Below are positions 1 to 53,938 of a stretch of DNA of 53,938 bases, one piece after another. The position numbers were made by a program, and so were the translations under genes. How positions within the stretch are numbered: position 1 is the first letter of the stretch; each line of letters opens with the position of its first letter. This DNA comes from a virus. Location of the stretch: positions 1 to 53,938 of IMG/VR virus record IMGVR_UViG_3300009514_000034; one strand, given 5' to 3'. Under the pieces are notes generated by a model. The model saw only the letters and a program-made list of their open reading frames with translations, was not told the DNA's origin and did not search any database.

Positions 1-105
1 TTTATTTTTATTTTTTAAATATTTTTTAATTAAAAAAAGAATAAACTATTCAATATTAACTATGCATGTTAAACAAATATATTTTTATAGATACGGGAAA
101 AACTA

Positions 106-2361
106 ATGAGTCATTTTGACGGAAATTTCGAAAAAGATTTAAAATCTATTATTAAACAAGCCAAGGACGGGAAATTTTACAAAATTTTCACTGAACATGG
201 GTTTTACGATGTAAATGATGAACATAATGGGTTAACAGCAGAACAGCGTGAATCAGTAGACCCAGCATTAAGAGACCATTACTCCCGCATGGCAGATGCA
301 ATTGCTGAAATGATAAATTTCATATTGGGGGGAAAAGAGGGAATGCTCACGAATACTGCTCAGGAAATTGATAATAACTTAGATACAGCCGTCCAAATGT
401 CTAATTCCCAGTTAGATGCCATTAATAATGGCTTAAAGGCAGCAGCAAGCACCGGAGTATTGGCCCCACTTGGAACCGTTTCTGCTGGAATGGAAGCCAC
501 AAAATCTCTGATGGGAGCAGTATTAGGAAAGTCGTATTACAATGTTAACATATTACCCCAGATTACATTCGGTCTGGATGGATTCGGGAAACTGGGGGAT
601 TTGGGTAATATATTGAAACCCGGACAACTCAGGCCGAACTGGAACTTCCTCTATGACAACGAAAAAGTCAAAAGTGAAACGTTTTTCGTAAATGACAATG
701 GAAATCTGAAAATAGGCGCAAATATCGATGTTACTGAGCTAAATGAACTACAACTTAAGAAAATATTCGGTGTCGTATCCGCAGACAAAGACTTAAATCC
801 TATAGGTGACATCAAGGGAGGAGTCAGTCAACAAGAATTCAGTATTATCAGAAAAGCTTCTGACAATCCTACTGGTAATGGAATAGTCATATCTACCGGG
901 GAAGACTGGGAAATAACCGATTCTGAGGTAAAAAATTTCAACCTGAATGAAGCCCAAATGAGGGCTTCCTTTAATCAATATGCCGAAATGAAATTATGGA
1001 ATGTTATTAAGAATCCCAGTAACTGGGCGCATGGACACTGGGGATCGCTAACCCATAATGCCATGCCTGAATATGTAAAGACTGCGGTAACAAGTTTTAT
1101 CTGGACTAATGGCATGGCCCTAGAGCGGGGGAAATCCGATGACGCAGCCCTTATCAGTTATTTAACAACAATAGGATTGTTCTATTTAATAGGCTATCAA
1201 TATCCTGTAAAAATATTCGGATTCGAAGGAGATGAAAATTTAGGATTTATCGGAGACCAAATTGTATCTGGCGATGGTGTAGAAGATATTGTAGGGGATA
1301 CCACAGCAGAAGAAGGTCTTCCCAAAAATGAAAAAATAGCAAAACGATACTTTATATGGGTAGCAGATATATTAAGCAGACTAACATATAATGCTCTCCC
1401 GGTAGAATTAGCCAATAGTCTGAGGATGAGAAGGGTTGCCGAAGCTAATTTAATATACTCGGGGACGGGATTACCAGTATTGCCTTACGGTATTTCCATA
1501 GCCAATCTTCCCTTTGAGCATACCATCGAAGGATGGAAGCAAAGAAAAACAGATACGCTGTTTGAAAAAATGGCTGGTAGTTTCTTCAGGTATAAAAATG
1601 AAGGTGCTCCGGGCGGAGATCCAGATTTGAGTCAGTCAATATCTGATGCCAAGTTAATTTATGGCCCAAGGGCTTTAAGGGCTGATGATGCTGGCTTTGA
1701 TATTCCCATATCAGAGACAGAAGATTACGTCAAAAGTCTCATGGATGAAAGTGGTGTGGATAGTATCGTAATCAGTAGTACCTCAAGAGATAAGGAAAAT
1801 CAGGCTAGGATCATGTTCAATAACATACAAAGGGGCAATGACCCCGGATATAGACAGCCGGGGGCTTCTGTACTTGCTGTTTACTTCAAGGAAAAAGAAG
1901 CGAGAAATATTCCCAGAGATACTCCTGTAACAGATCCCAATGATATTACCGAAATTAAAGCTGCGATGGTAAGAGAAATTGATAAATGGGGCGAAATAAA
2001 TGTATCCCGTCACTGTGCATCGGTTGAAGAATTAAGGGTTTTTGATTTAAAATCCAGCACCATAAAAAACAAGGAAGGAAGTTTTGACCCAAGGGTTAAA
2101 ACCAAATTTAAAAACATACTGGAGAGAGAAGTTAAAGAAGGTAGGATAGATAAATTTCTTCATCCCGGAAACAGTAAAGATACGGCCTTTCACATAGAAG
2201 TTCCTGCAAGGGCATTTACCACTTCTCCAAACAATGCACTCCCCGATCAGTTATTCTCGTTTAACAATATTAACTTTTTGCGTGGGGAAGAATCATGGAT
2301 TGCTCCTTTGTCAAACGATTTCTTATTCGTCAACCAGAAAACAGAAGAAGGAGAAGATTAA
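106..2361 (+). CDS. Large virion-associated protein with C-terminal M15-type peptidase domain
   Basis: A 751-residue protein upstream of the portal gene. The C-terminal part (about residues 550-705) looks like a zinc D,D- or L,D-peptidase of the M15 (VanY-like) fold. An SRHC motif supplies His636, a downstream VFDLKSS supplies Asp647, and AFHIEVP supplies His696 with Glu698; these match the His-Asp-His zinc ligands and the general base of the family. The N-terminal half is not recognised; a hydrophobic stretch near residues 348-370 could be membrane-active. A purine-rich ribosome-binding site (GGGAAAAA) precedes the ATG. From its place among virion genes I infer a structural protein carrying a cell-wall-degrading activity for entry or release. 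The peptidase assignment is motif-based; the structural role is inferred. Confidence 0.6.
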   Translation: MSHFDGNFEKDLKSIIKQAKDGKFYKIFTEHGFYDVNDEHNGLTAEQRESVDPALRDHYSRMADAIAEMINFILGGKEGMLTNTAQEIDNNLDTAVQMSNSQLDAINNGLKAAASTGVLAPLGTVSAGMEATKSLMGAVLGKSYYNVNILPQITFGLDGFGKLGDLGNILKPGQLRPNWNFLYDNEKVKSETFFVNDNGNLKIGANIDVTELNELQLKKIFGVVSADKDLNPIGDIKGGVSQQEFSIIRKASDNPTGNGIVISTGEDWEITDSEVKNFNLNEAQMRASFNQYAEMKLWNVIKNPSNWAHGHWGSLTHNAMPEYVKTAVTSFIWTNGMALERGKSDDAALISYLTTIGLFYLIGYQYPVKIFGFEGDENLGFIGDQIVSGDGVEDIVGDTTAEEGLPKNEKIAKRYFIWVADILSRLTYNALPVELANSLRMRRVAEANLIYSGTGLPVLPYGISIANLPFEHTIEGWKQRKTDTLFEKMAGSFFRYKNEGAPGGDPDLSQSISDAKLIYGPRALRADDAGFDIPISETEDYVKSLMDESGVDSIVISSTSRDKENQARIMFNNIQRGNDPGYRQPGASVLAVYFKEKEARNIPRDTPVTDPNDITEIKAAMVREIDKWGEINVSRHCASVEELRVFDLKSSTIKNKEGSFDPRVKTKFKNILEREVKEGRIDKFLHPGNSKDTAFHIEVPARAFTTSPNNALPDQLFSFNNINFLRGEESWIAPLSNDFLFVNQKTEEGED

Positions 2362-2362
2362 G

Positions 2363-2371
2363 TATAAACTT
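2363..2371 (+). promoter_or_regulatory. Candidate late promoter (TATAAACTT)
   Basis: Variant of the recurring TATAAACTA late-promoter motif. It ends only 5 bases before the next ATG, so a transcript starting here would have almost no leader. Confidence 0.5.
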
Positions 2372-2376
2372 AAGTT

Positions 2377-3156
2377 ATGAAATACAAATCATTTGAAGAA
2401 CAAAAGAAAATCTTTGATAATCTATTAGTCCATTATTTTGCTAAAAGAGTATTTGATGATGTTGCGGAGTCAGATTCCACTATGGAAGATATAACGGATT
2501 CTGTAGGCAATATAGTTAATCCACCAACCAATAAAAATGAATGGGCATTTACTCATTTTGATAAATTGATATTGGCACTGAAAAATTCTCTCGGCACAAA
2601 ATATTTACAGAATCTTTTGGATCATTACAGGTGGATTAAAGATATTGATCCCCTATTTATAATGAACATGAAAAAGGATACCGATTTATCAAATGTAAGA
2701 AAACATCTGGGGATGATAGTTACCAAGATGGAAGACTCTTCATACCTTCCTTCTGATGTTGAACACAGTGCAGAGCACATAGAATATGAAAGCGAAAATA
2801 AAAACGAACGGGAAAGTTTTTGTGATAAGGTATCCAAGGCACTTACAATGGCCACCTTTCTTCTTTACTCATACCGAAATGACAGGGTTCCGACTGGAAT
2901 AGATTTCGATAAGAATATCTGTCCATCAGTTGAAATTACCTTTAACATAAGATGTTTCGGAAATTATGAACAGTGTAAGAAACATTGTACCGAGTATCGA
3001 TTGATTGATGATAGTGGAATAACACCCGAAGGTGTCAGGAAAATGAAATCTATTGCAGAATGTGCGTATGATGCTAACATTCTTTCAGAAAATACCAATA
3101 GGGTAGAAAATCAATCACATAACTGGGAAAAGCTGGCGAAATTAAGAAGATCATAA
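2377..3156 (+). CDS. Hypothetical protein with a cysteine cluster
   Basis: A 259-residue protein of no recognised family. The C-terminal third has a cysteine-rich stretch (one Cys, then CFGNYEQCKKHC, about residues 188-208) that could bind a metal, and the rest looks helical and soluble. It starts just behind a TATAAAC late-promoter motif and has no clear Shine-Dalgarno sequence. It lies between the M15-domain protein and the portal gene and is followed after one base by a 76-residue ORF, so it is probably a late virion-assembly gene. Function unknown. Confidence 0.7.
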   Translation: MKYKSFEEQKKIFDNLLVHYFAKRVFDDVAESDSTMEDITDSVGNIVNPPTNKNEWAFTHFDKLILALKNSLGTKYLQNLLDHYRWIKDIDPLFIMNMKKDTDLSNVRKHLGMIVTKMEDSSYLPSDVEHSAEHIEYESENKNERESFCDKVSKALTMATFLLYSYRNDRVPTGIDFDKNICPSVEITFNIRCFGNYEQCKKHCTEYRLIDDSGITPEGVRKMKSIAECAYDANILSENTNRVENQSHNWEKLAKLRRS

Positions 3157-3157
3157 C

Positions 3158-3388
3158 ATGACAGAAAATAGTATAGGAGATTTCAATTATAACGGAATAC
3201 CCATATTCAAAGTGGATTTTTCGGACTTTTCCTATATAATTAACTGTTTTGAGAACGATAATAGAATTTTAAGTAGAAACATCAATCATCACGAACTTCA
3301 GGAACAATATAAAAAATCAAAATCAAAAGCATTCGGCATATTTTATGAGGGAGTTATTATTGATTTTAGAGACTTAAAAAAAGATTAA
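3158..3388 (+). CDS. Small hypothetical protein
   Basis: A 76-residue protein starting one base after the preceding stop codon, so probably translated from the same message. It is mixed aromatic and charged, without signal peptide, membrane segment or motif that I recognise. Its place directly upstream of the portal promoter suggests a late gene. Function unknown. Confidence 0.6.
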   Translation: MTENSIGDFNYNGIPIFKVDFSDFSYIINCFENDNRILSRNINHHELQEQYKKSKSKAFGIFYEGVIIDFRDLKKD

Positions 3389-3434
3389 ATTGAGTAAATA
3401 TTGACTAAAATACATACATCAGATAATTTTTATG

Positions 3435-3443
3435 TATAAACTA
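3435..3443 (+). promoter_or_regulatory. Late promoter (TATAAACTA) for the portal gene
   Basis: Exact match to the recurring late motif. It ends 7 bases before the portal ATG and no Shine-Dalgarno sequence lies between, so the message could be nearly leaderless. Confidence 0.6.
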
Positions 3444-3450
3444 ATAAAAA

Positions 3451-5085
3451 ATGTTAATTAAACCACCGAAACAACAAGAAACCATATCTAGTAGGGTATT
3501 AACCCGTGCCAGAGACTATGGGTTAGCAAACCCTAAAGGTGGGACCTTTGATAGATTATTCAACAGATTCAGGACAGACAGGGAAGTTGATGTATCTAAA
3601 AACTTAATTGGTCAGGGAAGAAAACAACTTTCATACCCTAACGGGATGACCCCGGACGGTTTCAGTGCATTTTCCCCCACGTTGGGAGTAAATGTTGCCA
3701 ACGCAGATCCAAAAAGAATATTTGACACCACCGCAGAAAATCAGGTACATTTATTCTGGAAAAAGAACAGGGAAAGACATTTAAAATACTACAGGGTTGC
3801 GGGTCGTGCGGAGGTACGTGAAGCCTTAAGTAACATATGTGATGAAAGCATATACCCAGATGATTTAGGGGAAATATGTTCCCTTAAAATAGATGCCGAT
3901 GCTGATATCGGTGATGCCGTACAGGAAAAACTACACAGAATATTCAGAAGAGAAATACTTAAGAGAATTATGAACTTCTATAAAGAAGGGTGGGAACTTA
4001 TGAGAACCCTTTTAATAGAAGGAAGATTGTTCTTGGAAGTTGTGTATGATGAAACTAAAAATGAAATTATTGCTGTAAACTTACTTCCCTCCCAGAATAT
4101 TATCATTATCATTCAAGATGGTATCATTCTGGGGTATCGCCAGATGCTTGAGGGGGTATATACTTCCGCCGGAAATACGGGCGGGAAGAATTACGTAGAT
4201 TTTTCTCCCAACCAAATACTTTATGTCGATTTGTCAATGTATGGACCCGGAGGTATTAATGACCCCCGTTCTCCCTTAGAACCTGCCATCAAGCCTTTTA
4301 ACCAGTTAAATGCAATCGAAGACTCTATCACCATGTACAGGATACAGTGGGGATCTGAGAAACTGATATTTAAGATTGATACGGGTATGATGCCTAAACC
4401 TAAAGCTGAAAAGCACATGAAGGATCAGGCAAAACTTCTCTCCAGACGAATTGACTACAATACAGGCACGGGTGAGGTAACAAACTTCGGGCGTGTTATC
4501 GGTCTAGGTGAGCATTTTTTCATATCTACCAGTAATCATACTGCCGGTTCTGAAATTACCAGACTGGACAGTGGTGATAACATATCAAAAATCGAAGATT
4601 TAAAATACTTCAAACGAAACCTTGTTAACTCAATGATGGTTCCTCCCGGACGTGTTACTGCACTGGCCGGAGACGGTGAAAGTTATTCCAACGGTAAAAT
4701 TGGTGAAGTAACCCAAGCAGAGGTTGCTTTTGCTAGAATGGTGCAAAGATACCAGCAACCTATGGATACACTTCTGAGCAGATTGTTCGTAATGGTTTTA
4801 AATACTCACCCAGATATATCCGATGATATAAAAATAGAAGAAAATTTTGGTGTTTTATTTAATAAGGCTAACGAATTCCAGAATTACATGGATGCGGAAA
4901 TTCTAAACACGAATTTAGATACATTCGATAAAATTATGAAATATGTTAAAACAAGCGAAAATCCAGAAGGAATACTTGCCCAGCGTTTTGCATTAACTAA
5001 AGGTTTAAAATTTTCAGATGAAGACAGAATCAGGAATGCCGAGTGGCGTAAACAGGAAGAGCAGGAAGCTGAAGAAGCTGAATAA
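3451..5085 (+). CDS. 20: Portal vertex protein (T4 gp20-like)
   Basis: A 544-residue protein, close to the 524 residues of T4 gp20. It matches the T4-type portal along its length: an early region ending in YYRVAGRAEVREALSNI, a central block with LIEGRLFLEVVYDE and NLLPSQNI, and the conserved stem and clip region with IQWGSEKLIFKIDTG followed by PKPKAEKHMKDQ. The acidic Glu/Ala-rich C-terminus is also usual. The portal forms the dodecameric ring at one capsid vertex through which DNA enters and leaves, and it nucleates head assembly. It heads the conserved order gp20, core protein, gp21, gp22, gp23. A late promoter motif lies immediately upstream. Confidence 0.93.
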   Translation: MLIKPPKQQETISSRVLTRARDYGLANPKGGTFDRLFNRFRTDREVDVSKNLIGQGRKQLSYPNGMTPDGFSAFSPTLGVNVANADPKRIFDTTAENQVHLFWKKNRERHLKYYRVAGRAEVREALSNICDESIYPDDLGEICSLKIDADADIGDAVQEKLHRIFRREILKRIMNFYKEGWELMRTLLIEGRLFLEVVYDETKNEIIAVNLLPSQNIIIIIQDGIILGYRQMLEGVYTSAGNTGGKNYVDFSPNQILYVDLSMYGPGGINDPRSPLEPAIKPFNQLNAIEDSITMYRIQWGSEKLIFKIDTGMMPKPKAEKHMKDQAKLLSRRIDYNTGTGEVTNFGRVIGLGEHFFISTSNHTAGSEITRLDSGDNISKIEDLKYFKRNLVNSMMVPPGRVTALAGDGESYSNGKIGEVTQAEVAFARMVQRYQQPMDTLLSRLFVMVLNTHPDISDDIKIEENFGVLFNKANEFQNYMDAEILNTNLDTFDKIMKYVKTSENPEGILAQRFALTKGLKFSDEDRIRNAEWRKQEEQEAEEAE

Positions 5086-5098
5086 TAAATCAGTTATA

Positions 5099-5107
5099 TA
5101 TAAACTA
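5099..5107 (+). promoter_or_regulatory. Late promoter (TATAAACTA) for core protein and protease genes
   Basis: Exact match to the late motif, 9 bases upstream of the ATG of the small core-protein gene at 5117. Confidence 0.6.
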
Positions 5108-5116
5108 ATATAAAGA

Positions 5117-5293
5117 ATGAATAGGAACACAGAAAAAAAGATGAAATCATTAATTAGCGGTTTAATTGTCAATGATGACGGAAAAATTAAACAACTTGTT
5201 AATGAATTATCTGAAGCTATAATATCCGATAAAGAGGGATATATTATGGAAAGTATTTCTGATAGTTTTAAGGGAAGCGATAATGAAATCTAA
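5117..5293 (+). CDS. Small prohead core protein candidate (gp67/gp68 position)
   Basis: A 58-residue ORF between portal and protease, exactly where T4 has core genes 67 and 68. It overlaps the protease start by 11 bases, which suggests coupled translation. The product is charged and contains two candidate prohead-protease sites, LSE before AII and IME before SIS, consistent with a scaffold component destroyed during maturation. A TATAAACTA motif precedes it. No sequence similarity to gp67 is evident by eye, so the call rests on position and cleavage-site pattern. Confidence 0.6.
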   Translation: MNRNTEKKMKSLISGLIVNDDGKIKQLVNELSEAIISDKEGYIMESISDSFKGSDNEI

Positions 5294-6047
5294 TAAAGAA
5301 ATGCCTAAAAATATTTTAAAAGAAAATACGTTAAATACTGATATTGTTCTAAAGCCTTTTTATGAATCCAGTTATAATCTTGAAGGTAAAAAGGTAAAGA
5401 GGTTAAAACTTCAGGGAACAGCTATTGTATGTGATGTTCCGGGAATTAATGGAAGATCTTATCCTAAATCTATTCTAGGGCCGGAAGTAAACAGGTTTGT
5501 AGAAAAGATGATGAAAAGGGGTCGTGCTGCTGCTGAGTTAAATCACCCCAGACTTGATGAAAAGGGTGAGGGGAAAGACTACTCAGTATTTGAAATGAAT
5601 CTTTTCAAGACCTGCGCTGTTATTGAAGAACTTTATTTCAAGGGGAATGAGCTATTTTGTAAAATGAGAGTGGTCGAAGATCACGAAGCTGGGAAAGCAT
5701 TAAAGGCACTTATAGATGCTGGATATGTTCCCGGATTTTCTTTGCGTGGGGCTGGGTCTGTTATTGATAGTGGTGATGGCCATATGGTTATCGCTGATGA
5801 TTATCGTTTAATTACTATCGATGTTGTTGGAAATCCATCGTTTGATGAACAGGCACTTATTACTCCTGTATATGAAGCAATGAAGGGTAAAAAAGTTCAG
5901 GTATTAACTGAAGCCATTGATAATACCAGAAAAGAAATTTTACTGGAAGCTGCTATACATCAAAAAATAAAAACAGGGAGAAAACAATTTAATAGAAAAG
6001 CATTGGTTAATCTTTTGGAGAACATGAATAAACAAGCATTATTCTAA
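5283..6047 (+). CDS. 21: Prohead maturation protease (T4 gp21-like)
   Basis: A 254-residue serine protease of the T4 gp21 / U9-U35 group. The catalytic His is in AELNHPR (His88) and the catalytic Ser in PGFSLRG (Ser153), within the typical frame of INGRSYPKSIL (early) and VVGNPSFDEQALI (late). Its C-terminal tail carries LTE/A and LLE/A, which fit the enzyme's own cleavage rule (hydrophobic-x-Glu) and suggest self-processing. It acts inside the prohead, cutting scaffold, the capsid propeptide and packaged internal proteins. Slightly longer than T4 gp21 (212 residues) because of the tail. Start overlaps the preceding small ORF. Confidence 0.93.
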   Translation: MKSNKEMPKNILKENTLNTDIVLKPFYESSYNLEGKKVKRLKLQGTAIVCDVPGINGRSYPKSILGPEVNRFVEKMMKRGRAAAELNHPRLDEKGEGKDYSVFEMNLFKTCAVIEELYFKGNELFCKMRVVEDHEAGKALKALIDAGYVPGFSLRGAGSVIDSGDGHMVIADDYRLITIDVVGNPSFDEQALITPVYEAMKGKKVQVLTEAIDNTRKEILLEAAIHQKIKTGRKQFNRKALVNLLENMNKQALF

Positions 6048-6058
6048 GAAGGTGTTAA

Positions 6059-6949
6059 ATGAGTATTGAAATAGAAAAAATATTAACAAAGGAACAATTA
6101 AAAAATCTTTCAAAAGATTCTATTAAATCTATTAATGAATCCTTAAATAAAGTATATAATGCAAAAGTAGAACAGTTGGATAAAGAAACTTCTGATAAAT
6201 TTAATTCTTTAGTTGAAGGAATGTCTAAAAAATTCGAAGAGGATGTAAATACTGCTATAGTAGAAAGTGTAAAAAGTAATGTAAAAGAAATTCAAACTGG
6301 GAAGTTTTATAATATTATACAAGGCATGGTTAATCTTCTAGAGAATGCCGGAATTACTACCACCGAAAAAACAAAAGAATTGAGTGAAAAACTAGGAGAT
6401 GCTAATAAGAAACTGGAAGAAGCTTTCAAGGTAAGAGAAGAAATTAAAAACGAACTAGAAGAGTCTAATAAAGAAAATTACATATTGGCATCGCTTAAGG
6501 GGATGAAGCCTGAAGTTATTAATTCTGCTCTGGATTACTTCAAAGATAAAGACATGCTAGATGTTCAGGATGGATTACAGACATTTGTCGATGGTGATTT
6601 TTCTGATCTTGATTTAAGCTCGGAAGGTACGAAAGAATTAGTTGGAGAACTTGATTTAGAACAAGTTAATGATGCTCTGGATGAAATTGAAGTAGATAAA
6701 GCAGATAATGAGAAAAAGGTTTCTTTACATGAAAGCGCAGAGCAGAAGAAAACCAAAGCCACATTTGAAAGTCTGGGTAAAGGTTTGAGACAGCAAAGGG
6801 TAAGTAAATCCCCTAATGTTACTAATGACCAGTTAAAAGAATCCGAAACTATCATGGAAAATGAAGAGGGTGGCGATGTTGAATCAGACACCAAGGAAGC
6901 TATGGATAAAATTGATAAGTTCAGCGACTTGGGATACAATTTCAAATAA
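6059..6949 (+). CDS. 22: Prohead scaffold protein (T4 gp22-like)
   Basis: A 296-residue, highly charged, almost entirely helical protein with coiled-coil spacing through residues 1-145, followed by an acidic linker and an Asp/Lys-rich C-terminus. T4 gp22 has a similar size (269 residues), position and composition. Several hydrophobic-x-Glu sites (LVE/G, IVE/S, LHE/S) would let the gp21 protease shred it during maturation. It follows the protease after 11 bases with the purine-rich site AAGGTG. Its stop codon overlaps the ATG of the capsid-like miniprotein at 6949. The call rests on synteny plus composition. Confidence 0.85.
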   Translation: MSIEIEKILTKEQLKNLSKDSIKSINESLNKVYNAKVEQLDKETSDKFNSLVEGMSKKFEEDVNTAIVESVKSNVKEIQTGKFYNIIQGMVNLLENAGITTTEKTKELSEKLGDANKKLEEAFKVREEIKNELEESNKENYILASLKGMKPEVINSALDYFKDKDMLDVQDGLQTFVDGDFSDLDLSSEGTKELVGELDLEQVNDALDEIEVDKADNEKKVSLHESAEQKKTKATFESLGKGLRQQRVSKSPNVTNDQLKESETIMENEEGGDVESDTKEAMDKIDKFSDLGYNFK

Positions 6950-7113
6950 TGACACCTGAACACAGAAAAGCATTGATCCAGAAATGGAAACCTGTTCTTG
7001 ATATCAATGAATCACGAAGTGATGAATATACAAGAGAAAATATGGCTATATTGCTAGAATCTCAATCCACTGTACAAAGACGATTCAAAGAAAATTCAAT
7101 TAAAAAATCCTAA
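6949..7113 (+). CDS. Miniprotein resembling the major capsid protein N-terminus
   Basis: A 54-residue ORF whose ATG overlaps the scaffold stop codon (TAATG), implying coupled translation. Residues 8-18 (ALIQKWKPVLD) align without gaps to residues 8-18 of the capsid protein encoded just downstream (SLIQKWAPVLE), and the similarity continues weakly through MAILLESQS versus MATLLENQV. The DNA is also similar over this stretch. It therefore covers only the N-terminal propeptide region that gp21 removes from the capsid protein. It may be a functional propeptide-like core factor, or the stranded 5' end of an older capsid gene; see the fragment at 12016. Confidence 0.7.
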   Translation: MTPEHRKALIQKWKPVLDINESRSDEYTRENMAILLESQSTVQRRFKENSIKKS

Positions 7114-7138
7114 TTACATACTAATATAATCACCTTTT

Positions 7139-7155
7139 CCCGGTTTTTTACCGGG
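7139..7155 (+). terminator. Weak hairpin downstream of the head-core operon
   Basis: CCCGG (7139-7143) pairs with CCGGG (7151-7155) around a T-rich loop. The stem is short and no U tract follows, so it may reduce read-through into the capsid gene rather than terminate fully. Confidence 0.35.
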
Positions 7156-7200
7156 TTCATCGCCGTTTTCGCCTAAAAAATCAACGGGTTACAATGTTTC

Positions 7201-7207
7201 TATAAAC
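7201..7207 (+). promoter_or_regulatory. Late promoter (TATAAAC) of the major capsid gene
   Basis: The motif lies within an inverted repeat (CAATGTTT 7192-7199, AAACATTG 7204-7211). The leader predicted from here is about 55 bases. Confidence 0.6.
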
Positions 7208-7220
7208 ATTGGGAGTAATA

Positions 7221-7235
7221 AAGTCTTTAAGACTT
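7221..7235 (+). promoter_or_regulatory. Hairpin in the capsid mRNA leader
   Basis: AAGTC TTTAA GACTT forms a short stem-loop close to the predicted 5' end of the capsid message. A 5' hairpin of this sort could stabilise the mRNA. The start codon follows 34 bases later. Confidence 0.4.
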
Positions 7236-7269
7236 GATTTTTATTGTAACTAACTAGAGGTATAAAACA

Positions 7270-8700
7270 ATGGTAAAAACAAAAAGTAAAAGCTTGATCC
7301 AGAAATGGGCACCTGTACTTGAGTCTGACATTGGTTCTCCTATCAAAAGCCAGAGCGAAGCATCTGTTATGGCCACTTTGCTAGAAAACCAAGTTAAACT
7401 TAACAAAGGTTTCCTTCCTGAATCAGCTAATGTGACAGGAGACGTTGAAGTTTACCAGCAATATGCGTTACCCCTCATTCGTAGGCAGTTCCCCGAACTT
7501 CTTGCAATGAACACGGTTGCTGTTATTCCTACAACCACTCCTCAAGGAATTTACTTTGCCCTCAGATATCTTTACGATGACACAACCAAGACTACAACTT
7601 TCCGTTCAGGACAGAAAGCTGAAATTGGTTTTGATTTGTTCAGAGATCATGCGGGTGATCAAGCCCCTCCTAACGGTACTCCTTGGAGCACTGCGGAAGG
7701 CGAATTCCTTTCTAACTATCAAGAAAACGCTGTGGATGCATCAGGTTCGCCTGCTAACTTCCAGCTTCATAATCAGGATACTACTGGTTATATTGGTGGT
7801 TACAAAATCAAAAGAGCGTCCATTAAAGTTATTAAAGGGTCAATTATTGTTGGTACTCGTGCCATCAAGTCTCATTACACCCTTGAACTTCAACAGGACT
7901 TGGCTGCTGTACATGGACAGGACATCGAAGCATTGCTTCTCGAAGCACTTCAGTTCGAAATCCAACAGGAAATTGACAGAGAAATTCTTCAGGCACTAAA
8001 ATTTGCTGCTGAAACAGCAGGTTTGGGTGGAGAAGTTATTGCTACCATCGATCTAGAACCTAAAAGTGCAACTGTACAAGCTGCTACTGATGGTCGTTGG
8101 GCTGCTGAAAGAATCGCAGGTGGTATCGTTAACACGATCCTTGCCGTCTCTCAGAAGATTGCAGTAACATCAAGAATGGGTTCAGGTAACTGGGCTATCT
8201 GTTCTCCTGATATTGTCGCAGCTCTTTCCACTATGAACAGTGGTATCTATATTCCTACATACTTGCAGACAAATGTAAACCAACAGCATGGTGGTGGCGT
8301 AGCCGAAGCCGGATCTTTGGTTGGTGGAAGCATTAAAGTATATCGTGACATCTACGCTGAAGAGTCTTATGCCCTTGTCGGGTACAAAGGTCCTCGTCAG
8401 GGTGAGTCTGGTATTATCTTTATGCCTTACATCCCTTACATTTTCACAAAAACTGCTGGTCAGGAAGATGGATCACCTCGATTGATTGTTAAATCTCGTT
8501 ATGCTATCGTAGCTAACTTGCTTGGTGCAGGTCAGTTCTACAGGCTCGTAAGATTTGATTCAATCAGTAGTGCGATTCTCGGTATCGATTCCAATGCTGA
8601 CACTGGGGATGACTATCCTTGGGAAGTTTCTGGAGCAACATACGATGCAGAGGAAAGTCTCGGTGGAGTTGGATCAGGGGATGGAGATACTTCAATATAA
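7270..8700 (+). CDS. 23: Major capsid protein (T4 gp23-like)
   Basis: A 476-residue capsid protein with HK97-type fold expected from the T4 family. It starts with the gp23-type propeptide (LIQKWAPVLE) and has the family blocks QYALPLIRRQFPELLAM, a central helix region ending in IQQEIDREILQAL, and a C-terminal ALVGYKGP, IIFMPYIPYIF and RYAIVANLL. FLPE followed by S at residues 48-52 matches the FLTE/A site at which T4 gp23 is cut, so the mature protein should begin at Ser52. Its codon use is richer in G and C than that of its neighbours, as expected for a very highly expressed gene. It has its own late promoter and ends at a strong terminator. Confidence 0.95.
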   Translation: MVKTKSKSLIQKWAPVLESDIGSPIKSQSEASVMATLLENQVKLNKGFLPESANVTGDVEVYQQYALPLIRRQFPELLAMNTVAVIPTTTPQGIYFALRYLYDDTTKTTTFRSGQKAEIGFDLFRDHAGDQAPPNGTPWSTAEGEFLSNYQENAVDASGSPANFQLHNQDTTGYIGGYKIKRASIKVIKGSIIVGTRAIKSHYTLELQQDLAAVHGQDIEALLLEALQFEIQQEIDREILQALKFAAETAGLGGEVIATIDLEPKSATVQAATDGRWAAERIAGGIVNTILAVSQKIAVTSRMGSGNWAICSPDIVAALSTMNSGIYIPTYLQTNVNQQHGGGVAEAGSLVGGSIKVYRDIYAEESYALVGYKGPRQGESGIIFMPYIPYIFTKTAGQEDGSPRLIVKSRYAIVANLLGAGQFYRLVRFDSISSAILGIDSNADTGDDYPWEVSGATYDAEESLGGVGSGDGDTSI

Positions 8701-8730
8701 CCATCACCTTCCTATTTACAAGTATGAAAG

Positions 8731-8756
8731 AGCCTTGGGAAACCAAGGCTTTTTTA
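8731..8756 (+). terminator. Rho-independent terminator after the capsid gene
   Basis: AGCCTTGG (8731-8738), a GAAA tetraloop, CCAAGGCT (8743-8750), then a run of T. A perfect 8-bp stem with U tract. Confidence 0.9.
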
Positions 8757-8804
8757 TTGCTATTTTTTTCAGTTTTATTTATATTTAATTAAAATTCTAT
8801 CGAA

Positions 8805-10343
8805 ATGTCTGAAAAAGAACCTAAAAAGACCGTTTTTTGTCACGTATGCAAACAACAAACAAATCTAGTCATTGATAGTTTCTCCAGATATCACTTAAAA
8901 CCAAGTCATAATATCACTTTAAAAGAATATTATGATAAATTTATCAAAAAAGAAAATGAAGATATATGCAATAACGCAAATTGTCGTAATAAAACACTAT
9001 TTACCAGATTTTCTAAAGGCTACCGAGAATATTGTTCCAGACAATGCAGGAACAAGTGTAAAGACAGCATAAATAAAATAAAACAAAGTAATCTAAAAAA
9101 TCACGGCCATGAATCCCCATTCGTTGCATATAAAGAAAAAATTAAGAAAACCAATTTAAAAAAATATGGTTATGCGAATCCCTTTGAATCAAAAGAAATG
9201 CAGGATAGATGTAAAGATGTTATATATACAAAATACGGGGTGCGTAATATATCCGAAAGCGAAGACATTAAAAGAAAGAAACGAAAAACTTACGGGAAAA
9301 ATTATTGGAATACTTTTTTACTAAAACTGAAATTTAAAAAAATAAAACCTTTATTTAATTGCGAACATTATATATCCAGAAATCCCTTTAACTTTAAATG
9401 CTTGCGTTGTGGTAAAAAATTTATCAGAAACAGAACTGACCCTCAAGAAATTTTTTGTGGGTGTTTGGCAAATAGATCAAAGCACGAAGATGAAATAACA
9501 GATTATCTGAAAAGTATAGGTATAAAAAATATTGTCTCTAATAAATATTTTATAAATGATATAACCAAAAAGAGAAAATATGAATTAGATATTTATCTAC
9601 CCGAATATAAATTGGGTATAGAATTTCACGGCATATTTTGGCATTCAGATTTGTATGTAGACAAAAACTATCATCAGGATAAGTATTTATATTTTAAAAA
9701 TAAAGATATACAGGTAATTCAGATATTTCAAAATGAATGGCTTAATAAAGAACCCATAGTCAAATCATTACTAAAAAATAAATTAGATGTTAGTAACAAA
9801 ATATACGGAAGAAAATGTGTTGTTAAAGAAATAAGTTCTGATGAATATAGATTATTCCTAGAACATAATCATATACAAGGATATGCCCTGACAAAACACA
9901 GATTCGGATTATTTCATAATGATGAACTTGTATCCGTTATGGGATTTTCTAAAAGCAGATTCAGTGATGATTATAGTTATGAAATAATAAGGTTCTGTAA
10001 TAAATTAGAATGTTCCGTTATAGGCGGTTTTTCAAAATTATTAAAATATTTTACATTAAAAACTAACCCAAAAACTATTGTATCTTATTCTGATGTTCGC
10101 TATTTTGATGGTAAAGGATACTTATCTAACGGATTTACACAGGTACATTTGAGTAAGCCTAATTACTTTTATTTTAAACCTAATGAAATGGTACTATATA
10201 ACAGGTTTAACTTCCAAAAGCACAAATTAAAGGACAAATTAAAGAAATTTGATCCTGATAAGACCGAATATCAAAATATGCTGGAAAACAAATATCTAAG
10301 GATATTTGATGCCGGTAATCTGGTATTAGTAAAAAATATTTAA
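8805..10343 (+). CDS. Homing endonuclease of the Vsr-like EDxHD type
   Basis: A 512-residue free-standing endonuclease. The N-terminal 90 residues hold paired Cys motifs (CHVC, CNNANC, CSRQC) that suggest zinc-binding DNA recognition. Residues 95-165 contain repeated SNLKNHG / TNLKKYG / TKYGVRN units, as in the DNA-binding modules of phage homing enzymes. The catalytic part has ELDIYLPEYKLGIEFHG then FWHSD, giving Asp262, Glu273, His280 and Asp282 of a Vsr-like nuclease; QIFQNEW follows. The C-terminal 180 residues are a further domain common in such enzymes. It directly follows the capsid gene and its terminator, a typical homing site. It is very AT-rich and probably selfish rather than needed for growth. 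Confidence 0.8.
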   Translation: MSEKEPKKTVFCHVCKQQTNLVIDSFSRYHLKPSHNITLKEYYDKFIKKENEDICNNANCRNKTLFTRFSKGYREYCSRQCRNKCKDSINKIKQSNLKNHGHESPFVAYKEKIKKTNLKKYGYANPFESKEMQDRCKDVIYTKYGVRNISESEDIKRKKRKTYGKNYWNTFLLKLKFKKIKPLFNCEHYISRNPFNFKCLRCGKKFIRNRTDPQEIFCGCLANRSKHEDEITDYLKSIGIKNIVSNKYFINDITKKRKYELDIYLPEYKLGIEFHGIFWHSDLYVDKNYHQDKYLYFKNKDIQVIQIFQNEWLNKEPIVKSLLKNKLDVSNKIYGRKCVVKEISSDEYRLFLEHNHIQGYALTKHRFGLFHNDELVSVMGFSKSRFSDDYSYEIIRFCNKLECSVIGGFSKLLKYFTLKTNPKTIVSYSDVRYFDGKGYLSNGFTQVHLSKPNYFYFKPNEMVLYNRFNFQKHKLKDKLKKFDPDKTEYQNMLENKYLRIFDAGNLVLVKNI

Positions 10344-10344
10344 T

Positions 10345-10375
10345 AAAAAGGGTGGGGTACTTCATTGTTGTTTTC
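10345..10375 (+). repeat. Left terminal inverted repeat
   Basis: Begins AAAAAGGGTGGGGTA; pairs with 11980-12010 over 26 of 31 positions. It starts 2 bases after the stop codon of the homing endonuclease. Confidence 0.75.
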
Positions 10376-10393
10376 ATAGAAAGTTCAGTTTTT

Positions 10394-10402
10394 TATAAAC
10401 TA
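10394..10402 (+). promoter_or_regulatory. Late promoter (TATAAACTA) of the passenger gene
   Basis: Exact late motif 27 bases upstream of the ATG at 10430, inside the transposon, so the passenger should be expressed with the phage late genes. Confidence 0.6.
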
Positions 10403-10429
10403 AAAGAAACAAACTATTGGACTTGAAAA

Positions 10430-10906
10430 ATGAACAATAAAGAGAAATTTGAGAACTTTCTGGAATCCCTCAAGGGTAACGGACAAGATGTATTGATTGA
10501 ATCAGTAAAACAGGGATTTGAAGTCTGTTTTGAATCAAGTGAAAAAGAACAGGCCAATGCGTTATACAAGGAATTAGTATCAGAATATGGTAGATCGCAG
10601 GTAGATGATACTGTAAAAAAAATGCCTAAAAAAGTTGGTAGTTGGAATAAAGTTGCTTTTTTAAATGAAGTTAAAAGAGCAATTGACTCTGGAGATATAG
10701 ACGGATATATTGAAAAAGAATTGGAAATCGGTAAGGAAGTAAAGGAAAGGTCTAAAAGATCCGTGAAGGAACAATTACAAGATTTATCTGAAGAATATGG
10801 AGAAGACGAAGTTAAAGAAATTTTAGGAAAAATTGGTAAAAAAAGATTCCTTCAAAATAAAGATGAATATTTGCGTAAAATTAGACATGCTTTGGATATG
10901 AATTAA
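10430..10906 (+). CDS. Tagged internal (capsid-targeted) protein, transposon passenger
   Basis: A 158-residue member of the tagged family: KFENFLESLKGNGQDVLIE then SVKQGFEVCFE fills residues 5-35, with candidate gp21 sites after FLE and LIE. The body after residue 40 contains two copies of a ~42-residue unit: LYKELVSEYG...NEVKRAID and LQDLSEEYG...RKIRHALD. The copies share EYG, a KK pair and a final helix ending in A(I/L)D, so it arose by internal duplication. It is very basic and acidic, with no membrane segment. It has its own phage-type late promoter yet lies within the terminal repeats of a transposon. Delivery to the capsid interior is inferred; the activity of the body is unknown. Confidence 0.75.
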   Translation: MNNKEKFENFLESLKGNGQDVLIESVKQGFEVCFESSEKEQANALYKELVSEYGRSQVDDTVKKMPKKVGSWNKVAFLNEVKRAIDSGDIDGYIEKELEIGKEVKERSKRSVKEQLQDLSEEYGEDEVKEILGKIGKKRFLQNKDEYLRKIRHALDMN

Positions 10907-10921
10907 TAAATATTAATTCTG

Positions 10922-11881
10922 TTAAATCCAGTTATATAAATACTCAATCCCGACAGGGCGATCAACGATCCCCAGATGCATAGCCGGGGTCATAATCATC
11001 TTATATTTCTTACCCCCTTCTCTTACGGTGTAGCTTTTCTGTAAGAAGTAATTACTGAAAAATTTATAGATATTCAATCGGGCATTAAGCATTTTATTCT
11101 CTTTACAGATATGCCATGATTTCCTTCTCAGCATTGAGATATTGGCTCTCATACAGGCAATCATGTTATTCACAGAGAACAGCTTGTTTTTGTTATCAGC
11201 CACCGAAGCATCGTAGACATGGTGAACAGCCAAATCCCCAAATAACTCCTTCATGTAGCCACCATAAGCAGGTTTCTTGTCGGATTCGATAACGATCCTG
11301 CCTTCTGGTTTCATAGTTCTACAGGTCTTAATTACCCCTTTGATGTACTTATCTTTTCTCTTGATTTCAGGAGCATTTTCTGCGTTATAGGAATCTTTTA
11401 GATGGGGATAGTGGCTTCTGGATGACACTCTAACAGATTGTACATCAACCAAAAAGTGGCTATCCACTTCCACCACAGCCGGGATAGATATTGTATGTAC
11501 AGACTTCCGTTCAATGGTTTCAAACTCATCAAACTGGAATCTGGGTTTGTTTTCCCTTGTCCAGTTACCCATCATTTTCTTATGAAAATCGTTACAGTGT
11601 TTTTCCAGCCAGAGAATCTTCTTCTGGATGGTTTTCTTGGTGGTTCGGTGGAGAATACCCAGTTTCCTGACACCCATTCCCATTGAGATGGTTTCCATCA
11701 CCTTGCGGTTCAGATCGGGGCGTTTCTGTCTGTATGTTAAGTGGAAGAACTGGTCAGAAAATGACTTGAAGCAATGAGTACATTTATATCGCTGGACTTT
11801 CTGATGGTTTCTTTTGCGCTGGTAACGCCCATCTTTTCTAATTTTCTCTTTCCCACACTTAGGACAATTTTTAATTTCCAT
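10922..11881 (-). CDS. Transposase, zinc-ribbon DDE type (IS1595/IS1-like)
   Basis: A 319-residue transposase. The N-terminus has a zinc ribbon (CPKCG at residues 5-9, then YKCTHC) of the kind that begins IS1- and IS1595-type enzymes, then a helix-turn-helix-like region containing MGVRKLGILHRTTKKTIQKK. A catalytic core follows with a first Asp in FQFDEFET, a second in IVIESDKKPAYGGY and a terminal Asn/Arg-rich helix SVNNMIACMRANISMLRR, which fits a DDN/DDE pattern. The reading frame is full length with no stop or frameshift, so it may be active. Base composition is richer in G and C than the phage genes, pointing to a bacterial source. Confidence 0.8.
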   Translation of the reverse strand: MEIKNCPKCGKEKIRKDGRYQRKRNHQKVQRYKCTHCFKSFSDQFFHLTYRQKRPDLNRKVMETISMGMGVRKLGILHRTTKKTIQKKILWLEKHCNDFHKKMMGNWTRENKPRFQFDEFETIERKSVHTISIPAVVEVDSHFLVDVQSVRVSSRSHYPHLKDSYNAENAPEIKRKDKYIKGVIKTCRTMKPEGRIVIESDKKPAYGGYMKELFGDLAVHHVYDASVADNKNKLFSVNNMIACMRANISMLRRKSWHICKENKMLNARLNIYKFFSNYFLQKSYTVREGGKKYKMIMTPAMHLGIVDRPVGIEYLYNWI

Positions 11882-11979
11882 GTATAACTCTCAGACAGGG
11901 GTGCTATACTATTGTACACCAATTTCACTGAGAAGTCAATTTGTTTCGTAAGTCGTTATTTTAGATTGGATTAAGAGGG

Positions 11980-12010
11980 GAAAACACCATTATACTACCC
12001 CACCCTTTTT
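11980..12010 (-). repeat. Right terminal inverted repeat
   Basis: Complement of the left repeat at 10345-10375: 15 outer bases perfect, 11 of 16 inner bases matching. Lies about 100 bases upstream of the transposase ATG. Confidence 0.75.
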
Positions 12011-12015
12011 AATAA

Positions 12016-12213
12016 TATCCCATACATAAAAAATATGTTCTATGTATGGGATATAAAGAACCCCCACATTCAGAAGCTGGTATCATATACATGCCTTATA
12101 TAGGGGCTATTTTTACCGAATTAGGACCCCCAACACAACCTAATTACCCAAATGATGATGTACCTTCTGATGATTACTATGCGGATATTGAAGAAGAAGA
12201 AGATAACTTTTAA
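12016..12213 (+). pseudogene. 3' fragment of a second major capsid-like gene
   Basis: The frame open from 12016 reads ...YVLCMGYKEPPHSEAG and IIYMPYIGAIF, which aligns to YALVGYKGPRQGESG and IIFMPYIPYIF near the C-terminus of the intact capsid protein (about residues 371-395). The following conserved region (RYAIVANLL and beyond) is missing; the frame instead ends in a short acidic tail (DDYYADIEEEEDNF). The upstream part is cut off at the transposon end (stop codon at 12013). An ATG at 12046 could still start a 55-residue product. It could also be the remnant of a gp24-type vertex protein gene, which follows gp23 in T4. Confidence 0.75.
12017..12052 (+). repeat. Perfect 12-bp inverted repeat in the capsid fragment
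   Basis: ATCCCATACATA (12017-12028) and TATGTATGGGAT (12041-12052) around a 12-base loop. It lies just outside the right transposon end and overlaps the only ATG of the fragment. Confidence 0.7.
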
Positions 12214-12234
12214 TGAAAAATAAAATATTTTTAA

Positions 12235-12241
12235 TATAAAC
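12235..12241 (+). promoter_or_regulatory. Late promoter (TATAAAC)
   Basis: Core late motif 21 bases upstream of the ATG at 12263; ACGGAG lies between as ribosome-binding site. Confidence 0.5.
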
Positions 12242-12262
12242 ATATTAAAAACGGAGTATGTA

Positions 12263-12802
12263 ATGGAAGAATTTAAATTTGGTGAATCATATCAAGAAAA
12301 GCCACAAGAAGCCAATCAAGCCCCAAAAATGGAAAATTATAATCCTAATGATGGCTTAGGACAGCCGGGAGTAGACCCCAATAACATCCCCCAGCCCCAG
12401 TTTCTGGACCTTAATAATCCCCAGAATTTCAGCAATGTTGGTAATAACCCACAACAGCAACAACCTTATATGCCACAATATCAGGTTCCTCAACAACCAA
12501 CGGGACCTAACTTTGAGGGAATTAAAGATAAAGCTGGAATGGGTTCTAAAATAAATAGCATAATGGAAATGGGTGATAAAATTGATGTCGATGTTAATAC
12601 AGGAGATTCTGCCGTAAATTCTGGTAAATATGGTATAACAAAAGCTGTAAGTTCTTTACATGAAGCTATTAAAATGTTAAAGGATATTGATTACTGGATA
12701 CCCAAGGGTAAAGAAGAGTATGCCCCACAATTAAAAAAGATTTCCCAGCCTATCACTAAGGCACTGGAAGCATATGTAAGTAAGGTGGAATCCCTAAGCT
12801 AA
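12263..12802 (+). CDS. Hypothetical late protein with Pro/Gln/Asn-rich N-terminus
   Basis: A 179-residue protein. The first ~95 residues are low in complexity and rich in Pro, Gln and Asn, so probably disordered; the last ~70 form a helical domain (SSLHEAIKMLKDIDYWIP... ITKALEAYV). A late promoter motif and a GGAG site precede it, and tagged late genes follow. I recognise no family. A virion or assembly role is inferred only from expression context. Confidence 0.65.
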   Translation: MEEFKFGESYQEKPQEANQAPKMENYNPNDGLGQPGVDPNNIPQPQFLDLNNPQNFSNVGNNPQQQQPYMPQYQVPQQPTGPNFEGIKDKAGMGSKINSIMEMGDKIDVDVNTGDSAVNSGKYGITKAVSSLHEAIKMLKDIDYWIPKGKEEYAPQLKKISQPITKALEAYVSKVESLS

Positions 12803-12824
12803 ATTAATTTTATAGTATTCATAT

Positions 12825-12831
12825 TATAAAC
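12825..12831 (+). promoter_or_regulatory. Late promoter (TATAAAC)
   Basis: Core late motif 31 bases upstream of the ATG at 12863; the gene itself has an AAGGAAC ribosome-binding site. Confidence 0.5.
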
Positions 12832-12862
12832 TTATGGTAAGGATACTCATAAGGAACATAAT

Positions 12863-13351
12863 ATGTCGTTTTACGGTCAAGGTAATTTTAAACTCAAGCA
12901 CGAATATCGTGATTTTTACACCGATGTTCAAAGAAATACTGAAAGAATAGGTGATACTGGTAAGTCAAGCGAAGAATTCAAAGACAGGTCATATGACCAG
13001 TTCAAAATGCATGACTTCAATGAATTAGCTAAAAATCAGGATAAATTCACACCCCCCGATGAAATGTACGGAACCATCAAACGTGATAATTTCAGAAATT
13101 ATAACAGGATGGAATATGATAAACCTGAACGTCACGATGGTAAAGAGCATGCCGATGTTAAAAAGGAAGTCGAAGCTAAAACTGAAGTAACCGTTGATAA
13201 GTTACTGAATGCTTTCGAAGACCAAGGTTATACTCTAAACAGCACCGCAAGCACTGTTAAAAATACGCCAATTGAAAAAGATGACTATGATGGTCAGATG
13301 AGATTGGTTATTCTGGATAGCGATAAAGAACAACCTACGAAAAGGATATAA
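12863..13351 (+). CDS. Hypothetical late protein
   Basis: A 162-residue, very hydrophilic protein with many Lys, Asp and Glu and repeated aromatic-charged pairs (EYRDFYTD, RNYNRMEYD). No membrane segment or known motif. Preceded by a late promoter motif and AAGGA site. Its stop codon directly abuts the ATG of a tagged internal-protein gene at 13352, so the two are probably cotranscribed. Function unknown. Confidence 0.65.
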   Translation: MSFYGQGNFKLKHEYRDFYTDVQRNTERIGDTGKSSEEFKDRSYDQFKMHDFNELAKNQDKFTPPDEMYGTIKRDNFRNYNRMEYDKPERHDGKEHADVKKEVEAKTEVTVDKLLNAFEDQGYTLNSTASTVKNTPIEKDDYDGQMRLVILDSDKEQPTKRI

Positions 13352-13816
13352 ATGAATTATAAAAAATTTAAGAATTTTTTAGAATCCCTGAAAGGACACG
13401 GGAAAGATCCCTTGATAGAATCTATCAAGCAGGGATTTAAAGCATGTTTTGAATCTATTGAAGATGAGGCTGATAAAGATATCGAAGCATACTTTGATAA
13501 AAAAGTTCCTCCCGATATTCAAAGGTTAATAAATCAGGCCACTACAGATTTATACACGGGTCCTTTAGAAGAGGAAGATTATCCCGGATTTCAAACGGCT
13601 TCTGCAAAAATACAAGAATGGGTTGATAATGAACTATCCGAAGTGTGGTATGATACCCAATCAGGATATGTTTCTGAAGAAAAACCTAAAGGATACGAAG
13701 ATGAAGATAGTGGAGAATGGGTAGAACCCTTCTGGGAAGACTATTATCATTATGATAAGAAACATGTAGTACAATTAGTTTTAGGAAATGAATTAGCCAA
13801 TACATTATATCGATAG
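13352..13816 (+). CDS. Tagged internal (capsid-targeted) protein
   Basis: A 154-residue member of the tagged family (KFKNFLESLKGHGKDPLIE, then SIKQGFKACFES). LIE/S fits the gp21 cleavage rule; cutting would free an acidic body of about 130 residues rich in Tyr, Trp and Glu that contains WVDNELSEVWYDTQSGYVSEE. No known fold is seen in the body. The ATG follows the stop of the preceding gene without a gap, and two further tagged genes follow. Packaging in the head is inferred from the tag. Confidence 0.75.
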   Translation: MNYKKFKNFLESLKGHGKDPLIESIKQGFKACFESIEDEADKDIEAYFDKKVPPDIQRLINQATTDLYTGPLEEEDYPGFQTASAKIQEWVDNELSEVWYDTQSGYVSEEKPKGYEDEDSGEWVEPFWEDYYHYDKKHVVQLVLGNELANTLYR

Positions 13817-13824
13817 GATTTATT

Positions 13825-14172
13825 ATGAATAAAATAAAGAAGTTTGAAACCTTTTTAGAATCCCTTAAAGGACAGGGACAAGATTCTTTAATTGAATCCG
13901 TTAAAAAAGGATTTAAAGCTTGTTTCGAATCTTTTAATGAAGAAAGTATGAAAGATGCTATTTTAAACTGGACTCGTGGAGCTGATAATCCAGTTACAAA
14001 TCCATTTCCTTTAGGACAATTATTGGCCGGAACTACTAGCAGAGATTCTGGAATATTTAAAATGAAACGTGGTCCTAAATTGTATTACTACATACAAAGA
14101 CACAAATGGGACGATGAAACCAAAACTCTTAACGAACTTGAGTCCCCCATTGTAACTTTGGAGCCTGCTTAA
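13825..14172 (+). CDS. Tagged internal (capsid-targeted) protein
   Basis: A 115-residue member of the tagged family (KFETFLESLKGQGQDSLIE, then SVKKGFKACFES). The tag-coding DNA (13843-13913) is identical over 71 bases to that of the next gene, whereas the bodies are unrelated. The body is small and basic, with KMKRGPKLYYYIQRHKW. An AGGAT site precedes the ATG. Its last base overlaps the next ATG (TAATG), so translation is probably coupled. Confidence 0.75.
   Translation: MNKIKKFETFLESLKGQGQDSLIESVKKGFKACFESFNEESMKDAILNWTRGADNPVTNPFPLGQLLAGTTSRDSGIFKMKRGPKLYYYIQRHKWDDETKTLNELESPIVTLEPA
13843..13913 (+). repeat. Tag-coding direct repeat, copy 1
   Basis: 71 bases identical to 14190-14260, confined to the part encoding the shared tag. 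Confidence 0.85.
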
Positions 14173-14549
14173 TGAACAAGATAGAAAAATTTGAAACCTT
14201 TTTAGAATCCCTTAAAGGACAGGGACAAGATTCTTTAATTGAATCCGTTAAAAAAGGATTCAAAGTATGTTTTGAAAATGAAGAATCCAGCTTAAAAGAT
14301 GAAATGAAATCATATTTGATACAAACATATAGTGGATTAATGGATACAACTGATGATGGTTTTAATTTTGATATGGAAGCTGCTATTTATTGGTTTGCTA
14401 ATCATTATCATGGAGGTCAATGGTCCGAGCTATACAGCATATTATCAACTTCTCAATATAATCCCGGTAGAATGGTCAACGGACCTGAAGACGAAGGAGA
14501 ATCTACAAAAATGATGTATGATTCTCTTGTAGATAAATACGGAAAATAA
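14172..14549 (+). CDS. Tagged internal (capsid-targeted) protein
   Basis: A 125-residue tagged protein (KFETFLESLKGQGQDSLIE, then SVKKGFKVCFEN) with predicted gp21 cleavage after Glu24. The acidic body contains FNFDMEAAIYWFANHYHGGQW and is not recognised. Start overlaps the preceding stop. The gene ends one base before the stop of the convergent 1330-residue structural gene, so the two transcription units meet tail to tail with no spacer. Confidence 0.75.
   Translation: MNKIEKFETFLESLKGQGQDSLIESVKKGFKVCFENEESSLKDEMKSYLIQTYSGLMDTTDDGFNFDMEAAIYWFANHYHGGQWSELYSILSTSQYNPGRMVNGPEDEGESTKMMYDSLVDKYGK
14190..14260 (+). repeat. Tag-coding direct repeat, copy 2
   Basis: 71 bases identical to 13843-13913. 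Confidence 0.85.
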
Positions 14550-17500
14550 TTATAAAATATCCCTAACATCAGGGGTATTTTCGTTCTGAATCTCTTTAAT
14601 AGTTCTCTCTACAGTAGCATCTCCCTGTAATTCTTCGATAACGGGTTTCTCTCTGGTAAGTTTAGCTTTCTGGATACCCTGTAATTGGGCGTTAGAAACC
14701 AGCTTTTCAAATACAGATTGATTCTCATTCCTATCCTGTTCAGGATCAAAATCTATATCTTGGTTAACTTCTTCAATGTTAGGTCCTAGTCCCCTTACAG
14801 TTCCGTCATTAGTTACTTTCTGATCATTTATTTTCATTTTCTGAGTCATATCTTTTACTTCTTCTGGGGTAAGAAGTTCTCCAGAATCATTTTCAATTAA
14901 TGTCTGGGTTCTGATTATTCCAAACTCATTTTCAATTAAATTAATCTGGTCGGCATTGGGGCTTTCCAAGAAATTATCGTATAGAAAATCAATATCCAGA
15001 TTTTCAATTAATTCTTTTATTTCGTTGTATTCTTCTACTATACTATCCTTAACTATGATATGTAATAACAGTGCATCTTCCCCAATGGGTTCACCCGCTT
15101 CATTGTAGCCGGAAATTACCGGAGCATCCGATGTAATTATTTCTAAAGGCTGAACTTCTTCTGGTACAAAGACACCTTGACTGTTGTATCTTCCAAACTG
15201 AACACTATCTTCATTAATCTGTTTTTCCCCGAATGTGTTCCCGTTTCCCTCGGTATTTAATGAACGAACATCCGCTACTGGGATAGAAATTTTACCGTCA
15301 TGTAATGTTATGTAGGACGTATCTCCGCTGTCCTTTATAAATATTTTTATATTTTGGTACTCTTCTTCTCCCAGAAATTTTACCACGAAATCAATGGGGT
15401 TTGTTTCGGCCACACTACTGATTAAGTAATCAAACTTTTCAATATAATCAGAAGAAAGAATTCCACGAACGGCATTGAAATCTCCTATAAGCGAATAATA
15501 ATCCACCAGTTGCTGGAAAGAAATTGGATTTTTAGCCTTCCATTCTGGAACAGTTCCAATTAATCGTCTGCCGTGCGCATGCATCTTCTGCCTAACCATG
15601 AATAAAAATTCCTGTATATCTTTTAATACAAGGTTACTTGGAGTATTAAATTGATTTATGTCCTGTGGGGAAACATATCTTTCTCCGTTAATAACTATGG
15701 CATCCTGATAGGCCGTGCTACTTGCTCTTATGTATGGTTTATCATCATCGATTTCAACATCATCAACAATAACATATCCTCTCTGGTCCACATTTACGTA
15801 AGCATTGGCAACGACAGGATCTTGTTGGTTAAATGCTGCCTGTCTGAATTTCCAAGCATCCATGTGCTTTATTCCTATGGGAAGAAATTCCCATACAAAT
15901 AAATCGGGTCCCATGACCAATTGAGCACACCAGATAACGTTCATAGGTTCCCCGAATTTTCCCAGTTTAGCCCCCTCAATAAAGGCAGTTGATACATCAA
16001 CCAATTTACAAAACTCTTCTTCGTCACCTTCTTCAATGGGAGTTACGCCATCCTCTTTTGTAATTAATATTTTTACAGAAAGGCCATAATTATGCCATGA
16101 AAGAAAACTGCTTGAAGTTCCGCCCGTCTGTAAGTTTTCCTGTGATTCCCATGAACGGGTGGTTTCTATTAACTTTACCCTGCTGGGATTAAACTCAGAT
16201 TTTAGTATCTCCAATAAAAACTGAACCTTGTTATAAACATCCACTCCCTTTCTTAAATCCGAAATTTCTTTACTACTTTCATGAAAAATCTCGTGGCCTG
16301 CGGGAATTTCGCTGAGTTGTACTGTGGTATCGTTATTGGTTGATACTGTTATAGGTAATTCTCCTTCTCTGGAAGAAAATTCTGATTGATCAAAAGGGCC
16401 ATAATTAAAATAAGCTTCATCCCTTAAATCATCATCAAAAGGAAGGTGGGGCATGTTAAATACTATTTCAACATCCTCACGGGATATATCTGGCTGTGTT
16501 TCATCCAGAGGATTTATAACAGAGTTAAGAGTTGCGCTTCCGGTAGGGTCTGGTGTATTGGCTAATTCTTCTTTAGATAATTCTAACGAATATGACAATG
16601 TATTATCATCTATAATATTCGGTCTGAAAAATCCATTGTATATGGCTTGATCTATTCCAGAAATTTCTATCTGTAAAGTGTCTTCAGTGGCCATATGAGG
16701 TTCTTCAGTTACTACAAGAACATGTCCAGCAATAGGTTCAACTCTACTTAATGTTATGGTAGAATCTATGGGGTTTTCAATTAAATTAACCCCAGCTTCT
16801 CTTTCATTGGGTCTGAATAAAGATAAAACTCGGGTATCAATAAATCTCAATTCAACCCACCTGACACCGTTGTCAATTCTTTTATATCTGGCTCTCCTGA
16901 ACCATCCCCTTCTTCGAGTTCTTATTGTCTTAATACCAAAATCAACGGGCAATAAAATTCGGGCTAATTTTATGTTAGGATTATTTTTCTCTACTAATCT
17001 TCTTTTATCATTCTTAGTATTATTGTCTATTAACATATCTTTGTTTTCGAATATTGATTCACTGGTAAATCTTTCATACCATTCAATCTTTTTAATTAGT
17101 AATTCGAATTCATTTGTTCTGGTCCTGATATCAGATAATGCGAAGTTAGTAAATATGCCGGATAATACCCCAGAAAATCCCTTGAACTGTGTGTTTATCT
17201 TTTTGATGTTTTCAACCAATTCAATGGGGTCGAATCCGGGGGTAATTACAAGATCCTGTTCTTTTATTATTGATATTACGCCATCATCATTCTCTGGTAA
17301 TTTGCTCAACATATCATCAATCGGAGAATCAGAATTAGTATCCAGTGTGGAAGAAGGATCTATTTCGAGTAAATTTATATGTCTAAGTTCGGGGGTCAGT
17401 GTATTTTCTGGAATAAATGATATATCTACCAAGTTACTCTTACCTGTCGGATCGAGTACGTGTTTGCCGTCTTGGCCTATCAGAAATTTCCCCTGATGAA

Positions 17501-18542
17501 CTACAGGATTTCCTGTTTTCGGATCTATCAAGGGTCTGGGATTGCTTGTAAAACTTTTCTGTAATATTTCTTTTATTTCATCAAAGAACCTACCTGCGAA
17601 GGGCATTGAATCTATGGCAGTAATTAAGTTAGAAATACTGGTGATTAACTGATTTCTTAAATCATTAGCAGAATCAAATTGGGCTTTGAAAACTTCTTTC
17701 ACAGACATGTGTACGGGCGAAATATTTTCGCTATCAATTTCCGTTAATAATCTTCCTATAAATGCGTTGCCTGCTGTTATTGATGTATTGAAATTATCTG
17801 CCCTAGTTACCCCGGATGCATTAATATCATTTGTCCCAGAAGGCTTTGATTCAAGAAATTCAGTAACCAGTACATCAATACCTACTGAATTTAATTTATC
17901 CTTTAATCTTTTCAATGAATCAGTATAAAATTGTCTGGTTATATATCCGGCTGCGTCATTATCACTAATGCCCATTTTAAAAGCAGGGGTTAATGAAGGT
18001 ATGTCATATCTCCCCCTGTCAGTTATTGTAAAATCATTTGTATCCCACATTCCAAGGGCTGCATAAACTTCTCTGTCAATTAAAGGCCCTCTGGTAGAAC
18101 CCAGAATATCATCCTTCATTTTGTTGTGCTGGGGCACAATGGGAATTTCGTAAGATACTACTTCCAGATTTTCATCTATCCCGGCAGAAAATAATGTTGC
18201 TGCTTTGGGGGTTCCTGAACTATCGGCAGAATCTCTGTAATTTATCTGCTCTACAAGGTCTACAACGGGTTCCCCCCTTAAATGTACAATGGCTTCGGAT
18301 GCTTCAGTACCAAATCCGGTAGAAGGGTCTGTAGATACTTCAAATCTCTTTACATCCCGCTCAAATATAAAATTAACCTTATCGTCAATAATTTGGTTGA
18401 GATTAATGTCTTCTACTTCCCCGTCTTCATTGACATTAATGTTGGCTCCGTCAGCCCTTACGTTTAAACCGGATAAATCTAAGTTTAAATCGTTCTCAAC
18501 GGTTATTTCTTTTCTATAGTTATTAAAATCAATTTCTGCCAT
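14550..18542 (-). CDS. Very large virion protein with degenerate M15-like peptidase domain
   Basis: A 1330-residue protein; the ATG at 18542 (MAEIDFNNYRK) is preferred over an in-frame TTG 12 bases upstream. Residues about 770-900 resemble a D,D-peptidase of the M15 VanY/endolysin type: ETTRSWESQENLQ, then SWHNYGLSVKILI with Ser815 and His817, and GIKHMDAW with His893. The Asp usually found at the end of SxHNYGLAVD is Lys824 here, so one zinc ligand is missing and the domain may only bind. The middle (about 540-720) looks like beta-rich structural modules. A late promoter precedes it. A baseplate, tail-hub or neck role is plausible but cannot be fixed from sequence alone. Confidence 0.65.
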   Translation of the reverse strand: MAEIDFNNYRKEITVENDLNLDLSGLNVRADGANINVNEDGEVEDINLNQIIDDKVNFIFERDVKRFEVSTDPSTGFGTEASEAIVHLRGEPVVDLVEQINYRDSADSSGTPKAATLFSAGIDENLEVVSYEIPIVPQHNKMKDDILGSTRGPLIDREVYAALGMWDTNDFTITDRGRYDIPSLTPAFKMGISDNDAAGYITRQFYTDSLKRLKDKLNSVGIDVLVTEFLESKPSGTNDINASGVTRADNFNTSITAGNAFIGRLLTEIDSENISPVHMSVKEVFKAQFDSANDLRNQLITSISNLITAIDSMPFAGRFFDEIKEILQKSFTSNPRPLIDPKTGNPVVHQGKFLIGQDGKHVLDPTGKSNLVDISFIPENTLTPELRHINLLEIDPSSTLDTNSDSPIDDMLSKLPENDDGVISIIKEQDLVITPGFDPIELVENIKKINTQFKGFSGVLSGIFTNFALSDIRTRTNEFELLIKKIEWYERFTSESIFENKDMLIDNNTKNDKRRLVEKNNPNIKLARILLPVDFGIKTIRTRRRGWFRRARYKRIDNGVRWVELRFIDTRVLSLFRPNEREAGVNLIENPIDSTITLSRVEPIAGHVLVVTEEPHMATEDTLQIEISGIDQAIYNGFFRPNIIDDNTLSYSLELSKEELANTPDPTGSATLNSVINPLDETQPDISREDVEIVFNMPHLPFDDDLRDEAYFNYGPFDQSEFSSREGELPITVSTNNDTTVQLSEIPAGHEIFHESSKEISDLRKGVDVYNKVQFLLEILKSEFNPSRVKLIETTRSWESQENLQTGGTSSSFLSWHNYGLSVKILITKEDGVTPIEEGDEEEFCKLVDVSTAFIEGAKLGKFGEPMNVIWCAQLVMGPDLFVWEFLPIGIKHMDAWKFRQAAFNQQDPVVANAYVNVDQRGYVIVDDVEIDDDKPYIRASSTAYQDAIVINGERYVSPQDINQFNTPSNLVLKDIQEFLFMVRQKMHAHGRRLIGTVPEWKAKNPISFQQLVDYYSLIGDFNAVRGILSSDYIEKFDYLISSVAETNPIDFVVKFLGEEEYQNIKIFIKDSGDTSYITLHDGKISIPVADVRSLNTEGNGNTFGEKQINEDSVQFGRYNSQGVFVPEEVQPLEIITSDAPVISGYNEAGEPIGEDALLLHIIVKDSIVEEYNEIKELIENLDIDFLYDNFLESPNADQINLIENEFGIIRTQTLIENDSGELLTPEEVKDMTQKMKINDQKVTNDGTVRGLGPNIEEVNQDIDFDPEQDRNENQSVFEKLVSNAQLQGIQKAKLTREKPVIEELQGDATVERTIKEIQNENTPDVRDIL

Positions 18543-18570
18543 GTATAGTCTCAACTACTAACATATTTAA

Positions 18571-18579
18571 TAGTTTATA
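18571..18579 (-). promoter_or_regulatory. Late promoter (TATAAACTA), minus strand
   Basis: Exact late motif 28 bases upstream of the preferred ATG at 18542. Confidence 0.6.
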
Positions 18580-18616
18580 ATTAAAATATTGCTTATTTTA
18601 ATTAAAAATATGTTTT

Positions 18617-19144
18617 TTATTCCAAATCTCCCCAATCAAGGGAATCTATATTTGGCATGGAAGACTGATTATCGGTGATAAACTCCTGATCTTCAGATGT
18701 AGTGTCTTCATATGAAAAATTCTGGTTAAATAATACGGTATTTTCTGAGTATTGCTTACATTTTCGCCAACTTTGGATGAAAGCATTTCCAATTATCATG
18801 GCAAAATAATTATAGGGGTCGTTTTTACCACTTTTAGATTTTTCGGGGTCAAAATTGTGGGCATATTTAAGTACATGTTCTATAGCTCTTCCCCGAAATT
18901 CTTCTTTCCAGTCTTCAGAGTATCTTCGCCAAGAACCCGATCCTAACATCTTGTCTACTATAATAATAACAATTTCAGCCAAATCTCTGGGCATGGAATA
19001 ACTGGGATTTAATTTCTTTTTCCACTTATAATCCATTACCAGTCCCAGCAGGTATTTTTTCTCAATCCTGCCGTTTCGCATTTCGGCTAGTTTAATTTCT
19101 CTTTCTGAAAAGGTTACTTTTTCGTTTTTCTTTGGTCTTCCCAT
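18617..19144 (-). CDS. 55: Late sigma factor (T4 gp55-like)
   Basis: A 175-residue protein aligned to T4 gp55 (185 residues). The core GSWRRYSEDWKEEF ... HNFDPEK ... NDPYNYFAMIIGNAFIQ parallels the gp55 stretch GYTQSWKQEM ... HNFDETK ... NPHAYITQACFNAFVQ. The C-terminus IDSLDWGDLE matches the hydrophobic sliding-clamp-binding tail of gp55 (SLDFLYE), so clamp-activated late transcription is likely conserved. gp55 joins host RNA polymerase core to read late promoters; the TATAAACTA motifs in this window are its probable targets. A paralogue without this tail is encoded 5 bases upstream. Confidence 0.85.
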   Translation of the reverse strand: MGRPKKNEKVTFSEREIKLAEMRNGRIEKKYLLGLVMDYKWKKKLNPSYSMPRDLAEIVIIIVDKMLGSGSWRRYSEDWKEEFRGRAIEHVLKYAHNFDPEKSKSGKNDPYNYFAMIIGNAFIQSWRKCKQYSENTVLFNQNFSYEDTTSEDQEFITDNQSSMPNIDSLDWGDLE

Positions 19145-19149
19145 ATCTG

Positions 19150-19539
19150 TTACAAAGGTTTATAATCACTCACAAGTTTATTACATTTTTCTATAAATTT
19201 TCTGTATTTAATATCCCAATTCCGTGTTTTCAAGAATGCGCCTATCATAATCACCGTAAACCAATTATAAGGATCTGGTTTTTTATTTTGTTTTATGGCG
19301 TGATTTGGATCGAATCTATCTGCATATTTAACGGCATAAAACAAGGCATTGCTTTTCATGTCCTCTTTTTCTTCGGAGGAATATTTTCTCCAAGTGGTGC
19401 GACTAAGAAGTCTATCTATAATATAAATAAGATACTCGCCCAACTCATCGGACATTGAGCATTGATTATCAATATTCTTATTCTTTTTATATTCGACTAC
19501 AAGATCAAGTAAATGTTGGTTATCCACACAAGGCTCCAT
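19150..19539 (-). CDS. Second gp55-like sigma factor paralogue lacking the clamp-binding tail
   Basis: A 129-residue protein encoded just before gp55 in the same operon. It shares the gp55 core: an N-terminal helix (LLDLVVEYKKNK), SDELGEYLIYIIDRLL, then TWRKYSSEEKEDM, YADRFDPNH and PDPYNWFTVIMIGAFLKT. It stops soon after (VSDYKPL) and so lacks the SLDxxxLE-type tail that binds the clamp. It is a tandem duplicate that has lost, or never had, clamp coupling. It could direct a clamp-independent promoter class, modulate gp55, or be degenerating; the frame is intact. The start is uncertain because no strong ribosome-binding site precedes the first ATG. Confidence 0.75.
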   Translation of the reverse strand: MEPCVDNQHLLDLVVEYKKNKNIDNQCSMSDELGEYLIYIIDRLLSRTTWRKYSSEEKEDMKSNALFYAVKYADRFDPNHAIKQNKKPDPYNWFTVIMIGAFLKTRNWDIKYRKFIEKCNKLVSDYKPL

Positions 19540-19555
19540 ATATTTGATGTAAGGA

Positions 19556-20215
19556 TCATGATAATCTATTCTCCTTTACATCCTCTAAGAAAGTAGTTAA
19601 ATAATCGAATAATGTTTCGTCCCTAAAATCGGTCATATACATTATCGAGAATTTTTTCCCCATAACTGTCTCCAAATTTTCATAACACTCCAACATATAC
19701 TTAAACTGTTCATTCAAATTTGAATGCCTTTCGTTTATTGGTATGTCTTCGTATTTTGAATCTTTTTCGTACAGCCATATTTTCCCCGCTATATGAAATA
19801 TTGATTCCCCTGTGTAAAAATACCTATATACTAATGACTCCTTAACATCAATAGTATCGTAGGATATTATGTTGTCTATAACTTCTTTGTATTCGGCATA
19901 GAAAGTTGAGTAAGCATTGTCTATAAAAAGCATTTGATACATTATATTTATCCATGCTATATTTATATCATGATATATCATCTGAAACGAAACTGGAAAT
20001 GTTGGCGGATAAGCATCCTTGTATTTTTCCAGATCATTATGGATTAGCTTGTGATAAATATTAGTATTATCTTTTCTGCGCTTATTTTCTATGTCATTGA
20101 AATAATCCAAAATCAAGATGTTATCAGTATTTTTTGGATCATATACCTGTGATTTTCTATGAAGTGCTGGCACATCATAATTCCCATCTATGTAATTATA
20201 AGGAAAGTCTTTCAT
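19556..20215 (-). CDS. Hypothetical protein
   Basis: A 219-residue soluble protein rich in Tyr, Asp and Asn, with long helical stretches (INIMYQMLFIDNAYSTFYAEY; FKYMLECYENLETVM). No motif recognised. Its ATG overlaps the stop of the pentapeptide-repeat gene (TAATG on the minus strand) and the two gp55-like genes follow, so it belongs to a four-gene operon (21126 down to 18617). Function unknown. Confidence 0.7.
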   Translation of the reverse strand: MKDFPYNYIDGNYDVPALHRKSQVYDPKNTDNILILDYFNDIENKRRKDNTNIYHKLIHNDLEKYKDAYPPTFPVSFQMIYHDINIAWINIMYQMLFIDNAYSTFYAEYKEVIDNIISYDTIDVKESLVYRYFYTGESIFHIAGKIWLYEKDSKYEDIPINERHSNLNEQFKYMLECYENLETVMGKKFSIMYMTDFRDETLFDYLTTFLEDVKENRLS

Positions 20216-21126
20216 TATTTAGATTTGGGATCTTGCTCCCACTCAAATATTGATGGAGAGTTTGAATTATGTTCCATCTTAAAACGATCTTTGTATTTAT
20301 CATCAAATTTACATCTGTTATGTGATACCGCAGTAACATAAAAATCATCAAAATTACAGTTTTTAAAATTACTTCTCATTAATACTACATCACACATTTT
20401 TGCTCGTTTAAAATCTGAATAACCGAAATCTGAATCAACAGTTGCCAGTTGAACAAATTCGGATTCTTTAAAATCAGAAGCCTTTACTTTACATTCATGG
20501 AATCCAGTGTATAAAATGTGTGACTGTCTGAAACTGGATTCATTTATGTTACATCCAATAATAGCATCATCTGAAAGTACGGAATACTCAAGGAGAGCAC
20601 TTTTTAAATTGCTTTCTATAAATTTGGTTCGTGATATAGTCGATGCTGTAAAATCAGCATTCTCCATATCACAGTTATTAATGGTACATGAATTTAATAC
20701 GCTATTACTTAGGTTAGACCCGGATAGATTACAGTTATAAAATATACAGTTGCAAAAATAACTGTCTTCCAGATAAGAATTATATAAATCAAGTCCAACA
20801 ATAATTTTTCCAGTACATGATAAAGAACTGATAACTTCCTTGTCGTTGGATAACTTAACAACATATTTATCTAGAACCGTGGATTGTTCCAGTATGTCTT
20901 TTATTATTGCGTTTTCTTGTTTCTCATCAACATTAGATTGGATTTCTTTAAATACATCCTTATATATATTTATTTTTGTTTTGTGATCATTTTTTAATTC
21001 CCTAGCCATTATTAATTCTTTAAGCAGGCCAATGGGAATATCTAACTCTTCTGATAGTAAAGTGTTCCACTGGTCAGCATTCAGGTTAACCAGATCATCT
21101 AATATTTGTTCATTGCTTCTTTTCAT
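20215..21126 (-). CDS. Pentapeptide-repeat protein
   Basis: A 303-residue protein. After a helical N-terminal ~105 residues, residues ~108-265 are made of pentapeptide repeats of the A(D/N)LXX kind: YNSYLEDSYF, CNLSGSNLSNS, MENADF, SNLKSALLE, KASDFKESEF, SNFKNCNF. Such repeats fold into a right-handed beta helix that can imitate DNA, as in MfpA and Qnr, which bind gyrase. First gene of the operon that ends with the two gp55 paralogues. A role in protecting or redirecting a host DNA-binding enzyme is possible but inferred. Confidence 0.75.
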   Translation of the reverse strand: MKRSNEQILDDLVNLNADQWNTLLSEELDIPIGLLKELIMARELKNDHKTKINIYKDVFKEIQSNVDEKQENAIIKDILEQSTVLDKYVVKLSNDKEVISSLSCTGKIIVGLDLYNSYLEDSYFCNCIFYNCNLSGSNLSNSVLNSCTINNCDMENADFTASTISRTKFIESNLKSALLEYSVLSDDAIIGCNINESSFRQSHILYTGFHECKVKASDFKESEFVQLATVDSDFGYSDFKRAKMCDVVLMRSNFKNCNFDDFYVTAVSHNRCKFDDKYKDRFKMEHNSNSPSIFEWEQDPKSK

Positions 21127-21205
21127 GTTATCTCATAACTATAAAGGTAGAAGTTAAACTCCCACCTTACATATAAGATATTTTATTTAAGCGAATAAAC
21201 TAAAA

Positions 21206-23413
21206 TTATTTATTATCTATTATAGAAGAATATCTTCCATCGTGTTCTATTTCCAATATGTTATCAAACATCTCGGTAAAATCATCTCCACGATGCGTCA
21301 TGAGATAAATACTATCAATATCATTACATTTAGTTTTAACTAATTCCAGCATATGTTGTAAAGCTTCATAATCTGTAGAAATATCTAACACTTCGTCCAA
21401 AAATAATATATTTATTTTAAAGTCAGCTATAAGTGCGACAAAATCTCTGAATGCCATAGAGATGGCAAAGTTCAGCTTCCTTTTCTGTCCTTGTGATAGA
21501 TTATTATATGTAGGGGCCGAACCGAATTTACTGATGAATGTGTATTCCATAGCATCATCAAACTCTATCATGAATGGCAGTTCGAATAAATTCAGATTGT
21601 GGGCAATCGTCTTATTTAAATTAGGGATAAAAATACTGAGAACCAGCTTCTTTATTCCATCATCCTGATACATCTTCTCGATATACTTACACACAGAAAT
21701 TTCATCAGAATATTTCAATATTTTATGCTTGGCCCTTTCCAGATCCCCTTCCGTGTCTTTTAACTTTTTTTCGGTAGAAGCATAAGCACCGTCTACATTC
21801 TTATCTTTCTTTTCCTTAATTTTAACTTCCAGTTTTTCAATTAATGTTGTATAGGTAGCTTTGTTAGTAATGGCATTACTGATTTCTGATTTCTTTACAG
21901 TTAAATCGTTACGAAGAAATTCTAATTCTGTCTGTAAATTATTTTGTTTTTCAACATCCTCGGAAAATTCTTCTAATTTCCTATTAACATCATCCACGGA
22001 TAAATCAGCACATCCGGCATCATTGATTCTCTGTAAACGTGTTTCCAAATCCTTATTCAAATTATCAACGATATCTAACAATGAAGTTACATAAACAGAT
22101 ACCCCATCTATTTTAGCACTGGCATCTCTCTTTTTTTGCATTTGTTCATCATATCTTTCTTGGATCTCCAGCAATTCTTCTGTCTTGGTCCTGAGTTCGG
22201 TAGATTTTTTAATTCCTTCATCATATTGTTTTTTAGCTGCTTTCCATTTTTCCCTATATTCGGATTTTATGGTTTCTATATCCTCTTCAGTAGACAATTT
22301 TTTACAGGTAGGGCAAGGAACTCCGGCTTTTAATTCTTTGACATGTTTTTCTATGTCCTCCATCGTTGCCGAAGCAGTTCCGTTCAAAACCGTTTGTTGT
22401 CCCATCTCTTCTGTAAGAGATTTCATTGCTTTAGAATTATCATCAATTGCATTTTCAAAATCTGAGTTGATAGAAGCTTCTTTTTCCAATTCTTTCAGCT
22501 TTTTTCTTTCTTCGTCAAGGGTCTTTGTTTTCTCCAGCATATCTAACTTTACTTTATCAAATCCCTCAATGTCACTGATCACGGCTTTATATTTGCCGAC
22601 TTTTTCATGAATACCAGAATATTTTTCAAACTCGGCTTTTAATCCTATGCCCTTGGTTTTTATTTCTTCTTTCTCGCCTTCTTTCTTTTCTATAAATTCA
22701 TCATAATCAATTATTATTTGTTGATTTTCTTTGATTTCTTCTTCGTATTTTTTAATATCATCTTCTTTTTCCTTTTCCAATTGTAACAGGATAACTTTAA
22801 GATCTTCAACATCTTGGCCATACTTTTCAACGTCACTCTGGGCATTCACAAAACTCGTCTGAGCTTCTTTTAGGGACTTTTTATTCTTTTCCTTGAACTT
22901 ATCCAGATGTTGGGTTAAAAATGATTCTATGAGCTTCCTTTTATGCTCAGGGGTCATATCAATGATGGGCGTGGTTTGTATTGTATTCAAGGAGATAACA
23001 TTCTCGAAGATGTTCTGATTAAAGGTCAGTGATTCATCTTCAAGCTTTTTTTGTGTTATTCCGTTCTTTTTCCCATCATCATCGTTTTTATAAATAGTCA
23101 TTTTGGTAGAACCGGAATTTCCCAATTCTCTCCTGACTACATATTCATCAGTACCCTTTGGCGTTGTTACACTGAATTCCCCCTCAGCTACCAACTTTGA
23201 CTTATTGGCAGTGTTTTTTAAGTCTTTTATCTTGATGTTTCGGTAAGGTTTTCCGAAAAGGATAAAATTCAGGGCTTCTATGAGTGCAGATTTTCCGGCC
23301 CCGTTGGGACCCTTAATCCATGTTAGTCCCTTTTTAATATGGAATTCATTTATGTTATTTCCATATGATAGAAAATTTGATACCCATATTTTTTTAATCT
23401 TTATATCGTACAT
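21206..23413 (-). CDS. 46: Recombination endonuclease subunit gp46 (SbcC/Rad50-like)
   Basis: A 735-residue SMC-type ATPase. Walker A is GPNGAGKS at residues 35-42. A zinc hook CPTC (367-370) lies midway between two long coiled-coil arms. The signature motif NLSQGQKRKLNFAIS and Walker B INILFLDEVLD lie near the C-terminus (about 640-685). T4 gp46 is shorter (560 residues), so the coiled coil here is longer. With the gp47 nuclease it resects double-strand ends for recombination-dependent replication and helps degrade host DNA. No gp47 gene is visible in this window. It is followed upstream by the 5'-nuclease gene with a 6-base gap. Confidence 0.93.
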   Translation of the reverse strand: MYDIKIKKIWVSNFLSYGNNINEFHIKKGLTWIKGPNGAGKSALIEALNFILFGKPYRNIKIKDLKNTANKSKLVAEGEFSVTTPKGTDEYVVRRELGNSGSTKMTIYKNDDDGKKNGITQKKLEDESLTFNQNIFENVISLNTIQTTPIIDMTPEHKRKLIESFLTQHLDKFKEKNKKSLKEAQTSFVNAQSDVEKYGQDVEDLKVILLQLEKEKEDDIKKYEEEIKENQQIIIDYDEFIEKKEGEKEEIKTKGIGLKAEFEKYSGIHEKVGKYKAVISDIEGFDKVKLDMLEKTKTLDEERKKLKELEKEASINSDFENAIDDNSKAMKSLTEEMGQQTVLNGTASATMEDIEKHVKELKAGVPCPTCKKLSTEEDIETIKSEYREKWKAAKKQYDEGIKKSTELRTKTEELLEIQERYDEQMQKKRDASAKIDGVSVYVTSLLDIVDNLNKDLETRLQRINDAGCADLSVDDVNRKLEEFSEDVEKQNNLQTELEFLRNDLTVKKSEISNAITNKATYTTLIEKLEVKIKEKKDKNVDGAYASTEKKLKDTEGDLERAKHKILKYSDEISVCKYIEKMYQDDGIKKLVLSIFIPNLNKTIAHNLNLFELPFMIEFDDAMEYTFISKFGSAPTYNNLSQGQKRKLNFAISMAFRDFVALIADFKINILFLDEVLDISTDYEALQHMLELVKTKCNDIDSIYLMTHRGDDFTEMFDNILEIEHDGRYSSIIDNK

Positions 23414-23419
23414 ACATAA

Positions 23420-24727
23420 TTAAAATAAATCAGACGCATCGGGAATATTTTCAGATAAGGGATCGTCAAATACATCACCCACATTGTCAAACTTTCTTTG
23501 GGTAGATATTTTTTGTTCTTCTTCATTATCTTCAAATAGCTTTTCGTCAAACATATCAGGGTTCTCTTTAACACTTGCCAGAGAATTCACAGCATAGTAG
23601 CCCAAGGTTTTAAGTCTGTTCACTTCATCTACCACCTTATCTGTGATATTCAGGTTGTATAAATCCTGCATATCCCCCAGCTTTGGATTTGATTTATCCA
23701 ACTGTTCGCATAATTCCCTCTGAATATGAGTCGGTATCTTGGATAAATCAATGAGTTTTTTATTTCTCATGTATTGGTTATCCCATCCTTCTTCTTTTGC
23801 CTGTTCATAACAATTCGTGACAGATTCGTATAATGTAGTGGCACCCTTCTCCCCCAACTGGGTTTTTCTATTGGGCAAAGCCATTCCATTGATGTTATCA
23901 GACTTGTCCCCAGACAATACCTTTATTTCCAGTAAATCTTCTGGTTTATCACAATACACAAAATTAGCGTGTTTATGATTATAAATTTTCAAGTTGTCCT
24001 GTTTGAGTAACTGGTTCATATCACTGTCACCAGTGACCAGAATCATGGAGTCATATTTATCTTTCCAGTAAGATGTGGATACATAAATTACATCGTCCCC
24101 CTCGGCTTCAGGTTTTCCTATAACATGACACCTGAATATTTTCTCCATATCCCTTAAAAAACTTTCCTTGTTATTTTTCCATGTTTTCTTATCAATCATG
24201 AAAGGCCAGTATTGATTGGAGCGGGTTCCTTTGTACTTGGGTAAAATATGATCCCAGAAAATTTTCCTGACTCTATCCGGTAGCTCAGATGGTTTTTTAT
24301 GCTTTTTGGGTATTTTATTTACATCCTTTACTATGTCCATCTTATCAATAGAAAGTTCTCCCTTACTATCTTTAGATACCTTGTACAGAAAATTATCGTA
24401 TCTCAAGTAATAACCAGTATCGTCATAATAAACGGTTGCGTTTTCGTTGTAATAGTCTTTAACAAATCCATTTCGCCAGATGTTATCACCTTCCAATGTC
24501 AAAATAATATCTCTGGGATTGAATAATTTAATGTAATCCACCACCCTGCTTACCATTTTGGTTTTCCATATATGTAATTCGTCTTCCGGGGAATCCACGT
24601 CCAGATATGCTGTACTATGCTTGGAAACCATAGCAAATTGCTGGTGGTACGCTAAACTTGACCAATCTATAATTAGAAGTCTGTTTTTTGAATATGGATA
24701 TGATTTTAATGGATTATATTCTGCCAT
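23420..24727 (-). CDS. rnh: 5'-3' exonuclease / RNase H (T4 Rnh-like FEN nuclease)
   Basis: A 435-residue FEN-family nuclease, started at the second ATG (MAEYNPLKSY) because the first, 18 bases upstream, falls in a promoter-like sequence. Metal-binding acidic clusters appear in order: LLIIDWSSLAYH, GKPEAEGDDVIY, LVTGDSDMNQL and LSGDKSDNINGM, then the helix-hairpin-helix LGEKGATTLYE. T4 RNase H (305 residues) removes RNA primers from Okazaki fragments. The C-terminal extension is acidic and ends DPLSENIPDASDLF, which could bind the clamp or gp32. It precedes gp46 in the same direction. Confidence 0.88.
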   Translation of the reverse strand: MAEYNPLKSYPYSKNRLLIIDWSSLAYHQQFAMVSKHSTAYLDVDSPEDELHIWKTKMVSRVVDYIKLFNPRDIILTLEGDNIWRNGFVKDYYNENATVYYDDTGYYLRYDNFLYKVSKDSKGELSIDKMDIVKDVNKIPKKHKKPSELPDRVRKIFWDHILPKYKGTRSNQYWPFMIDKKTWKNNKESFLRDMEKIFRCHVIGKPEAEGDDVIYVSTSYWKDKYDSMILVTGDSDMNQLLKQDNLKIYNHKHANFVYCDKPEDLLEIKVLSGDKSDNINGMALPNRKTQLGEKGATTLYESVTNCYEQAKEEGWDNQYMRNKKLIDLSKIPTHIQRELCEQLDKSNPKLGDMQDLYNLNITDKVVDEVNRLKTLGYYAVNSLASVKENPDMFDEKLFEDNEEEQKISTQRKFDNVGDVFDDPLSENIPDASDLF

Positions 24728-24730
24728 CCT

Positions 24731-24757
24731 AAAAATATAAAACATTTATACACATTT
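24731..24757 (-). promoter_or_regulatory. Candidate early/middle promoter (AATG-TTTTATATT type)
   Basis: On the minus strand reads TATAAATGTTTTATATT directly before the preferred start of the 5'-nuclease gene. The same string occurs at 35167-35183 and, in variants, before gp32 and others. Confidence 0.4.
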
Positions 24758-24783
24758 AAGCCAATTTTTAATTAAAAATTATT

Positions 24784-25053
24784 TTAATCTTTCCTGTAGG
24801 GGGGATTTATAATATCGTCATTCTCGTCTAACAGTTCTTCCAGATATTCGAGTTCTATTTCATCATTCACCACCGAATAAGAATATTTTCCTTTTGAACC
24901 TTCTATGTTATAGCTCCAGTGTTCCTCGAATTCCTCATCTGACATCCCGTCATTTTCCACACATATTTTTCTGGCCTTTGATTTTAAAATAACCACTTCT
25001 TCTTTACAAGTTTCGGCATTACTCAAAATTCCAAATACATCATCTTTTCTCAT
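24784..25053 (-). CDS. Small acidic hypothetical protein
   Basis: An 89-residue protein started at MRKDDVFGI; an ATG 18 bases upstream lies in AATGTTTTATATT, the promoter-like motif, and is less likely. The product is strongly acidic at the C-terminus (ELEYLEELLDENDDI) and has two Cys but no clear metal site. It sits between the RuvC-like nuclease and the 5'-nuclease. Function unknown. Confidence 0.6.
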   Translation of the reverse strand: MRKDDVFGILSNAETCKEEVVILKSKARKICVENDGMSDEEFEEHWSYNIEGSKGKYSYSVVNDEIELEYLEELLDENDDIINPPYRKD

Positions 25054-25093
25054 GGGGCCAATATAAAACATTTACATAAATTTAAGCCAGTTT

Positions 25094-25768
25094 TTAATTT
25101 TGTTTCTGTATAACCCTTGTTTCGATTATAGAATTCGTTTTTTTAGAACTCTTATGCTCCAAAAAAGCCACTATTCCCGGATCTAACATTTTTTTCCCCA
25201 GTTTTTCATAAACAATCTGACATCTTAAGGTTTCGGCTACCCAGAAAGCATCGCACATATCTGCGTGGGGGTCCACATACTTAGGCAATTTCTTAAAATC
25301 CTCTGGATAAAAATTAGGGAATTCTTTCATAAACATCTGACACATGGTTACCTTTTCGGCATTTCCGTCCCCTGTAGCAAATCGTTTTACCATTCTGGGT
25401 GCGTAAATTAACAGGCCCATTCCCTGATCGTAATACATTTTTTTCAGACCACCTATGAATTCTCCCAGTTGTACCAGTGAACGGGTAATTTTCTTCCCAT
25501 AGGCATACCCTTCAAATGCCACATAACTGACACCAAACATGTCTGTTTTAAGAAAATCGTAGGCTATATTCTGTCTGTCACACATGTTCATTTTTTTGTA
25601 TTTGGACCCAACATGAAACACTTCAACATTATTTCCTTTAAAACATCTCTTTTTCACAGAATTGTAACCATAAAACTCTACTTTCTCGATGTTATATATC
25701 TCATCAAGTGTCATAATACACTTTCCAGTACTATCTATTGAAGGATCTATTCCCGCTATTTTCATCAT
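25094..25768 (-). CDS. RuvC-like Holliday junction resolvase
   Basis: A 224-residue RNase H-fold nuclease, started at MMKIAGIDPS because an upstream extension overlaps a divergent promoter and gene. Acidic residues expected for RuvC are visible: Asp in AGIDPSIDSTG, Glu in VAFEGYAYG, then the FATGDGNAEK motif and Asp in HADMCDAFWVAE. RuvC-type enzymes cut four-way junctions. T4 uses the unrelated gp49 (endonuclease VII), so this phage may use a RuvC-like enzyme to clear branches before packaging. Confidence 0.75.
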   Translation of the reverse strand: MMKIAGIDPSIDSTGKCIMTLDEIYNIEKVEFYGYNSVKKRCFKGNNVEVFHVGSKYKKMNMCDRQNIAYDFLKTDMFGVSYVAFEGYAYGKKITRSLVQLGEFIGGLKKMYYDQGMGLLIYAPRMVKRFATGDGNAEKVTMCQMFMKEFPNFYPEDFKKLPKYVDPHADMCDAFWVAETLRCQIVYEKLGKKMLDPGIVAFLEHKSSKKTNSIIETRVIQKQN

Positions 25769-25794
25769 ATAATTAAAATCTAAATTATTTTTTT

Positions 25795-25803
25795 TATAAA
25801 CTA
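25795..25803 (+). promoter_or_regulatory. Late promoter (TATAAACTA) of a plus-strand cargo operon
   Basis: Exact late motif, 19 bases upstream of the ATG at 25823. It points away from the RuvC-like gene and drives three small genes inside an otherwise minus-strand replication region. Confidence 0.6.
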
Positions 25804-25822
25804 TATGTAAATGGAGTGTTTT

Positions 25823-25966
25823 ATGGACAAACAAGCTGAAGAATTAAAAAAGAAAAAACAAAAACTCAATATTAATCAAAACATTAACAAGTTGAATCCC
25901 AATGGTGTTCAAATTATTAATGAACAGATTCGTGTAGATCAAAATCAGACTGCCCTTTATGGATAA
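25823..25966 (+). CDS. 47-residue late miniprotein
   Basis: ATGGACAAACAAGC... encodes 47 residues: a Lys/Glu-rich helix (KQAEELKKKKQKLNIN) followed by an Asn-rich part. GGAG lies 9 bases before the ATG and a late promoter lies just upstream. The stop overlaps the start of the tagged gene at 25959 by 8 bases, suggesting coupled translation. It lacks the tag. Function unknown. Confidence 0.55.
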   Translation: MDKQAEELKKKKQKLNINQNINKLNPNGVQIINEQIRVDQNQTALYG

Positions 25967-26282
25967 ACCTAAAAAATTCAATAGTTTTCTGGAATCCCTG
26001 AAAGGTAAAGGGCAGGATAAACTGATCGAATCTATTAAACATGGATTCCATGTATGTTTCGAAAATGAAATGATGGACATGGTAAAGAAAGAAACTGCAT
26101 TTAAAGAAAAGATGGAAAATCCGTCTGAATATGATGATATAAAAAATATCACCCAAAACATTGAAAGGGGCGGAGATGTCCTTCATCAACACGTTATGGA
26201 TAAGAAAAAATATATGCAAATTTATCAGGTATATAAGCTGCTGGATCAATATTTTTCCGAATTTGAAAAGGAAATATCATGA
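25959..26282 (+). CDS. Tagged internal (capsid-targeted) protein
   Basis: A 107-residue tagged protein (KFNSFLESLKGKGQDKLIE, then SIKHGFHVCFEN), with predicted gp21 cleavage after LIE. The body is a small charged helical segment (MMDMVKKETAFKEKMEN; YKLLDQYFSEFEKE). Start overlaps the preceding miniprotein and end overlaps the next tagged gene by 4 bases (ATGA), so this is a tight three-gene late operon. Confidence 0.75.
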   Translation: MDKPKKFNSFLESLKGKGQDKLIESIKHGFHVCFENEMMDMVKKETAFKEKMENPSEYDDIKNITQNIERGGDVLHQHVMDKKKYMQIYQVYKLLDQYFSEFEKEIS

Positions 26283-26761
26283 ACAAAATAGAAAAATTTA
26301 AAAAGTTTCTCGACTCCCTGAAAGGACATGGACAAGATACATTGATTGAATCTGTTGAAAAAGGATTTCAAGCATATTATGAAAGTCAGATGGAAATGTC
26401 TGATAGAAGAGGACATTACATAACAACCACCTATGAAACATGGGATGAAGAATCCACTGAAATAGGAGACACTGATGATAAAGGTTGGTATGATGAAGAG
26501 GGTCAATCTATGGAAGCAGATGATTTTGATAGAGAAGAAGGGAAAACAGTTATTGATAATACTGTAGAATTCCTACAAGATAAGGGAGCAACTGAGGGTA
26601 ATGAAGAAGGAATGAACGCTGCTCCTAGATGGTGGAGTACCGTATATCCTGAACATGATAGAGATTTTTTTGAAAAGGGTGAAAGTACATATTATTCATT
26701 CCATTTAAATAATTATACCGAAGAAGAAAAAAAAGAAATATATAGAAGAATGAAATCTTAA
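26279..26761 (+). CDS. Tagged internal (capsid-targeted) protein
   Basis: A 160-residue tagged protein (KFKKFLDSLKGHGQDTLIE, then SVEKGFQAYYES). The tag is slightly divergent: FLD replaces FLE and the usual Cys is Tyr, but LIE/S is kept. The body is very acidic (many Asp and Glu, TTYETWDEESTEIGDTDD), like DNA-mimic inhibitors, though this is only composition. It overlaps the convergent UvsW stop by 4 bases. Confidence 0.75.
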   Translation: MNKIEKFKKFLDSLKGHGQDTLIESVEKGFQAYYESQMEMSDRRGHYITTTYETWDEESTEIGDTDDKGWYDEEGQSMEADDFDREEGKTVIDNTVEFLQDKGATEGNEEGMNAAPRWWSTVYPEHDRDFFEKGESTYYSFHLNNYTEEEKKEIYRRMKS

Positions 26762-28596
26762 TCAAACTGTGGATCTAAATTAACTATAGTTCCTTTGGCA
26801 TCTTTTTTAGCAGCAACTTCTTTTCTCTTTTCCTTTTTCTCCAACAGTGCTTCTGGGTCGATAGTTCCCTCATAAATGCCTTCTAAAGAATATTCTTTAA
26901 CCGGAAGTTTTTCATCCTTGTAATACCCATTCCTTTCATTAAAATGATCTGAGGAATAATTCAATCTCAGTCTGGGCATTCCCCCGTATCTGGGTCTAGT
27001 TAAATAACTGGCATCATCCCATATATCAAATACCTTTGACAGCTTTTTATCCGGGTGCGCCCGTGCGACACGCCCGATAGACTGAACAATCCAGTACATG
27101 GATTTAGAGAATTCCGCAAACACCACGTTATGCAATAATTCAATATTCACACCCTGTCTCATTGTCCCATAAGTAGCGATAATAATATGACCCGTATCAT
27201 TAATTAACTGGTCCTGTATCTGCTCACGTTTCTTTACACTGACTTCTCCCTTAACAACATGATATGTAAATTCAGGAAACTTCTCAGATAAAAAATCCAT
27301 CATATCATCCAGAGTTTCTTTCTTCTTGAATAAGATTAATGTATTCTGATCCTTTGGTAGGCTTTTTCCCTTGATAAGCATTTCAATTACTTTCTTCCGA
27401 CTACCATTATTTGTCAGTAAGTAATATTCATCATCAAAGTTCTGTCGGCACAGATATTTCCTGTCCTTTTCACTGTAGGGAATTTTTATAGCCAATACCT
27501 GTACGGGCGGGAGAATCCCCATCTCTATTAACTGCCATAACTTTATGACAACTTCTTTTCTACCCAGAGACCCCTCGATATAAGCTGCATCCAAACCTTC
27601 ATCGGGAAGCGTCCCGGACATACCCACCTTGAAATTATTGGCATTAACACACTGGGATAAAATATCTCTTAACTGTTCCCCACGGGTACTATGTGCTTCA
27701 TCTACAATTACAGTATCAAAAGATGAAAAGAATTTTTTAGCCTTCTTCGTATGTGTAGCACAATCGGGGCAATTTTTAATGGCCCGTTTATTTTTTGTTT
27801 TTAGCTTTTTACATGAAGCACACAGTGAACTAGGTAATTTAGGTTGCAGACTTTGCCATGTAGAAATGACAAAATCCTTATGCATGACTTCTTCCCCCAG
27901 TCCCAAATCTTTCAGTTTGTCTTTCTGTTTGGAACTTAACTTATCTTTAGATTCCCCGTATATCAGGGTACAGTATTCATCTGCTTCTTTCCAATCATAA
28001 TCATCAACAAAATTATTACGTAATTGTTTTACTAGCGTGGCTGACGGAGTGATAACCAGAACTTTTTTCTTTTCCACTTCCATCAGGTATCTTCCGATAA
28101 TCATTATGGACAGAGATTTGCCTGAAGATGTACATGCCATTATGGATACTCTTCTACCATTAATGGCACTTATACATATATCTAACTGGTGCTTGAATGG
28201 GATTATTGGCTTTTTCTTTTTTGGATTGTATAGCTTCAGGGTTTCAACGTATTTTTCCAACTTATCTTGGGTTAATGTTCCCTTTGGGTTGGAATACATT
28301 TTTCGGATATTATCATCGACACCTATCTTTATATTCTGATACTTTTCCTTAATATAATTGACGGCCTTGGGTATAAGTCCAATGGGAAGAATCCCTTTCT
28401 TTTTATCGAACACATATGAATTGCCGTCATGGAACCCTTCCTTGAAAGCCCATGTATGTTTTACCTTTTCGTTCTCGTAACGAAAACGTTTATATATATA
28501 ATTGATTATTTTCGTCTGAGATTCTTTTGTAGGGGCTGTAACTTCAACCTTTGCAAAATTGTCATCATATTGTTGAAAAATAATTGAAGTGTCCAT
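26758..28596 (-). CDS. uvsW: Recombination DNA-RNA helicase UvsW-like
   Basis: A 612-residue superfamily 2 helicase. Motif I is ACTSSGKS (154-161), motif II DEAH (299-302), motif III MSGTLPD, and motif VI in VQSIGRVARAH. The N-terminal ~100 residues resemble the double-stranded-DNA-binding part of T4 UvsW. A four-Cys element (CASC at 259-262, CPDC at 276-279) is inserted just before motif II and should bind zinc; I do not know of one in T4 UvsW, which is also shorter (503 residues). UvsW unwinds R-loops and branched DNA and shuts down origin replication late in infection. Confidence 0.88.
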   Translation of the reverse strand: MDTSIIFQQYDDNFAKVEVTAPTKESQTKIINYIYKRFRYENEKVKHTWAFKEGFHDGNSYVFDKKKGILPIGLIPKAVNYIKEKYQNIKIGVDDNIRKMYSNPKGTLTQDKLEKYVETLKLYNPKKKKPIIPFKHQLDICISAINGRRVSIMACTSSGKSLSIMIIGRYLMEVEKKKVLVITPSATLVKQLRNNFVDDYDWKEADEYCTLIYGESKDKLSSKQKDKLKDLGLGEEVMHKDFVISTWQSLQPKLPSSLCASCKKLKTKNKRAIKNCPDCATHTKKAKKFFSSFDTVIVDEAHSTRGEQLRDILSQCVNANNFKVGMSGTLPDEGLDAAYIEGSLGRKEVVIKLWQLIEMGILPPVQVLAIKIPYSEKDRKYLCRQNFDDEYYLLTNNGSRKKVIEMLIKGKSLPKDQNTLILFKKKETLDDMMDFLSEKFPEFTYHVVKGEVSVKKREQIQDQLINDTGHIIIATYGTMRQGVNIELLHNVVFAEFSKSMYWIVQSIGRVARAHPDKKLSKVFDIWDDASYLTRPRYGGMPRLRLNYSSDHFNERNGYYKDEKLPVKEYSLEGIYEGTIDPEALLEKKEKRKEVAAKKDAKGTIVNLDPQFD

Positions 28597-28650
28597 AATA
28601 ACTTAAAATATAAGTTATTATGTTATCGATTAGTATAATGGGTGGATGGG

Positions 28651-29412
28651 TTAATATTTCTGCTTTTCTTCCATGAATAATTCCATGATAGAAATACCTT
28701 TTTCTTTCGCCCTTCTATGTAATTCATTGGAAAATGTTTCATCCCATGTAACTCTAGAATGATTTCTTAAATATTCATTTCCATTTATAAGTCCCAGTTT
28801 CAATACTCTTTTTAATACATCATTATTAATGTTTACCATTAATTGCTGATTGTACAGTCGATCCTGTACTTCAGAAGACTCTACATACATATCTCTGGCT
28901 TTATCATAATATTTTCCCTCTTTACGGTCATAATAATAATCACCTATTGTATGTTCCAGATCGGGATCTCCTGATATCGATTCAAGTTTAGGATCTTTAT
29001 GTTGATGTTTTCTGAATTTCTTCCAAGATCTATCAGCACCCTTCATGTCCAGCTTCCTGTCTTCCTTCCAATAATCATGTTCCGATTTTTTCTGTGCGGT
29101 GGGTGATTGTTCAATACCTTTACCAGCATCAATATCTACAGTAACATCTGGATCTTTTTCAGGGGGGTCGTAGTTATAAATATGTTCTTCTTCATCAAAT
29201 TCATCGTCATCATCAGTTTCTGAGCCACCTAAATATTTGACATAATCTTCTGTATAACCTTCATCATATTCGTCAGTGTATACTTCAGCTTCTCTTGGTA
29301 GTACCGTTTCCATACATGCACGGAATCCCTGTATTACAGATTCGATCAACCCATCCTGTCCTTTACCTTTTAAAGATTCTAGGAATTTTTCGAATTTTTT
29401 TATTTTATTCAT
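28651..29412 (-). CDS. Tagged internal (capsid-targeted) protein, largest member
   Basis: A 253-residue tagged protein; the ATG at 29412 (MNKIKKFEKF) follows AAAGGGA and is preferred to one 33 bases upstream. Tag: KFEKFLESLKGKGQDGLIE, then SVIQGFRACMET. The body has an acidic stretch (YTDEYDEGYTEDY; DDDDEFDEEEH), a middle Lys/Asp region and a helical C-terminus (DETFSNELHRRAKEKGISIMELFMEE). No known enzyme motif seen. It follows another tagged gene, whose stop lies 16 bases upstream, and is probably cotranscribed with it from the late promoter at 29913. Confidence 0.75.
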   Translation of the reverse strand: MNKIKKFEKFLESLKGKGQDGLIESVIQGFRACMETVLPREAEVYTDEYDEGYTEDYVKYLGGSETDDDDEFDEEEHIYNYDPPEKDPDVTVDIDAGKGIEQSPTAQKKSEHDYWKEDRKLDMKGADRSWKKFRKHQHKDPKLESISGDPDLEHTIGDYYYDRKEGKYYDKARDMYVESSEVQDRLYNQQLMVNINNDVLKRVLKLGLINGNEYLRNHSRVTWDETFSNELHRRAKEKGISIMELFMEEKQKY

Positions 29413-29428
29413 TATATTTCCCTTTAAA

Positions 29429-29893
29429 CTAACTATAACCAGCACTAGAAATTGCTTTCAATGTAACATCTTCGATAAAATCATTATTTACATTTAATGT
29501 ACCTACCGATTCTGCATTGTCATCATGAACTTCAACATCGTATGGTATACTATATTGATCAGTAGTTCCGCTTACATACAATTGAGGATCTTGTATGTTA
29601 TAATTTTCACGAATGTCATTTATTTGTTTCATTATATCAGGATATTTCTTTTGAAAATATTCATTTAATTTAACATGTGCTTTAAATGTAACATAATCTA
29701 GTCTTCCATTAGGTCCCCTTCCATCATCCTCTTCTACTGGATTAAACTCATAGTCATAATTTTTATCGAATTCAAATCTTTCAACTCCTTCATAACATGC
29801 ATGAAACCCCTGCTTTAAAGATTCAAGCAATGTATCCTGACCATTCCCCTTCAGGGATTCTAGGAAGGTTTCAAATTTTTGTTTTTTATTCAT
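29429..29893 (-). CDS. Tagged internal (capsid-targeted) protein
   Basis: A 154-residue tagged protein (KFETFLESLKGNGQDTLLE, then SLKQGFHACYEG); the second site is LLE/S, still within the gp21 rule. The body is mixed (VKLNEYFQKKYPDIMKQIND; QLYVSGTTDQYSIPYDVEVHDD), possibly a small alpha-beta domain. AAGGAC precedes the ATG, with an exact late promoter 20 bases upstream. First gene of a two-gene tagged operon. Confidence 0.75.
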   Translation of the reverse strand: MNKKQKFETFLESLKGNGQDTLLESLKQGFHACYEGVERFEFDKNYDYEFNPVEEDDGRGPNGRLDYVTFKAHVKLNEYFQKKYPDIMKQINDIRENYNIQDPQLYVSGTTDQYSIPYDVEVHDDNAESVGTLNVNNDFIEDVTLKAISSAGYS

Positions 29894-29912
29894 GATATGT
29901 CCTTATTTTCAA

Positions 29913-29921
29913 TAGTTTATA
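29913..29921 (-). promoter_or_regulatory. Late promoter (TATAAACTA), minus strand
   Basis: Exact late motif upstream of the tagged genes 29893-29429 and 29412-28651. Confidence 0.6.
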
Positions 29922-29927
29922 ATTACT

Positions 29928-30965
29928 TTATTTCCCCAATAAGTCGTTCACATCATCAGAAACATCAGATTCTTCCTTATCTTTCTCCAGTGTTTTCTTC
30001 TTTTTAACTTCATTTTCTTCATCAATAATTTCTTCGGTTTCGGTTTCCGGGGGTTCTCTTAATTCATTTTCTTCATCAATAATATCCTGAGCATCATCTT
30101 CCGTAACATCAGGTTCACGTTCTTCATTTTCCTCATCGATAATATCCCCGGCTTCTTCAGGAACTTCCCTTGAGATTTCTTCAGGCTCGTCTCTTTCCTG
30201 AATGATTTCCTCAGAACCCTGATTTTCCTGACTTTTCTGAAGTTCATCGGTGGCTTTTTCCAAGGGTTCAAGAAAATCTTCTTTTACATCTTGGGTAACT
30301 TCCACCAATTCAACATCCTTATTCAGTGCTCTTTTACCGTCATCCAGATCTCTGGAGATTTCATCATTAATTTTTATATTATTATCAAAGGTTTTCGCAT
30401 CTTTCATTATAGCCTTGGCGTTGTTTCCAAATTCATATACGACAGCCAGTAAATGCTTACACATTATATGTTTTCTTTCGGGATCTCTCTTATCGGGTGC
30501 GTGAGTAACCACGGTTTTTTCATATTTGTGTCCAGCATTATGTCCGGGAGAAAGGGCATTTTTATAATCCCCCTTGGGACCCAGATTATATTTCATACCG
30601 CTCCAATAAAAATCTTTACAGTTACAGTACACCTTAACTTCTGATTCTGCAAAAGCATCAGAAACAGCAGCGACACTTTTTCTCACACCCTTATGTTTTC
30701 TGGCCACGCCAAATAATCCCCCAACCACGGGAACATGGAATTCAACTATACATTCATAATCTTGTGTACCTGACTGACTGGGAACTGCCCAGTGGGTTCT
30801 GGCATGCCCGGATTGTCCCTGATCTAAAAAAGCATATACGGCAGTAAGGTCAAGAGATCTGGTTCTTCTACCATCATCTGACATGTCATGTAAATCCATT
30901 AAACTGTATTCCATCAGGGGATACATTTTCTTGGCGTTTTCTACGAGTCGGTTTATATTAATCAT
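29928..30965 (-). CDS. SWIM zinc-finger protein with acidic repeats
   Basis: A 345-residue protein. A CxC...CxH pattern, Cys114-Asn-Cys116 (VYCNCKDFYW) and Cys169-Lys-His171 (IMCKHLLAVVYEF), is the signature of a SWIM zinc finger, which binds DNA or protein. The C-terminal ~110 residues are highly acidic and contain at least three copies of IIDEENE followed by REP or KKK. Its ATG overlaps the stop of the upstream 266-residue gene, which has a late promoter, so it is expected late in infection. A role in the virion or head core is possible; the exact function is unknown. Confidence 0.65.
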   Translation of the reverse strand: MININRLVENAKKMYPLMEYSLMDLHDMSDDGRRTRSLDLTAVYAFLDQGQSGHARTHWAVPSQSGTQDYECIVEFHVPVVGGLFGVARKHKGVRKSVAAVSDAFAESEVKVYCNCKDFYWSGMKYNLGPKGDYKNALSPGHNAGHKYEKTVVTHAPDKRDPERKHIMCKHLLAVVYEFGNNAKAIMKDAKTFDNNIKINDEISRDLDDGKRALNKDVELVEVTQDVKEDFLEPLEKATDELQKSQENQGSEEIIQERDEPEEISREVPEEAGDIIDEENEEREPDVTEDDAQDIIDEENELREPPETETEEIIDEENEVKKKKTLEKDKEESDVSDDVNDLLGK

Positions 30966-31758
30966 TTTTATGGAAAAAATCCTTTACGGCTTGAGACATG
31001 TTAAATAAATAGGGGTCTTCCTGATAAGGAAGCTTCAGTACCACGGCATATTTTTTAGGAGAAACCTGAATGGAAAATATTTGTTCATTATGGGCGGGGT
31101 CCATCTGGATATAAGGGACCTTTCTCACTTCTCCCGTTGGTTTTTTTGTTTTTTTATCCTTGATTTTATATGCTGGATCAGGAATCATTTCAACTTCTTT
31201 ATCATCATCCATCCTTTTATACATGGTCAATATGAACTTCCCTGAATTGTATGAAAACCTGTTTAGTCTGGGATTGAAGCATCTTATCTTCTTTGAATTT
31301 TTATCAACGTGGGGCTTGAGACAATAAAGCCCTTCTCTTTCAAGTTTTTTCCAGTTTTCACTGTTCAGAATAATTTTAACTTCCTGTGGGGTGAACATAT
31401 CAGAAATGGCCTGTAATCCCTGTTCATCGATATTTATAAAGTTATTATCATAAAGAATTGCCTTGACCCCGAAGTCCGTGGCAAATTTTACCGTACTTTT
31501 TTCCTTTTCCGGTTTTTCCTGTTCTTCTTTCTCTTTTTCCTCTTTCTGTTCGATTTGCTGGTAAATTCTTTCTTTCCGTTTGGCCTTGGGTAAAATCGGA
31601 ACTTCCCCCTTCGAAGTGATATCCTCAATATCCATCATATTGGGAAGTCTGGTGTCTTCCATAATGGATTCAATTAAACTTTCATTGAAATGTCTGGTTT
31701 TTTCAGAAAATCTGGCCTTTTCGGATTCCAAAAATGATAATAACTGGGATTTTTCCAT
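30958..31758 (-). CDS. Hypothetical late protein with divergent tag-like N-terminus
   Basis: A 266-residue protein. Residues 5-34 (QLLSFLESEKARF ... NESLIESIMED) keep the two landmarks of the tagged family, FLES and SLIES, with a longer and different spacer, so it could be a distant member targeted to the prohead and cut after LIE. A Lys/Glu coiled stretch (about 65-90) precedes a beta-rich domain that contains KKIRCFNPRLNRFSYNSGKF. A late promoter ends 7 bases before the ATG. It overlaps the SWIM-protein gene by 8 bases. Function unknown. Confidence 0.65.
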   Translation of the reverse strand: MEKSQLLSFLESEKARFSEKTRHFNESLIESIMEDTRLPNMMDIEDITSKGEVPILPKAKRKERIYQQIEQKEEKEKEEQEKPEKEKSTVKFATDFGVKAILYDNNFINIDEQGLQAISDMFTPQEVKIILNSENWKKLEREGLYCLKPHVDKNSKKIRCFNPRLNRFSYNSGKFILTMYKRMDDDKEVEMIPDPAYKIKDKKTKKPTGEVRKVPYIQMDPAHNEQIFSIQVSPKKYAVVLKLPYQEDPYLFNMSQAVKDFFHKND

Positions 31759-31765
31759 ATCTAAA

Positions 31766-31772
31766 GTTTATA
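31766..31772 (-). promoter_or_regulatory. Late promoter (TATAAAC), minus strand
   Basis: Core late motif; reads GTATAAACTTT on the minus strand, 7 bases before the ATG at 31758. Confidence 0.55.
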
Positions 31773-31810
31773 CTTTTATCTAAAATAAATCATTTAAAAG
31801 GGAAAACATA

Positions 31811-31843
31811 AAGGGACAGCCCCCTTCCTCCTCCTAGTCCCTT
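31811..31843 (+). ncRNA. Hairpin with a polypyrimidine, anti-Shine-Dalgarno-like loop (candidate)
   Basis: AAGGGAC (31811-31817) pairs with GTCCCTT (31837-31843); the 19-base loop is C/T-rich (CCCCCTTCCTCCTCC) and complementary to ribosome-binding sites. It is a GC-rich island in a 164-base gap between divergent genes. Whether it is transcribed is unknown. Confidence 0.35.
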
Positions 31844-31922
31844 GGTTTGCAAAATATGAATTTTTAAGGTAAGAGAAAAAATATATGTCTCTTTTAGAAT
31901 TAATAATTTAGATTTCATTTAA

Positions 31923-33344
31923 ATGAAAGAATCTAAAAATATCAAAAAAGCTATAGAAATCCCCGAATCTTTCCTTAAAGATTTAAAGATTTGCTTAGAC
32001 CTGCACCCCCCAGAATTTTCATTTAAGTATGATTTGGATCATTTTCTCTACATAGCCAGTAAAATCATACACATCAAGACATTTAAGAAATTTTCAAATT
32101 TGAAAAAAGTGCCTATCTCATCCGTGGTACTCAGATTCGAGATAGGTAAGCATTACAGGCGGTATCTTGAATACCTGCTAAAATACAAGTTCATAGAAAC
32201 AGATAATCATTACATTGTAAAATCTGAAGACAGGGAAGGTAAATGTAAGTGTTATTGTTTCTCCAGAAGGTATGCCAGTAAGGGGTATGAGAAATATGAA
32301 ATCACCAAAAAATCATTATTAAATAAAATAGAGTCTTGGAAGCATAGGCAATTCGGTAAAATGATAAGCGATGATATGCTATCTCACCTTTATTCCATGA
32401 TGAATAAAATAACCATCGACATGGATGCTGTTAAAATTTACCTATCTGAAGCTGTGAAAAGCAAAGCAATCACCCAGCGGAAGGCCAATATTGAACTCAG
32501 TAAGTGTGAGAAAATAAATGACAAGGAAACCAACCTATTTTTAACTAAGGATTCCTATGGCAGGGTTCATACCAATTTCACCAATATCTCCAAGCACATA
32601 AGGGAGAATTTTCTTTCTTTACATGGAGAAAAACTGGTTCACTTGGATATCATTTCTTCTCAGCCAGCTATGCTTTATAATTTATTCAAGGATTACCTTA
32701 TGGAAGTTCTTGATATTGTCGAAAAAAGACAGGAGGATGAGTATTATACTTCTCCGAAAGAATATAAGTGGAAAGGTGTTGATGTAAGGGATAAATATGT
32801 TAATAAGTCAAACAGTTATACTGGTAAGCATATTTACAGTAATAAGTTCATGCCAGTGGTGGAAAAACACGGCGAGGACTCGTACATGGATTTACTGGAA
32901 AAGGGTTTTGAAGAATTGACTTTTTATAAAAAATCTTTACAGGCCGATATATATGAAATTTTCCGTGATTCTTGGAAGCATTATTTCGGGGAGGATAGAA
33001 CCAGAAAAGAAATGAAACAGGAGTGGGTTTCCTATGTATTCGGTCAGAATAATTCTCCCGGTCATGATAAGTTTAAATATTTATGGGATGAAGAGTTTCC
33101 CATACTGAATAAAATTTTGAAGAATTTTAAAAATGGTAATCACAAACCTCTGTCTCATGAATTACAGAGAAAGGAATCTGATCTGGTTTTTAATAAATTG
33201 TGTCCCAAGATTGATAATATGAATATTGATTATTTCACAGTACATGACTGTGTAGTGGTGCCGGAATCAGTAGCTGATGATGTATATAATGTTTTCAGTA
33301 AAATCTTAAAAGAAAATAACGTTGTTACGGGTGTGGATTACTGA
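31923..33344 (+). CDS. Compact single-subunit polymerase with family A-like palm
   Basis: A 473-residue protein with the motif order of Pol I / T7-type polymerases. Before motif A it has GRVHTNFTNISKHIRENF (213-230). Motif A is HLDIISSQPAML (Asp242). The motif B-like O-helix is RKEMKQEWVSYVFG: Arg361, Lys365 four residues later, and Phe373-Gly374 at the Tyr-Gly position. Motif C is FTVHDCVVVP (His441-Asp442). The Glu usual in HDE is Cys, as in the HDC/HDS of single-subunit RNA polymerases. No exonuclease domain is present and the fingers are short. It could be a DNA polymerase, RNA polymerase or primase-like enzyme; T4 has no counterpart. Convergent with a tagged gene, with a 7-base overlap. 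Confidence 0.6.
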   Translation: MKESKNIKKAIEIPESFLKDLKICLDLHPPEFSFKYDLDHFLYIASKIIHIKTFKKFSNLKKVPISSVVLRFEIGKHYRRYLEYLLKYKFIETDNHYIVKSEDREGKCKCYCFSRRYASKGYEKYEITKKSLLNKIESWKHRQFGKMISDDMLSHLYSMMNKITIDMDAVKIYLSEAVKSKAITQRKANIELSKCEKINDKETNLFLTKDSYGRVHTNFTNISKHIRENFLSLHGEKLVHLDIISSQPAMLYNLFKDYLMEVLDIVEKRQEDEYYTSPKEYKWKGVDVRDKYVNKSNSYTGKHIYSNKFMPVVEKHGEDSYMDLLEKGFEELTFYKKSLQADIYEIFRDSWKHYFGEDRTRKEMKQEWVSYVFGQNNSPGHDKFKYLWDEEFPILNKILKNFKNGNHKPLSHELQRKESDLVFNKLCPKIDNMNIDYFTVHDCVVVPESVADDVYNVFSKILKENNVVTGVDY

Positions 33345-33712
33345 GTATTCCATTCTCTAACTAACGAATCAATCATATCAGAAGCATGTCCCAAGGTTTT
33401 TAATAAATCTGCTACTTGTTGTTCTTCGATATTAGGAAGTTTTTTATGTAATACATAATAAAGAATTTTTGTTTTAGCATTGATTTTACTTAATGTGTCA
33501 GTTAATGGACGTATATCTTGTATTCTTCTTTCAGAATCTTCCAACTGTTCGGGAGATAAGTTATTTCTAACAGGTGGGTTTACACCGGGAGGAAACATAT
33601 CCATGTTTTCATAACATGTCTGAAATCCTTGTTTTACAGTTTCAATAAGTTCATCCTGACCTTTTCCTTTCAGGGATTCTAAAAAATTCTCAAATTTTTT
33701 GATATTATTCAT
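33338..33712 (-). CDS. Tagged internal (capsid-targeted) protein
   Basis: A 124-residue tagged protein (KFENFLESLKGKGQDELIE, then TVKQGFQTCYEN); the second cut would fall before Thr rather than Ser. The body after a Pro-rich linker (FPPGVNPPVRNN) is helical (SERRIQDIRPLTDTLSKI; QQVADLLKTLGHASDMI). AAGGAC precedes the ATG and an exact late promoter lies 29 bases upstream. It stands alone between plus-strand genes. Confidence 0.75.
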   Translation of the reverse strand: MNNIKKFENFLESLKGKGQDELIETVKQGFQTCYENMDMFPPGVNPPVRNNLSPEQLEDSERRIQDIRPLTDTLSKINAKTKILYYVLHKKLPNIEEQQVADLLKTLGHASDMIDSLVREWNTQ

Positions 33713-33741
33713 GATTTATGTCCTTAAATATTGGATGTAAA

Positions 33742-33750
33742 TAGTTTATA
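33742..33750 (-). promoter_or_regulatory. Late promoter (TATAAACTA) overlapping the minus strand
   Basis: Exact late motif for the tagged gene at 33338-33712. Confidence 0.6.
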
Positions 33751-33765
33751 ATTCAGTGGATTTTT

Positions 33766-33798
33766 AACCTATGTTATGTAAAAAAGGTAACATAGGTT
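33766..33798 (+). promoter_or_regulatory. Perfect 11-bp inverted repeat upstream of 33804
   Basis: AACCTATGTTA (33766-33776) and TAACATAGGTT (33788-33798) around an 11-base loop that contains AAAAAGG, the only Shine-Dalgarno-like sequence before the ATG at 33804. It may control translation, or act as an operator between the divergent genes. Confidence 0.55.
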
Positions 33799-33803
33799 AA
33801 ATT

Positions 33804-34070
33804 ATGATAATAAAAAAAGAATTAGGGATTATAGAATCAGTTGATAATGATAATAAAGTGTTCAATTTACTGGGATATGGCACATATTTGGGCGAATATG
33901 ATAAATCAGTCGATGGACTTGACGATATAACTGTCAAAACCCCAAAAGTCAGACTGGAAAATGGGAAAGAAGTCTGGGTTGACGAATATAATTTCTTCGC
34001 TAGTAGACAGAGAATTGAAGAAATGGTGGCCGAATACAAAAATAAAGGTTACACCATTAACATGAAATAA
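33804..34070 (+). CDS. Small hypothetical protein
   Basis: An 88-residue protein with a beta-rich middle (IIESVDNDNKVFNLLGYGTYLGE; GKEVWVDEYNFF) and a C-terminal helix. No recognised motif. It begins 5 bases after a perfect hairpin and is followed after 14 bases by a glycosyltransferase gene, so the two may be cotranscribed. Function unknown. Confidence 0.6.
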   Translation: MIIKKELGIIESVDNDNKVFNLLGYGTYLGEYDKSVDGLDDITVKTPKVRLENGKEVWVDEYNFFASRQRIEEMVAEYKNKGYTINMK

Positions 34071-34084
34071 TTTAAATTGTTATA

Positions 34085-35125
34085 ATGGATATTATTATTC
34101 CCCATTATAACACCAGCCGATATCGAGAACGTAATCTGGAATATGTTCTTCAGTATTATGTAGATAATACTGACTGTAATATTATTTTATCGGAACAATT
34201 TGAATCATCATCTAAATCTGGAGGACATGAATTAAGGAATTCCAGAGTTTTACATGGTAAAACTTATTTTAATGACAGTATATTCAGAAAATCACATTTA
34301 ATTAATAATGGGGTGGCTTGCTCCACATCTGAACATGTTATGTTGGTAGATAGTGATTGCATTTTATCAAAGGATGTTTTAGACAACATCTCTAAATATT
34401 TGAAAAAATATGATTACTTCGTTCCATTCACTCATATTAATTTTTTAAATGAGGGTCATACCAGACAGTTAGTAAGAACGGGTCATTTTACTCAAGCTAG
34501 AGATAAATCCTTTTTACATGTTAATAGATATACTGGTGGATGTATAGTGTTTACCAGAGAGCTATTTGACAGTGTTTGTGGATTCCCGGAAGAAGTCTTG
34601 GGATGGGGAAAAGAAGACGATATTTTTCTTACGAAATGTAAGCGTATAGGTGCTAAGATAGGTCGGATTGAAGAAAACAATACATTACTTCATTTATTTC
34701 ATACTCCTTCTTCCACAAAAGAATACATGAAAAGCGAACAGTATTTAAAAAACAGTAAGTTGTTGGCTTTATTTAAACGCATGAAAGATGAAGAATTTTA
34801 CCAATATATAGATGATAAAGAATTTATTCTTCGAGACAGTCTATTAGAAAATTTGTATTCGAAATATGATAAAGAGAAAAAACTGGAAACCAACGTCAAA
34901 GTTTACTGTGGCACAGGATTTGTAAAATTTGATACCAGTGCTTATACTATCATACCAGATGAAAATGGTAACATCGGACTTGAAGAATTATTTTCCGCTG
35001 CATATAACGAGGACGGAGATGAGTCTGTCGCCCACACTATTCGGGAAATTGATAAGAATTGTAGGAACTTATCTCCCGAACATGAAAGTATAGTAAAAAA
35101 ATATCGTGATCTAATTACCCAGTGA
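34085..35125 (+). CDS. Glycosyltransferase (GT-A fold)
   Basis: A 346-residue protein with a nucleotide-sugar-binding N-terminus (MDIIIPHYNTSRYRERNLEYVL) and the metal-binding DxD motif as MLVDSDCIL (Asp89-Ser-Asp91). An acceptor-side motif VLGWGKEDDIF is typical of the family 2 / 7 / 27 GT-A enzymes. The C-terminal ~120 residues are a separate, charged region. Phage enzymes of this kind decorate DNA bases, virion proteins or host glycans; which applies here is unknown. Three other transferase-like genes lie at 40.2, 40.9 and 50.5 kb. Confidence 0.8.
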   Translation: MDIIIPHYNTSRYRERNLEYVLQYYVDNTDCNIILSEQFESSSKSGGHELRNSRVLHGKTYFNDSIFRKSHLINNGVACSTSEHVMLVDSDCILSKDVLDNISKYLKKYDYFVPFTHINFLNEGHTRQLVRTGHFTQARDKSFLHVNRYTGGCIVFTRELFDSVCGFPEEVLGWGKEDDIFLTKCKRIGAKIGRIEENNTLLHLFHTPSSTKEYMKSEQYLKNSKLLALFKRMKDEEFYQYIDDKEFILRDSLLENLYSKYDKEKKLETNVKVYCGTGFVKFDTSAYTIIPDENGNIGLEELFSAAYNEDGDESVAHTIREIDKNCRNLSPEHESIVKKYRDLITQ

Positions 35126-35129
35126 TCAT

Positions 35130-35158
35130 AATCACAAACAGGGTTAAATGTGATTTTC
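35130..35158 (+). terminator. Candidate weak terminator
   Basis: AATCACA (35130-35136) and TGTGATT (35149-35155) form a 7-bp stem followed by TTTTCC, just after the glycosyltransferase gene. Low GC and a short U tract. Confidence 0.35.
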
Positions 35159-35166
35159 CTCATCAT

Positions 35167-35183
35167 GTTTGAATTATAAATGT
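35167..35183 (+). promoter_or_regulatory. Candidate early/middle promoter (TATAAATGTTTTATATT)
   Basis: Same string as at the 5'-nuclease start on the other strand; followed by TATATAACC about 4 bases later, a possible -10 element, and by the gene at 35221. Confidence 0.4.
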
Positions 35184-35220
35184 TTTATATTCATTATATA
35201 ACCTTAACAGGGAGTATAAA

Positions 35221-35976
35221 ATGAAATTAACATTCTTAGGTTCCGGTTCAGCATTTTGTCTGGACAACTATCAATCCAATATGATGATTGAGAAAAATGG
35301 TAAAAGGCTTTTAATTGACTGTGGTGGAGATATCAGGTGGTCACTCAAGGAGAAAGGATTAACTTGTAACGATATCGATGGCATTTATATTAGTCATGAA
35401 CATAATGACCATATAGGTGGCCTTGAGTATGTGGCATTTTCCACATATTTCAATCCTAATAAAGAAGCCATAAAACTATTCGGTGAAGGAGAAATGCTTG
35501 ATCATATGTGGGACCATTCTCTGGCGGGTGGATTGAATTCCATTCAGGGACAAAAGGTAGGACTGGATGATTATTTTGATGTACGCAGAATAAAGAAAAA
35601 CGATTCTTTTACATGGGAAGGAATCGAATTCCAACTGATACAAGTAGTCCATGTTATGGCCGAATACAGTATTGTCCATTCTTATGGATTGATGTTCACT
35701 GGTGATAAAGGTAAGAAAATATTTATTACTACTGATAGCCAGCATTGCCCAAATCAGATAAAAACTTTTTACGCTGATTGTGATGTTATTTTTCAAGATT
35801 GCGAAACTGCGCCTTATCCATCAGGGGTACATGCACATTATACTGAATTAATTACTTTAGATAAAGCATTTAAAAATAAAATGTATTTATATCATTATCA
35901 GGATGGAGAAAAATCCGATTGTAAAAAAGACGGATTTACTGGATGGGTTAAAAAAGGTCAGGTGTTTGATTTATAA
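35221..35976 (+). CDS. Metallo-beta-lactamase-fold hydrolase (RNase Z / Apyc1-like)
   Basis: A 251-residue MBL-fold protein. The N-terminus MKLTFLGSGSAF and LLIDCGG lead to the metal site HEHNDHIGG (His59, His61, Asp63, His64). A later Asp in FITTDSQH, a His in GVHAHYTE and YLYHYQ near the C-terminus complete a two-metal site. This layout is shared by RNase Z and by the phage anti-Pycsar phosphodiesterases (Apyc1), which destroy cyclic nucleotide alarm signals and are of similar length. It lies among accessory genes. A counter-defence role is inferred, not shown. GGGAG precedes the ATG. Confidence 0.75.
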   Translation: MKLTFLGSGSAFCLDNYQSNMMIEKNGKRLLIDCGGDIRWSLKEKGLTCNDIDGIYISHEHNDHIGGLEYVAFSTYFNPNKEAIKLFGEGEMLDHMWDHSLAGGLNSIQGQKVGLDDYFDVRRIKKNDSFTWEGIEFQLIQVVHVMAEYSIVHSYGLMFTGDKGKKIFITTDSQHCPNQIKTFYADCDVIFQDCETAPYPSGVHAHYTELITLDKAFKNKMYLYHYQDGEKSDCKKDGFTGWVKKGQVFDL

Positions 35977-36013
35977 TATTTTATATTTTAATGAAAGTTA
36001 AAAGGAGAATATT

Positions 36014-36547
36014 ATGTTGGAATTCTTTGTAATCACATCTTTCTGGTGGTGGCTTGTTTCAGGGATATTTTTTATAGCTCTTATATGGGGGTCGTTAAAG
36101 GAAAACGGGATATTCCTTTTCTTCGACATTCTCATATATCTGGTAATTCTTCAATTTATTTTTGGTTCTCCTATATTAAAATCCATTATAGATCACCCCG
36201 TAAAAGCATTTTTATATTTTGTCGGATATTTTGCTGTCGGGACCATTTGGTCATTTTTCAAATGGTATTTGAAGGTTAATAAATATGTTGATAAATATAA
36301 TACTGCAAAGAAGGAATATCAGGAATCTGAAGTTACCATTAAATGGGAAGATTACAGACATAAACCACGAAAACCCCATGCTAAAACCGAAAAGGCAACA
36401 ATATCCTATTGGATCGGTTACTGGCCCGTTTCTGTAATTGTCTTCTTTTTTGAAGATTTCTTCACCAAGATAATTGAAACTATAATGAATATGTTTCAAG
36501 GCATCTATACACGTATAGAAAACAGGGTATATTCTAAATTAGATTAA
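36014..36547 (+). CDS. Integral membrane protein of unknown function
   Basis: A 177-residue protein with about four hydrophobic segments: residues ~3-25 (FFVITSFWWWLVSGIFFIAL), ~32-52, ~65-88 (AFLYFVGYFAVGTIWSFF) and ~131-150 (YWIGYWPVSVIVFFFEDFF). A charged loop (about 90-130) probably faces the cytoplasm. AAGGAGAA precedes the ATG. It lies in the accessory run; superinfection exclusion is one possibility for phage membrane proteins, but nothing specific supports it. Confidence 0.7.
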   Translation: MLEFFVITSFWWWLVSGIFFIALIWGSLKENGIFLFFDILIYLVILQFIFGSPILKSIIDHPVKAFLYFVGYFAVGTIWSFFKWYLKVNKYVDKYNTAKKEYQESEVTIKWEDYRHKPRKPHAKTEKATISYWIGYWPVSVIVFFFEDFFTKIIETIMNMFQGIYTRIENRVYSKLD

Positions 36548-36592
36548 CAGTTTAATAAACTTTTAATTGAAAAATATTTTATATTTAACTAT

Positions 36593-37084
36593 ATGGAATA
36601 TTATGCAGGTATTGGTACTCGGAGACGACTTCCCGAACATGTAGCCAAGTTAATGACTTTGACGGCCAGAAAAATGGAATCGCTGAATTATACTCTGCGT
36701 TCCGGGGGATCTGTCGGTAGTGATAAGGCGTTTGAGGAAGGGGTCACCAATCCTGAATTAAAAGAAATTTTCAGACCCAAACATTCCACTCCAGAGTCAA
36801 TCAAGTTAGCTTCCGAACACCATCCGTTTTGGGAACGGTGTGATAATTATGCCAGACAACTTCATGGAAGAAATTCCCAGATTATTCTGGGAAAGTTTTT
36901 AAATGTTCCCGTGAAATTTGTTGTATGCTTCACGCCCGATGGTAAGCACAGTGGCGGGACGGGTCTGGGAATGAATATTGCTCAAGCATATAAGATTCCG
37001 GTATTTAATCTGTACTATCCCTCCGTTAAAAAAAGATTCGAAGAATTTGTCATTGATAATAACGCCAAGGTAGATATGTTTTAG
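36593..37084 (+). CDS. SLOG/DprA-like Rossmann-fold protein
   Basis: A 163-residue protein with YYAGIGTRR at the start, LRSGGSVGSDKAFEEG at residues ~38-53 and a late HSGGTGLGMNIAQAY loop. This is the nucleotide-binding pattern of the SLOG superfamily, which includes DprA and LOG-like enzymes. Such proteins bind nucleotides or nucleotide-derived signals, and some take part in defence signalling. Phage members are usually of unknown function. It is followed after 8 bases by a small gene with AGGAGA before its start. Confidence 0.7.
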   Translation: MEYYAGIGTRRRLPEHVAKLMTLTARKMESLNYTLRSGGSVGSDKAFEEGVTNPELKEIFRPKHSTPESIKLASEHHPFWERCDNYARQLHGRNSQIILGKFLNVPVKFVVCFTPDGKHSGGTGLGMNIAQAYKIPVFNLYYPSVKKRFEEFVIDNNAKVDMF

Positions 37085-37092
37085 GAGAAATT

Positions 37093-37365
37093 ATGATAAC
37101 ATTTTTAAATATAAATCAGTCGAAAAATGATTGGGAGAATCCCAGAATCAATATGGATCATGTTGTTTCATATAAGTACATTGAAGAAAAAGCTTTTGTA
37201 GGAACTAAGGTAGTGGAAGATAATTCTTGTATAGAATTTGAATTGATTAATGGGAATACCCATAGAATGCTTTTACAGAATCTTGACCCTAAGAAAATTA
37301 TCAAGAGAATTGATAAATTAGTGAAAATCGTTAAGATGGAAATAAAGAATACGGACGCTAAATGA
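37093..37365 (+). CDS. Small hypothetical protein
   Basis: A 90-residue protein with beta strands in the first 60 residues (FVGTKVVEDNSCIEFELING) and a Lys-rich C-terminal helix. AGGAGA lies 6 bases before the ATG. Its last bases overlap the ATG of the next gene (ATGA type). Function unknown. Confidence 0.6.
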   Translation: MITFLNINQSKNDWENPRINMDHVVSYKYIEEKAFVGTKVVEDNSCIEFELINGNTHRMLLQNLDPKKIIKRIDKLVKIVKMEIKNTDAK

Positions 37366-37676
37366 AATCAATAGGAACGGCATACATGCTTATCTCAAAG
37401 TCTAAAAAGATACCCTATAGATTTATTACATCCTTTTCTATACCAGATAAAGGGACAGGAAACCGTAAACATTGGGAATCCATTGGTTTATTAAGGACAC
37501 CAAAAAAAGAATTAGCGGAACATTTGATGAAGGTTTATAAGTCAGATGATCCAGCCTACAAAAAATTCCAGAAAATTAGTTATTGGAACAGACAGCGTAA
37601 GATGGATCTTGTAATAACTATCATGGATCTTAATGACATGATAAGGGAAAATAAGAAAAATGAGTGCCGAAGATGA
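37362..37676 (+). CDS. Small basic hypothetical protein
   Basis: A 104-residue Lys/Arg-rich protein (SKSKKIPYRFITSFSIPDK; YWNRQRKMDLVITIMDLNDMI). Overlaps genes on both sides (4 bases upstream, 17 downstream), so it belongs to a tight cassette of small genes from 37093 to 37896. The composition would suit nucleic-acid binding, but no motif is seen. Confidence 0.6.
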   Translation: MKSIGTAYMLISKSKKIPYRFITSFSIPDKGTGNRKHWESIGLLRTPKKELAEHLMKVYKSDDPAYKKFQKISYWNRQRKMDLVITIMDLNDMIRENKKNECRR

Positions 37677-37896
37677 TGTAATTCCCAATTTGGAAGCTGT
37701 AATTAACAAGGAGAATGTTAAGGATAGAAGTAAAGAATGGGCTAAGGAAGCTTTTGAAACGGCATCAGCTATACTAGAAACCATTGGTGAGATGAGGGAA
37801 AATGGTAAAGAACCCACCGAAAAACAGTTAGAAGCATTACATAATATCAATAACGTTGCCAAAAAATGTATTAATTATATCAAGAAGGATAAATAA
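37660..37896 (+). CDS. Small helical hypothetical protein
   Basis: A 78-residue protein, helical and charged (RSKEWAKEAFETASAILETIGEMRENG; KQLEALHNINNVAKKCINYIKK). Starts inside the end of the preceding gene and stops 15 bases before the DnaJ start. Function unknown; coupled translation is likely. Confidence 0.6.
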   Translation: MSAEDDVIPNLEAVINKENVKDRSKEWAKEAFETASAILETIGEMRENGKEPTEKQLEALHNINNVAKKCINYIKKDK

Positions 37897-37911
37897 TATA
37901 TTTTCTTTGAT

Positions 37912-38922
37912 GTGCAAGATTTCTATAACACATTAAAAGTAGCGAAGACAGCTTCTCAGGAAGAGATAAAAAAATCGTATAAGAAATTATCTAAGGTTTA
38001 CCATCCTGATAAAAATCCCAATGATTCTGTTGCCGAGGATAAATTCAAGGCCATCGCAGAAGCGTATGATACATTGGGAGATCCAAAGAAAAGAAAAAAA
38101 TACGATGCGAAAATGTCATTTTCATTTGATTTCAACAGGTGGGAAAGTGCGTTTGGGAAGAGTAATACCACCAGTTTCACCAAGCCTGCTAAAAAAGAAC
38201 CTCCGAAGGGAGATGATTTAAAAATAACTATATCCCTTACATTGGAAGAGATATCATCTGGGTTGGATAAATTTGTAAAAGTAAACAAGTACAATGTATG
38301 TAAGATATGTGATGGGATGGGAGCAAAATCATACAAACCTTGCAGGTTATGTCACGGCGAAGGAATGATAAGGAAAATACGAAATGTTAATATTATAAGC
38401 AGGGAAGTGACCATAGTGACATGTACCACCTGTCAAGGTACGGGGATGGAAATAGATGAAGCATGTATTCCCTGTAATGGATTGGGAAGGGTAAAGGAAG
38501 ATGTTAAGATAAAGATTGAAATACCTCCCTTGATGACTAATAACCAATTTATGATAATCAATGGGAAAGGCGATGCTGGAATGAGGGGAGGAAGATGCGG
38601 AAATATTCAGGTATATATAAAGGAATTACCGCATAAAATTTTTAAGCGAGAGGGAAATAATCTTATGTTTACTTCCGATGTAAGCATAACTGATTTGGTT
38701 TTAGGTACTACTGTTACAGTACCAACCCTAGATGGTAAGGTGGAAATGAAAATTCCGGCAGGGTCTCAGCCAGATACTATTTTTAAAATATCAGGTAAAG
38801 GTCTGGCTAATAAGGGAAATTTGTTGGTAGGGACAAATTTAATTATACCCGAAAAGTTGACAGATGACGAAAAAAAGTTGTTTGAAGAACTGCGAAAATT
38901 AGAAAAAGAATTTATATTTTAA
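37912..38922 (+). CDS. dnaJ: DnaJ (Hsp40) co-chaperone
   Basis: A 336-residue protein starting at GTG (MQDFYNTLKV). The J domain (residues 1-65) carries the essential His-Pro-Asp at 31-33 (VYHPDKNP). Four CxxCxGxG zinc motifs follow at about 125-195: CKICDGMG, CRLCHGEG, CTTCQGTG and CIPCNGLG. The C-terminal substrate-binding beta domains include KEDVKIKIEIPP and GKVEMKIPAGSQPDT. The Gly/Phe linker is short. It would stimulate the host DnaK and may help replication-complex or virion assembly. DnaJ genes are uncommon in phages; no dnaK or grpE lies in this window. Confidence 0.92.
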   Translation: MQDFYNTLKVAKTASQEEIKKSYKKLSKVYHPDKNPNDSVAEDKFKAIAEAYDTLGDPKKRKKYDAKMSFSFDFNRWESAFGKSNTTSFTKPAKKEPPKGDDLKITISLTLEEISSGLDKFVKVNKYNVCKICDGMGAKSYKPCRLCHGEGMIRKIRNVNIISREVTIVTCTTCQGTGMEIDEACIPCNGLGRVKEDVKIKIEIPPLMTNNQFMIINGKGDAGMRGGRCGNIQVYIKELPHKIFKREGNNLMFTSDVSITDLVLGTTVTVPTLDGKVEMKIPAGSQPDTIFKISGKGLANKGNLLVGTNLIIPEKLTDDEKKLFEELRKLEKEFIF

Positions 38923-38924
38923 TA

Positions 38925-39164
38925 ATGGAATTGTTGAAATATTATTTAAATAAGGAATTTAAATATACTGTACCGCTATGTATATTTATGTTAGCATCAA
39001 ATTTATGGATATTTGAGAATAACCCAATTCCATTGTGGATAGCACTGCTTCCGATGTATTTCACAATAACAGGAATTGTACTATTTTGTGTATTAGCCGG
39101 AATGACATTAGGATTAGTTATGAGCGGGGTTTTGTTTCTTACATTTATAGGAGTTAAGGTTTAA
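38925..39164 (+). CDS. Small membrane protein
   Basis: A 79-residue protein with two or three hydrophobic segments (YTVPLCIFMLASNLWIF; PLWIALLPMYFTITGIVLFC; MTLGLVMSGVLFLTFIGV). Starts 2 bases after the DnaJ stop and is followed after 2 bases by the next gene. Function unknown. Confidence 0.6.
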   Translation: MELLKYYLNKEFKYTVPLCIFMLASNLWIFENNPIPLWIALLPMYFTITGIVLFCVLAGMTLGLVMSGVLFLTFIGVKV

Positions 39165-39166
39165 TT

Positions 39167-39493
39167 ATGGCAACGAAATTAACATTAGAAGACAGGTATT
39201 ATATCAGCATGTATTCAAGGAGATTACCTTGTACGATAGCACTGAGATATAAAATTGATCAATTCTTTGATCAGATTGAAATTACTTCAGAAGAAATCAA
39301 AAAGTTTGATATAAAAATTGATGAAAATTTGAAGTTTACTTGTAATGATGAAAAGTATACCGTGGAATATGAAGAATTCCCGGAAGAAGTTCTCAAGGCA
39401 ATGAAAGCATTTATTGTATTATTTGATCATGAGAAAAATAAAAACAATGAAATGATTCAGAGATCATTCAGTTATTTCAAACAAATAATTTAA
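39167..39493 (+). CDS. Hypothetical protein
   Basis: A 108-residue acidic and basic protein without recognised motif (FDQIEITSEEIKKFDIKIDEN; VEYEEFPEEVLKAMKAFIVLF). The stop overlaps the ATG of the next gene by one base. Part of a close-packed run from DnaJ to the glycosyltransferases. Function unknown. Confidence 0.6.
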   Translation: MATKLTLEDRYYISMYSRRLPCTIALRYKIDQFFDQIEITSEEIKKFDIKIDENLKFTCNDEKYTVEYEEFPEEVLKAMKAFIVLFDHEKNKNNEMIQRSFSYFKQII

Positions 39494-40164
39494 TGGAAGA
39501 TAAAGAGTTTATTTGCGTATGGAATGATTCGCTGAAGGATTCGATAAAAGAGTTTACAAAAGAATTCAGAGAAATAACTTCAGAGGATGATAAGGAGGGA
39601 ATATATACATTCTTCTTTTCTCGGTTTTCTCTGGAAGAACACAAGTTAGTAACAGACGTTCTTTATTCGTTTATTTTCCAGAACACATTTTTATTCTTAT
39701 GGCCTTATTCAAATTCAATGGTTTTGGATTTAGATGATATGCTCAACGTAACGGATGGCATTAATGCCCATGTGGATAATAATATAATGGGGGAAATTTG
39801 TGAAACGCCCAATATTGATTACATAGGGGATATAGTTTCTTCCAGAGGACACGGATTTGGGGTATTTACTTTAAATGAAATGAGTGGAAAAATTCTGGGA
39901 ATCCAGTTATACGAAGAAATATTTGAAAATCATGTGATCGATATGGAAGATGTGATTGTTTCTAATGATGATATAATTGAAGTATCTCTGGAATATTTAA
40001 ACTACAAGATAGAGAATTTACAGGAAATAGTTGATAAATCAATTGATGAGGATGAAGCTGACCCAAGGTTAGTGGAAAATCCTTATGCCGACAGGTTTTA
40101 TGATAAGGACGATGCACCCCAACCACTTAATACAAAAAGGATGCTGGGTGACAGTAACATATAA
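39493..40164 (+). CDS. Hypothetical acidic protein
   Basis: A 223-residue acidic protein. It contains VLDLDDMLNVTDGINAHVDNN and a Gly-rich VSSRGHGFGVFTLNEMSGK, followed by a helical, acidic C-terminus. I do not recognise the family. It overlaps the preceding gene by one base and ends 2 bases before a glycosyltransferase start, so it is probably expressed with it. Confidence 0.6.
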   Translation: MEDKEFICVWNDSLKDSIKEFTKEFREITSEDDKEGIYTFFFSRFSLEEHKLVTDVLYSFIFQNTFLFLWPYSNSMVLDLDDMLNVTDGINAHVDNNIMGEICETPNIDYIGDIVSSRGHGFGVFTLNEMSGKILGIQLYEEIFENHVIDMEDVIVSNDDIIEVSLEYLNYKIENLQEIVDKSIDEDEADPRLVENPYADRFYDKDDAPQPLNTKRMLGDSNI

Positions 40165-40166
40165 TT

Positions 40167-40934
40167 ATGCAAGTAGGGATATTCATACCCGTATATTTCA
40201 GGGAAGAACTGGTAAAAAAATGCCTTATCTCTTTGATGCGCAGCAACTTTGATGAAATATCTGTATTTCTTTGTATAGGGATTAACGGAGCTTCAAAAGA
40301 TTTCAAACAAAATTTCTTGAGAGAGTACATCAAAAGATGTGATGATTATAGTATATTTGAATTTATCAAGGTCTTTGATTTTAATCAGAATATAGGAAAA
40401 CCGAAAATGGTAAATACCATGACGGTAGAATGTCCTGATTTCGATTACATGGTAAGCATGGATTCTGATATGCAAGTTGTAGATCCTCACTGGTTACCGA
40501 AATTTCTGGATGTTTTTTATACATACAGTACTAAATACAGGACTGAAGAACTGGGGGCTTTATGTGCAAATCAAGTAGGACAGAATGTTCATCTGACTGA
40601 CAAACTGGAAAAGTTATCCAGAAAAGTAAACAAACAATATACTATAACAACCACACATAATAATGAAGGTGTGGCTGGTGGTGTTTTAATAGTACCACTG
40701 GAGCTATGGAAAAAAATAGGGGGATATTCCGGGGTAAATATATTTGGAGCTGATGACGGACCTTTTATGTATTCTTGTCATCAACTTAAAAAAATAGTTG
40801 CTTATGTAGAAGAAATTAATTTTTATCACCCTCCAAGTCCTGATGACGATTATCATAAATGGAAAGTTAAATCATGTAAAAATGAATTAGATGATAAGGA
40901 ATCTGGTTTTTTTGAAAATCTCAGGGGTAAATGA
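40167..40934 (+). CDS. Family 2 glycosyltransferase (GT-A fold)
   Basis: A 255-residue family 2-like transferase: MQVGIFIPVYFREELVKKCL at the start, the DxD motif in YMVSMDSDMQVVD (Asp99-Ser-Asp101), and the acceptor-side GGVLIVPLELWKKIGGYSG followed by FGADDGPF. It probably transfers a sugar from an activated nucleotide donor. The target is unknown. Its end overlaps the next transferase gene by 4 bases, so the two likely act in one pathway. Confidence 0.85.
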   Translation: MQVGIFIPVYFREELVKKCLISLMRSNFDEISVFLCIGINGASKDFKQNFLREYIKRCDDYSIFEFIKVFDFNQNIGKPKMVNTMTVECPDFDYMVSMDSDMQVVDPHWLPKFLDVFYTYSTKYRTEELGALCANQVGQNVHLTDKLEKLSRKVNKQYTITTTHNNEGVAGGVLIVPLELWKKIGGYSGVNIFGADDGPFMYSCHQLKKIVAYVEEINFYHPPSPDDDYHKWKVKSCKNELDDKESGFFENLRGK

Positions 40935-41713
40935 AAATATACAAGTTTAATGATGTATTCTCTCATATAGAGATAACACTGAGGGAATTATACGAAAACG
41001 ATCCTGCGTATGAAAACGTTTTATTTGTGTTGGGATATAATGTATTACCTAATCTGAGAAAAATAAGAGAGAAGTATCCCAGTTTTAAAATAATTATTTA
41101 TCAACTGGAACAATTGTTTAAACATAATAAAACGTGGGTAAATAAAAGATGTTATGATGTTTTAAAGGCTGCTGACGAGATATGGGATTATGATGAGGGA
41201 AATATTCAGTGGATGAAACAGAATTATAAATTGAAAGCCAAATTAAAACCTCTGGTATATACTGAAGCACTTAAAGTAATCCCCACCGCAGTGGAATCTA
41301 AATGTGATATAGATATATTGATGTATGGATACTTAAATGAAAGACGAGCGAGATTATTGATAAGTATGCATCATGATGCAGCAACGAAACATAAAATTTT
41401 TGATTTGTACGGAATATGGGGAAAAGATTTAGATGAATACATTAAACGTAGTAAAATTATACTGAATGTACATGGACACGAACAGGCTAGACAGGAACAA
41501 CCCAGAATGTATTATCCTGCTATAAACGGGAGATGTGTTTTAAGTGAGGTCAGCGATATTAATTACATGGGAGATTCCATAATACAAGTTCCTTATGGAG
41601 AATTATTAAAAAAGTCTATGGATCTATTGAAATCTGGTGAATGGTTAGATATTGCTTACCAAGCAAGCGATAGGTACAAAAAAGAGTCCGAAAAATATAA
41701 TGTCTTAGTATAA
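40931..41713 (+). CDS. Glycosyltransferase, GT-B-like
   Basis: A 260-residue protein resembling the GT-B glycosyltransferases found in phages. ILMYGYLNERRARLL and FDLYGIWGKDLDEYIKRSKIILNVH mark the start of the nucleotide-binding half, and EQPRMYYPAINGRCVLSE is the usual acidic donor-binding stretch. Its start overlaps the family 2 transferase upstream. Downstream a late promoter starts the baseplate genes. The acceptor could be DNA, a virion protein or a host glycan. Confidence 0.75.
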   Translation: MKIYKFNDVFSHIEITLRELYENDPAYENVLFVLGYNVLPNLRKIREKYPSFKIIIYQLEQLFKHNKTWVNKRCYDVLKAADEIWDYDEGNIQWMKQNYKLKAKLKPLVYTEALKVIPTAVESKCDIDILMYGYLNERRARLLISMHHDAATKHKIFDLYGIWGKDLDEYIKRSKIILNVHGHEQARQEQPRMYYPAINGRCVLSEVSDINYMGDSIIQVPYGELLKKSMDLLKSGEWLDIAYQASDRYKKESEKYNVLV

Positions 41714-41717
41714 ACTA
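41709..41717 (+). promoter_or_regulatory. Late promoter (TATAAACTA) of the baseplate genes
   Basis: Exact late motif overlapping a palindrome (AAACTAT 41712-41718, ATAGTTT 41726-41732), 23 bases before the ATG at 41741. Confidence 0.6.
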
Positions 41718-41740
41718 TAAAAAACATAGTTTGTACATAT

Positions 41741-42469
41741 ATGGCGTTAGCAATAGAAATATTTCCTACAAATGGAAGAATAGGCGATTTAGTTGAAATA
41801 ACAGCGACTACCGGAAGTTTTACATTTCCCGAATTTAACAGGAATGTGGTTACTTTCAATGGCCTTAACATTGATATTATTGCAAGGATTGTCCGTTCAG
41901 ATACTTTAACAAGTCTTTTGGTCATTGTTCCGCCTGATGCGATTACAGGGGATGTAATTGTAGAAACTCTTGAAGATGAATCTGCAACTGCTTCTTTTGA
42001 AGTTTTATATGAAGATGAGGTATTTGAACGTGAAGATATTCCCTTTGATAAAGCTGTAATTAACGATAAGGTTAAAAGTGTTGGGACATCTGAATTTAAT
42101 ACCCCTGCATATAATAAAGATTTATCCTACAGCAATTTTGTCGAAGTTTTTGATGAAAACAGTTTACTTCAAAATGTGTATTCAATCATATTGACTCAAA
42201 GGGGAGAGAGGATGTTTTCAAATTTTGGTACTAATATCGATCAGAAATTATTTAATATAGGAGATGAGTTAACCTTTAAATCAGAATTATTGGCTGAGAT
42301 AGTACCTGCGATTAGACTTTATGAACCCCGAGTAACAGTTGTAGAAGAAGGTACGTTTGTTATTCTAGAAAACAATAATGTAAATATAATACTTTCTTTA
42401 CAGATGCCCAGAGGTAACGTAAAAGAACTGGGGATCACGTTAAAATCTGTTACTAATCTTGATAGATGA
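41741..42469 (+). CDS. 25: Baseplate wedge protein gp25 fused to an IPT/TIG domain
   Basis: A 242-residue protein. The N-terminal ~88 residues resemble an IPT/TIG immunoglobulin-like domain (FPTNGRIGDLVEITATTG; LTSLLVIVPPDAITGDVIVE). Residues ~100-242 match the gp25/GPW family: LLQNVYSIILTQRGERMF, then FNIGDELTFKSELLAEIVPAI and VEEGTFVILENNNVNI. T4 gp25 is only 132 residues and has no such extension. gp25 builds the wedge next to the tail sheath and is conserved in contractile systems. Late promoter upstream; the last 4 bases overlap the next gene. Confidence 0.85.
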   Translation: MALAIEIFPTNGRIGDLVEITATTGSFTFPEFNRNVVTFNGLNIDIIARIVRSDTLTSLLVIVPPDAITGDVIVETLEDESATASFEVLYEDEVFEREDIPFDKAVINDKVKSVGTSEFNTPAYNKDLSYSNFVEVFDENSLLQNVYSIILTQRGERMFSNFGTNIDQKLFNIGDELTFKSELLAEIVPAIRLYEPRVTVVEEGTFVILENNNVNIILSLQMPRGNVKELGITLKSVTNLDR

Positions 42470-43389
42470 TAATACACAAAATATCCGATACTGAAGAACT
42501 GGTATATACGGACAATAGAACTATAGACTTCAATTCTGTTATTTCGGAATTAAAATATTCCAGTGGTGGCGGAAGTTTGAATAGTGATGTTACCCCCAGT
42601 TACGCTTTTTCTTATACCCCTGAAGGATACGGTAAGTCCGTGGTAACTACGAAGTTGGAAAGGGGAGGAAAGAAAACTTACATATTGGATAACACGATTT
42701 CTTTTAATTTCAGTAATGTAGGTAATTTTTTAAGGGAGCTTAATTATTTCGGAAAGAAAGCTGTATTGAATTTTAAGGGAAATGATTTTGGTGGGAATTT
42801 TTTAACACACAAAGAAAGTTCCATCAGGAATTCTCACGGGAATATAATAACTTTTAAGAAAACTACCGTTAAGGGAAACACTAAAGGAATTCATAATTTT
42901 ATACATCGCATGAAAATGGACAACGGGCAGATGTTAATTCCCATCATCAAAAGGTATTTTAATACAATCCTTCTTCTCAAATCAAGTAAACATAGACTTA
43001 CTGGATATGCCAATTTAGAAGATTATCTCAGCTTTATCAGAAGCCCATCTAAGGAAATACTGGATGGGTTCAGTGAAACCCTTAATGATGCTGATTTTTC
43101 CATTGAAATAAATCCCAATGCTCCCGAGATAAAATTAAAAGCACAGGGGGTCAGGGACGATACATTGATGGTTGAATTGTTTGCGAATGGCGATTTAAAG
43201 ACCGCTGATACACCGGATACGTCCACCCCATATATATTTTTGACCACAAAACCAATAAAACTTTTAAATCAGGAATTTCCCTACATTATATCCCGCCAGA
43301 AAAATATACCCATTTTTATCAGTCCGATGTTGCTTACATCTAAAAAAATGATAGAAAATCTTAAAGGTGGGATCAATTTACTGAAATAA
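42466..43389 (+). CDS. Baseplate-associated hypothetical protein
   Basis: A 307-residue beta-rich protein starting inside the last codon of the gp25 gene, so translation is probably coupled. It has SGGGSLNSDVTPSYAFSYTPEGY early and a long middle region with KAVLNFKGNDFGGNFL. No family recognised. The operon context (behind a late promoter, with gp25) points to a tail or baseplate component; this is inference. Confidence 0.65.
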   Translation: MIIHKISDTEELVYTDNRTIDFNSVISELKYSSGGGSLNSDVTPSYAFSYTPEGYGKSVVTTKLERGGKKTYILDNTISFNFSNVGNFLRELNYFGKKAVLNFKGNDFGGNFLTHKESSIRNSHGNIITFKKTTVKGNTKGIHNFIHRMKMDNGQMLIPIIKRYFNTILLLKSSKHRLTGYANLEDYLSFIRSPSKEILDGFSETLNDADFSIEINPNAPEIKLKAQGVRDDTLMVELFANGDLKTADTPDTSTPYIFLTTKPIKLLNQEFPYIISRQKNIPIFISPMLLTSKKMIENLKGGINLLK

Positions 43390-43494
43390 CACTTTTATAA
43401 AAGTTTAATACAAATTTTTTTGAAATAACACTACCCCCTTTTGGGAATAATAATTTAAATTTTATTAAACTATTATATTTTCAAGAGGATATTT

Positions 43495-44742
43495 ATGGCT
43501 GCTAAAAAGAAAACCCCCACAAAAAAGAAAAATTTTGATTTTTTTAATAACCTAGAAACGGGAAATAAGATAGCAGATGGTAATGTCAAAATAGAAACCA
43601 AAGAATTCATTGATACGGAGTCATATTCGTTCAATGCTGTTTTATCTGGGGATATGACAAAAGGATTTCCCAGTAATCGTATTTTGATGGCTGCTGGGGC
43701 TGAATCGGTGGGTAAAAGTTTCATTGCCATGTATAATTTTTGTAAACCCCTTATAGAACGTGGATATTTCATATTTTTTATTGATTCAGAATCCAGTATG
43801 ACAGAAGAAGGAATTGAAGAATTTGGCATTCCTAAAGGTCAGTATAAATTAATTCCTCAAGATGTTATTGAGAATTTGAGACTTGAAGTTAACAGAATAC
43901 TCAATCAAATTGAAGAAAAGCGTGGAAGAAAGAATATTAATGATGACGATTTTAAATGTGCTTTTGTATTGGATTCTCAGGGACAGCTTGATACTATGAA
44001 AAGCCGTTCCGATGCGGATAAGGGAAAAACCACAACGGATCTTACTTTCCAGAAAGAGTTGAAGAAATTTTATAAAACAGTAACTACAAGAATGGGAATA
44101 TTAAATATTCCATTTTTTGTTACTAATCACATATATAAAGATAATATGTCTATCTTTCCCAAGACCGTGGTTTCCGGGGGACAGGGAGGTCTTTACGCTT
44201 CTTCCATTATCTGTCATTTCAGAAAAAAGGAATTTAAGGAAGGATCTGTTAGAACAGGAACTATCTTAACAGGAAAAATCTACAAAAGTAGATTTTGCAA
44301 GGAAAAGATTGAAGCTTCCATGTATCTTAATTTTGAAAAGGGATTCAATAAATGGTATGGTATACATGAATTTGCACTGGAAGCTGATTTAATTGAAAAG
44401 ATGGCTAAGAGTCAAACAGCGATCAAGGCATATGAGAAAAAGGGATATAAATTACCTGAAGGGTTTTCTGATGGTGGTTATATTCTTATCAAAGATCCTA
44501 AAAAAGAAGAAAAGGATTGGCTCATTATTAAAGAAAACAGTATCCATAAAGAAAGTGCCATCGGAACTATTTTTGATGAAATTAATGAATGGGTTAAAGA
44601 TAATTTTAAACTAACCCGTCCCGTTGATTTTTCATATGAAGAGGAAGAAGAAGATTTGGAAAAGGTAATTACAGGGGATGTTACCGAAGAAACTTCTGAA
44701 GAAGATATTGATATGTCTACTGGTTCTGTTATGAATCATTGA
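43495..44742 (+). CDS. uvsX: RecA-like recombinase UvsX
   Basis: A 415-residue RecA-fold recombinase; T4 UvsX has 391. Walker A is GAESVGKS (residues 68-75), followed by FIAMYNFCK; Walker B-like CAFVLDSQG lies near residues 160-168. A loop around VVSGGQGGLYASSIICHFRKKEF and a C-terminal acidic tail (EEEEEDLEK) are family-like. It pairs and exchanges DNA strands in recombination-dependent replication and repair. An AAGAGGA site precedes the ATG. A terminator follows. Confidence 0.93.
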   Translation: MAAKKKTPTKKKNFDFFNNLETGNKIADGNVKIETKEFIDTESYSFNAVLSGDMTKGFPSNRILMAAGAESVGKSFIAMYNFCKPLIERGYFIFFIDSESSMTEEGIEEFGIPKGQYKLIPQDVIENLRLEVNRILNQIEEKRGRKNINDDDFKCAFVLDSQGQLDTMKSRSDADKGKTTTDLTFQKELKKFYKTVTTRMGILNIPFFVTNHIYKDNMSIFPKTVVSGGQGGLYASSIICHFRKKEFKEGSVRTGTILTGKIYKSRFCKEKIEASMYLNFEKGFNKWYGIHEFALEADLIEKMAKSQTAIKAYEKKGYKLPEGFSDGGYILIKDPKKEEKDWLIIKENSIHKESAIGTIFDEINEWVKDNFKLTRPVDFSYEEEEEDLEKVITGDVTEETSEEDIDMSTGSVMNH

Positions 44743-44795
44743 ATAAATATTGAAATATAAAATTGAATAATATTCTCCAGTATTATTCATAAATA

Positions 44796-44826
44796 AAAAG
44801 CAGTGTTAAATTAACACTGCTTTTTT
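44796..44826 (+). terminator. Rho-independent terminator after uvsX
   Basis: GCAGTGTTAA (44800-44809) pairs with TTAACACTGC (44811-44820), followed by TTTTTT. Strong stem and U tract. Confidence 0.85.
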
Positions 44827-44829
44827 CAT

Positions 44830-44850
44830 GTATATATTTTATATTTATAC
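44830..44850 (+). promoter_or_regulatory. Candidate early/middle promoter (ATATTTTATATTTATAC)
   Basis: Variant of the AATNTTTTATATT motif, just after the uvsX terminator and before gp41. Confidence 0.35.
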
Positions 44851-44865
44851 TGGAGAATATTATTT

Positions 44866-46524
44866 ATGACAACAGATACGCCAACGCTTTCAAGAGCAGA
44901 GATAGCGCAACAAAGACTTAAGGGTAATGTTCTGCCCCAAGAACAAACCCAAAATATTTCCAGAGAAGAACTTGTAATAAGAAGGATCATGGATGATCCT
45001 GTTATCCAAAACAAATCACTGCCTTATCTGGACCAGAAATTATTTTCGGAAACTGCACATAAGGACATATGCAATGCCATATTAGAATGTCATGATAAAT
45101 TCAAAAGGTTTCCCCAGCCCCAAGATTTAAAGGTAGTACTGGGCGATAATTCTATTGAACGGAACAGGTTCTTAAAAATAATGAATTATAAAGTTGATGA
45201 TATTGATAGCGATATTGCCATCAATGTAATTGAGACATTTTTTAAAGAAAAGATGACTGAAAAAGTGTTGATCAATGCTGCTGATTATATCAATAACAGA
45301 GATTTTAAAAACATTGGCGGGATAATTAAAGATCTGGAAGATTCTGTAAATTTCTCTCTGCATATGGATATTGGATTGAATCTGGTTAAGGATACAGAAG
45401 AAGCACTCAGAAGATTGAATGAAACCTATAAGCCAATTCCGTCTGCATTGGAAGAATTAAATATGTGGACTTCCGGTGATAATTTGTCAGGGGGATATTA
45501 TCCCAAGGCCCTGACAGTATTTAATGGTATGCCTAATGTTGGTAAAACTAACGTGTTATGCAATGAAGCAGCTTTTGCATATACCAGTGGTTATAATGTT
45601 CTATACGTGACGCTGGAGATGGCGGAAGAACTTATATGGGAAAAAATAGCATGTAACATTACAAACATCCCTATCTATAAAATAAGAAAAGAATCCAAGG
45701 GAAATATTGAAGATTTGTTACGAAAGAACAAAGAAAAAGGTGCCAATAAATGCGGAAATTTGGATGTTAGACAGCTCCCATCTACGACTACTACTGTTGA
45801 ATTAGAAGCGTTAATTAATGAAATAAAAATTGCACAGGGCTATGATGTTGATATTATATTTGTTGATTATATAGGTAAAATGAAAGCAGCCAAGAGACAG
45901 GGTGCTGCTAAGGTTGATAGCTTATATACTCAAGGTACTGCGGTTGCTGAACAATTAAGAGACCTAGCGATAAAGTATACAATTCCCGTGGTTACGGCTT
46001 CTCAGGTGAATCGTGAAGGTTATACTAACATACATTCAAATATGTCCAATACTGCCAATAGTGCCGGGGTCAATGACACGGCTGATTTAATGATTACTAT
46101 AACTCAAGATCCCTACCTGAAAAAATACCACATGTATCTACATACGATTATAAAAAGCAGATTTGGTCCCAATGATCAGTTGTTTTTATCCTCAATTGAT
46201 TGGGCGCATATGCGTGTAAGATCTGCAAGTACTGAACAGGTTGACCAGTACAAGTCTGCCATGATAGAACAAAATCTGGAAGTCAGTGGGTTCAACAGAG
46301 AAAGTACAGATCATGGCAACATGGACAAACCACCCGAAGAATCCAAGGAAGAAAAAGAAAAAAACCGAATAAGTTCGTTCAAGGATCAATATATTAATGA
46401 AGATACGGGGGAAGAAAAAAATATATTAGAGGAGGATATTCCCGGTGACGATGAAGTCACTAGACGTAAGCAAGAAATGGCTAAACGCAGAGAAGAAAGG
46501 GAAAAAAGGAAAAATAGAGATTAA
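44866..46524 (+). CDS. 41: Replicative DNA helicase (T4 gp41 / DnaB-like)
   Basis: A 552-residue DnaB-family helicase; T4 gp41 has 475. The N-terminal domain (about 1-190) is followed by the RecA-like motor with Walker A GMPNVGKT (221-228), Walker B in DIIFVDYIGKM (about 327-337), the sensor stretch VVTASQVNREG and a late KSRFGPNDQLF. The last ~90 residues are charged and low in complexity, longer than usual. It unwinds the lagging strand at the replication fork together with the gp61 primase at 49289. Its ribosome-binding site lies in the right arm of an 18-bp inverted repeat. Confidence 0.94.
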   Translation: MTTDTPTLSRAEIAQQRLKGNVLPQEQTQNISREELVIRRIMDDPVIQNKSLPYLDQKLFSETAHKDICNAILECHDKFKRFPQPQDLKVVLGDNSIERNRFLKIMNYKVDDIDSDIAINVIETFFKEKMTEKVLINAADYINNRDFKNIGGIIKDLEDSVNFSLHMDIGLNLVKDTEEALRRLNETYKPIPSALEELNMWTSGDNLSGGYYPKALTVFNGMPNVGKTNVLCNEAAFAYTSGYNVLYVTLEMAEELIWEKIACNITNIPIYKIRKESKGNIEDLLRKNKEKGANKCGNLDVRQLPSTTTTVELEALINEIKIAQGYDVDIIFVDYIGKMKAAKRQGAAKVDSLYTQGTAVAEQLRDLAIKYTIPVVTASQVNREGYTNIHSNMSNTANSAGVNDTADLMITITQDPYLKKYHMYLHTIIKSRFGPNDQLFLSSIDWAHMRVRSASTEQVDQYKSAMIEQNLEVSGFNRESTDHGNMDKPPEESKEEKEKNRISSFKDQYINEDTGEEKNILEEDIPGDDEVTRRKQEMAKRREEREKRKNRD

Positions 46525-46525
46525 T

Positions 46526-46882
46526 ATGGCATTCAAAAATAATTTTATAGATGACATGAATAAGAAATTGAGTGAAAAAAGAACACCCGATGATATTCAA
46601 ACCACACTAAATATCCCCGAACATAAATTTAAAAAAGTTCATGAAAAATTTAATTACGCATTGAAGGCAGTCTATGACGAAAATAAAGAATCTGACATTA
46701 AGATGTTTCATATCATACTTTCTCTCCAGAATTATTTTGACATGAACTGGCTAGTGGATACCATATTAGACGAAGAAAATAAGAAAATTATACAGGACGA
46801 AATGAATATTGAGTATAACATACCAACCAAAAAGAGAAAGAGAAAGAAAAAGAGAAAGAAAAAGAAGGAACCCGAAGTATAA
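46526..46882 (+). CDS. Hypothetical protein with Lys/Arg-rich tail
   Basis: A 118-residue protein, started at MAFKNNFIDDM one base after the gp41 stop rather than at an ATG inside gp41. A helical body (PEHKFKKVHEKFNYALKAVYDEN) ends in a tract of almost pure Lys and Arg (THE last ~20 residues, KKRKRKKKRKKKKEP) encoded by a purine repeat at 46830-46866. Such a tail suggests nucleic-acid binding. Possible partner of gp41 by position; not the known gp59 loader by sequence. Confidence 0.6.
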   Translation: MAFKNNFIDDMNKKLSEKRTPDDIQTTLNIPEHKFKKVHEKFNYALKAVYDENKESDIKMFHIILSLQNYFDMNWLVDTILDEENKKIIQDEMNIEYNIPTKKRKRKKKRKKKKEPEV

Positions 46883-46886
46883 ACTA
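46878..46886 (+). promoter_or_regulatory. Late promoter (TATAAACTA)
   Basis: Exact late motif, overlapping the stop of the preceding gene, 23 bases before the ATG at 46910. Confidence 0.6.
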
Positions 46887-46909
46887 TGATGCATGTCTAG
46901 GGGGTTTTT

Positions 46910-47095
46910 ATGAATTGGCAGGAAGCGTGTTCAAGAAGTAAATTAAGCAAGGCAATAAGAAAAAATCAATGGTATACGTACATAAGAAATATTGATGGCA
47001 GTGCGTTAGCCATAAACCCAGATACAAATACCAAAATTGAGATAAATGAAGAAAAAATACAAGGATACTTAGACTGGGACCCATACAATGGCTAA
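46910..47095 (+). CDS. Small hypothetical protein
   Basis: A 61-residue protein with WQEACSRSKLSKAIRKNQW at the start and many aromatic residues. AGGGGG precedes the ATG and a late promoter lies just upstream. It overlaps the next gene by 8 bases. Function unknown. Confidence 0.6.
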   Translation: MNWQEACSRSKLSKAIRKNQWYTYIRNIDGSALAINPDTNTKIEINEEKIQGYLDWDPYNG

Positions 47096-47687
47096 AGAAA
47101 TATTTAGAAGGGATAAAGATCAGGTTAATAAAATCAGACAGTCCATTCAGGATGTAAAAGACAGCGCATCCGAGAAATTACCTACCTTGACAGATGTTGG
47201 GAAGGCCGGGGGTTCCATAAAAGGAGTAACCAGTAAATCTCTTTACTTCAAACGATGGGTTAATATGCAACAGCAAATCAACCCCCTGATAGGAAAGCAT
47301 ATTACAGCAGCACCTGAATACTCAACGGAATCAGTTATCGTAGATCAGAAGGTTACTGATTTGTCAGATGATATGAAGGAAAATTTAAATAAAGGCACTG
47401 AATCTTATAACCCGGAAGCTGATGACACCAAGGTCGAAGATCTGGGGACTGCGCCAAAAGTGGATCATCAAAAAGATAAAAAATTTATAGACATCAGTAT
47501 TATAGAGAACACAACCCGGAGAATGGTTTCTCATAAAAATCAAGAAATAGAAGATAGTTGTAAACACCAAATGAGGTCATATCATGATGATCCTAACTAT
47601 GAAACTGAGATGCCCGTCAACCAGATCATAGAAGAATACAGAAGCAATCTTATCGCTGCCGAGAAAGATAAGAAACGGTTGCAATAA
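47088..47687 (+). CDS. Hypothetical late protein
   Basis: A 199-residue hydrophilic protein in the operon that starts at the late promoter 46878. It contains long charged stretches (MAKEIFRRDKDQVNKIRQSI; YNPEADDTKVEDLGTAP) and no hydrophobic segment. Overlaps the upstream 61-residue gene. Expression with late genes suggests a virion or assembly role, but no motif supports a specific one. Confidence 0.6.
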   Translation: MAKEIFRRDKDQVNKIRQSIQDVKDSASEKLPTLTDVGKAGGSIKGVTSKSLYFKRWVNMQQQINPLIGKHITAAPEYSTESVIVDQKVTDLSDDMKENLNKGTESYNPEADDTKVEDLGTAPKVDHQKDKKFIDISIIENTTRRMVSHKNQEIEDSCKHQMRSYHDDPNYETEMPVNQIIEEYRSNLIAAEKDKKRLQ

Positions 47688-47732
47688 TTTTTAATTGAAA
47701 AAAAGTTAAAATAAATTACCCTTTTCCATTAT

Positions 47733-47756
47733 AAATGATTTATATTTTACTATGAT
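47733..47756 (+). promoter_or_regulatory. Candidate early/middle promoter of gp32 (AATGATTTATATT ... TATGAT)
   Basis: AATGATTTATATT, then TATGAT about 4 bases later as possible -10 element. The gp32 ATG lies about 57 bases downstream. Confidence 0.4.
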
Positions 47757-47771
47757 CTTTTAGAAGGTCAT
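47752..47771 (+). promoter_or_regulatory. Hairpin in the gp32 leader
   Basis: ATGATC (47752-47757) and GGTCAT (47766-47771) form a 6-bp stem with one G-U pair. It could be part of an autoregulatory operator, as T4 gp32 binds a structured leader in its own mRNA. Confidence 0.3.
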
Positions 47772-47812
47772 GATAGTTCAACTAATATTGTTATAGACAA
47801 AAGGAGGAAAAT

Positions 47813-48931
47813 ATGTCAGAAGATTGGGAGAAAGAACTAAATTTGGATACTGATGGTATTCAAGAAGCAAGGGAAGCCAACAAAGAACAGGAATCCCAGC
47901 AAAAAACTAAACAAGACGAGAGATTTTGGAAACCTCGCATCCCCAAAGGTAAATCAGAATACGAAGCGGTAGTAAGAATATTACCACCTTCTGTTCAGTG
48001 GCTGGAAAACAGACACCTGCCGTGGTCTGTACAGGTACAGACTCATTACGTTAAAGACGAAAAAAATCCCAAAATTGGGTTTACTGTTAAATGCAGGAAA
48101 ATGTTAGGGCCGGATGAACAGTGTCCTATTTGCGATTATAACTGGGCTGTATGGAGAGAAGCTAAGGAACGCAATGATAAGCTCACCCAAAAACAAATGG
48201 TAAGACGTTCAAATAAAGTTTCCCATGTTGGAAATATTTTGATTGTCGATGATGTAACAATGCCAAAGTTTAACGGCGAAGTAAAATTATGGGATCATAC
48301 AGACAGAATGAATAGCTGGCTGAATGCACCCATGAGACCTCCCAAGAAAGAGGAAGTAAAGGAAGAAGATGCCAAAAACAAATACAGGAAAGCAAAAAAG
48401 GTAGAAGAGTTCAATGCTCTACATCCTACCAAGGGGAGAAACTTTTTGGTATTTGTTGACAATTCTGAAAAGAAAGGTGATGACGGACAGGCAATAGTCA
48501 GTTACGATGATTCTGAATATCTCAGCGAAACTGATCCGATTGCAAAATCAAAAGAAGAACTGATTTCTTTATTGGATCGTTGTTACCCTCTTGATGAATT
48601 TGTTAAGGATGTTCCTTCTGCGAAACAACTGGAATTAACATATCAGGAGTTTCGTGATAAGGTAAGAGATGCTGGCGGAGAAGTTCCCACAGGAGACAGC
48701 ATTCAGCAGTCAGTTCCCAATCTGGAAAATCTTTCGCCCGGAGTAGATAAGTCAAACATTGATCAGGGCGATGTAAGTGACTTAATTGACACTCCAGCAC
48801 CCGAAGCAGAGAAAGATGCTCCAGAAGAGCCTAAAGCTGAAACTAAGCAGGAGAGCGCACAGGAGAGCGCACAGGAACCAGTTACAGCAACGGGAGATTC
48901 ATCGTCACAGGAAGACGATCTTCCGTTCTAA
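47813..48931 (+). CDS. 32: Single-stranded DNA-binding protein (T4 gp32-like)
   Basis: A 372-residue ssDNA-binding protein; T4 gp32 has 301. The basic N-terminus leads to FWKPRIPKGKSEY, then the core with a zinc-binding CRKMLGPDEQCPICDY and residues matching the gp32 OB fold. A long acidic, Ala/Gln/Glu-rich tail contains two tandem SAQE units and ends QEDDLPF. The tip resembles bacterial SSB tails (DDDIPF), which recruit other enzymes. gp32 coats single strands and coordinates replication, recombination and repair. GGAGG precedes the ATG; a terminator follows. Confidence 0.88.
   Translation: MSEDWEKELNLDTDGIQEAREANKEQESQQKTKQDERFWKPRIPKGKSEYEAVVRILPPSVQWLENRHLPWSVQVQTHYVKDEKNPKIGFTVKCRKMLGPDEQCPICDYNWAVWREAKERNDKLTQKQMVRRSNKVSHVGNILIVDDVTMPKFNGEVKLWDHTDRMNSWLNAPMRPPKKEEVKEEDAKNKYRKAKKVEEFNALHPTKGRNFLVFVDNSEKKGDDGQAIVSYDDSEYLSETDPIAKSKEELISLLDRCYPLDEFVKDVPSAKQLELTYQEFRDKVRDAGGEVPTGDSIQQSVPNLENLSPGVDKSNIDQGDVSDLIDTPAPEAEKDAPEEPKAETKQESAQESAQEPVTATGDSSSQEDDLPF
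48848..48871 (+). repeat. Tandem 12-bp repeat in the gp32 tail
   Basis: Two adjacent copies of CAGGAGAGCGCA encode ESAQ-ESAQ; prone to expansion or loss by slippage. Confidence 0.8.
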
Positions 48932-48938
48932 TATCTCT

Positions 48939-48947
48939 TATAAACTA
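48939..48947 (+). promoter_or_regulatory. Late promoter (TATAAACTA) behind gp32
   Basis: Exact late motif 9 bases before the terminator stem and 35 bases before the ATG at 48982. Confidence 0.55.
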
Positions 48948-48956
48948 ATTATAATT

Positions 48957-48981
48957 AAAGGGAGTTTTACTCCCTTTTTTT
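48957..48981 (+). terminator. Rho-independent terminator after gp32
   Basis: AAAGGGAG (48957-48964), loop TTTTA, CTCCCTTT (48970-48977), then T to 48981. The next ATG starts immediately after the U tract. Confidence 0.88.
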
Positions 48982-49296
48982 ATGATTATGAAAAATGTCG
49001 AATTAAATCAGAAATTACTGATAGTAAAAGTAAAACTAAAGGTAATTTCGGATAAATTAAAAAAGTATACCGATCTTCATTATGAGTTTTTAGAAACAGA
49101 AGCAGTTGGGAAAATTCGCAGGTATGGAAAAAAATATTACAGAGATAATTATCTGAAAAATGAAGATAAAATCATCAGCGATTACATGAAAAGTTTTTTA
49201 TATTTAAAAAATATGGAATCAAATTTATTGAGTCTCAATACCCATTTTTTAAAAGATAAAGAAAACATAGAATCCCAGATGAAACAAGATGAGTGA
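48982..49296 (+). CDS. Small helical hypothetical protein
   Basis: A 104-residue Lys-rich, probably all-helical protein (KNVELNQKLLIVKVKLKVISDKL; KNMESNLLSLNTHFLKDKENI). The start is uncertain: ATG at 48982 or 48988, both directly behind the terminator, with no ribosome-binding site. It overlaps the primase gene by 8 bases. Position matches the gp32-gp59-gp33 area of T4, but no similarity to gp33 or gp59 is visible. Confidence 0.55.
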   Translation: MIMKNVELNQKLLIVKVKLKVISDKLKKYTDLHYEFLETEAVGKIRRYGKKYYRDNYLKNEDKIISDYMKSFLYLKNMESNLLSLNTHFLKDKENIESQMKQDE

Positions 49297-50476
49297 CTTT
49301 GATATAGATAGAATCCCTGAGTACATGTTTCACGAAGCTGTACACGAGACTCTGGGAGGATCTAAGCTTGCTAAAGTTAGAGAGGGATATAATTTCAGGT
49401 GTCCTATCTGCGGTGATTCCAAAAAAAGTCCCCATAAGAAAAAGGCTTATGTTTACACTGATAAATGGGTATTTGCCTGTTGGCGCAAATGTGGTACAAT
49501 GAGCTTCGTATCCTTTTTAAAAAAATATCATTCAGAAATTTATAAAAAATTAATATTCCACGGTTTTTCCCATGAACAGAAAAAGAAAGAAGTAAAGGAA
49601 GAAAAAGATACATCCGGGAGTAAGATATACAAATTCAAGAAAGGAGAGTTGCTCACCCTCTACGATGATAACCCCACGTCTAAAAAAGCACTGGCCTATT
49701 GTAAGAAAAGACAAATCAACGAAAAATTTTATTCCAAATGGTTCGTTTGTATAAAAGATGAAAAGTTTTTTGATAGGGACGAAAAGGGAAACATCAAGCG
49801 AGATCCCGAAAAAGGATATCCATTGGGAAATGAATATGGGAACAGATTAATCATTCCTTATTATAGGCTGGGTGGAAAATGGAACCAGTTTGATGCAAGG
49901 GCATTGGGAGATGCTTTTCCAAAATATAAAAACCTTCAAGCCATTGATAGGGAAATGTATAACATAGATTTTCTGGACCCTACGAAACCTTTCTTCTTAT
50001 TTGAAGGTTCTATTAATTCCACGTTTTTAAAAAATTCAGCTTCTTTTGGCGGAACTAAACATCTAAAACAATTTTTAGAATTACACCCAGAATTATTACA
50101 GTACTGTCATAACGGTGTATTGATGTGGGACAATGATAACGCCGGATACGATGAATTGGAAAATAATATGAAACTGGGATTTAACTGGTTTAACTGGAGC
50201 ACCATAAAACCGCTGGAAGAATTTAAATATGACGAGGACGGTGGACTCAGAGTAATCGGTGATACCAATGATATGAAAATGTACGGTTATACGGAATTGG
50301 ATGATGACGAATACATAAGTTATGATTTTATCAAGCAATTTATTGAAAAATCTGAAGGCGGTCTCGTTAAGACACATATGTTATATGGGGATAGAAGGAA
50401 ACAGAAAATTAAGGGATTCAAAGACGCATTACAAAGAAAAGACCCTGTACGGAAAAAGACATATTTGTCCAGATAA
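49289..50476 (+). CDS. 61: DNA primase (T4 gp61-like)
   Basis: A 395-residue primase; T4 gp61 has 342. The N-terminal zinc domain has FRCPICGDSKKS (Cys38, Cys41) and WVFACWRKCGTMSF (Cys64, Cys68). The catalytic half contains a Toprim-like FLFEGSINSTFLKNSASFGG and VLMWDNDNAGYDE, in which the acidic residues bind metal. It makes short RNA primers for the lagging strand together with gp41 (44866). The start overlaps the preceding small gene by 8 bases, so translation may be coupled. Confidence 0.9.
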   Translation: MSDFDIDRIPEYMFHEAVHETLGGSKLAKVREGYNFRCPICGDSKKSPHKKKAYVYTDKWVFACWRKCGTMSFVSFLKKYHSEIYKKLIFHGFSHEQKKKEVKEEKDTSGSKIYKFKKGELLTLYDDNPTSKKALAYCKKRQINEKFYSKWFVCIKDEKFFDRDEKGNIKRDPEKGYPLGNEYGNRLIIPYYRLGGKWNQFDARALGDAFPKYKNLQAIDREMYNIDFLDPTKPFFLFEGSINSTFLKNSASFGGTKHLKQFLELHPELLQYCHNGVLMWDNDNAGYDELENNMKLGFNWFNWSTIKPLEEFKYDEDGGLRVIGDTNDMKMYGYTELDDDEYISYDFIKQFIEKSEGGLVKTHMLYGDRRKQKIKGFKDALQRKDPVRKKTYLSR

Positions 50477-50513
50477 TCGTTAATTTTCGGAATAATTAAA
50501 ACATATATTTTTC

Positions 50514-50520
50514 TATAAAC
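50514..50520 (+). promoter_or_regulatory. Late promoter (TATAAAC)
   Basis: Core late motif 11 bases before the ATG at 50532. Confidence 0.5.
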
Positions 50521-50531
50521 CGGAAAATAAT

Positions 50532-51572
50532 ATGGAAGATAAAAATCACAACTTAGATGCATTTGGCGAGATGCGTTCAGAAAAGCAGAGTATTCTAGAT
50601 AATAAGGGTACAACCAATGATATATTTTCAGATGATGGTTTTCTCGGCAATGCTATAGATGATGCGAAGAAGGCAGCAGAAACCGAAGAAAAACAGAAGG
50701 CAATGGCCCTTAAGAAAAAGGTTTCTAAAAACAGAAAAGCAGAAAATAAAATTAAAGCAGAGATGGGAATACGAAGGGGTAAACAAAGCAAGTATCCAAC
50801 TCGTTCTCACAAGTTTTTAGGAGACCCAATCAGTGACAGGGCTATTCATGTTGTTTTAAATAGCAAGCAGACAGAAATATATAAAGACGGTGCTGATATA
50901 TGCCCAAGAATTTTAATGGCAATTCCTGCATTCGGAAATAAAAGTACCAAAAGTGCCTTTGAACATTTACATACCATGCAGGAAAAAATTATTTCTGCAA
51001 GGGGAGAGAACCCGTCAGATGCACCTAAGTGGATTATTTTAAGTAATGATACTTCCATGATTATGGACAGAAATTTATTAGTACGATTAGAGGAACTGAA
51101 ATCAAATACTCATATTGTAGGTTCATATGGTTTTGAAAGAATCAGGGCTTCAGGTAAATGGTATCAGTTGGACCATCCCGAAGAACAGAAGATGTTAAGG
51201 GGATGTTATATACAATACAACATGGAAAATACCAACTGGGATTATATCATTGGTAACGGTTTTAAAAATTCAGATAAGTACAGGGTATTAATAGTTCATG
51301 GACCCTTTGTGGCTATTCGTGGAGAGACGTTCATGTCAATTGATTTTACAGACATGGTGGATAATTATAAATCTGGATTTTTTCATTACATGGCTGAATT
51401 GTCTATGGAATGTTATAAGAAAGGATTAATAGCAGGCCAGATAAAAACGGTAGCTGCCCAGTATGAAAATATTAACTGGATGAAAGAAGATCCCGTATTT
51501 CAGGAAGATCAGTCATATTTTGCTTCTAAATGGCAAGCAGAGCTTCCGGCCCATTTCACTGGGAAGCAATAA
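50532..51572 (+). CDS. Glycosyltransferase-like protein (GT-A fold, tentative)
   Basis: A 346-residue protein with a ~90-residue charged N-terminal extension. The rest has a GT-A-like order: RILMAIPAFGNKSTKSAFEHL, then KWIILSNDTSMIMDRN, and the acceptor-side VHGPFVAIRGETFMSIDF with FFHYMAELSMECYKKGLIA. No clear DxD motif is present, so activity is uncertain. Late promoter upstream suggests it acts on a virion protein or is itself in the particle. It is more distant from the transferases at 34 and 40 kb. Confidence 0.5.
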   Translation: MEDKNHNLDAFGEMRSEKQSILDNKGTTNDIFSDDGFLGNAIDDAKKAAETEEKQKAMALKKKVSKNRKAENKIKAEMGIRRGKQSKYPTRSHKFLGDPISDRAIHVVLNSKQTEIYKDGADICPRILMAIPAFGNKSTKSAFEHLHTMQEKIISARGENPSDAPKWIILSNDTSMIMDRNLLVRLEELKSNTHIVGSYGFERIRASGKWYQLDHPEEQKMLRGCYIQYNMENTNWDYIIGNGFKNSDKYRVLIVHGPFVAIRGETFMSIDFTDMVDNYKSGFFHYMAELSMECYKKGLIAGQIKTVAAQYENINWMKEDPVFQEDQSYFASKWQAELPAHFTGKQ

Positions 51573-51586
51573 AATTATTAAAATTT

Positions 51587-51593
51587 TATAAAC
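51587..51593 (+). promoter_or_regulatory. Late promoter (TATAAAC)
   Basis: Core late motif 19 bases before the ATG at 51613; AAAGGA lies between. Confidence 0.5.
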
Positions 51594-51612
51594 TTCTTAT
51601 AAAAGGACTAGC

Positions 51613-52065
51613 ATGAATTTATCTGGATTTGAAAATACAAAAAATCTTGCCGATGAAATACAGGCAAAAACGGAAGGCGAAGTTGTAACCAATACAACGG
51701 GAACCAATAACGTAAACGAACCTGTAGAAGGTAACCTTGAAATGTACAATAAAGGTGTGGATTTCACAACTTATGGACATAATCATGTTATCACAGAAGG
51801 AATATTTTCAAAGAAACCAAAATCTGGCACATACAGAGAACCTATGGGAGATGATCCTATTGAAGACCACCCCATGATTGATGTTAGCGATACTTTTAAA
51901 GGTGTGGATACTGGCCCCGGAAAGCCAATGAACTCCCCTGAAAAAAAACTCACCAGATCAGATATAGAACGCAGAAACCCAAAAGATCGCCGTAAATCCC
52001 AAGAACCTGTGGAAAAAGAGCACAGAGCATTTGAACGCCGTTCAGGTATTGAAGATCGTAAATAA
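51613..52065 (+). CDS. Hypothetical late protein with charged C-terminus
   Basis: A 150-residue hydrophilic protein. The C-terminal third is almost entirely Arg, Lys, Glu and Asp (LTRSDIERRNPKDRRKSQEP; FERRSGIEDRK). Preceded by a late promoter and AAAGGA. No membrane segment or known motif. Packaging or structural use is conceivable from late expression only. Function unknown. Confidence 0.6.
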   Translation: MNLSGFENTKNLADEIQAKTEGEVVTNTTGTNNVNEPVEGNLEMYNKGVDFTTYGHNHVITEGIFSKKPKSGTYREPMGDDPIEDHPMIDVSDTFKGVDTGPGKPMNSPEKKLTRSDIERRNPKDRRKSQEPVEKEHRAFERRSGIEDRK

Positions 52066-52083
52066 AAACATACCCTTATTTCA

Positions 52084-52104
52084 TAATAATATTTTATATT
52101 TATT
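52084..52104 (+). promoter_or_regulatory. Candidate early/middle promoter (AATATTTTATATTTATT)
   Basis: Variant of AATNTTTTATATT in the 59-base gap before the probable clamp gene. Confidence 0.35.
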
Positions 52105-52124
52105 TGAATTGAATAAATATTGTT

Positions 52125-52994
52125 ATGAGTCATCCCATCAATTTTTCGCCACAATACTTAGATGTAATGTCTCGGTTACTGAAGATTTATAATGATCTCC
52201 CCGATAACCGAAGACATGCACTTATTTTCAAAAAGGATGATTATATATATGTTTCGGCTATGAGCCTGAATACCTTGGTCACCATCAAAGCAACCCCAGC
52301 CCATGTGGAATTTGATGATAATGAAATGGGGATAATTAGTTTAACCCAATTTATTAAATATATAGAATCTATAGATTATCCAAAAGATACCAGCGCAAAA
52401 ATTTCAAAGGTTACGGAAAAATCTACTAAAGGAAAAGACATACATTCTTTTCTGTTTACTGGTAAAAGAGGGTCTTACAGGATGCCTATTGCGCATCCGG
52501 CAGAATTTGATAAGCAGAAGGACAGGAAAATTCCCAATGACAGTAATAAAGATCCATTAAAACTGGTCGCTAAATTCTCCATAGATGCAGATGATGCAAA
52601 ATTGTTGGTTAAAGATATTACTTTGATGAATAAGTCCAGTAATTTTATTTTATCTGTAGTAGATTCAACGCTTTCAATTTACATAAAAGGTCTGGAGCAA
52701 CAACAATTCACGAAAACCTTCGATGGTATGAAAGCCCAGATATATGACGATTATACCACAGAAAAGAACGGAATCAATAAGATGAAGTTATTTTCATCCA
52801 GAATTATAGACTATATGTCATATTTAGGCTGTGATTTTGAAATAGAATCTAGGGTTACCCCTGACGGAAGTCTGATGGCATTGAAATGTAGGGGTAAAAT
52901 TGATGGGGACGGTATGGATGATATCGATGTATTCATAGGAACCCAAGAGAATTCCGCAGATGTTACCAGTGGCAATCTGGAACTCGTTCAATAA
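52125..52994 (+). CDS. 45: Probable sliding clamp (T4 gp45-like)
   Basis: A 289-residue protein with alternating strands and helices in a two-domain repeat, as expected for a PCNA-type clamp; T4 gp45 has 228. Suggestive stretches are YLDVMSRLLKIYNDLPDNRRHALIF and VSAMSLNTLVTIKAT (first domain), and KLVAKFSIDADDAKLLVKDI and KMKLFSSRIIDYMSYL (second). The clamp tethers the polymerase and also activates gp55-driven late transcription; the gp55 tail at 18617 would be its partner. The call rests on overall pattern and the nearby primase, gp32 and gp41 genes, so alternatives remain. Confidence 0.5.
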   Translation: MSHPINFSPQYLDVMSRLLKIYNDLPDNRRHALIFKKDDYIYVSAMSLNTLVTIKATPAHVEFDDNEMGIISLTQFIKYIESIDYPKDTSAKISKVTEKSTKGKDIHSFLFTGKRGSYRMPIAHPAEFDKQKDRKIPNDSNKDPLKLVAKFSIDADDAKLLVKDITLMNKSSNFILSVVDSTLSIYIKGLEQQQFTKTFDGMKAQIYDDYTTEKNGINKMKLFSSRIIDYMSYLGCDFEIESRVTPDGSLMALKCRGKIDGDGMDDIDVFIGTQENSADVTSGNLELVQ

Positions 52995-53015
52995 ATAATA
53001 ATTTCCTCATATATT

Positions 53016-53024
53016 TATAAACTA
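53016..53024 (+). promoter_or_regulatory. Late promoter (TATAAACTA)
   Basis: Exact late motif overlapping a palindrome (AACTATT 53020-53026, AATAGTT 53032-53038), 36 bases before the ATG at 53061. Confidence 0.6.
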
Positions 53025-53060
53025 TTACAAAAATAGTTATTTATATACCACAGGTGAAAA

Positions 53061-53938
53061 ATGGAAAAATCTAAGATTTTAGAAGCTTTGAATAAGTACA
53101 AGGATAAAAGCTCCAACAAGAAAATATTTCGCAAGGATGCTGTACTTGAAGGATTACAAAACTTCAAAGCCCCTGAAAAAGAAACTACCGCTCAAGAAAT
53201 TCTTAAAATGGTTGAAAAATCCGGCGAATTTACGAAAGTAGAATCAGAATGGAAACCACGAGTAACCGATATAAAAGAATTGTCCCGCAGGGTATTAACT
53301 GAAGCCGAACTTGAAAATACCAAACCCAATGCATTTAGAATGAATTTAATGCCTATAGTGCTTGATGTTAGTCATGGCAAATTTCAGGCCACACGTAATG
53401 GAAAAACGGCTGTATTTGAAATGTTGTATCCAAACGCCAATGGTAAAATTACTTTAAAGATCCAGATAGATGGTGCTGATGATAAAATTATTGAAATAGG
53501 ACTGGAAGATCCAGAATACTTGGAAAATTTTGGTGCATATATAATTAAACTCATAGACGAGTCTATAGCACAGTCTGAGGAAGGCCAGCAAGAGGAAATG
53601 GACGATTATCTCTACGCAGGCGGGGATTATTCCACCGGATCAAATACACCCGCATCTGGCCTTGGAAAGGGGTCTTTCCCTACCAATTGGCAGGCTATGG
53701 GTGAATCCGATATGAAAAAAATCAGGTCTTTAATGGAACAGGGATTTGACAAGGATGATGAAAAGGGAGACGATGCTGGTGATGACGATACAGCAGTTGC
53801 TGAACTTGGTGATGAAGGCGAAGAAGGAATTGAACAGTTCGGTGAAGATGAGTTTTCACTAGGAGCCGGAGACGTTGGCACTGAGGTAGGTTCATTTGGA
53901 TCTGACTTCGGGGGTGACTTCGGGGGCGACTTCGGGGG
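53061..53938 (+). CDS. Late protein with acidic, Gly-rich C-terminal repeats, partial
   Basis: Open from the ATG at 53061 to the end of the window (292 codons, no stop), so it is incomplete. Ribosome-binding site AGGTG precedes the ATG. The first ~175 residues are a folded charged domain (SRRVLTEAELENTKPNAFRMNL; GKITLKIQIDGADDKIIEIG). After an NWQAMGESDMKKIRSLMEQG stretch the protein becomes very acidic (DDEKGDDAGDDDTAVAEL) and Gly-rich. It ends in tandem 12-base repeats that encode SDFGGDFGG units. Candidate gp21-type sites (VLE/G, LTE/A) occur near the N-terminus. A late promoter suggests a virion protein. Confidence 0.65.
   Translation, partial: MEKSKILEALNKYKDKSSNKKIFRKDAVLEGLQNFKAPEKETTAQEILKMVEKSGEFTKVESEWKPRVTDIKELSRRVLTEAELENTKPNAFRMNLMPIVLDVSHGKFQATRNGKTAVFEMLYPNANGKITLKIQIDGADDKIIEIGLEDPEYLENFGAYIIKLIDESIAQSEEGQQEEMDDYLYAGGDYSTGSNTPASGLGKGSFPTNWQAMGESDMKKIRSLMEQGFDKDDEKGDDAGDDDTAVAELGDEGEEGIEQFGEDEFSLGAGDVGTEVGSFGSDFGGDFGGDFG

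Follow-up and report, generated by a model that had tools for sequence, protein, structure and literature searches.

A compact polymerase of the family-A (Pol I) type is encoded in the phage DNA analysed here, and it is a member of a real, conserved polymerase family that is widespread in huge phages and bacterial mobile elements. The best explanation of its function, to which we assign a probability of about 0.6, is that of an accessory DNA polymerase without exonuclease, tethered to DNA by a winged helix and used for synthesis of the repair or recombination type. The window, i.e. the whole stretch of DNA analysed, comprises all 53,938 bases of an IMG/VR virus record and is probably a piece of a larger phage. 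The open reading frame pointed out in an earlier sequence-only reading (31923-33344, 473 residues) is correct, as are the positions given there for D242, R361, K365, F373-G374 and H441-D442. The gene and its parts are as follows.

31923..33344, + strand: compact family-A-type polymerase gene (ATG start, 473 aa)
32025..32297, + strand: predicted winged-helix domain of the DNA-binding type, about residues 35-125 (from the order of elements, low confidence)
32310..32522, + strand: helical region in the thumb position, leading from the winged helix to the palm, residues 130-200 (AlphaFold2 model)
32550..32603, + strand: entry motif D-x-Y-G-R-x-H-T-N-x-T ... R227, residues 210-227 (Pol I alignment)
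32634..32672, + strand: motif A, residues 238-250, with catalytic D242 and S246-Q247-P248 (gap-free with Pol I D-Y-S-Q-I-E)
32709..32897, + strand: insertion separating motif A from motif B, about residues 263-325 (low confidence; relatives mostly without it)
33003..33050, + strand: motif B/O-helix, residues 361-376, with R361, K365 and F373-G374 (aligned with Pol I R..AK...F..YG)
33162..33179, + strand: L-Q-x-x-E-S motif, residues 414-419, common to divPolA2 (conservation in 74 relatives)
33234..33254, + strand: motif C, residues 438-444, T439-V-H441-D442-C443 (high-pLDDT beta hairpin 438-447)

The AlphaFold2 model of the window protein, built with 62 sequences, has pLDDT values mostly near or above 90 for residues 150-473, with the exception of the insertion at about 263-325. 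Foldseek and VIA-align match this model to apicoplast Pol, T7 DNA polymerase, the Klenow fragment, Pol theta and Pol nu, the VIA-align Z scores to family-A DNA polymerases being 13.3-15.6 with 243-255 residues aligned. The alignment begins at about residue 145, and the best 50 VIA-align matches are DNA polymerases throughout, with no RNA polymerase among them. A palm is thus present (family-A match with Z 15.6), and the proposal that this is a small one-subunit polymerase from the superfamily of Pol I and T7 RNA polymerase holds. In the model motif A closes strand 236-243 and motif C sits in the hairpin 438-447, as in a palm, so the catalytic residues are probably clustered. Motif B forms helix 361-373 and the O-helix of the fingers is therefore present; the view that the protein is without the usual fingers was overstated, the motif-B/O-helix segment being gap-free with Pol I, though the fingers are short, motif C following motif B after 81 residues. 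The entry motif at residues 210-227 corresponds to the T-G-R-L-S-S ... R region of Pol I, and the modelled helical region 130-200 may work as the thumb. An exonuclease domain was not found in the window protein, in agreement with the sequence-only reading. Unlike classical Pol I, the protein has no match to Pfam DNA_pol_A (PF00476) at E up to 10, and this domain was likewise absent from the scans of its relatives. Pfam, PHROGs and NCBIfam offered no family for the window protein, scattered weak and unrelated matches being set aside, and PDB matches to CREB-binding protein and L21 are due to chance.

Relatives were identified by tblastn in five huge phages (595-735 kb) and on one Hymenobacter plasmid. 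The window protein matches the five phage proteins and the plasmid protein with phmmer E values of 1e-21 to 1e-26, the huge-phage homologues being 27-30% identical to it. A single-sequence scan of viral contigs gave no match; a profile search of IMG/VR added 90 further viral contigs with relatives, profile searching also placed relatives at seven bacterial loci, and the family gene is present in 16 of 395 Bacteroidota genomes. Matches in a Clostridioides phage and plasmid were discarded, as the protein lies behind the terminase gene (the portal position) and is without the polymerase motifs. The first collection comprised 68 distinct proteins, mostly of 385-424 residues, while residue conservation was counted over 74 aligned family members, which come from jumbo phages, bacterial mobile elements and, in one case, a plasmid. 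In all 74 sequences G213, R214, R227, D242, S246, Q247, Y344, K365, P393, E418, H441 and D442 are invariant, a set that includes D242, K365, H441 and D442 from the sequence-only reading. Q415 is kept in 73, F373 in 71 and G374 in 69 of the 74, the position of R361 is shared between arginine (48) and lysine (26), and position 443 is a serine in 70 sequences, the cysteine being found in the window protein only. At position 369 the window protein has a valine and the relatives a tyrosine, and in the family tree it forms a long branch. The polymerase gene evolves under purifying selection (median dN/dS 0.12 in 38 close pairs), and one family copy per record was found in the 16 records searched. 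The chromosomal copy in Draconibacterium orientale (L094 7980-9095) is broken, with an early end of the frame and the remaining palm encoded past several stops.

The domain preceding the palm was examined in a relative (L065), whose N-terminal 217 residues were modelled with a pLDDT of 84.6 and display the winged-helix order of helices and strands. Nearly all of the best structural matches of this model are winged-helix proteins, with Z scores of 7.0-7.9, led by the DNA-binding domain of a plasmid Rep protein (5kbj) and ORC subunits. At Z below 8, these matches suggest a winged-helix fold rather than close kinship to any of these proteins.

The designation of the phage as T4-like is upheld by PHROGs and Pfam matches, which identify portal and major head proteins in the window as well as replication and recombination genes: SbcC-like and exonuclease genes (gp46/47), a DnaB-type helicase, a gp32-like protein and a DnaG-like DNA primase. 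The polymerase gene is the lone plus-strand gene among minus-strand genes on both sides. A second recognisable DNA polymerase was searched for and not found in the window, which is an incomplete phage fragment. Two other features of the window may be recorded. A homing/HNH endonuclease gene (8805-10343) is located immediately behind the major head protein gene, and a nearly identical N-terminal tag of about 32 residues (MNKIxKFexFLESLKGxGQDxLIESVxxGFxxCxE) occurs in nine otherwise dissimilar small proteins, encoded by frames starting at 10430, 13352, 13825, 14172, 25959 and 26279 on the plus strand and at 29445, 29893 and 33712 on the minus strand. Judged by its sequence, the tag looks like a T4-style capsid-targeting leader that is cleaved by the prohead protease.

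Among 41 relative records, 34 encode a family-B polymerase (PolB) and a single one, LR756511, a classical PolA (PF00476). As PolB is usually present, the polymerase studied here is additional to the replicase in most relatives. LR756511, a phage of 595 kb, yielded no PolB and has two tandem polymerases of family A, the 428-aa compact polymerase of classical type (L003 6167-7453) overlapping the end of the family homologue by ATGA. PolB appears to be split in six records (G010, G013, G016, G017, G029 and G032), the first third of the Pfam domain and its remainder being encoded in separate frames of about 450-530 aa, which in G010 are more than 100 kb apart. The phage loci share a gene of about 180-190 residues downstream (52 of 68) and one of about 440-480 residues upstream (47), and these flanking genes are highly conserved in most jumbo-phage relatives (L049 4102-5535; L051 6737-7321). 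No family could be assigned to either conserved neighbour, and the idea that the upstream one is a ligase-like nucleotidyltransferase found no support in Pfam and PDB searches. On Bacteroidota chromosomes, the polymerase gene in several cases lies beside or close to genes for tyrosine integrases and Sak4-like ATPases and to a conserved small gene, and the Bacteroidota copies are therefore placed in integrative elements.

Whether the family synthesizes DNA or RNA is the question on which its interpretation turns. Computation shows a family-A palm and O-helix, the conserved two-metal aspartates D242/D442 and the nucleotide-binding K365. The family profile is matched to family-A DNA polymerases with an hhalign probability of 31.7, rising to 70.6 when bacterial members are added, compared to 0.1-0.3 for a profile of T7-type RNA polymerases, which comprised T7-type enzymes only and gave no better values than reversed controls (about 0.1). 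A joint palm profile of the family and divPolA2 gave 90.7 against DNA polymerases and 1.0 against T7-type RNA polymerases, and searched against PDB sequences it retrieved Pol theta (E 0.0016), Pol nu (0.0019) and Taq Pol I (0.019), the sole RNA polymerase being phage RNAP2 at E 0.15. Since motif A aligns to Pol I without gaps, Q247 occupies the steric-gate position (D+5, a Glu in Pol I), where a bulky residue keeps ribonucleotides out in Pol I. This residue is Gln in 74 of 74 family members, Gly in 19 of 19 RNA polymerases and His, Glu or Trp in divPolA2, and from its position Q247 may likewise exclude ribonucleotides. A compact single-subunit RNA polymerase, in which the winged helix reads promoters and the palm transcribes a gene set of the phage or element, would account for the DNA-binding domain at the N-terminus and for the motif C, which is HDS in 70 of 74 relatives and HDC in the window protein and in its HDS form resembles the T7-type enzymes. 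The invariant Tyr 344 recalls the D-[IV]-Y motif of the latter. Yeast mitochondrial RNA polymerase and POLRMT are among the Foldseek matches (E 0.023-0.035), and the option of RNA synthesis was kept by the authors describing divPolA2 (PMC11348598). Against it stand the bulky Gln in place of Gly, the absence of a profile signal to T7-type RNA polymerases and the 81 residues from motif B to C, which leave scant space for a specificity loop. Hence the lean towards an RNA polymerase in the sequence-only reading is not borne out: the HDC on which it drew is a weak hint, the relatives having HDS, the profiles prefer DNA polymerases and the D+5 residue is Gln. The sequence evidence favours synthesis of DNA over that of RNA, and we regard an RNA polymerase as unlikely.

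It is still less probable that the enzyme is a site-specific replication initiator or primer-maker, with the winged helix on an origin of the phage or element and the palm adding the first nucleotides. The N-terminal VIA matches to the winged helices of ORC and to plasmid Rep-DNA (5kbj), with Z about 7-7.9, would agree with such a role, as would the occurrence of the gene on a plasmid and within integrative elements; however, a Z below 8 fits a merely common fold, the window encodes its own DnaG-like primase and PolB is found in most relative phages. A role solely as plasmid replication initiator, prompted by the Hymenobacter plasmid, was rejected, as that plasmid carries an annotated replication initiator of its own. 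Least probable of all is a different kind of synthesis, such as that of DNA on an RNA template or the addition of nucleotides without any template, for instance in conflict with the host or rival phages: the small fingers could loosen the demands on the template, but the motifs with which Pol I handles its template are kept and none of the contexts read showed a link to known defence genes. Taken jointly, the possibilities in which chains are started at defined DNA sites would make this a new class of winged-helix-targeted enzymes of about 400 residues in jumbo phages and Bacteroidota integrative elements, being either a minimal single-subunit RNA polymerase or a family-A primase, a reading that we consider doubtful.

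According to the preferred reading, that of an accessory DNA polymerase, the family-A-fold enzyme would act as a template-directed DNA polymerase alongside the T4-type replisome of the phage. The winged helix would bind double-stranded DNA and bring the catalytic domain to its place of action on the DNA, Q247 would keep ribonucleotides out, and short patches would be synthesized without proofreading in gap filling, lesion bypass or the extension of recombination intermediates. The fold and profile matches to DNA polymerases, the invariant Gln at D+5, the PolB genes of most relatives, the single family copy per record, the purifying selection, the replication and recombination genes in the window and the integrases and Sak4-like ATPases near the Bacteroidota copies count in favour of this role. 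Several observations count against it. At the level of sequence, motif C reads HDS or HDC where DNA polymerases have HDE, the position of Y344 is a His in Pol I, F373 lacks the hydroxyl that a Tyr provides in Pol I and T7 RNA polymerase, and the tyrosine seen in the relatives at position 369 is replaced by V369 in the window protein. Moreover, a polymerase that carries a DNA-binding domain would also fit the recognition of promoters or origins, and the conserved phage neighbours carry no repair signal.

The family implies that many jumbo phages hold a second, proofreading-free polymerase besides a full T4-type replisome, as a single-copy gene which is under strong selection and also occurs in bacterial mobile elements. 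A polymerase of about 400 residues with its own predicted DNA-binding domain, together with the range of Gln, His, Glu and Trp that occurs in nature at the residue selecting the sugar, would be of use in testing how DNA/RNA switching comes about in family A, and may become a tool. An answer on DNA or RNA synthesis for this family would in addition settle a question left by the divPolA2 work in 2024.

With the repair and bypass DNA polymerases of family A (Pol theta, Pol nu and Pol I) the family shares the core fold (Z 13-15.6) and the order of motifs A, B and C, but it is much smaller, has no exonuclease-like domain, carries a predicted N-terminal winged helix, and has Gln for the steric-gate Glu and HDS for HDE. 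With the single-subunit RNA polymerases (T7, N4, mitochondrial) it has the superfamily and the HDS of motif C in common, whereas the D+5 Gly of these enzymes (D-G-S-C-S-G) is replaced by Gln in every family member, their large promoter-binding and specificity regions are lacking and profile similarity to the T7-type enzymes is absent (hhalign probability ≤1.0). The top structural match, A0A8D9FR19 of an uncultured marine phage (BFVD, E 1e-17), is named 'Putative DNA polymerase I' and has, like the huge-phage relatives, about 400 aa; the names of all these proteins come from automatic or depositor annotation only.

The nearest described kind is divPolA2, reported by Yutin et al. in 2024 from Rheinheimera barbaviruses and Vibrio phages (PMC11348598), and a compact, exonuclease-less kind of PolA has thus been known since then. 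Aeromonas 4L372D_150 is a divPolA2 relative, and ORF100 of Vibrio phage ICP1 (L273 5179-6846), annotated as hypothetical, is a relative of the divPolA2 type with an extra N-terminal stretch of about 120 residues. Both families consist of a compact exonuclease-less family-A palm found beside PolB, with the motifs R, R, D-x4-[QHEW]-P, K, LQxx[ED]S and HDS in common and an hhalign probability of 98 over 182 palm columns. They differ at the D+5 position (Gln, compared to His/Glu/Trp in divPolA2), at the end of motif B (FG, compared to N-[ACG]) and in the N-terminal domains, that of divPolA2 having no known relatives according to its authors (PMC11348598) and being unrelated to the predicted winged helix (hhalign 0.2). 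The supplementary lists of that study may include some proteins of the present family. As the tree separates the two into distinct clades (100/99 support) and their N-terminal domains differ, the polymerase described here belongs to a sister family of divPolA2 and not to divPolA2 itself.
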